33,377 nt of DNA, from the NCBI GenBank assembly GCA_022771765.1, contig JALELN010000081.1, forward strand, positions 1 to 33,377. Reading direction: 5' to 3'. Source of the stretch: Lachnospiraceae bacterium (GTDB lineage Bacteria; Bacillota; Clostridia; Lachnospirales; Lachnospiraceae). Under the pieces are notes generated by a model, which saw only the letters and a program-made list of their open reading frames with translations, ran no database searches and was not told the DNA's origin. A program made the position numbers and the translations under genes. Positions 1 through 33,377 of the stretch are shown one piece after another. The stretch's first letter is position 1. Each line of letters opens with the position of its first letter.

Positions 1-839
1 TTGATGATCTTGTTGATCGTCGGAAGATCTGTCTTTTTTGCTTTTTTCACGATCTCATTGATGACTTCACGCTGACGCTCCGCTCTTGCGAAATCGCTGC
101 CTGCGGTGGAACGGATCCGGGCGTAGGCGGTGGCCTGCGTACCGTTTAAGGTCTGCAGTCCGGTGGACTGTACATACACAGGTGTATCTCCGGTAGCGCG
201 CGCGGTGGTGTCAATGTGATGGTTGATATATTTCAGCTCTGCGGAGTCTACTTCTATGTCCACGCCGCCCAGCATGTTGACGACGTCCGTGACCACCTTA
301 AAGTCGACGGTGATAAAATGTTCGATATCCAGATCCAGGCTGGCATTCAGCATGCGGATCGACTGTTCCGCGCCACCCAGCGCAAACGCGCGGTTTGCCT
401 TATGGAAATTGGGTGAATTTTCTGTCTGGATATCGGTATCCAAAAACGTATCGCGGTAAACGGATACGAGCTTTACTTCTTTGGTATCGTTATTGATGCT
501 GGCAATCATGATCACATCGGAATTGCCGGAGTCCGCGTGTCCGTTAAAGTAATTGTCCACGCCAAACAGCGCCACGTCCTCGTAGCCTTTCATGATCTGG
601 ATCGTCTCATCCCCCAGCTCATCCTCGTTGATATTCAGATCACCGGCGCTCAGATCCGCGCCGGGATCGTCTTTTTGTATTTTATTCAATGCCTGCCAGA
701 CATATAACGCCGCCAGCACAATCAATAATACGATGACCTCTATAATAAGCAGAATTACTTTGCGTTTTTTTCTCTTTTTCTTCAAAAGGCGTTTTTGTTC
801 CTTTGGACTCAGTGCCTTCTCCTGTTGTCTCTTACTCAT
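1..839 (-). CDS. LCP family (LytR-CpsA-Psr) cell-wall glycopolymer transferase, partial (C-terminus outside window)
   Basis: Manual minus-strand translation MSKRQQEKALSPKEQKRLLKKKRKKRKVILLIIEVIVLLIVLAALYVWQ... (basic N-terminus plus TM helix), then LFGVDNY...SDVIMIASINNDTKEVKLVSVYRDTFLD...NRAFALGGAEQSIRMLNASLDLDIEHFITVDFKVVTDVVNMLGGVDIEV..., typical LCP. Absent from the ORF track because it is open at the window edge. Confidence 0.92.
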   Translation of the reverse strand, partial: MSKRQQEKALSPKEQKRLLKKKRKKRKVILLIIEVIVLLIVLAALYVWQALNKIQKDDPGADLSAGDLNINEDELGDETIQIMKGYEDVALFGVDNYFNGHADSGNSDVIMIASINNDTKEVKLVSVYRDTFLDTDIQTENSPNFHKANRAFALGGAEQSIRMLNASLDLDIEHFITVDFKVVTDVVNMLGGVDIEVDSAELKYINHHIDTTARATGDTPVYVQSTGLQTLNGTQATAYARIRSTAGSDFARAERQREVINEIVKKAKKTDLPTINKII

Positions 840-907
840 AATGGCATGGCTCCTTTTTATCTGATAACGGTAACTCCCCTATATGTCATGATAAACTAAA
901 CAGTACA

Positions 908-936
908 AGTTTAGACTAATTTCTTTCTTCTGTCAA
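908..936 (-). promoter_or_regulatory. Sigma-A-type promoter for the LCP gene: TTGACA-N17-TAAACT
   Basis: Minus strand TTGACA (936-931), 17-nt spacer, TAAACT (913-908). The -35 box overlaps the TGA stop (933-935) of the upstream zinc-ribbon ORF. Confidence 0.6.
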
Positions 937-1130
937 TTAGAAGTTTTATGTATGTATTGCCAGCTCTGCGCGTAATCTGCGCGCTCCTGTTCGCTCATGG
1001 CCGCGTATTTTTCGTATTCCAGTTTTGTCAATACCATCTCGTGGTTTCCGCACTTGTGACATTCCACGTCCTTCCGACGTGATACCGTGCGAAGCCAGCC
1101 GCAGGATGGGCAGATGTATACCTTTAACAT
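933..1130 (-). CDS. Small zinc-ribbon protein (65 aa), function unknown
   Basis: MLKVYICPSCGWLRTVSRRKDVECHKCGNHEMVLTKLEYEKYAAMSEQERADYAQSWQYIHKTSN; paired CPxCG and CxxCG motifs. Internal ATG at 1130 preferred over the extended ORF start. Confidence 0.75.
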   Translation of the reverse strand: MLKVYICPSCGWLRTVSRRKDVECHKCGNHEMVLTKLEYEKYAAMSEQERADYAQSWQYIHKTSN

Positions 1131-1143
1131 GCGTGTACCTTCC

Positions 1144-1920
1144 CTATTTCTTTTGTTCCGGTCCGGATTGGTTTCCGTAATATTTTTGAATTCCGTTGAC
1201 GGCATAGCTGTACAGATAGCGGATGCTTTTCAGCCTGCCAAAGCCCATATAGCGGTATACGCCGTACTGCATGGCCGCGGATTTGAGCTTATTTCTGGAT
1301 TTGCCACCCTCGGAGAGCCGGCAGTGCAGATACGGCTCGTTGATGCCGACTGCCGCTCCGTATTTTTTCAGAACCTGAAGCCAGAGGATGTAGTCTTCAT
1401 GGAGTTCTGCGTGTGTCATGTAAAATTCCCGGGCAATCCGCGTGGGCATCACTACCGATCCGCAGGGGATCGTGTTGGTGTGCAGCAGGTCGTCATAGGT
1501 GATATGCTCCGGTACGCCGATCGTTCGTCCGGTGGGTGTGCCATCCGGTTCATGAAGTATCCGGGCGGTGCAGCAGAGCGGTGCGCCCGTCTCTTCCAAC
1601 AGACGGATCTGTGCGCCCAGCTTGTCCGGCTCCCACCAGTCATCCGCATCCAGAAATGCCGTGTAGCGCCCCCGCGCCATGCGGATCCCGCGGTTGCGCG
1701 TGTCTGCCACGCCAAGGTTGTGGTCATTTTTCATATATCTGACCGCCGGATCATCCGCGAATCGCTGCATGACCGCGTCCGTGTCATCCGTGCTGCAGTC
1801 GTTGATGACGAGGACCTCGATCTCTTCCTGCGCGATGTCCTCCTGCTCCAGCGCGGAGTAAACCGCGTTCGCAATGTATTTGCCTGCGTTGTATGCCGGT
1901 ATGATAACTGAGATGAGCAT
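1144..1920 (-). CDS. Glycosyltransferase family 2
   Basis: MLISVIIPAYNAGKYIANAVYSALEQ...VLVINDCSTDDTDAVMQRFAD...FLDADDWWEPDKL: GT-A fold with DxD-like motif. Start taken at the internal ATG at 1920. Confidence 0.93.
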   Translation of the reverse strand: MLISVIIPAYNAGKYIANAVYSALEQEDIAQEEIEVLVINDCSTDDTDAVMQRFADDPAVRYMKNDHNLGVADTRNRGIRMARGRYTAFLDADDWWEPDKLGAQIRLLEETGAPLCCTARILHEPDGTPTGRTIGVPEHITYDDLLHTNTIPCGSVVMPTRIAREFYMTHAELHEDYILWLQVLKKYGAAVGINEPYLHCRLSEGGKSRNKLKSAAMQYGVYRYMGFGRLKSIRYLYSYAVNGIQKYYGNQSGPEQKK

Positions 1921-1931
1921 GGCTGTTCCCC

Positions 1932-3293
1932 CTATTTGAGTGCCGTCTTCTGTCTGCCGCCGACTCCCTCTGATTTTTCTTTCTGAAACAGAATCTTGAC
2001 TGTCAGAAAGCACAGCTTGATATCCAGCCACAGGGAATAGTTTTCGATATAGGTCAGATCCAGCTTGAGCTTGTCATAGGGCACGGTGTTGTACTGTCCG
2101 TACACCTGCGCGTAGCCGGTCAGCCCCGCCTTCATCTTCAGCCGGAATTTGAATTCCGGTATGCTTTCCTCGTACTGGTCAAAGATCTCCCGGCGTTCCG
2201 GTCTGGGGCCGACAATGGACATGTCGCCCTTTAAGATATTGAACAGCTGGGGCAGCTCGTCAAAGTGCGTGCGGCGCAGTACCCGTCCTACAGGGGTGAT
2301 GCGGTCGTCATCCACACTGGCAAGGCGCGCGCCGTTTTCTTCGGATTCCACGATCATGCTGCGGAATTTCAGAATCTGAAAGGGTCTCGCGTCCTTGGTG
2401 ATGCGCTCCTGCTTATAGAATACCGGGCCGCGGTCGTATGCCTTGATGGCAATCACAATCACCAGCATGATGGGCGATAACAGAATACATGCGACCAGTG
2501 AGATCACAATATCCATCAGGCGCTTGAAGAAGCACTCTCCGATGGTCAGCCCGTTGTTGCGGTTCAGCATCAGAATACTGTCAAACAGATCGATGCGGTC
2601 GGATCCCTTGATAATAATATCCGATATTTTCGGAATGCTGTAGCAGCGGATCTCATGCCAGTAACAGAATTTCAGGAACTGGTTGCGCTCATGGGAGGGA
2701 ATATCTCCAATGATGATCGTATCGTACTCTTTGATTTTCTCCAGAATCGCATCCATGCCCGCGTCGATGTGTATCGTCTCGCGGATCTGATAGCGGTCCT
2801 GTCTGGAATCCAGCTTGGAGATGAGATGCTTCGGGCTGATGTCTCCGTATATGAGAAGCATCTGGTGCGGCGGATACAGCTTCGCGTAAAAATGTCTGGT
2901 CAATAGTGTCCATGCCACGGACAGCACTGCCTCCAGCAGGATCAGATACACGAAATGCTCCAGATGTGTTCCGAAGCGCCACAGACCGATGAGCGACAGC
3001 TGCAGGTACGCGACGGCATTCTGAAAGAATATCGCCAGTGCCTGTCCGTACAGTGCATCCATATTGCGCAGATAGCCGACCTTGAATCCACCGAAGATCT
3101 TTAAGAATAACACGCAAAACAGCGCGTACAGGGCGATGATTGCCCAGTCTCCGCGTCGATAGTATTTTACAAGCATGATGTTTGCATAGATATTGTACCA
3201 CTGCCATGCGAACATCGCTGTCTGAGCCGTCACAAACAGTACGCTGGCCCAGAACATGAAAATTCTTTTATACTGATAATGCTTATTGTCCAT
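1932..3293 (-). CDS. Exopolysaccharide biosynthesis polyprenyl glycosylphosphotransferase (bacterial sugar transferase)
   Basis: Multiple N-terminal TM segments, then C-terminal FFKRLMDIVISLVACILLSPIMLVIVIAIKAYDRGPVFYKQERITKDARPFQILKFRSM...RTHFDELPQLFNILKGDMSIVGPRPE, the sugar transferase signature. The ORF track start at 3320 is a TTG; ATG at 3293 also possible. Confidence 0.93.
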   Translation of the reverse strand: MDNKHYQYKRIFMFWASVLFVTAQTAMFAWQWYNIYANIMLVKYYRRGDWAIIALYALFCVLFLKIFGGFKVGYLRNMDALYGQALAIFFQNAVAYLQLSLIGLWRFGTHLEHFVYLILLEAVLSVAWTLLTRHFYAKLYPPHQMLLIYGDISPKHLISKLDSRQDRYQIRETIHIDAGMDAILEKIKEYDTIIIGDIPSHERNQFLKFCYWHEIRCYSIPKISDIIIKGSDRIDLFDSILMLNRNNGLTIGECFFKRLMDIVISLVACILLSPIMLVIVIAIKAYDRGPVFYKQERITKDARPFQILKFRSMIVESEENGARLASVDDDRITPVGRVLRRTHFDELPQLFNILKGDMSIVGPRPERREIFDQYEESIPEFKFRLKMKAGLTGYAQVYGQYNTVPYDKLKLDLTYIENYSLWLDIKLCFLTVKILFQKEKSEGVGGRQKTALK

Positions 3294-3852
3294 TACTCCT
3301 GCTCCTTTGGTATTCCCCAAAGCTTCCCCACCTCTTGTCCTTCTCCGACAATACCGGCACGCTTCCCTCCGGAATGTGCCAGTCGATGTTTAATTCCGGA
3401 TCATCCCACCGGATACCGCCCTCGTCGTCCGGATGATAAAAATCCGTACATTTGTACGCGAACTCCGCATAATCCGACAGAACGTAAAATCCGTGCGCAA
3501 AGTTTTTCGGTATAAACAGCTGTTTTTTATTCTCTGCCGACAGCACGCTGCCGAACCACTTTCCGTATGTCTTTGAGCCCTCCCGCAGATCTACCGCGAC
3601 GTCAAATACCTCTCCGCTGACCACGCGGACCAGCTTGTCCTGCGGATATTGTTTCTGAAAGTGAAGCCCCCGGAGCACGCCTCCCACAGACGCGGACTGA
3701 TTGTCCTGCACAAAAATCTGATCGATGCCCGCCTCCTTGAAATCGTTGTAATTATATGTCTCCATAAAGTAGCCGCGCGCATCGCCGAACACAGCCGGCT
3801 CAACGAGCTTTACCCCCTCGATGCCGCACGTTGTCACCTTGATTTTCCCCAT
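3283..3852 (-). CDS. rfbC: dTDP-4-dehydrorhamnose 3,5-epimerase
   Basis: GVKLVEPAVFGDARGYFMETYN...FVQDNQSASVGGVLRGLHFQ...DKLVRVVSGEVFDVAVDLR...FAHGFYVLSD: RmlC family. Confidence 0.95.
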   Translation of the reverse strand: MGKIKVTTCGIEGVKLVEPAVFGDARGYFMETYNYNDFKEAGIDQIFVQDNQSASVGGVLRGLHFQKQYPQDKLVRVVSGEVFDVAVDLREGSKTYGKWFGSVLSAENKKQLFIPKNFAHGFYVLSDYAEFAYKCTDFYHPDDEGGIRWDDPELNIDWHIPEGSVPVLSEKDKRWGSFGEYQRSRSNGQ

Positions 3853-4731
3853 TTACAGTCCCTCCGCTATCATCATCAGATACTCGCCGTAGGCTGTCTT
3901 TAACAGTGGCTGTGCCAGCTTCACCAGCTGCTGCCGGTCAATAAATCCCTTCTTGTAGGCAATCTCCTCGATACAGGATATGTACAGTCCCTGCCGTTTC
4001 TGGAAGGCACACACGAAATCCGCCGCATCCAGCAGCGCGTCATGCGTCCCGGTGTCCAGCCACGCAAAGCCACGGCCCAGTTTCTCTACGTACAGGTCTC
4101 CTCTGGTGAGATAGGCATTATTCACAGCCGTGATCTCCAGCTCCCCTCTGGCAGACGGCTGAATGTCTCTCGCGATGGAGACTACATCGTTATCATAAAA
4201 GTAAAGACCCGGCACTGCATAGTTGGATCTGGGCTGCTGCGGTTTTTCCTCGATGGACACCGCCCTGCCCTGTTCGTCAAATTCCACGACACCGTAAGCG
4301 CGGGGATCGCGCACATAGTAGCCAAATATCGTCGCCCCGGGTTCGCTTTCCGTACGTGCGGCGGCCTGCATCAGCACACGTGAAAAGCTCTGTCCGTAGA
4401 ATATATTGTCTCCCAGCACCAGCGCCACACTGTCATTTCCAATGAAGTCCGCGCCGATGAGAAAGGCATCCGCCAGTCCTCTGGGTGTCTCCTGCACCGC
4501 ATAGGAAAAGCTCATCCCCAGTTGTTCTCCTGTGCCAAACAGTTCCTCAAAGACCGGCAGATCTCTCGGTGTGGAAATAATCAGAACTTCCCGGATGCCG
4601 GCCAGCATCAGCGTGGACAGCGGATAGTATATCATCGGCTTGTCGTATACCGGCATGATCTGTTTGGAAATCGCTTTTGTCAGCGGATACAGCCTTGTGC
4701 CGGAGCCGCCTGCTAAAATAATACCTTTCAT
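3853..4731 (-). CDS. rfbA: Glucose-1-phosphate thymidylyltransferase
   Basis: [55 protein letters not shown]: RmlA signature. Confidence 0.97.
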
Positions 4732-5807
4732 TCTGTATACATTTCCTTATAATAATTTTGATAGTCACCGCTGGTGACATTTTTCATCCAGTCCTCATGG
4801 TCAAAGTACCACTCGATCGTCTTTCGGATGCCTTCTTCAAACATGGTTTCCGGCTCCCAGCCGATCTCCGCGCGGATCTTGTCCGGTGCGATGGCGTAGC
4901 GTCTGTCATGCCCCTTGCGATCTGCCACGTAGGTGATCAGCTGCTCCCCGATCTGCGCTTTTCTCGGATCGTCATCGGGCAGTTTTTCTTTTAGTACATC
5001 TAATATAATATGGATGATCTCGATATTCTGCTTTTCGTTATGTCCGCCTACATTGTAGGTCTCACCGATCCTGCCCTGTTCCTGTACCATATCGATGGCT
5101 TTTGCGTGATCCATAACATACAGCCAGTCCCGCACGTTTTTGCCGTCTCCGTAGACCGGCAGTTTGCGGCCGCTTAACGCATTGTTGATGATGAGCGGTA
5201 TGAGTTTTTCCGGGAACTGATAGGGTCCGTAATTGTTGGAGCAATTGGTGATGTTTGCCGGAAAATGGTAGGTGTCCACATAGGATTTCACCAGCATGTC
5301 CGAGGATGCCTTGCTGGCGGAGTAGGGGCTGTGGGGCGCATAGGGCGTCGTCTCGTAAAAGTAGCCTCCGTCGTCCGGCAGTGAGCCGTACACCTCGTCC
5401 GTGGATACGTGTAAGAACCGCTTGTCTTTCGGATAGCTTCCGTCCGGCTGTTCCCATGCGCCCCTGGCACAGTTTAGCATGACGGCTGTCCCCAGCACGT
5501 TGGTGCGCACAAATACTTCCGGGTCTTTGATGCTGCGGTCCACATGGGTCTCTGCCGCGAAGTGTACCACGCGGTCGATGTCGTTTTCCGCGAAAATCCT
5601 GCTGATCGCTTCGCGATCTGTGATGTCTGCCTTTATGAACTGATAGTTCGGCAGGTGTTCGATGTCTGCCAGGTTTTCCAGGTTGCCGGCGTAGGTGAGG
5701 GCATCCACGTTGATGATGCGGATGGTGTCGCCGTACTTGTCCAGCATATAATGTATATAGTTGGAACCGATGAAGCCGGCTCCACCTGTGACTAAATATG
5801 TTCGCAT
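4728..5807 (-). CDS. rfbB: dTDP-glucose 4,6-dehydratase
   Basis: [27 protein letters not shown]...[12 protein letters not shown]...[10 protein letters not shown]...[15 protein letters not shown]: RmlB; 4-bp overlap with rfbA; RBS AAGGAG upstream. Confidence 0.97.
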
Positions 5808-5826
5808 TGTTTTCTCCTTATCGTAT

Positions 5827-5842
5827 CATCCGTGCACGGATG
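5827..5842. repeat. 16-bp perfect palindrome CATCCGTGCACGGATG about 20 bp upstream of rfbB
   Basis: Direct reading: CATCCGTG is the reverse complement of CACGGATG. Confidence 0.8.
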
Positions 5843-5921
5843 GTCAACCACTCGGCAAGACATTATCCGGCAGTCTATTATGCTTTCCGGGTAAATCACA
5901 CAACCCACAGCTGTCAAGCGT

Positions 5922-6046
5922 GAAAATGAAACACCGTTTTTGCTCGATTCCCCTACCCTCGTCGCGGCATGTCAAAATATACATCTGTGGTAATTGCAAC
6001 TGCCTTGCTCGGTCGGGCAAAATCGCAAAAGCCGGTGTTCATTTTC
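5922..6046. repeat. Dispersed structured intergenic element, copy A
   Basis: Outer inverted arms GAAAATGAAACACCG (5922-5936) and CGGTGTTCATTTTC (6033-6046). Core blocks TGCTCGATTCCCCTACCCTCGTCGCG and CTTGCTCGGTCGGGCAAAATCGCAA recur in copy B with different outer arms. Confidence 0.85.
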
Positions 6047-6059
6047 TACGTTGCAGCTG

Positions 6060-6185
6060 CTATACGTTATCTCCATGTGTACCCGTCGCATAAACGACCT
6101 GCGGGATAACGCCTCGCCGAGGATTCCATCCGCTAGTTTCCCTTTGCAGTAGCTGTTTGTGGCAAAGCGATACGTTTTCTGCCAC
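6060..6185 (-). other. Small ORF (41 aa, GTG start) or coding-like repeat remnant: V/M-AENVSLCHKQLLQRETSGWNPRRGVIPQVVYATGTHGDNV
   Basis: Manual translation; shares Q-x-[VL]-YATG-x-x-G-[DE]-N-[VI] with the small ORF at 22590-22724. Confidence 0.35.
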
Positions 6186-6244
6186 GGTGGCTAGCTATGC
6201 AGTAGTGCGCAGGTGCATGCCTGTGGTAGCGGGTGCATATACCT

Positions 6245-7096
6245 CTATCCGAGATACGCCCGGAGCGCGTCCTTCCAGTCTGCCATGCGCGCATCTGTGG
6301 TCAGTCGCAGCATGTAGTTGTCCAGCACGGAATATGCCGGGCGCTTTGTGGTTGATCCGTATTCCTCTGTCGTGACTCTTGTGACCTTTGTCGTCTTGCC
6401 GGCGAGGCGGAAGATCTCTTCCGCGAAATCCGCCCAGGAACAGCTGCCCTCGCATGTCGCGTGGAACAGGCCGTAATTTTCCGTTGGTTCTAAACGGTGC
6501 ATGACCTTTGCCAGCTCCGCCGCGCTGGTGGGACTGCCAAACTGATCGCAGACGACGCGCACCTCGTCGTGGCTCTCTGCCAGACGAAGCATGGTTTTCG
6601 CGAAGTTGTTCCCTTCGCCGTAGAGCCATGCGGTGCGCAGGATGAAATACCGTTCGGCAAACTGCTGTACAAAACGCTCACCCTCCAGCTTGGTCTTTCC
6701 GTAGGCGCTCACGGGATGTACCTCGTCAAACTCCGTATACGGCTCATGGGCATTTCCTTCAAATACATAATCCGTGGAGATGTGCATCAGCTTTGCGCCG
6801 GTCTCCCGGGCCGCGATCGCCAGATTGCGCGGACCGATGGCATTGATCCGGTAAGCCAGATCCCACTCGTTCTCGCAGGCATCCACCGCCGTGTAGGCCG
6901 CACAGTTCATGATCACATCCGGCTGCAGGTCACGCACATACCGCATCACCTGCTCATTGTCCGAGATATCGAGATCTCCCACATCCGTACAGATGAGCAT
7001 TGCCCCGTCATTTTCGTATTCTTTTTGTATCTCTCTGCCGAGCTGTCCGTTGCAGCCGGTCACTAATATCTTTTTCATTTCGTTATTCACACTCAT
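6245..7096 (-). CDS. rfbD: dTDP-4-dehydrorhamnose reductase
   Basis: KKILVTGCNGQLGREIQKEYEN...VIMNCAAYTAVDACENEWDLAYRINAIGPRNLAIAA...YVFEGNAHEPYTEFDEVHPVSAYGKTKLEGE: RmlD. The internal ATG at 7078 is an alternative start. Confidence 0.96.
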   Translation of the reverse strand: MSVNNEMKKILVTGCNGQLGREIQKEYENDGAMLICTDVGDLDISDNEQVMRYVRDLQPDVIMNCAAYTAVDACENEWDLAYRINAIGPRNLAIAARETGAKLMHISTDYVFEGNAHEPYTEFDEVHPVSAYGKTKLEGERFVQQFAERYFILRTAWLYGEGNNFAKTMLRLAESHDEVRVVCDQFGSPTSAAELAKVMHRLEPTENYGLFHATCEGSCSWADFAEEIFRLAGKTTKVTRVTTEEYGSTTKRPAYSVLDNYMLRLTTDARMADWKDALRAYLG

Positions 7097-7360
7097 CTAT
7101 TCGCCCAGACCGTTCTCGACAGCAGAGACGACTGCTTCCAGCGCCTCCGCCTCATCCTCACCTTCGCAGGTAAATTCCAGCTCTGTCCCGCATTTGATGC
7201 AGGCGCCCAGCACGCTGAGCACACTCTTTGCGTTCGCCTCATTGTCTCCATAGCGGAAATAGACTTTGCTCTTGTATTTGACTGCCTCGTTACATAAAAT
7301 GCCTGCCGGACGCAGATGCAGTCCGGTCGGATTTTTTACCACCACTTTTTTACTAACCAT
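7097..7360 (-). CDS. HPr family phosphocarrier protein
   Basis: MVSKKVVVKNPTGLHLRPAGILCNEAVKYKSKV...NAKSVLSVLGACIKCGTELEFTCEGEDEAEALEAV: GLHxRPA active-site His and an AKS serine region. Confidence 0.93.
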   Translation of the reverse strand: MVSKKVVVKNPTGLHLRPAGILCNEAVKYKSKVYFRYGDNEANAKSVLSVLGACIKCGTELEFTCEGEDEAEALEAVVSAVENGLGE

Positions 7361-7396
7361 AAAAGCCCTCCAAATATAACCCCTCTGCTGCCTTCT

Positions 7397-8746
7397 CTAC
7401 AGCATCGTATTTGTAATCAGATCTGCCAGCTCGTGGGCATCTTTCTCTATCTGCGCCTGATCCTTCCCCTCGATCATGACACGAACCAGCGGCTCTGTAC
7501 CGGACGGGCGGATGAGCACCCTGCCCTGTCCGTTGAATTTCTTTTCCAGCGCTTCGATCGCCTCCGCGATCTCCGTATACTCCATAAACTGATCTTTCTT
7601 GTGATTCGGCACCTTTGCGTTGACAAGCGCCTGCGGATATACTTCCATGACGGATGCCAGCTGTGACAGCGGCTTTTTCGTCTCCACCATGACTTCTAAT
7701 AGATGCAGTGCCGACAGCAGACCGTCTCCGGTGGTATTGTCATCCAGAAAAATGATATGTCCGCTCTGCTCACCGCCGATATTGTAGCCGTTTTCCAGCA
7801 TATTTTCCAGCACATAGCGGTCTCCGACCTTCGTCTTTTCCGCATGGATTCCGCATTTGTCACACATGACGAAAAATCCCAGATTGGACATTACAGTGAC
7901 GACGATCGTATCCTTTTTCAGCGTGCCTTTTTCTTTCATGTGGTTTCCACAGATCGCCAGCAGCTTATCGCCGTCCACGATGGCACCGTGCTCATCCACC
8001 GCCAGCAGACGGTCCGCGTCGCCGTCAAAGGCCAGCCCCACATCAGCTTTTTCATAGACCACCCGCGCCTGCAGCTCATCCATGTGGGTGGAGCCGCAGT
8101 TGGAATTGATGTTTGTTCCGTCCGGATCCACATGCAGCGGTATGAGTTCTGCTCCCAGCTGCTCCAATGTCTGTACCGAGGTCTGATAAGATGCTCCCTC
8201 CGCGCAGTCGATCACGATACGCATTCCTGAAAGGTCTACCGGAACACATTGCTTCATGAACCGGATATACTCATCCTGAAGATCGAAACGGTACTCTACT
8301 CTGCCGATGCCGGAACCGGTCGGCAGGGATACTCCCGCCATGTTGCTATTGATCAGCTCCTCGATCTCATCCTCCAGCTCATCCGAGAGCTTGTAGCCTT
8401 CTCCGTTAAAGAACTTGATCCCGTTGAATTCCATCGGATTGTGAGATGCCGAGATCACGACTCCCGCGTCTACCTTATGCTTGCGCGTCAGATATGCGAC
8501 TGCCGGTGTGGGTAGCACACCTACATGGATGGCATCCGCTCCTACGGAGCACACTCCCGCCACCAGCGCATTTGCCAGCATTCCTCCGGAAATTCTCGTA
8601 TCACACCCTACCAGAATCGTAGGCTTGTGTGCCTTTTCTTTTGTCAGAACATAAGCTCCCGCCTGCCCCAGTTTCATTGCCAGCTCGATCGTAAGCTCCG
8701 AACCCGCGACTCCGCGGACACCGTCTGTTCCAAATAATCTGCCCAT
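7397..8746 (-). CDS. glmM: Phosphoglucosamine mutase
   Basis: [34 protein letters not shown]...[19 protein letters not shown]...[12 protein letters not shown]...[15 protein letters not shown]. Confidence 0.98.
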
Positions 8747-8809
8747 AAATCTTTCCTCCGAATTTTCCTAATAACTGTTCCAAACAGTTCAGTGAAACCA
8801 TGTAATCCG

Positions 8810-10147
8810 TCACTGCTGCGGTAAATCTTCTTCCTCTGTCGGCTCATCCACCGGTTCTTCTCCTGTGTCCGGCTCATCTGTGACAGGGTCGTCTGCGATC
8901 TCCTCAGACACGGTCACCTGCACCCGCACCGGTTCGTGATAGAGATTATCATCCAGATCCAGTGCCAGCTCCACCTCGTGGGTGCCCGGCGACAGCTGTC
9001 CGGCGTCGATGCTGGCCACGATGTTGTCTGTATTTAATGCGGCGATATCCTCTGCCATACCACTCACTGTCACGCGGATCACTGAAGTGTCAAAGTTCAG
9101 TTTGTAGCCGTCTGCCAGATTGAGTACGCGGATGGAGGACGGAAAGATATTGACTACCTTTGTGGATAGCTGCGCGATATGCACTGTCACCGTCACCTTT
9201 GCTTTTGACTGATCCGCGATCGTCACGCCGTTTGGCAGGTATTCTGTCACATCAATCACCTGTGTGATATTGCCTCTCGCCCCGCTGATATCCAGCGCTT
9301 TTTCCGGTATATTGATTGCCGTCACATTGTTGAGCGCCGATGCGGTTCCTTTAATCGCAATCGTTTTTGGCTCATATTCCATATCCATATATGCATAGCC
9401 GTCTGCCGGCGTGCCTGTCACGTTGAAGATCAGCGATACATCCTTGATATCCAGAATGTTCACTGTCACGGTAACAGTAGACATATTGAGCGTCAGACCA
9501 TTCTTGTCAATCACGTTGCCCTCACTGTCATAGAGTACCGGGATCACACTTGCGACCACATCCGTCGTCATATTCGTGACATCTATGCTCGCCGTCACGT
9601 GATCAATATTGCTGACCACAGACTCCGGTCCGGATACTTTTAACAGGTTCGGAGATACCGCTACTTCACCCAGTGCGCAGTCATCCGGAAGCTTGCCGGT
9701 GGTCTCTACACCAACGATAAACTGGTTCTGCGCCAGATTGTCCAGCGCCACCTCCAGATTCTGCGTGGCCTTACTGATGGTCACCAGACTGTTGTATCGA
9801 AGCGCCGTCACCTCGATGGGCACCTTTGCGGTACTGTTCTCGCTGTTAACGATTGCGTTCTCCATATTAGCAACCGCCTTGAAGTCGGTGTTGCTCAGTT
9901 TCTCTATATATGACCGCTTGGCTGTTACCGTAAAAACGATCGTATTCGTATCATGCAAAACCTCGAAATATTTCCCCTGGTCGGTCAGATACTCCCCATT
10001 TTCAATCACAACCGTCGTACTGAAACGCTGGGAGATCTTGGGATCGTCTATATTGACGACAACCAGCCACAGGATCACCGCAAACAGTGCTGCCAGAAGC
10101 TTCAGACCAAAGTTATTCGTTATGACTTTCCATGCTCGTCTGACCAT
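8810..10147 (-). CDS. cdaR: YbbR-domain protein CdaR (CdaA regulator)
   Basis: N-terminal TM (NNFGLKLLAALFAVILWLVVVNIDDP), repeated YbbR domains, located between cdaA and glmM as in the conserved Firmicute module. Confidence 0.93.
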   Translation of the reverse strand: MVRRAWKVITNNFGLKLLAALFAVILWLVVVNIDDPKISQRFSTTVVIENGEYLTDQGKYFEVLHDTNTIVFTVTAKRSYIEKLSNTDFKAVANMENAIVNSENSTAKVPIEVTALRYNSLVTISKATQNLEVALDNLAQNQFIVGVETTGKLPDDCALGEVAVSPNLLKVSGPESVVSNIDHVTASIDVTNMTTDVVASVIPVLYDSEGNVIDKNGLTLNMSTVTVTVNILDIKDVSLIFNVTGTPADGYAYMDMEYEPKTIAIKGTASALNNVTAINIPEKALDISGARGNITQVIDVTEYLPNGVTIADQSKAKVTVTVHIAQLSTKVVNIFPSSIRVLNLADGYKLNFDTSVIRVTVSGMAEDIAALNTDNIVASIDAGQLSPGTHEVELALDLDDNLYHEPVRVQVTVSEEIADDPVTDEPDTGEEPVDEPTEEEDLPQQ

Positions 10148-11015
10148 GATCGAACCTCCTCTTTATTTTTTGCCAACGGGACTCTCCATAGCCAGCATCC
10201 GCCAGCTCCATCAGCATTTTTTTCAATTCTTCATTTCCCAGTCCGCGCTTGATGATTCCGCCAATCGCAACTGATACTGCTCCGGTCTCCTCTGAGACGA
10301 TGATTGTCAGCGAGTCGCTGACCTCACTGATACCCACCGCCGCGCGGTGTCTTGTTCCAAGTTCCTTATCCAGCTCCATATTATCCGACAACGGCAGATA
10401 GCACGTGGCGGACACGATACGGTCTCCGCGCACAATGACTGCACCGTCGTGAAGCGGTGTGTTTTTCTCAAAGATATTGATTAAAAGCTGACTGGATACG
10501 AGAGAATCCAGCGGAATTCCGGTTCGTTCATACTCACTGAGCATGATGTCCTTTTCCACAACGATCAACGCTCCTGTCTTTACCTTTGCCATCTCAAAGG
10601 TCGCCTTTACCATCTCACCGGCTGTCCGCTCGGAAAACCGCTTCGCGGCGCGGTCCATATCCCAGCTGAACATGCCGAGGAAGAACCGCTTTCGTCCCAG
10701 CTGGTCCAGTGCCTTGCGCAGCTCCGGCTGAAAGATCACGGCAAGGGCGATAATGCCCACATTAATCAGCTTTCCTGCCAGCCACAGAATCGTATTCATC
10801 TGAAACAGAGCCGCGATCAGCACGAATACAGCAATGACAATAATGCCCTTAAACAGTGCCCATGCCCTTGTATTTTTAATCCAGACCAGAATACTGTACA
10901 ACAGAAAAGCGATCAGAATGATCTCCACGATATCAATGACTGTCACCGATGGTATATTCAGCCAAAATAAATATTTATCACGAAAGGCTACCAGCCCGCT
11001 TATGACTCTTCCCAC
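10113..11015 (-). CDS. cdaA: Diadenylate cyclase CdaA (c-di-AMP synthase)
   Basis: Three N-terminal TM segments; DAC motifs TPLHDGAVIVRGDRIVSATCYLPLSD and GTRHRAAVGISEVSD. Track ORF begins at 11039 (ATG), but a strong AAAGGAGG lies inside that extension ahead of GTG at 11015. Confidence 0.96.
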   Translation of the reverse strand: MGRVISGLVAFRDKYLFWLNIPSVTVIDIVEIILIAFLLYSILVWIKNTRAWALFKGIIVIAVFVLIAALFQMNTILWLAGKLINVGIIALAVIFQPELRKALDQLGRKRFFLGMFSWDMDRAAKRFSERTAGEMVKATFEMAKVKTGALIVVEKDIMLSEYERTGIPLDSLVSSQLLINIFEKNTPLHDGAVIVRGDRIVSATCYLPLSDNMELDKELGTRHRAAVGISEVSDSLTIIVSEETGAVSVAIGGIIKRGLGNEELKKMLMELADAGYGESRWQKIKRRFDHGQTSMESHNE

Positions 11016-11081
11016 TCCGTGGCTCCCTCCTTTAGCCATGCAAAACAGTAAGTGCTTCCACCTGATTTAGTTGCAAAAAAC

Positions 11082-12080
11082 CTAGAAATCCAGCAGATTC
11101 TCATCGATGTCCATCTCCTGCGCCAGATCTTTTCTCGTGATCGTCGTATCGTCACCGCTGAATTTCTGTACCTTTTTCTCCGTGTTGGCAACATAGATCT
11201 TCGGCACAGCCTTCACATAATAATAGTACTCATCATCCTCAAACTGCACACGTTCCGTCCGCGTATAGTCCAGATTGAAGAAGAAAAACTGCAAAATCAA
11301 CCCGACCACCGCGCTGGCCAGCACCGCCACAAACACGAGCAGCATGTTTGCCGGCAGTTTGAGCTGCAAATCACAGATCAGGCAGAGTACAAACTGTAAA
11401 AGGCATCCGGTCGCGATCGCGATCGTCCATGCGTGATCTATGGATAGCCTGCGGATAAACCAGACGATAAGTGCCGTGACAACCAGTATTGCCAGCATGG
11501 CGATCATCTCACGGTTGCCGATAAACTGATTGAGCACCTCCGCGAACTTTGTGATAACGGAGTCATCCTCGCCCATCTCCGCAATCGCTGACGCGTTGAC
11601 CGCGATCCCGCTCAACAGATAGTACATGATCCCTCCGCACACCATGGCAAGAATGGATACCGGATTATCGTCCAAAAGCCCGATCGCAATCGGCATCACG
11701 TAGGGCACCTGAAACACAAATGCCAGCGGCGTGAGCACTGCGTAAAAGCCCTTTTTCGGAAGCAGTCTGAAATAGAGCAAACACAATACCGCCGTCACCA
11801 GAAAACTGACCGCGCAGGCGGCGACAGACAGCGAGTACAGATGCAGCAGCACAAGCACTGCCGCAAACAGCACAATCGTATTGACCGGCAGCAATGCACA
11901 GGAAAGCGCCAGCACAATCAATAATGTCATGCTGTTGAGCCGGGTCATATACCCCAGCCTTGAGCGTATCATAAAAAATGTGATAAATGCCAGTATACTC
12001 TTTATAACCGGAACCAAATAGACTTCATATCTGCTGCAAAAGCCCCGGATCCGTTCCTTGATCTCCAACAATGTTGTCAT
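11082..12080 (-). CDS. Polytopic membrane protein of unknown function upstream of cdaA
   Basis: 332 aa with many hydrophobic segments and an acidic cytosolic tail (...QFEDDEYYYYVKAVPKIYVANTEKKVQKFSGDDTTITRKDLAQEMDIDENLLDF). Confidence 0.85.
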   Translation of the reverse strand: MTTLLEIKERIRGFCSRYEVYLVPVIKSILAFITFFMIRSRLGYMTRLNSMTLLIVLALSCALLPVNTIVLFAAVLVLLHLYSLSVAACAVSFLVTAVLCLLYFRLLPKKGFYAVLTPLAFVFQVPYVMPIAIGLLDDNPVSILAMVCGGIMYYLLSGIAVNASAIAEMGEDDSVITKFAEVLNQFIGNREMIAMLAILVVTALIVWFIRRLSIDHAWTIAIATGCLLQFVLCLICDLQLKLPANMLLVFVAVLASAVVGLILQFFFFNLDYTRTERVQFEDDEYYYYVKAVPKIYVANTEKKVQKFSGDDTTITRKDLAQEMDIDENLLDF

Positions 12081-12478
12081 GACTCTCCTCCATCCCGTTC
12101 AAAGCTTCCGATCAGTCGTTTCAGATGTCGGTTATAACCCTTGATCTCTTTTTTGGCACGGGTGTATTTTGTCTGCGCGTACACAAAGACGGCTGCCAGA
12201 TAGACCACCAGAAACAGCAGATAGCGCAGAAGCACACTGATTGCAAACTGTTTCAGATCCATTGTGTGAATACTTTCCATCAGCATCTCCATGTTAGAGA
12301 CCGCCCACATGAGCAGCATAACCCCGTAAGCGATGGTTCCGCTCAGGAAGCCTTTCAGCATATGCAGTCCGACGTAATCCTTGCGAAAATATGTTACGAC
12401 CGGGAAGCACTCCTTCCCCTTGCGGTCGTTAAATGCCTGCAATTGCACCATCCGGCGCACGCGCTCATTGTGAATCAT
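12077..12478 (-). CDS. Small membrane protein of unknown function, overlapping the downstream membrane protein gene
   Basis: MIHNERVRRMVQLQAFNDRKGKECFPVVTYFRKDYVGLHMLKGFLSGTIAYGVMLLMWAVS...LLRYLLFLVVYLAAVFVYAQTKYTRAKKEIKGYNRHLKRLIGSFERDGGES; two TM helices; 4-bp stop/start overlap with the next gene. Confidence 0.8.
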   Translation of the reverse strand: MIHNERVRRMVQLQAFNDRKGKECFPVVTYFRKDYVGLHMLKGFLSGTIAYGVMLLMWAVSNMEMLMESIHTMDLKQFAISVLLRYLLFLVVYLAAVFVYAQTKYTRAKKEIKGYNRHLKRLIGSFERDGGES

Positions 12479-12538
12479 ATGACACCCCGTTTTCCCCTCC
12501 GGCTGTGACAAACAGCCCATCATTACATAGTTGTTTAT

Positions 12539-12567
12539 AGTATAGCATAGTTTTCTCTGAAATACAA
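12539..12567 (-). promoter_or_regulatory. Candidate promoter for the membrane-protein/cdaA/cdaR/glmM run: TTGTAT-N17-TATACT
   Basis: -10 TATACT (12544-12539), 17-nt spacer, weak -35 TTGTAT (12567-12562). Confidence 0.4.
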
Positions 12568-12595
12568 AACATTTCCGTCATGCGCAAAAAACCAC

Positions 12596-12627
12596 AAAAA
12601 AAGTGCCGTCAGGTCTGCGGCACTTTT
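12596..12627 (-). terminator. Rho-independent terminator
   Basis: AAAAGTGCCG-tcaggtctg-CGGCACTTTT; on minus followed by a run of T. Downstream of the YvyF-like gene. Confidence 0.9.
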
Positions 12628-12648
12628 CGCTTTCATATTTTAAATCAT

Positions 12649-13044
12649 CTACAGAGAGCGCATTCTGCTCCTTGTGTCTCTCACCGGCTTCTCCGGCTTT
12701 TGTTCCTTGGGAAGCGCGCTCATGAGGGTGTTACTGATCTTGCCTTTACAGTTGGCGCAATAGCGTCCGGTCTTGATCGTCGCCCCGCAGGACTCACATT
12801 CCAGTCCCACCGGTGACTCATCCGTAAAACAGAGGCGCTCCTCACGCACCCACTGTCTGAGCTGGCCGACTGCCACATCATTTGCTTCCGAGATCTCCTG
12901 AAGCGTTGCTGTCTTGTGATCCCAGATATAAGATTTCACCTGCTGAAACTTTTTTTCCAGCGCTTCCGAACACGCCGGGCATCTCACCGGTCCCGCAATA
13001 TAATTAAACAGTCTTTTACAGGATCTGCAAGCTCTTACTTCCAT
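12649..13044 (-). CDS. YvyF-like flagellar-operon protein (TIGR03826-like zinc-ribbon protein)
   Basis: MEVRACRSCKRLFNYIAGPVRCPACSEALEKKFQQVKSYIWDHKTATLQEISEANDVAVGQLRQWVREERLCF...LECESCGATIKTGRYCANCKGKISNTL. Next to comFC, as yvyF is in Bacillus. Confidence 0.85.
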   Translation of the reverse strand: MEVRACRSCKRLFNYIAGPVRCPACSEALEKKFQQVKSYIWDHKTATLQEISEANDVAVGQLRQWVREERLCFTDESPVGLECESCGATIKTGRYCANCKGKISNTLMSALPKEQKPEKPVRDTRSRMRSL

Positions 13045-13792
13045 TGTCCAAACCTCCCCCGTCTCCTCCGCCAATACAAATACAGAGGACATATACCTTT
13101 TTTACTCCTGCGCCCATCAGCGCCCCTGCCGCGGCATCAACTGTGCTTCCTGTCGTGTAGATATCGTCAATGAGCAACACTTTTTCTAATTGTACTATGT
13201 TTTTCGACATTTGAAAAGCATTTTTCAGATTATTTTTTCGTTCTTTTGCACTTAACTGTTTTTGCGGACTTGTGTTGATGACTCGCAGAAGCAATTTTTT
13301 CTCCAGCGGTATTCCGGTACGTTTTGCCAGGGCCTCCGCGATCAGCTCTGCCTGATTATAGCCTCTCTCACGCCTGCGCTTTGGATGCAGCGGAACCGGA
13401 ATCAGCGCATCGGGAGCGATACGCCTGATCCAGCCGCCGTATGTCTCATAGGCTTCCCTCGCAAAAATGTCCGCGTAATCCCGCCGGTTGCCGTACTTGA
13501 GCCGGTGCATGCTGCCGATCATGGCGCCATGGTAGACAAATACTGCCCTTCCCTGCGCAAACAGATGCGTTCCTCCGGCGCAGTCTGCGCAGTATTCCCT
13601 GCGCACGCGGTCTTTCTCCAAGGGTTTTCCGCACTTGAGGCAAAAGGGCGGGGTTACTCTTGTCAGCTTTTTCTCACACTTCGGACAGATCCGCGCGATC
13701 CCATCCCCCGTGATCAGCTGATCTTCCACTTCCCCGCAGACCGGACAGCTGCCCGGAAACAATAGTTTCATTAGAAATTGTTTGATCTTCAA
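13016..13792 (-). CDS. comFC: ComF family protein / phosphoribosyltransferase-like
   Basis: N-terminal CxxC motifs, IPVPLHPKRRRERGYNQAELIAEALAKRTGIP and VLLIDDIYTTGSTVDAAAGALMGAGVKKVYVLCIC (PRPP-binding signature). Confidence 0.93.
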   Translation of the reverse strand: MKIKQFLMKLLFPGSCPVCGEVEDQLITGDGIARICPKCEKKLTRVTPPFCLKCGKPLEKDRVRREYCADCAGGTHLFAQGRAVFVYHGAMIGSMHRLKYGNRRDYADIFAREAYETYGGWIRRIAPDALIPVPLHPKRRRERGYNQAELIAEALAKRTGIPLEKKLLLRVINTSPQKQLSAKERKNNLKNAFQMSKNIVQLEKVLLIDDIYTTGSTVDAAAGALMGAGVKKVYVLCICIGGGDGGGLDNGSKSLQIL

Positions 13793-13824
13793 AAATCCCC
13801 CTGTTTTTTCCTTTTTTTATTCTA

Positions 13825-16029
13825 TTACAGCCCTTCTGATTCCATCAGGCGTTCCTTCAGTCCACAGTAGCGCTGCTGCTCCTGTACGTTATTGATCATC
13901 TGTTCAAAGACCCGGTCATCCCCCACCAGCGTCACGCACTTTCTGGCTCTGGTGACTGCCGTGTAGAGCAGATTGCGGTTCATGAGCGGGCGTGGGCCGG
14001 AGAGAAGCGGAATCACCACCGCAGGGTACTCGCTGCCCTGGGATTTATGTATGGTGATCGCGTAGGCGAGCTCCAGCTCATCGATGGCCCCGAAAGGATA
14101 CTCCACCATTCGCCCCTCCTCAAATTCTACGGTCAGACTCTGGGCAAAGGAATCGATGATACGGATGATGCCCATGTCGCCGTTAAATACGCCCAGTCCC
14201 TTTTCGATGGGTATTCCGTAGCGGCTGCGCACTTCCCACTCCATCTGGTAATTGTTCTTGGTCTGCATGACCTTGTCTCCTTCACGGAAGATCCCGTTTG
14301 GGCGCTCTTTCTCTGCCTTGGAGGCGTCCGGTGGATTGAGATAATGCTGAAGCACCGTGTTGAGCCGCTCCACGCCCAGCAGTCCTTTTCGCATGGGCGT
14401 AAGCACCTGAATATCCATGGGCGTTGCCTGCACGTATTTTGGCATTTTCTGCAACACCAGCTGAAGTGTCACATTGATGATCTGATCCGCGTCATACCGT
14501 TTCAGGAAAAAGAAATCCATACTCTTGTTGTCCAGCGTCACTTCCTCTCCCCGGTTGATGCGGTGGGCGTTGACAATGATGTCACTCTCCTTCGCCTGAC
14601 GGAAGATCTCGGTGAGTTCCACCACCGGCAGCTGTTTTGAGGTGATGATGTCCTTCAGCACGCGCCCCGGCCCCACACTGGGCAGCTGGTTCACATCGCC
14701 CACCAGAATCAGTCTCGTTCCGGGCGTGATTGCTTTTAGCAGAGAGTTCATCAACGGCAGATCCACCATCGACATTTCGTCGATAATGACCGCGTCCGCC
14801 TCCAGCGGATTGCTTTCATCCCGGCCGAAGCCCACATTTTCCTCTCCGCCCAGCTCCAGCATGCGGTGAATCGTACGTGCCTCATAACCTGTCGTCTCTG
14901 TCATGCGCTTCGCGGCGCGGCCGGTGGGCGCTGCCAGCATAAAATCCAGCCCTTCCAGATCAAAATAGTGGATAATCGAGTCGATGGTCGTGGTTTTTCC
15001 GGTTCCCGGTCCTCCGGTGATCACCAGTACACCTTCACGCGCCGCCGCCACGACTGCCTGCTTCTGATGCTCTGCCAGTTCGATTCCCGTGGTCTGCTCG
15101 ATACGTCGGATACACTTATCCACATGCGCCTCCGAGATATCCATGGATACATTCAGCGTTTTTAGCATGTGCGCGACGTTGGATTCCATATTGTAAAATA
15201 CAGTGGCGTACACATGCACCTGCTCTCCCTCGCGCTTCATGACAATCCGGTGCTCCATTGCCAGATCCATCATGTTTTTCTCGATGCTCTCCCCGGGAAC
15301 TTCCAGAAGCTCTGTCGCGCGCGCGATGAGCAGCTCCTGCGGCAGATACGTGTGCCCTTCTCCCGCCGCCTGCTGCAGGCAGTAGATCATTCCACTGCGG
15401 ATGCGAAAATCCGAGTCGGTACGAATGCCCACCTTCGAGGCGATCTCATCCGCGATCCGAAAGCCCACACCGTCGATATCATCCGCCAGACGATAAGGGT
15501 TTTTCTGCAAAATACTGTAAATCTCCTCGCCGTAAGTATTGTAGATCTTTACAGCCAGTGTCAGGCTGATCCCGTACTGCTGCAAAAAGAGCATCGCTGA
15601 GCGCAGAGATCTTTTTTCCTCTACCTGAAGGCTGATTTCCTGCGCTTTGCGCTCGCTGATGCCTTTGATCTCCGCCAGCCGCTCCGGCTCCTCCTCTATG
15701 ATGCGGAATGTCTCTTTGCCAAACCGGCGCACGATGCGAGCTGCCAATGCCGCTCCGACCCCCTTGATCGCACCTGAACCAAGATACCGCTCAATCGCCA
15801 GCTCGTCCTCCGGTTCTTTTTCCGTGAATCGCGCCGCCTTAAATTGTCTGCCGTAGCTGGGATGTTCGGTATATTCGCCCTCCAGCTCCACATTCATGCC
15901 ATCTGTCAGACCCATCAGCATACCGACACAAGTGGTCATTGTCTCGCCGGTCACCAGCTCCAGCACCGTGTATCCGTTGTCGCTGTTTCGATAGATGATG
16001 TGGTCTACATATCCGCTGATACGCTCCAT
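13825..16029 (-). CDS. recD2: ATP-dependent RecD2-type DNA helicase
   Basis: VLVITGGPGTGKTTTIDSIIHYF (Walker A), VIIDEMSMVDLPLM, AYAITIHKSQGSEYPAVVIPL, N-terminal HhH region KGISERKAQEISLQV. Confidence 0.96.
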   Translation of the reverse strand: MERISGYVDHIIYRNSDNGYTVLELVTGETMTTCVGMLMGLTDGMNVELEGEYTEHPSYGRQFKAARFTEKEPEDELAIERYLGSGAIKGVGAALAARIVRRFGKETFRIIEEEPERLAEIKGISERKAQEISLQVEEKRSLRSAMLFLQQYGISLTLAVKIYNTYGEEIYSILQKNPYRLADDIDGVGFRIADEIASKVGIRTDSDFRIRSGMIYCLQQAAGEGHTYLPQELLIARATELLEVPGESIEKNMMDLAMEHRIVMKREGEQVHVYATVFYNMESNVAHMLKTLNVSMDISEAHVDKCIRRIEQTTGIELAEHQKQAVVAAAREGVLVITGGPGTGKTTTIDSIIHYFDLEGLDFMLAAPTGRAAKRMTETTGYEARTIHRMLELGGEENVGFGRDESNPLEADAVIIDEMSMVDLPLMNSLLKAITPGTRLILVGDVNQLPSVGPGRVLKDIITSKQLPVVELTEIFRQAKESDIIVNAHRINRGEEVTLDNKSMDFFFLKRYDADQIINVTLQLVLQKMPKYVQATPMDIQVLTPMRKGLLGVERLNTVLQHYLNPPDASKAEKERPNGIFREGDKVMQTKNNYQMEWEVRSRYGIPIEKGLGVFNGDMGIIRIIDSFAQSLTVEFEEGRMVEYPFGAIDELELAYAITIHKSQGSEYPAVVIPLLSGPRPLMNRNLLYTAVTRARKCVTLVGDDRVFEQMINNVQEQQRYCGLKERLMESEGL

Positions 16030-16045
16030 CTTACTCCTTTGTCAA

Positions 16046-16075
16046 AAAACGGGTGGGCTTCGCCCACCCGTTTTT
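16046..16075 (-). terminator. Strong rho-independent terminator of the flagellar rod operon
   Basis: AAAAACGGGTGGGC-TTCG...GCCCACCCGTTTTT; the TAA stop of the flgJ-like gene (16074-16076) lies in the A-tract. Confidence 0.93.
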
Positions 16076-16436
16076 ACTCATTTTTTATATTATAATTCCG
16101 GCACATCTGCTCGTACAGCGTCTGTGTCATACGGTCTCCGACCTGATCTACGATCTGATCTGATATTTTTTGGCCCACCTGCTCCATAAAGAACTCCGTC
16201 AGCTGCGCATTAGAGGAATCCTCATCACTCTTTAATGATTCCTGCACGTTTTTTAAGATCTGCTCCACGAAGTAGGACTCAAAGTCCTTGATCGCCTGCT
16301 TCATCTCCTGTTCTGAGGAATTCTCGTTGATGCTGCCGATCGCGCTGTTTACCGCGCCTGCTGATGCGGAATTGTTTGCATTTTTTGCCGTCTGCGTCAG
16401 ATAGCTGTACATGCTGTCATTGATGGAAATACTCAT
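16074..16436 (-). CDS. flgJ: Rod-binding protein, FlgJ N-terminal-like (no muramidase domain)
   Basis: 120 aa; NENSSEQEMKQAIKDFESYFVEQILKNVQESLKSDEDSSNAQLTEFFMEQVGQKISDQIVDQVGDRMTQTLYEQM. Confidence 0.85.
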   Translation of the reverse strand: MSISINDSMYSYLTQTAKNANNSASAGAVNSAIGSINENSSEQEMKQAIKDFESYFVEQILKNVQESLKSDEDSSNAQLTEFFMEQVGQKISDQIVDQVGDRMTQTLYEQMCRNYNIKNE

Positions 16437-16446
16437 ACGCTACCTC

Positions 16447-17265
16447 CTATCTCTTCAGCTGGTTTGCCTGACCAAGCATCTCATCCGCTGCCTGAATCGC
16501 CTTGGAATTCAGCTCATAGGCGCGCTGTGCCACGATCAGATTGACCATTTCGTCCGCAACCTGAACATTGGAGGATTCCAGATAATTCTGGCGCAGCTTA
16601 CTCTTGATCAGGTTGACTCCCGCCGTGTTCTCGTTGAGCGCATTTCCGGAAGCTGCTGTCTCTCTGAAATATGTACCTGCCACCTTTTCCAGACCGGCAG
16701 GATTATTGAACTGCCATAGACCGATCGTCTGGTTCAGGCTGACAAAGTTTCCTTCCGGGGTCTTATAACCGACCTCTCCGCTGGAAGTGATACTGACTGT
16801 ATTTGCATCAACGCCCTCGGGCACTACGATCGTATTTCCCTCTTGATCCAGAACATAGTAGCCCTCTGCTGTTGCCAGTGTCAGACCATCTGTTCCGTTT
16901 GTCCAGAAGAAATCGCCGTTTCTCGTATAGCTGATCTCTCCGTCAACGCCCTGGATGCCGAAAAATCCGTCTCCCTCGATCGCAAAGGCGGTATTACTCT
17001 CGGATGCAATCAGTTCGCCCTCCTTGAAGCTGGAAGTCATGGATGATACCCGCGCGCCAAGTCCTACCTGTGCGGGTATCGGCTTCTGATCTCCGTTGGC
17101 GGTAGTTGTTCGTGTCTGTAAGGTCTGATAAAGCAGACTCTTGAATTCTGTTTTTTCGCTGCGGTATCCCGTTGTATTCACATTCGCCAGGTTGTTTGCG
17201 ATGGTGTCTACGTTGGTCTGCTGTGCCAGCATGCCGGATGCCGCGCTCCACAATGCTCTCATCAT
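16447..17265 (-). CDS. flgG: Flagellar hook-basal body rod protein (FlgG/FlgF family)
   Basis: MMRALWSAASGMLAQQTNVDTIANNLANVNTTGYRSEKTEFKSLLYQT...SNVQVADEMVNLIVAQRAYELNSKAIQAADEMLGQANQLKR. Confidence 0.95.
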   Translation of the reverse strand: MMRALWSAASGMLAQQTNVDTIANNLANVNTTGYRSEKTEFKSLLYQTLQTRTTTANGDQKPIPAQVGLGARVSSMTSSFKEGELIASESNTAFAIEGDGFFGIQGVDGEISYTRNGDFFWTNGTDGLTLATAEGYYVLDQEGNTIVVPEGVDANTVSITSSGEVGYKTPEGNFVSLNQTIGLWQFNNPAGLEKVAGTYFRETAASGNALNENTAGVNLIKSKLRQNYLESSNVQVADEMVNLIVAQRAYELNSKAIQAADEMLGQANQLKR

Positions 17266-17330
17266 AGCTTGTACGCTCCTTTTCTTCCCACTATGCCAGA
17301 CTGCGCATGGGATATTTGCTCCGTCTCCGA

Positions 17331-17418
17331 TTGTGCAAAACGTTTCGATGAGCCTTGTAAAATCACACCGTGTTCAGCAGCGGCTTCCACGGTGTCAAGT
17401 CTCATCTCCACTGCACAA
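17331..17418. other. Nested multi-helix structured leader in the flgG 5' region
   Basis: Four nested complementary pairs: TTGTGCA/TGCACAA, GATGAG/CTCATC, CTTG/CAAG, ACACCGTG/CACGGTGT around loop TTCAGCAGCGGCTTC. Confidence 0.65.
17365..17395. repeat. Hairpin family 2, copy 1: ACACCGTG-TTCAGCAGCGGCTTC-CACGGTGT
   Basis: Perfect 8-bp stem; the loop differs from copy 2 (22850-22882) at only two positions, and one stem pair is compensatory. Confidence 0.7.
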
Positions 17419-17474
17419 AAGTCGTCGGAAGCAAACACCACATGCACGGTCTGATTTGTCCCTTATGGAATTAA

Positions 17475-17516
17475 AGCGTCCTTGCATGCACTCGTAGCAT
17501 CCTTGCATGTGTTCTC
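17475..17516. repeat. Two tandem 21-nt repeats within CCTTATG/CATAAGG inverted arms
   Basis: AGCGTCCTTGCATGCACTCGT followed by AGCATCCTTGCATGTGTTCTC; flanking CCTTATG 17461-17467 and CATAAGG 17516-17522. Confidence 0.7.
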
Positions 17517-17549
17517 ATAAGGAGTCGTTTTACCTATCGTTATATAGTA

Positions 17550-17577
17550 TTATCGGTCATATTACTTCTTTTCTTTA
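17550..17577 (-). promoter_or_regulatory. SigD/FliA-type promoter candidate: TAAA-N16-ACCGATAA
   Basis: Minus strand TAAA (17577-17574), 16-nt spacer, ACCGATAA (17557-17550); upstream of flgG. Confidence 0.6.
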
Positions 17578-17607
17578 ACGGCAAATGATTCAGCCGATAA
17601 GATAATT

Positions 17608-18411
17608 TTATACCCGACCGACGTTGTTGACTGCCTTGTCGAGCATGCCGTCGATGGTCTGAATGACCTTCTGGTTGGACTCGTAGGCTCTGGTTATTGT
17701 GATCATGTTGACCATTTCTGTGACGACATTGACATTGGATGCCTCGATATACCCTTGTCTGACGCGGGCATTTGCATCTGTAAGTGTTGCGCCGTCCACT
17801 GTCTGGTACAGGTTTTCTCCGTATTTTTCCAGATAGTTGTAATCTTCAAAATCGATCACACCCAGCTGTGCCACCGTCTGTTCATTCTGGTGGATATAGC
17901 CCTGCTCATCAATCGTGAAAGGCAGATTCGGGTCGAGCCGGATATAATTATTGGCAGCCGGATCTGTATTTTCCGCGCCTGCCTGATTTAGCACATAGTC
18001 GCCGTCCTTGGTCACCAGATACCCCTGTGTATTGACGGTAAAAGCGCCATCTCTCGTATATTTTACCGATGTCTCTCCGTTTTTGTTGGTAAAGGACACT
18101 GCGAAGAATCCGTCACCGTCCAACGCCACATCATACTGGCTGTCTGTCACCTGAAAGCTGCCCTGACTGTAATCGGTGTAGGTCTCGCCGATCTTTACGC
18201 CGGGATACATGCCGCCCAGCCTGCGGGGCATTCCCATGGGTTCTGACTGGTCTTTGATCTTTACAGCAAGCTGCTCGTCAAAGGTCTGGGAAGTTGCTCC
18301 CTCCTTTTTATAACCGTTCGTGTCTGCATTTGCCAGATTGTTCGTCATGACGTCCATGCGGTTCATCTCGTTCACCATTCCGGACCATGCGGTGTAGAGT
18401 CCTTTTACCAT
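17608..18411 (-). CDS. flgF: Flagellar hook-basal body rod protein (FlgF/FlgG family)
   Basis: MVKGLYTAWSGMVNEMNRMDVMTNNLANADTNGYKKEGATSQTFDEQ...SNVNVVTEMVNMITITRAYESNQKVIQTIDGMLDKAVNNVGRV. flgF/flgG order inferred from synteny. Confidence 0.92.
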   Translation of the reverse strand: MVKGLYTAWSGMVNEMNRMDVMTNNLANADTNGYKKEGATSQTFDEQLAVKIKDQSEPMGMPRRLGGMYPGVKIGETYTDYSQGSFQVTDSQYDVALDGDGFFAVSFTNKNGETSVKYTRDGAFTVNTQGYLVTKDGDYVLNQAGAENTDPAANNYIRLDPNLPFTIDEQGYIHQNEQTVAQLGVIDFEDYNYLEKYGENLYQTVDGATLTDANARVRQGYIEASNVNVVTEMVNMITITRAYESNQKVIQTIDGMLDKAVNNVGRV

Positions 18412-18440
18412 ATGCCGCTCCTCCCTGTGATCTGACGCGT

Positions 18441-18481
18441 ATGCAATGGGCTGCCATATTCTGACAGCCCATGCGTTGCAT
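18441..18481 (-). other. 5'-UTR stem-loop upstream of flgF
   Basis: ATGCA-ATGGGCTG...CAGCCCAT-gcgt-TGCAT; no U-tract follows on minus. Confidence 0.6.
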
Positions 18482-18500
18482 TTCCTCTGCTATAAATGTT

Positions 18501-18528
18501 TTATCGGCACTTTTCCGGGAAAGATTTA
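18501..18528 (-). promoter_or_regulatory. SigD/FliA-type promoter: TAAA-N16-GCCGATAA, overlapping the mreB stop codon
   Basis: Minus strand TAAA (18528-18525) contains the mreB TAA stop; 16-nt spacer; GCCGATAA (18508-18501). Confidence 0.75.
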
Positions 18529-19521
18529 GTCATCGTCACGTTTCCCTGCCAAAAATTCTACATATTTTCCGGTTCCGATCGCCACACAGGTCATCGGCTC
18601 ATCTGCCGTCATCGTGTTGATACCGGTCTTATCCTCGATCAGTTCCTCCAGACCGCGCAACAGCGCGCCGCCTCCGGTCAGCACGATTCCGCGCTCTGCC
18701 ACATCCGCTACCAGTTCAGGCGGTGTTTTCTCAAGAACGCTGTGGATCGCCTCCACGATACGGTTGGTCGCCTCGCGCAATGCCTCCTCGGTCTCCTCTG
18801 CGGATACGGTGACGGTCTTTGGAAGTCCGGTCACCAGATTACGTCCACGCACATCCATGGTGCCGCCGTCCGGCAGCGGATAACATCTTCCGATGCGAAT
18901 CTTGATATCCTCCGCGGTACGCTCACCGATCAGAAGATTATGTTTTTTTCTCATGTAGCGCACCAGCGCCTCGTCAAAATCGTCTCCTGCGATCTTGATA
19001 GAAGTAGATACTACAGATCCGCCAAGGGAGATCACTGCGATATCTGCCGTTCCACCGCCGATATCCACAATCATATTTCCGCAAGGTCTGGAGATGTCGA
19101 TACCTGCTCCGATGGCAGCTGCAATCGGCTCCTCAATGATCTCTACTTCTCTGGCTCCTGCCTGAAAAGTCGCGTCCTCTACCGCTTTTTTCTCAACCTC
19201 GGTGACCCCGCTGGGTACACAGACGCTGACGCGGGGCTTGCGGAAGGTCTTCTTTCCCAGTGCCTTCTGAATGAAGTACTGGATCATCTTTTCTGTCACG
19301 GTGTAGTCTGAGATCACACCCTGGCGCAACGGGCGGACCGCCACGATATTTCCGGGCGTACGGCCCAGCATCAGACGTGCTTCCTCTCCGATCGCCTTGA
19401 TCTTATTCGTGTCTCTGTCAAAGGCCACTACGGAAGGCTCCTTTAATACAACACCTTTTCCTTTAATATATACGAGTATGCTCGCGGTTCCTAAATCGAT
19501 TCCAATATCTGTTCCAACCAT
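18526..19521 (-). CDS. mreB: Rod shape-determining protein MreB/Mbl
   Basis: MVGTDIGIDLGTASILVYIKGKGVVLKEPSVVAFDRDTNKIKAIGEEARLMLGRTPGNI...GGGTADIAVISLGG; actin-like. Adjacency to flgF/flgG-like genes parallels Bacillus mbl-flhO-flhP. Confidence 0.96.
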   Translation of the reverse strand: MVGTDIGIDLGTASILVYIKGKGVVLKEPSVVAFDRDTNKIKAIGEEARLMLGRTPGNIVAVRPLRQGVISDYTVTEKMIQYFIQKALGKKTFRKPRVSVCVPSGVTEVEKKAVEDATFQAGAREVEIIEEPIAAAIGAGIDISRPCGNMIVDIGGGTADIAVISLGGSVVSTSIKIAGDDFDEALVRYMRKKHNLLIGERTAEDIKIRIGRCYPLPDGGTMDVRGRNLVTGLPKTVTVSAEETEEALREATNRIVEAIHSVLEKTPPELVADVAERGIVLTGGGALLRGLEELIEDKTGINTMTADEPMTCVAIGTGKYVEFLAGKRDDD

Positions 19522-19601
19522 AAATATCCCTTTCTGTGACTGTTCGCTCTCGCGCAGTCGCAAACTTATCCCTTATGTCTTATTTTTCCTCACATAGAAT
19601 C

Positions 19602-19629
19602 ATTATATACAATAAATCCCATTTTTCAA
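19602..19629 (-). promoter_or_regulatory. mreB promoter: TTGAAA-N16-TATAAT
   Basis: Minus strand TTGAAA (19629-19624), 16-nt spacer, TATAAT (19607-19602). Confidence 0.65.
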
Positions 19630-19635
19630 ATACTT

Positions 19636-22458
19636 TTAGAGATATTTTTTCAGGTACTTTCCGGTATAGGAAGCTTCGACTTTACAAATTTCTTCCGGTG
19701 TACCGGTCGCAATCACCGTTCCGCCGCCGTCACCGCCCTCGGGACCCATGTCGATAATATAGTCAGCCGTCTTGATCACGTCCAGATTGTGTTCGATAAC
19801 TATGACCGTATTTCCACCGTCAGACAGTCTTCGCAGTATCTCCACCAGTTTATTGACATCCTCAAAATGCAGGCCGGTCGTGGGCTCGTCCAGAATATAG
19901 ATCGTCTTACCCGTACTTCTGCGGCTCAGCTCTGTTGCAAGCTTGATGCGCTGCGCCTCACCGCCGGACAGCTCTGTGGACGGCTGCCCGAGCCGGATAT
20001 AGGATAGTCCCACGTCATAAAGTGTACGAATCTTGTTATATATGCTCGGCACATGCTTGAAAAATTCCATCGCTTCCTCAACAGTCATATTGAGTACATC
20101 ATAAATATTCTTTCCCTTGTAGCGCACTTCCAGTGTCTCCCGGTTGTACCGCTTACCGCCGCACACCTCACAGGGTACATATACATCAGGCAGGAAGTGC
20201 ATTTCGATCTTAATGATTCCGTCTCCGGAGCAGGCTTCACAGCGGCCGCCCTTCACGTTAAAGCTGAAACGGCCTTTCTTATAACCTTTTGCCTTTGCCT
20301 CCGGTGTGGCCGCAAACAGATCACGAATCATGTCAAACACGCCTGTATAAGTCGCCGGATTCGACCGGGGCGTACGCCCGATCGGTGACTGGTCGATGTC
20401 AATGACCTTATCCAGCTGCTCCAGCCCCAGAATCTCATCGTGATCTCCCGGAATCGTACGCGCACGGTTCAGCTCCTTTGCCAGTGTCTTATACAGAATT
20501 TCATTGGTAAGAGAACTCTTGCCTGAACCCGACACGCCGGTGACACAGGTCATTACTCCAAGCGGGAATCTGACATCGATATTTTTCAAATTGTTCTCCC
20601 TCGCTCCCTTTACCGTCAGCCATCCGGTGGGGGTTCTGCGCTCCGCGGGCACTGCAATCTTCTTTTTCCCGCTCAGATAGGCACCGGTGATGGAATTCGG
20701 ATTTTTCATAATCTCTTCTGCCGTTCCGCAGGCGATGACCTCCCCGCCATGCTCTCCGGCACCCGGACCGATGTCAACGATATAATCTGCTGCCCGCATC
20801 GTATCCTCATCGTGTTCCACCACGATCAGCGTATTTCCGAGGTCACGCAAATGTTTGAGCGTGTCCAGCAGCTTGTCATTGTCTCTCTGATGCAGACCAA
20901 TACTTGGCTCGTCCAGAATGTATGCGACCCCGACCAGTCCGGAACCAATCTGCGTGGCAAGACGGATACGCTGTGCCTCGCCGCCGGAGAGCGTTCCAGT
21001 GCTGCGGGAGAGCGACAGATAGTCCAGTCCCACATCTACCAGAAACTGTACACGCGCGCGAATCTCCTTTAAGATCTGGTCTCCGATCATATGCTGCTGT
21101 GTCGTCAGCTCCATTCCGCCCAGATAGGTGTGCAGATTTTTGATGGAAAGATTGGTGATCTCATAGATATTTTTATCCGCGACAGTCACTGCCAGTGACT
21201 CTTTTTTCAGTCTCTGTCCTTTGCAAAGAGGACATGGTGTGATGCGCATGAATTCCTCGTATTCCTGCTTCATGGTATCGGAATGTGTCTCACGGTAGCG
21301 GCGGTTCACATTCTGGATCAGGCCTTCAAAGAGCACATCATAGACTCCTTCTCCCCGCTGCCCCTTATAGTGCACTTTGACTTCGCGGTCCGCACCATGA
21401 ATGAGCATCTGCCGTACCTCCTTTGGCAGATCCTTATAGGGCGTATCCAGACTAAAACCATATGCTTCGGAAAGTGCTTTTAATATCGCATAAGTATAGC
21501 TTTTCGGGTCTGTGGAGGACTGCCAGCCCATGACCTGAATCGCGCCCTCGCTGAGGGAGAGTTTTTTATCCGGAATCATCAGATCTTCGTGAAACTCCAT
21601 CTTATACCCGAGTCCGAAGCACTCCGGGCATGCGCCAAAGGGGTTGTTGAAGGAAAAACTGCGCGGCTCGATCTCATCGATACTGATCCCACAGTCCGGG
21701 CACGCAAAGCTCATGGAAAAATTCATTGGCTCTGCGTCTGCCACATCGACGATGAGCAGTCCGTCTGCCAGCTCCAGTACGTTTTCTATGGAATCTGTCA
21801 ATCTCTTCTGAATGCCGTCTTTCACCACCAGACGATCCACGATAATCTCGATGTTGTGCTTGATGTTTTTGTCCAGTGTGATCTCCTCGGTCAGCTCGTA
21901 CATATTGCCGTCCACCTGCGCCCGCACATATCCGCTGCGCCTTGCCTGCTCAAACAGCTTGGCATGGGTTCCTTTGCGGCCGCGCACGACAGGTGCCAGC
22001 AGCTGTATTTTTGTGCGCTCCGGCAGCTGCATGATCTGATCGACCATCTGATCGACACTCTGTCGTTTGATCTCACGCCCGCATTTCGGGCAGTGGGGAA
22101 TTCCGATGCGCGCGTAGAGCAGTCGGAAATAGTCATAAATTTCCGTTACTGTTCCCACCGTGGATCTCGGATTGCGGTTTGTGGATTTCTGATCTATGGA
22201 TATCGCGGGAGACAGTCCCTCGATCTTTTCTACATTGGGCTTTTCCATCTGTCCGAGGAACTGGCGCGCATAGGAGGACAGGGACTCCATATAGCGGCGC
22301 TGTCCCTCCGCATAGATCGTATCAAAGGCGAGGGAGGATTTTCCCGAACCGCTCAGGCCGGTCAACACTACAAATTCATCGCGCGGTATGTCCAGATCGA
22401 TGTTTTTGAGGTTGTGCTCGCAGGCTCCCCGGATTTTGATGTATTTTCGTTCCTTCAT
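19636..22458 (-). CDS. uvrA: Excinuclease ABC subunit A
   Basis: [70 protein letters not shown]; second ABC domain with [13 protein letters not shown] and the zinc motifs. Confidence 0.99.
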
Positions 22459-22589
22459 GATATTGTGCCTTTCTATTTTCTGTGATTTCGTAAACTGTAT
22501 TTATTGGATTCCCGGACGTTTTCCTTGATCCGTAGTGTTGTTTATTTTCCCCGGACGCGTGGGTTTGAACCGCTGAGCTTCGCCATGCC

Positions 22590-22724
22590 TTATGCTTCCC
22601 GGGAAACTGCGCGGGGCGGCACAAAGTAAAAGCAAAACCGGCTTTTCTTTGCTGCCGGGGTATTTTTTATTTTTATGTTTTCTCCGCGCACCCCGGTCGC
22701 ATAAAGGCCCTGCCGAAGTCTCAT
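22590..22724 (-). other. Small ORF (44 aa) in the uvrA upstream region: MRLRQGLYATGVRGENIKIKNTPAAKKSRFCFYFVPPRAVSREA
   Basis: ATG to TAA, continuous frame by manual translation; shares the YATGxxG[DE]N[VI] motif with the small ORF at 6060-6185. Overlaps the hairpins at 22617-22696. Confidence 0.35.
22617..22657. terminator. 16-bp hairpin between uvrB and uvrA, terminator-like on both strands
   Basis: CGGCA-CAAAG-t-AAAAGC-aaaaccg-GCTTTT-CTTTG-c-TGCCG; plus strand continues GGGTATTTTTTATTTTT. On minus an alternative CCGGC/GCCGG stem is followed by TTTTGCTTTT. Confidence 0.6.
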
Positions 22725-22759
22725 GCGCTCCAAACCTACGCTGGGTACGGGAAATTATA

Positions 22760-22790
22760 ATTATAAAAACATGCTAACACACATTGTCAA
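22760..22790 (-). promoter_or_regulatory. Candidate uvrA-leader promoter: TTGACA-N19-TATAAT (long spacer)
   Basis: Minus strand TTGACA (22790-22785) and TATAAT (22765-22760); 19-nt spacer is suboptimal. Confidence 0.35.
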
Positions 22791-22849
22791 TCACCTTGGA
22801 AACGATGAATGAGCATAAAGTAACACATTTTCACAGGTGCTTCAAGGAC

Positions 22850-22882
22850 GACATCGTGTTCAGCAGGTGCTTCCACGATGTC
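22850..22882. repeat. Hairpin family 2, copy 2: GACATCGTG-TTCAGCAGGTGCTTC-CACGATGTC
   Basis: Perfect 9-bp stem in the 3' region of uvrB; loop nearly identical to copy 1. Confidence 0.7.
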
Positions 22883-22942
22883 TGGATACGAAGGCTGTCT
22901 GCGGGACACGTACGGGACAACATTTTTCTTGGCATACGCATC

Positions 22943-24952
22943 TCAGCGTTTCAGCGCGCGGTCATTGTCCGTGATATCCTCCAGCATCTTGCGCAGATCC
23001 CTCATGCGGTCACGCAGCTCGGCTGCCGCCTCGAAATTCAGGTCTGCCGCCGCCGCCTTCATCTTCTTCTCCACTTCCTTGATGAGCTTTTCCAGTTCGC
23101 TTCGGTTCATGGATTCCGGTGACTTGGAGAAGTTCATCTCCTCCTGCGCCACCTTCTTTGAGATGGCAATCAAGTCACGCACGGATTTTTTGATGGTCGT
23201 CGGCGTGATGCCGTGTTCCTCGTTGTACGCCTGCTGGATCGCGCGGCGGCGGTTCGTCTCGTCAATCGCCACCCGCATGGAATCCGTGATCGTATCCGCA
23301 TACATAATGACGTGTCCCTCGCTGTTTCGGGCAGCACGTCCGATCGTCTGAATGAGCGAAGTCTCAGAGCGCAGAAATCCCTCTTTGTCCGCGTCAAGGA
23401 TCGCCACCAGCGTGATCTCCGGAATATCCAGACCCTCACGCAGCAGGTTGATGCCCACCAGCACATCAAACACATCCAGACGCAGATCACGGATGATCTC
23501 CGCACGCTCCAACGTGTCTATATCAGAGTGCAGATATTTTACCCGGATACCAACTTCTTTCATATAATCAGTCAGGTCCTCCGCCATGCGCTTCGTCAGC
23601 GTCGTGACAAGAACCTTGTTGCCGTTTTTCGTCTCTTTATTGACCTCTCCGATCAGATCATCGATCTGTCCCTCCACCGGACGCACATCGATCTTCGGGT
23701 CAAGAAGCCCCGTGGGACGGATGATCTGCTCCGTGCGCAGCAGCTCATGCTCCTCTTCATATACATTCGGCGTCGCCGATACAAAGAGCATCTGGTCTAT
23801 TTTCTGTTCAAATTCCTCAAAGTTCAGCGGTCGGTTATCCAGCGCCGAGGGCAGGCGGAAACCGTATTCCACCAAGGTCGTCTTTCTGGAGCGGTCGCCC
23901 GCGTACATGCCGCGCACCTGTGGCAGCGTGATATGTGATTCATCCACAATGATCAGAAAATCCTCCGGGAAGAAATCTAACAGTGTCAGCGGCGGCGCGC
24001 CTGCCGGCAAGAAGTTCAAATGTCTGGAATAATTTTCTATTCCGGAACAAAAGCCGGTCTCCCGCATCATTTCGATATCAAAGTTTGTCCGTTCCGCAAT
24101 GCGCTGCGCCTCGATGAGCTTATCCTCACCCTTAAAATAACGCACCCGTTCCTCCAGTTCTTTCTCTATATTGTCACATGCGGCGTTGATTTTTTCCTGT
24201 GGAACCACATAGTGGGAAGCCGGAAAAATAATGGTATGTTCCAGAAGACATTTGATCTCCCCGGTCAGTACATCGACTTCCGTGATCCGGTCAATCTCAT
24301 CCCCGAAAAATTCTACCCGGATTGCCGTATCACTGCTGTTTGCCGGAAAGATTTCCACTACATCACCTCGCACGCGGAAGGTACCGCGATGAAAATCCAT
24401 ATCATTTCTGGTGTACTGCATGTCAATCAGCGCCCGTATCACATCGTCGCGGTCCCTCTCCATGCCGGGCCGCAGCGAAAGGCTCATGCCCTGCCATTCA
24501 TCCGGGCTGCCGAGACCATAAATGCAGGATACCGATGCAACGATGATGACATCCCTCCGCTCTGTCAGAGCGGCGGTTGCCGACAGACGCAGCTTATCAA
24601 TCTCATCATTGATGGAGGAATCCTTCGCAATATAAGTGTCTGATGACGGCACATACGCTTCCGGCTGATAGTAGTCGTAATAGGATACAAAATATTCTAC
24701 CGCGTTTTCCGGGAAGAATTCCTTGAACTCACCATACAACTGGGCCGCAAGGGTTTTGTTATGCGAAATAATGAGTGTCGGTTTATTTAATTGTTCGATC
24801 ACGTTTGCCATCGTAAAGGTCTTGCCGGAACCCGTCACGCCCAGCAGTGTCTCGAACTGATTGCCCTCTTTAAAGCCTTTTACCAGTGCTTCAATCGCCT
24901 GCGGCTGGTCACCGGTAGGCTGGTATTCAGAGTGTAATTTGAAATGATCCAT
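22943..24952 (-). CDS. uvrB: Excinuclease ABC subunit B
   Basis: [111 protein letters not shown] ahead of ATG at 24952. Confidence 0.99.
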
Positions 24953-25036
24953 ATTTTTCTCCTCTTGAATTCTTGCCATTTTGGGAAATATTGGATTTGA
25001 CGTTCTAAATCTGCCGTAAAATAGTATGCTCCTTTA

Positions 25037-25065
25037 TTTATAGCACAATCCTCTGCATTTGTACA
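25037..25065 (-). promoter_or_regulatory. uvrB promoter candidate: TGTACA-N17-TATAAA
   Basis: Minus strand TGTACA (25065-25060), 17-nt spacer, TATAAA (25042-25037). Confidence 0.45.
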
Positions 25066-25075
25066 GAGTTTTACC

Positions 25076-25087
25076 AAACATTTGTTC
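25076..25087 (-). promoter_or_regulatory. LexA/DinR-like SOS box candidate GAACAAATGTTT upstream of uvrB
   Basis: Minus-strand GAAC-AAAT-GTTT fits the core of the Gram-positive consensus CGAACRNRYGTTYC. Confidence 0.6.
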
Positions 25088-25189
25088 CCTTAATTAATTT
25101 ATATCTTATTTATCTGATTTCCCACAAAATCATTTCCACCACCTTCTTTTACCTTTTCCCATATGTGGTCTGACCTTCTTCCATTTTTG

Positions 25190-25227
25190 CATAAAAATAC
25201 CACAGAACAGATTTCTCTATCCTGTGG
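25190..25227 (-). terminator. Rho-independent terminator after the transglutaminase-like gene
   Basis: Minus: CCACAG-gatagagaaatctgtt-CTGTGG-TATTTTTAT. Confidence 0.65.
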
Positions 25228-25302
25228 CTGATTCATACTTTCATAAATGTTATGGCCTCTTTGACTTCCGAGCCGAAGGGCTTCTTCCCTCCGGGCTGTC
25301 TG

Positions 25303-26388
25303 TCACTGCAAAACACTTGCATAATCTACATATTTTTTCGCATGTTCTGTCTTATCCCATGTATGGGTCTGTTCCAGCTGCTTCTGTGTCTGGTAAAAGT
25401 ATTTCTGACTCACAGCAGCCTTGGACCCCCGATCCGGCAACGGATCATCCCACGTTGTATCAATGTAACAATAGGTACTGCCGTTTTTCACATAGTTCCA
25501 GGCATGGGAACCGCCGCCCGCGTCTCCGGCTACCACAATCGAGCAGATCCCGGCTTTCGCAGCCAGCAGATTAAATGCGGCCGCATACCCCTGGCAGACC
25601 GCCTGTTTTTTGATCAGACAGCCATACGCCGTGTACGCATCATCATAACCGCTCTTTGAAACACCCTCATCGTACACACAATTTCTCACCAGATAATTGT
25701 GAATCGCTTTCAGTTTCTGCTTGTTTGTCATTCCCTTTTTGATAATCTTTTTCAGGATGCTATCTGCCCTGCTGTCAGTCTTTGTCATTTTTGACCGGAT
25801 CGCAGATGTACCCAGCTTCGCGCTCGGACGATATCCAAAGGTTCCGTCCGTACGCTTCCAGATCATAAGGTTGTAGTTATATTCCGGATGATGCTGAAGT
25901 GCCAAAACAAACGTGTCGTAGTACATCGCGCCATCCGCATAAAAACTCTTCGTGTAATCACGTTTTTTCAAGGCCTTGAGCGCATGCTTATACGCTGACT
26001 TTTCTGAGGTAAGCACCGTGACTTTTTTCGTGAACTGTGAGGAGATATCAAATTTATAGGTAATGGTACGCCCTCCCGCAATCACATAACTGTAGGAAGT
26101 TCCGTTCATCAGCTTTCCGTTTTTGAGCGCCGTCTCCTCTAAAATCCCCGCCAGCTCACGCGCGTAGCTTTCTGCCTCCTGCTTTGCCTGATATTCATTG
26201 ACAGAAAAGGTCCGGTCCACCGTGATGCTCACTTCCAGATCACCATTCGCAAATGCCTGATTCATAATCGCGCGGATATCCGCCTCATCATATGCAGTTG
26301 CTGCCCTGACCGGCACAAATGCCACCAGAAGCGCGCACACAAGCATCAGTAAAAATATGCCTGCCCGTCGCACCCATCTCTTGTCCAT
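25303..26388 (-). CDS. Secreted or membrane-anchored transglutaminase-like (cysteine protease fold) protein
   Basis: N-terminal hydrophobic segment (RRAGIFLLMLVCALLVAFVPVRA). Transglutaminase-core-like triad context: KQAVCQGYAAAFNLLAAKAGI, GGSHAWNYVKNG, CYIDTTWDDP. Confidence 0.9.
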   Translation of the reverse strand: MDKRWVRRAGIFLLMLVCALLVAFVPVRAATAYDEADIRAIMNQAFANGDLEVSITVDRTFSVNEYQAKQEAESYARELAGILEETALKNGKLMNGTSYSYVIAGGRTITYKFDISSQFTKKVTVLTSEKSAYKHALKALKKRDYTKSFYADGAMYYDTFVLALQHHPEYNYNLMIWKRTDGTFGYRPSAKLGTSAIRSKMTKTDSRADSILKKIIKKGMTNKQKLKAIHNYLVRNCVYDEGVSKSGYDDAYTAYGCLIKKQAVCQGYAAAFNLLAAKAGICSIVVAGDAGGGSHAWNYVKNGSTYCYIDTTWDDPLPDRGSKAAVSQKYFYQTQKQLEQTHTWDKTEHAKKYVDYASVLQ

Positions 26389-26409
26389 AATTTTCTCCGT
26401 AAACTGATC

Positions 26410-28980
26410 TTATCCCATTCTGCCACAGCACTGCTTATATTTCTTGCCACTTCCGCAAGGGCAGGGATCATTGGGATAGATCTTCTTCGTCTCGCGCTTT
26501 TTCGGTGCCGCCGCGACCGATTCATCCTTGTTGGTTCCGGTTACCTTCGCCACCTGCTCGCGCTCTACCTTCTGCTCTACCTTCACGTGGAACAACAGAC
26601 GCAGCGTATCTTCAGCAATTGCTGCCGTCATGGCATCAAACATCTCAAAGCCTGCCAGCTTGTACTCTACCAGCGGATCTCGCTGCGCAAAGGACTGCAA
26701 TCCAATGCCCTGACGAAGCTGATCCATATCGTCGATGTGTGCCATCCACTTGCGGTCGATGGTCTTTAACAGTACCACGCGCTCCAGTTCGCGCACTGCC
26801 TCCGGCTCCGGAAACTCTGCTTCTTTCGCCTCGTACAGTTTGACCGCACGCTCCTTTAAGGCATGCTTTAATTCCTTCGTGTTCTTGTAGTTTTTCGCTT
26901 CGTCGGGTGTCACCGGCTCCATCGGAATCACCGGAATCATGATCTGATTCAGCTCGTTTACATCCCACTCCTCCTGAGGGAGATCGTCGGAAATGCAGGT
27001 ATCAACCGCGTTTTCCACAAAGTCAGTCATCATCTTGTAGATGGAATCGCGCATGCTCTCGCCGTTCAGTACACGGGCACGCTCTTCATATATGATCTCT
27101 CTCTGGTCGTTGTTAACCTGATCGTAATCCAACAGATTTTTACGGATACCGAAGTTGTTACTCTCGATCTTCATCTGCGCCTTCTCGATGGCATTTGTCA
27201 GCATCTTGTGCTGGATCTCCTCGCCCTCGGGAACGCCCAGCGCGTTAAACATGCTCATGAGCTTTTCAGATCCGAACAGACGCATCAGGTCATCTTCCAG
27301 TGAAATATAAAATTTGGACTCACCGGGATCGCCCTGACGGCCGGAACGACCGCGCAGCTGATTGTCGATACGGCGTGACTCATGACGTTCCGTACCGATG
27401 ATCTTCAGACCACCGGCCGCAACTGCCTCCTCATCCAGCTTGATATCCGTACCACGACCCGCCATGTTCGTAGCGATCGTGACGGTGCCATGCTCTCCGG
27501 CGTGAGATACAATCTCAGCCTCCATCTCATGGAACTTCGCGTTCAGTACCTGATGCTTGATGCCCTCTTTATTTAACATCTTTGAAAGCAGCTCGGAAGT
27601 CTCGATGGTGATTGTGCCGACGAGCACCGGCTGTCCCTTTGCGTGGGAAGCCTTTACATCCTCCACAACTGCATGGAATTTCTCTTTTTTTGTCTTGTAT
27701 ACGGCATCCTGATGGTCGACACGGATCACCGGACGGTTCGTGGGAATCTCCACAACGTCCATTCCGTAAATATCACGGAACTCCTTTTCCTCCGTGAGGG
27801 CCGTACCGGTCATACCGGCCTTCTTGTCAAATTTATTAAAGAAGTTCTGGAAAGTGATCGTAGCAAGCGTGCGGCTCTCACGTTTTACCTTCACATGCTC
27901 CTTCGCCTCTATCGCCTGATGCAGACCGTCTGAATAACGACGTCCGGGCATAATACGTCCGGTAAACTCATCGACGATAAGCACCTCATCATCCTTTACC
28001 ACATAGTCCTTATCACGGAACATGAGATTGTGTGCACGCAGCGCAAGAATAATGTTATGCTGAATCTCCAGATTTTCCGCGTCTGCCAGATTCTCGATCT
28101 TAAAAAACTTCTCAACCTTCTCGACACCCTGTGCTGTCAGGTTGATCACTTTATCTTTCTCATTGACGATAAAGTCTCCGGTCTCCTCGATCTCAACACC
28201 CATGATGGCATCCATCTTATTGAACTCTCCGCTGGCCTCACCGCGCTGCATCTGGCGTGCCAGTATGTCGCATGCCTCATACAGTCTGGTAGACTTGCCG
28301 CTCTGTCCGGAGATGATCAGCGGTGTACGGGCCTCGTCGATCAGCACGGAATCGACCTCATCGATGATGACATAATGCAGCCCCCGCTGCACCAGCTGTT
28401 CCTTGTAAATGACCATGTTGTCACGCAGATAGTCAAATCCCAGCTCGTTGTTCGTCACATAAGTAATATCACAGTTGTACATTTCACGGCGTTCGTCATT
28501 GTCCATGCTGTTCAATACACAACCGACCTTCAGACCTAAAAACTCGTGAATCTTGCCCATCTCATCCGCGTCACGCTTTGCCAGATAGTCATTGACTGTG
28601 ACGATATGGACACCCTTGCCCTCCAGCGCGTTTAAGTATGCGGGCAGTGTCGCCACCAGAGTCTTTCCTTCACCGGTACGCATCTCGGCGATTCGTCCCT
28701 GATGAAGCACGATTCCTCCGATCAGCTGCACACGGTAATGCTCCATACCGAGCACTCGCACTGCCGCCTCGCGGACAAGCGCATATGCCTCTACCAGAAG
28801 ATCATCCAGTGTCTCACCGTTTGCCAGACGCTCCTTAAACTCCTTTGTCTTGTCTGCCATCTGTTCATCGGTCATTGCCTGCATCTGCGGGCGCAATGCC
28901 TCGATCTTATCCACCAGCGGCAAAATCCGCTTGATCTCACGCTCACTGTGAGTTCCAAACATTTTTTCTATCAGGTTCAT
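26410..28980 (-). CDS. secA: Protein translocase subunit SecA
   Basis: [33 protein letters not shown]...[22 protein letters not shown]...[13 protein letters not shown]-terminal zinc motif [19 protein letters not shown]. Confidence 0.99.
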
Positions 28981-29037
28981 ATAATAATACTCCTAACTAT
29001 GTCCGGTAATGTTGCTTACCTTTTTCGTCTTGCGCCC

Positions 29038-29072
29038 ATTAGATCATGAGCGATATCAGCCCATGATCTAAT
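29038..29072. repeat. 11-bp perfect inverted repeat in the secA leader: ATTAGATCATG-N13-CATGATCTAAT
   Basis: Left arm 29038-29048, right arm 29062-29072; about 60-90 nt upstream of the secA ATG. Confidence 0.85.
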
Positions 29073-29192
29073 TCGCCGCTCGTCAATCATGCCAGCATGT
29101 TGACTCGTTTGCGCTCATTATATCTTAACACGATTGCACGCATTTCACAAGTGGCAGTCATGTAAAGGTTTTGTGAACGTTTTGTGACGCTA

Positions 29193-29221
29193 TTGCATAT
29201 TTTTATACGACATGTTAAAAT
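29193..29221 (+). promoter_or_regulatory. Promoter for the TSCPD gene: TTGCAT-N17-TAAAAT
   Basis: Plus strand TTGCAT (29193-29198), 17-nt spacer, TAAAAT (29216-29221). Confidence 0.55.
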
Positions 29222-29260
29222 AGCGTGAATTGTATACAAACACGAAAAAGGAGGACTACT

Positions 29261-29518
29261 ATGAGCTACACATATAAGACAACCGGCACCTGCTCCACAA
29301 AAATCGAGCTGGAGCTGGACGGCGATGTCGTACACAACGTTAAATTTACCGGAGGATGCGACGGTAACCTGAAAGCGATCCCCGCACTTGTTGAGGGTCT
29401 GACCGTGACTGAGATCGAGCAGAAGATCGGTGGCATCCACTGCGGTTTTAAGAACACCTCCTGCGGCGATCAGCTGGCGAAGGCGTGCCGGGCGGCACTG
29501 GATGCAAGCCAGAGCTAA
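29261..29518 (+). CDS. TSCPD domain protein (TIGR03905-like), 85 aa
   Basis: MSYTYKTTGTCSTKIELELDGDVVHNVKFTGGCDGNLKAIPALVEGLTVTEIEQKIGGIHCGFKNTSCGDQLAKACRAALDASQS; RBS AAAGGAGG ahead of ATG at 29261. Confidence 0.93.
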   Translation: MSYTYKTTGTCSTKIELELDGDVVHNVKFTGGCDGNLKAIPALVEGLTVTEIEQKIGGIHCGFKNTSCGDQLAKACRAALDASQS

Positions 29519-29530
29519 AACAAATTATAC

Positions 29531-29656
29531 AAAAAATGCACGCATAGGTTGCTCGATTCCCCTTCCCTCGTCGCGCCCTTTCTATTCTTCATCTACGCAA
29601 GAATGAAGGTGCTTGCTCGGTCGGGCAAAATCGCAACCTTATGCGTGCATTTTTTT
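29531..29656. repeat. Dispersed structured intergenic element, copy B (probable bidirectional terminator context)
   Basis: Outer arms AAAAAATGCACGCATA / TATGCGTGCATTTTTT. Core blocks TGCTCGATTCCCCTTCCCTCGTCGCG and CTTGCTCGGTCGGGCAAAATCGCAA shared with copy A; inner hairpin ATTCTT/AAGAAT; T-tracts on both strands. Confidence 0.87.
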
Positions 29657-29665
29657 ACTATTTTC

Positions 29666-29767
29666 CTATTCTTTCTTGCTTCGCGCTGCCAACCGAAGAT
29701 CCGGACATATTTCATCAACTGCGACTTTTGTCTGGCGAAGTGCGAGCGATTCGATAGCCTTCTTCAT
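29666..29767 (-). other. Small ORF or coding remnant (33 aa): MKKAIESLALRQTKVAVDEICPDLRLAARSKKE
   Basis: Manual translation; no convincing RBS; the only ORF-like signal in this gap besides hairpins. Confidence 0.3.
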
Positions 29768-29810
29768 GTCATAGCTGAAAGCCGCAGGCTATGTGTGCGA
29801 AGGAACCTAC

Positions 29811-29831
29811 CGAACTGCCACTGGCAGTTCG
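29811..29831. repeat. Perfect 9-bp hairpin CGAACTGCC-act-GGCAGTTCG
   Basis: Direct reading; a second stem CATAGC...GCTATG lies at 29770-29793. Confidence 0.75.
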
Positions 29832-29943
29832 CCACGGATGCATGGCAACATCGAGCCAAGGCTGAAGGATTCGCGAGACACCGACAGGCAATCGGAGCAG
29901 TCTGATGAAAGGCTGTCCGGAGATACGGCGGCAGTGCCTACAA

Positions 29944-29971
29944 AGAAAACAGCTCCCCTTTGCGGGAGCTG
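29944..29971 (-). terminator. Rho-independent terminator of the amino-acid ABC operon
   Basis: Minus: CAGCTCCC-gcaaag-GGGAGCTG-TTTTCTTTG. Confidence 0.9.
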
Positions 29972-29995
29972 CCTCCAACTAAATTCAAGCCACTT

Positions 29996-30757
29996 TTAGT
30001 CTGCCTCGTATCTTCCGAGAAATTCCTGAAGTCTCTCATTGCCGGCATCAAATACTTCCTCCGGCGTGCCCTCATGCACGATCACTCCATGCTCCATAAA
30101 GATGATATGATCCGCCACGTTCCTGGCAAAATTCATCTCGTGCGTCACAATCACCATTGTCATATGCTCTGCCGCCAGAGACTTAATCACGCGCAGAATG
30201 TCCCCGGTCAGTTCCGGGTCAAGCGCCGAGGTCGGCTCATCGAAAAACAGGATCTTCGGATTCATTGCCAGCGCCCGCGCAATCGACACACGCTGCTGCT
30301 GTCCACCGGAGAGCTGATACGGATACGCATCCGCCTTATCGGCAAGCCCCATTTTCTCAAGCAATGCCCGAGCCTCTTTTTCCACCTCTGCCCGCTCCCG
30401 TTTCTGCACACGGATCGGCGCATCCATGACATTTTTTAACACGGAATAATGGGGGAAAAGATGAAAATTCTGAAATACCATGCCATAATCCCGGCGAATC
30501 TCTTTTAACGCGGTATTGTCCGCATAATGCACCGCGCCCGTCTCATCCGTCCACGCAGCCCTGCCGCCGACATACTCGATCTCTCCGCTGTCAATCGTCT
30601 CCAGCATCACCGCACAACGCATGATCGTGGATTTGCCGGAGCCGGATGGTCCGATGATCGCCAGCACCTCGCCCTCTTTGACAGACAGTGAAATATCCTT
30701 CAACACTTCCAGACCATCGAAGCTCTTTTTGATGTGTTCCATTCTTAATATATCCAT
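29996..30757 (-). CDS. Polar amino acid ABC transporter ATP-binding protein
   Basis: IIGPSGSGKSTIMRCAVMLETIDSGEI, LSGGQQQRVSIARALAMNPKILFFDEPTSALDPELTGDILRVIKSLA. Confidence 0.97.
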   Translation of the reverse strand: MDILRMEHIKKSFDGLEVLKDISLSVKEGEVLAIIGPSGSGKSTIMRCAVMLETIDSGEIEYVGGRAAWTDETGAVHYADNTALKEIRRDYGMVFQNFHLFPHYSVLKNVMDAPIRVQKRERAEVEKEARALLEKMGLADKADAYPYQLSGGQQQRVSIARALAMNPKILFFDEPTSALDPELTGDILRVIKSLAAEHMTMVIVTHEMNFARNVADHIIFMEHGVIVHEGTPEEVFDAGNERLQEFLGRYEAD

Positions 30758-30769
30758 GCTCCGCTTCTC

Positions 30770-31435
30770 CTATCTGTAGTAATTCAACTTTTCTTCCAGC
30801 TTTGTCATACCCGTGGATACCAGCCAGTTGAAAATAAAATAAAAGACTGCTGCCACCACAAATGGTACAAAGGTCGTCTCCTTCGCCGCAATCTGCTTGG
30901 CGATCGTAAACATCTCCATGTAGGCCAGAGAAAAGGCAAGCGATGTATCCTTGACCAGCGTTACCATCTCATTGGTAATCGCCGGCAGCACGCGCTTGAT
31001 GACCTGCGGAAGGATAATATGTATGAATGTCTGCGCTTTTGTGTAGCCCAGCACCTCTGCCGCCTCATACTGTCCCTTCGGCATCGATTCGATACCGGAA
31101 CGGTAGATCTCCGCAAAATATGCCGCGTAATTGATCGAAAACGCAATGATGATCGCCGGATAACGGAACCCGCCGATATCTGCTCCCCACAAATAGAACG
31201 GTCCGTAAAAAACAACCATGAGCTGCAGCATCAAAGGAGTTCCCCTCATAATATCAATATACAGCTTGGTAATGCCGCGCACAACGCGAAAACGCCCAAA
31301 AAGCTCCACCTTAGACATGCGGCCAAAGGCAATCAGAAAGCCAAGCGGCAGGGAGAAAAGTAAAGTCCAACAGAAAATACTGATGGACTTTAGCATTCCT
31401 CCCGCCAGCTGCTGAAAAATCATAGCGGTAGACAT
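30770..31435 (-). CDS. Polar amino acid ABC transporter permease (HisM/GlnP type)
   Basis: YIDIMRGTPLMLQLMVVFYGPFYLW...YAAYFAEIYRSGIESMPKGQYEAAEVLGYTKAQTFIHIILPQVIKRVLPAITNEMVTLVKDTSLA. Confidence 0.97.
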   Translation of the reverse strand: MSTAMIFQQLAGGMLKSISIFCWTLLFSLPLGFLIAFGRMSKVELFGRFRVVRGITKLYIDIMRGTPLMLQLMVVFYGPFYLWGADIGGFRYPAIIIAFSINYAAYFAEIYRSGIESMPKGQYEAAEVLGYTKAQTFIHIILPQVIKRVLPAITNEMVTLVKDTSLAFSLAYMEMFTIAKQIAAKETTFVPFVVAAVFYFIFNWLVSTGMTKLEEKLNYYR

Positions 31436-31477
31436 AAATAGATTCCTCCCGGAGCCATAACAGCTCCCTTTCTCTTA

Positions 31478-32260
31478 TTATTTTCCAATACAGATCAGAT
31501 CAGCAATATCGTACTTCTCTGCCAGCTCTTCAATCGTTCCGTTCTCTGCCAGCTTAGTCAGATCCGCATCCACGGTCTCACACAGCTTCGTATTTCCTTT
31601 CTTGAAGCCGACTGCGTATTTCTCGGAATTTAACACCTCGGGTAAAATCGTATAGCCCTCCCCACGTGTCTTGATCTGATAATTTGCCACACCGACATCC
31701 ATTGCAACCGCATCGACAGAACCTGCCTGCAGTTCCACAAAGGCGCTGTTATAATCCGCGAACTCCTGCAAACCTGCAAAGGTCTCTGCCAGTTTGGCCT
31801 GATCCTCCTGAAGCAGTGTCAATGCAGCGCTTGCCGCCTGCACACCAACTGTCTTTCCCGCCAGATCTTCCAGCGTGCTGATACCGGAATCCTCAGCGAC
31901 AACGATCACCTGACTGTTGTCCACATAAGGCTGTGACCATGTATAGTCATCTTCTCTGCCATCCACGGTAAAACCGTTCCAGATACAGTCGATGGCACCG
32001 CTCTCCAGCTCCATATCCTTAGAATCCCAGTCAATCGGCTTCTTTTCAAGCGTCCAGCCTTCCATCTCACACACTTTTTCAGCAAGCTCCAGATCAAATC
32101 CGGTATACTCCCCGTTATCATCCATGTATCCGTAAGGCGGATACTCAGCATCAAAGCCTACGGTAAATGTATTGTCTCCTCCTTTGGAACCACAGCCGGT
32201 CAACATCCCGGCAGCCATTGCAGTTACTAAAAGTGCTGCGATTACTTTATTCTTTTTCAT
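31478..32260 (-). CDS. Amino acid ABC transporter substrate-binding lipoprotein
   Basis: Lipobox AGMLTGCGSKGG; TFTVGFDAEYPPYGYMDDNGEYTGFDLELAEKVCE; SBP family 3. Confidence 0.96.
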   Translation of the reverse strand: MKKNKVIAALLVTAMAAGMLTGCGSKGGDNTFTVGFDAEYPPYGYMDDNGEYTGFDLELAEKVCEMEGWTLEKKPIDWDSKDMELESGAIDCIWNGFTVDGREDDYTWSQPYVDNSQVIVVAEDSGISTLEDLAGKTVGVQAASAALTLLQEDQAKLAETFAGLQEFADYNSAFVELQAGSVDAVAMDVGVANYQIKTRGEGYTILPEVLNSEKYAVGFKKGNTKLCETVDADLTKLAENGTIEELAEKYDIADLICIGK

Positions 32261-32309
32261 CTGGTCTTCCTCCTGCTATTGCGTTTTTGTAACACTTTAC
32301 CTCGGTGAC

Positions 32310-32338
32310 ATGCTATCACAGCCATCTGCCGCTGTCAA
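32310..32338 (-). promoter_or_regulatory. Promoter of the amino-acid ABC operon: TTGACA-N17-TAGCAT
   Basis: Minus strand TTGACA (32338-32333), 17-nt spacer, TAGCAT (32315-32310). Confidence 0.7.
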
Positions 32339-32364
32339 TGCCAACTGCCATTTTTATTACTTTA

Positions 32365-33027
32365 TTACGATTGTAGCCCCAGCGCTTCTTCCGCCTGATT
32401 GCGCTCCCTGATATTTTCCAGTTTATTCTGAACATATCTGATCCATTCATCATCCGGCTGTAAAATATGCGCGCCGTATTTAAACAAACCGCTGGGCAGT
32501 TCCATGGAACGCAAAATATTCGCACGCATCACGACACGAAGCTGCTGCAGCCTGTCCTCATAAATGATAGTGACGGGTCTCCAGTCACTCTCCGGTATGC
32601 TGTCTGAACAGACAAAACCAATACCGTTCTCGCTGTAATTGCGCACGACAATCTCCCGTTCCTTATCATCCATGACTGTTCGCATGATGGCGTGCATCTC
32701 TGTTCGAATACGCGGCTCTCCACGACGGTTAACGCGCACACTGTCACGCTTTGTTGTCAGCAGATGGCACATTTTCCCCTGATAAATGTCCTTGCGGATG
32801 CGGCAGCCGCTCCATCCGAACGCCTGCCGGTCGGAGTTTACATAAAAAACAAGGATCTGAATTTTCGGACTCGAAAAGTCTATGATCTGACCTTTGTACT
32901 TGACCGGTGTCAGATAAAGACCATCGTCCCGCGTCGCAACAACGATCGCCAGACACTCAAATTTCATATCACCCTTCATCACGCGAATCTGAATCGTCGC
33001 ATTTGCCGGTATTTCTCCTATTTTCAT
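32365..33027 (-). CDS. PilZ domain c-di-GMP-binding protein (YcgR-like)
   Basis: RVNRRGEPRIRTEMHAI...VVRNYSENGIGFVCS: PilZ RxxxR and [DN]xSxxG signatures. Start MKIGEIPANATIQIRV at 33027. Confidence 0.9.
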   Translation of the reverse strand: MKIGEIPANATIQIRVMKGDMKFECLAIVVATRDDGLYLTPVKYKGQIIDFSSPKIQILVFYVNSDRQAFGWSGCRIRKDIYQGKMCHLLTTKRDSVRVNRRGEPRIRTEMHAIMRTVMDDKEREIVVRNYSENGIGFVCSDSIPESDWRPVTIIYEDRLQQLRVVMRANILRSMELPSGLFKYGAHILQPDDEWIRYVQNKLENIRERNQAEEALGLQS

Positions 33028-33377
33028 TGCATATTCCTCCATTTATCATGCGTATAGATCAGGCAGTTCTTGCCATGCTCTTTCCCGTAATACATCCGGC
33101 TGTCTGCCAGAGCAATCAGCTCATCGATCTCCTTTGCCTCGCCGGATGCAGCTGCCCCGACTGTAGCCGTAAAACAGATTTCTCCCTTTTCCACCGGCAC
33201 AAGGAGCGTACTGATCTGCTGCCGAAGCGATTCCATCTGTTGAATCTTCTCCTCGCGGCCCAGCCTCGCGTCACTGTAGACAACTACAAACTCCTCGCCG
33301 CCCCACCGGACCGGCAAAAAATGATCCAGCTTATATTTCAATTGGGTGAGCAGCTCACCGATGCTCTCCAGCACCCG
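33024..33377 (-). CDS. GGDEF domain protein (diguanylate cyclase), partial; N-terminus outside window
   Basis: LLTQLKYKLDHFLPVRWGGEEFVVVYSDARLGREEKIQQMESLRQQI...CFTATVGAAASGEAKEIDELIALADSRMYYGKEHGKN: intact GGEEF active site; ATGA overlap with the PilZ gene. Confidence 0.92.
   Translation of the reverse strand, partial: RVLESIGELLTQLKYKLDHFLPVRWGGEEFVVVYSDARLGREEKIQQMESLRQQISTLLVPVEKGEICFTATVGAAASGEAKEIDELIALADSRMYYGKEHGKNCLIYTHDKWRNMQ

Follow-up and report, generated by a model that had tools for sequence, protein, structure and literature searches.

A genus-limited family of dispersed hairpins in Lachnospiraceae with a near-invariant internal loop and a probable role as bidirectional terminators

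The REP/RAYT systems (RAYT, REP-associated Y1 transposase) are an example of dispersed hairpins that contain mismatched or bulged bases and are recognised in the form of single-stranded DNA. In pneumococci, the dispersed repeat SPRITE forms a hairpin with the shape of a terminator, which is enriched between convergent genes and lies near gene 3' ends (PMC3049150). In that source the family is defined by sequence, through an HMM, and its members have an 18-bp duplex and a long U-rich tract; their co-option as terminators has been proposed, and the repeats are found inserted into one another (PMC3049150). The BOX repeat of streptococci, described in the same paper, is a modular stem-loop in which the number of inner modules varies between copies and between strains (PMC3049150). 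In Neisseria and Haemophilus, inverted DNA uptake sequences occur in terminators (PMC2267715, citing Kingsford et al. 2007).

The hairpins described here were met in a stretch of 33,377 nucleotides of a Lachnospiraceae genome, hereafter the window. Two copies of the element lie in the same orientation on the plus strand, at 5922-6046 (copy A) and 29531-29656 (copy B), exactly where they had been predicted. Copy A consists of outer arms, an internal loop (TCGA at 5944-5947 on the 5' side, AATC at 6021-6024 on the 3' side), an inner stem TTCCCC/GGGCAA and an apical module with an insert of ~37 nt. It is located between two co-directional nucleotide-sugar genes, at the centre of a larger palindromic repeat on the plus strand, E2 (about 5880-6101; ATGCTTTCCGGGTAAATCAC ... 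ACCCGTCGCATAAACGACCTG), and the same locus is nearly empty (16-43 bp) in the genomes G002, G009 and G005. Copy B, with an A-rich 5' arm and a T-rich 3' arm, begins 12 bp past the stop codon of a gene for a TSCPD-domain protein (PF12637; 29225-29518, plus strand) and shows the same loop (TCGA at 29553-29556, AATC at 29629-29632). Downstream of it lie a third element, described below, and a convergent gene for an ABC-transporter ATPase (PF00005; 29996-30757, minus strand). Upstream of the TSCPD gene, at 29028-29130, a stretch of ~90 bp with many copies of 80-90% identity in most genomes of the genus was also observed; it holds ATCATGAGCG...CCCATGATCT and ATCATGCCAGCATG palindromes.

A repeat finder recovered the two cores shared by copies A and B as the direct-repeat families D3 (81%, 42 nt) and D4 (88%, 34 nt), flanks included, and the arms of copy B as the inverted repeat I2. 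Compared with dinucleotide shuffles, A and B fold with z-scores of -4.6 and -7.3, respectively, on the plus strand and of -3.6 and -8.3 on the minus strand, and none of 200 shuffles folded as well. The outer arms are indeed unlike between the two copies and pair within each of them. They had been called swapped, but have rather diverged with compensation, or have been replaced. The cores themselves (TCCCCT...CCCTCGTC and CTTGCTCGG), which the original prediction took as the constant part, are present in A and B; however, they largely represent one of several interchangeable apical modules, and what nearly every copy keeps is instead the internal loop adjoining them.

Side-by-side comparison of the copies resolves the element into five layers. 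The outer arms, of ~20 bp, are almost perfectly paired and have little sequence in common except for their A-rich 5' and T-rich 3' ends. The internal loop lies ~20 bp up the long hairpin and consists of 5'-TCGA-3' opposite 5'-AATC-3', or of TCCGA opposite AAGTC; the extra C on one side is accompanied by the extra G on the other in 39 copies and fails to be so in two, a concordance that was counted by hand and then tested. Above it stands a short inner stem, TTGCCC/GGGCAA, which covaries to TTGTGC/GCACAA, TTGACC/GGTCAA and TTGCAC/GTGCAA. The apical module is mostly CCTCGTCAAGCTCGG and at times CTCCGCTTCGG, CAAGCCCGCCAATGCGGG or a plain short loop. Optional inserts form the fifth layer: the centre of ~37 nt that copies A and B have, and a module of 50 nt confined to these hairpins in the window's genome and reversed in G002. 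The apical region is the least conserved part, being swapped, trimmed or enlarged among copies and in some cases oriented differently at orthologous sites; loss or exchange of apical sequence is frequent (L032, L051, L055, and L029 against its G007 ortholog, with which it has arms and loop in common).

Pairing retained without sequence identity, the central claim of the original prediction, receives strong support from an alignment of 32 sequences trimmed to the arms, the loop and the inner stem. In this alignment, pairing holds in 88.5% of the cells and 25 of the 27 pairs show changes on both sides, compared with 16.6 compensatory pairs in shuffles. Compensatory cells number 180, whereas shuffles give 47±6 and sliding the partners gives no more than 57, figures which are not to be read as probabilities because the sequences had been picked as hairpins and some are orthologous. 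Five columns are invariant (T22, A37, A38, T41 and C42, in the numbering of the first sequence), and four of these are unpaired bases of the loop. A near-invariant unpaired motif amid paired arms that change freely suggests that something recognises the motif.

The loop can be followed independently of the apex. A descriptor that requires only the internal loop and long pairing arms gave 24 matches in ~2.06 Mb, whereas five altered motifs gave none in the same sequence. Seven matches fall in 275 kb of G000 and 14 in 236 kb of G002, densities that are not genome averages because the samples included regions picked for known copies; two more were found in G007 and one doubtful place in G003, and there were none in G005 or in the out-group G013. 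Two of these matches have an unrelated apex and unrelated arms: L276 in G002, and the third element of the window (about 29702-29919, minus strand). The latter, a ~190-bp repeat unrelated to copies A and B, has long arms that pair, and it shares their internal loop; on the minus strand the loop is TCCGA/AAGTC, at plus-strand positions 29892-29896 and 29723-29727. Its relatives have been amplified to about 20 copies in the sister genome G009. E2, in turn, is a second dispersed palindrome (ATGCTTRCCGGGTAAATCACGCGG ... CCGCGCGAACCCGTCGCATAAAC) whose outer arms are variable yet complementary; it occurs with a hairpin of the copy-A type in its centre (L001, L003, L007) and without it (L091, L092, L096, L097). 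Further palindromes, GGTGTCTGACACC / GGTGTCAGACACC, flank several G002 copies (L057, L059, L062, L130) as an additional outer inverted repeat.

In the window's genome, a search with the right core returned 12 places. The covariance model R1, built from eleven copies, gave 32 matches at E≤10, a number that includes weak matches and opposite-strand duplicates, and about 24 at E≤5.2e-5; the family thus has at least 24 strong members there, A and B among them. In sister species the number ranges from 1 to 23 according to the model used, and some lack the element altogether. A second model, R2, built from the covarying alignment and more structural than the sequence-heavy R1, matched 17 places in G000, 13 in G001, 9 in G002, 10 in G003, 7 in G007 and 23 in G008, some of which represent one hairpin matched on both strands. 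R2 found none in G004, G005, G006 and G009, in three other genera of the family or in six genomes of another family, and across 249 genomes of the family it matched the window's genus and one marginal place. An exact scan of GTDB r220 retrieved two genomes of the window's genus, with one locus each, together with two cyanobacterial matches taken as chance, the pattern being so short. A strict pattern for the minimal form produced scattered single matches across the family, which were likewise judged to be chance since the hairpin is not formed. The impression that the element recurs throughout Lachnospiraceae is therefore not borne out: among about 250 genera of the family, models and patterns match one only. 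A tandem hairpin in another genus (TTGCTCCGTTTCCCTCGCTTCGCTCAGTCCAAAAGTCGC, L047 in G019) has a similar internal-loop motif and long arms, and matches the model weakly.

Outside the family, only the internal loop was found, with a different apical stem, in one genus (g221) of another family of the same order. The pattern CTCCGRTTN{8,38}CAAAAGTCG, run over 392 genomes of the order, gave 8-25 copies in each of the four g221 genomes sampled (G194, G264, G279 and G356), while the reversed pattern gave scattered single matches only. Nearly all g221 copies among the matches listed read CTCCGRTTGGTGC...GCACCAAAAGTCG, a nearly identical minimal hairpin that contains this internal loop. The g221 copies are known from the core pattern, and R2, which was trained on the window's genus, does not match them. 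Rfam returned nothing credible at default or permissive thresholds, and blastn against phage and plasmid records found no match; pattern scans of IMG/VR gave either none or two matches that are not hairpins of this type. No such elements in Lachnospiraceae were met in the open-access literature, which is weak evidence, subscription papers being mostly outside its scope.

The position of the copies in the genome is far from random. When each ortholog group is counted once, 25 copies are flanked by convergent genes, 12 by co-directional genes and none by divergent genes, according to rough ORF calls in which the neighbours of copy B were set by hand; about two thirds of copies are thus found between convergent genes, against a baseline of 14% for gaps of 40-600 bp. 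The hairpins typically lie 5-30 bp from the stop codons, which leaves scant room for a further terminator. Runs of T at the right edge have a mean length of 4.6 and runs of A at the left edge one of 4.2. As far as sequence goes, the copies have the stable stem and the U-tract just behind a gene that mark an intrinsic terminator. The proposal of a terminator-like element or transcript end agrees with where most copies sit, and those between convergent genes look like, and probably serve as, the bidirectional terminator of both. Copy A and other co-directional copies have no obvious terminator position. The opposite outcome, arms without covariation and random positions inside genes, was looked for and not seen.

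The two strands give different indications. Among arm mismatches read on the written strand, A.C exceeds G.T by 22 to 8 when independent loci are counted (p 0.016; p 0.17 in a sign test per copy), and therefore the wobbles fall on the complementary strand. Pyrimidine-pyrimidine mismatches likewise exceed purine-purine ones (21 against 1), several of them inherited by related copies. The complementary strand has GA(C)UU facing UC(G)GA in the loop, where tandem G.A pairs could form. The longer T-run, in contrast, lies on the written strand in 22 cases and on the complementary one in 11. Mismatch types thus favour the complementary strand and T-runs the written one, and we refrain from naming a single RNA strand as the acting one; the terminators are taken as bidirectional, with neither strand preferred.

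The reading that we favour, with some reserve, is that A and B belong to a dispersed hairpin family limited to one genus, whose members stand mostly at convergent genes and probably serve there as bidirectional terminators, their loop presumably being recognised by a factor. The structure, the position, the conservation of the loop, the exchange of modules and the dispersal are all read directly from the copies. Termination itself would be what keeps the arms paired, in both directions of transcription. The loop may be retained because the folded strand is recognised by a trans-acting factor, which might be an RNA-binding protein, a nuclease or a single-strand-specific recombinase; a search for the factor gave no candidate. 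The apex would be left free for trimming, swapping and invasion. As to the route of spread, we infer that the elements travelled as non-autonomous repeats that settled at terminator positions, where they would do little harm and could be used as terminators.

Orthologous sites make gain or loss of the core at the apex of a terminator visible. At the copy-B locus, the element takes a minimal form in G003 (CTGC-TCC-GCACCTTACGTGC-GAAGTC-GCAG) and is inverted, with unrelated arms, in G007, while three elements are present in G002. The other sequences, found there in G001, G004, G005 and G009, lack the motif, and several of them are hairpins. Sites without the internal loop are mostly plain terminators. 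The G003 ortholog of L030 is one whose lower stem clearly matches (AAGAGAAGCG...CGCTTCTCTT), and a weaker resemblance is seen for L050 against G003 and for L025 against G005. Terminators beginning AAAAAGAG are common in the genus, and part of this stem sharing may therefore be common style.

Such plain terminators, and the differences in orientation, arms and number at the copy-B locus of G007 and G002, are also what would be left by a purely selfish mobile element that moves as a single strand. The loop would then serve as the hairpin recognition site for a transposase or recombinase by which the core is inserted into hairpin loops, and the terminator role would be a by-product of tolerated insertion. 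This explanation, which we consider unlikely but worth serious attention, also accommodates the spread of copy numbers among congeners, from 0 to more than 20, the amplification of a repeat with a related loop in G009, the recent arm-sharing subfamilies of G002, and nesting, both of copy A within E2 and of the 50-nt module within the apex. However, no mobiliser was found, and no target-site duplication was seen in the flanks examined, the orthologous empty sites being too diverged for comparison. A RAYT or other Y1 transposase is not supported as mobiliser, since Y1 transposases do not track the copies: none was found in the draft assemblies of the carriers G000, G007 and G003, an absence that is not absolute, and G002 has some. 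In addition, the loop bases persist at orthologous loci despite changes of arms and apex, which requires either selection or repeated re-insertion. The idea that arms are always newly captured target hairpins is weakened by the recent subfamilies, which carry their own. For the same reason, the contrast with MITEs was drawn too sharply: conserved terminal inverted repeats are indeed lacking, the arms being unrelated across the family, but within recent subfamilies the arms are shared. Mobility and structure are not alternatives here, because in G002 and G009 the recent subfamilies are dispersed together with their arms.

Compensatory changes can also arise without selection on RNA if the repair of quasi-palindromes, templated by the hairpin, keeps the arms complementary while gene conversion spreads the apex and nothing recognises the loop, and the frequent apical deletions and swaps are in line with such a process. 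Correction of this kind should, however, repair the mismatches of the internal loop as well, and these are the most conserved bases; the placement between convergent genes and the presence of the loop in unrelated repeats and in another family would also be left unexplained, which makes a mutational artefact highly improbable. A classical trans-acting small RNA or riboswitch class would account for the strongly conserved structure, but it is the explanation that we find hardest to credit, given that Rfam gives no match even at permissive thresholds, that most copies are downstream of the two genes that flank them and hence are not 5' leaders, and that a seed or aptamer would be expected in the apical region, which is the least conserved part. 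To our knowledge, the loop bases fit neither the kink-turn nor the hammerhead core.

Beyond the reading as a family of probable bidirectional terminators, a wider proposal can be made only tentatively: the TC(C)GA/AA(G)TC loop, or its G.A-pairing complement, might be the recognition signal of some machinery and define a hitherto undescribed class of hairpins. These would occur in unrelated dispersed repeats of two or more families within a single order, with their sequence free elsewhere, and would often be terminators. The analysis separates the constrained parts of the element (the pairing of the arms and a small unpaired motif) from the free ones (the arm sequence and the apex), and it identifies a specific motif whose binding partner can be sought. 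Should there be such a partner, terminators and dispersed repeats would be linked with each other and with a factor binding RNA or single-stranded DNA in gut Firmicutes. Families of this kind are missed by sequence-driven repeat finding: R1 found 1 copy in G003 and 3 in G008, where R2 gave 10 and 23 matches.

Among the systems introduced above, the REP/RAYT hairpins are similar in being dispersed and in having mismatched or bulged bases, but the arms of the present family are not conserved, and no Y1 transposase was found in the carriers G000, G007 and G003. DNA uptake sequences offer the likeness of a motif read by another machinery and borne in terminator hairpins; as described in the cited source, the recognised sequence is the stem itself, whereas here the stems are free and an unpaired internal motif is constant. 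BOX resembles the family in its modularity, although its modules are recognisable by sequence and, in the account cited, only modestly enriched between convergent genes, while the family described here combines free arms with a constant loop. The likeness to SPRITE, in kind only and as judged from its description, extends to dispersed multi-copy hairpins with the shape of terminators, to enrichment between convergent genes near 3' ends and to nesting; that description includes neither a constant internal loop amid free arms nor a loop common to unrelated repeats. Variable arms around a constant internal loop common to unrelated repeats are, in the accounts cited, described for none of SPRITE, BOX and DNA uptake sequences. 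What the window's genus presents is SPRITE-like terminator-repeat biology, and its new feature is the shared near-invariant internal loop.
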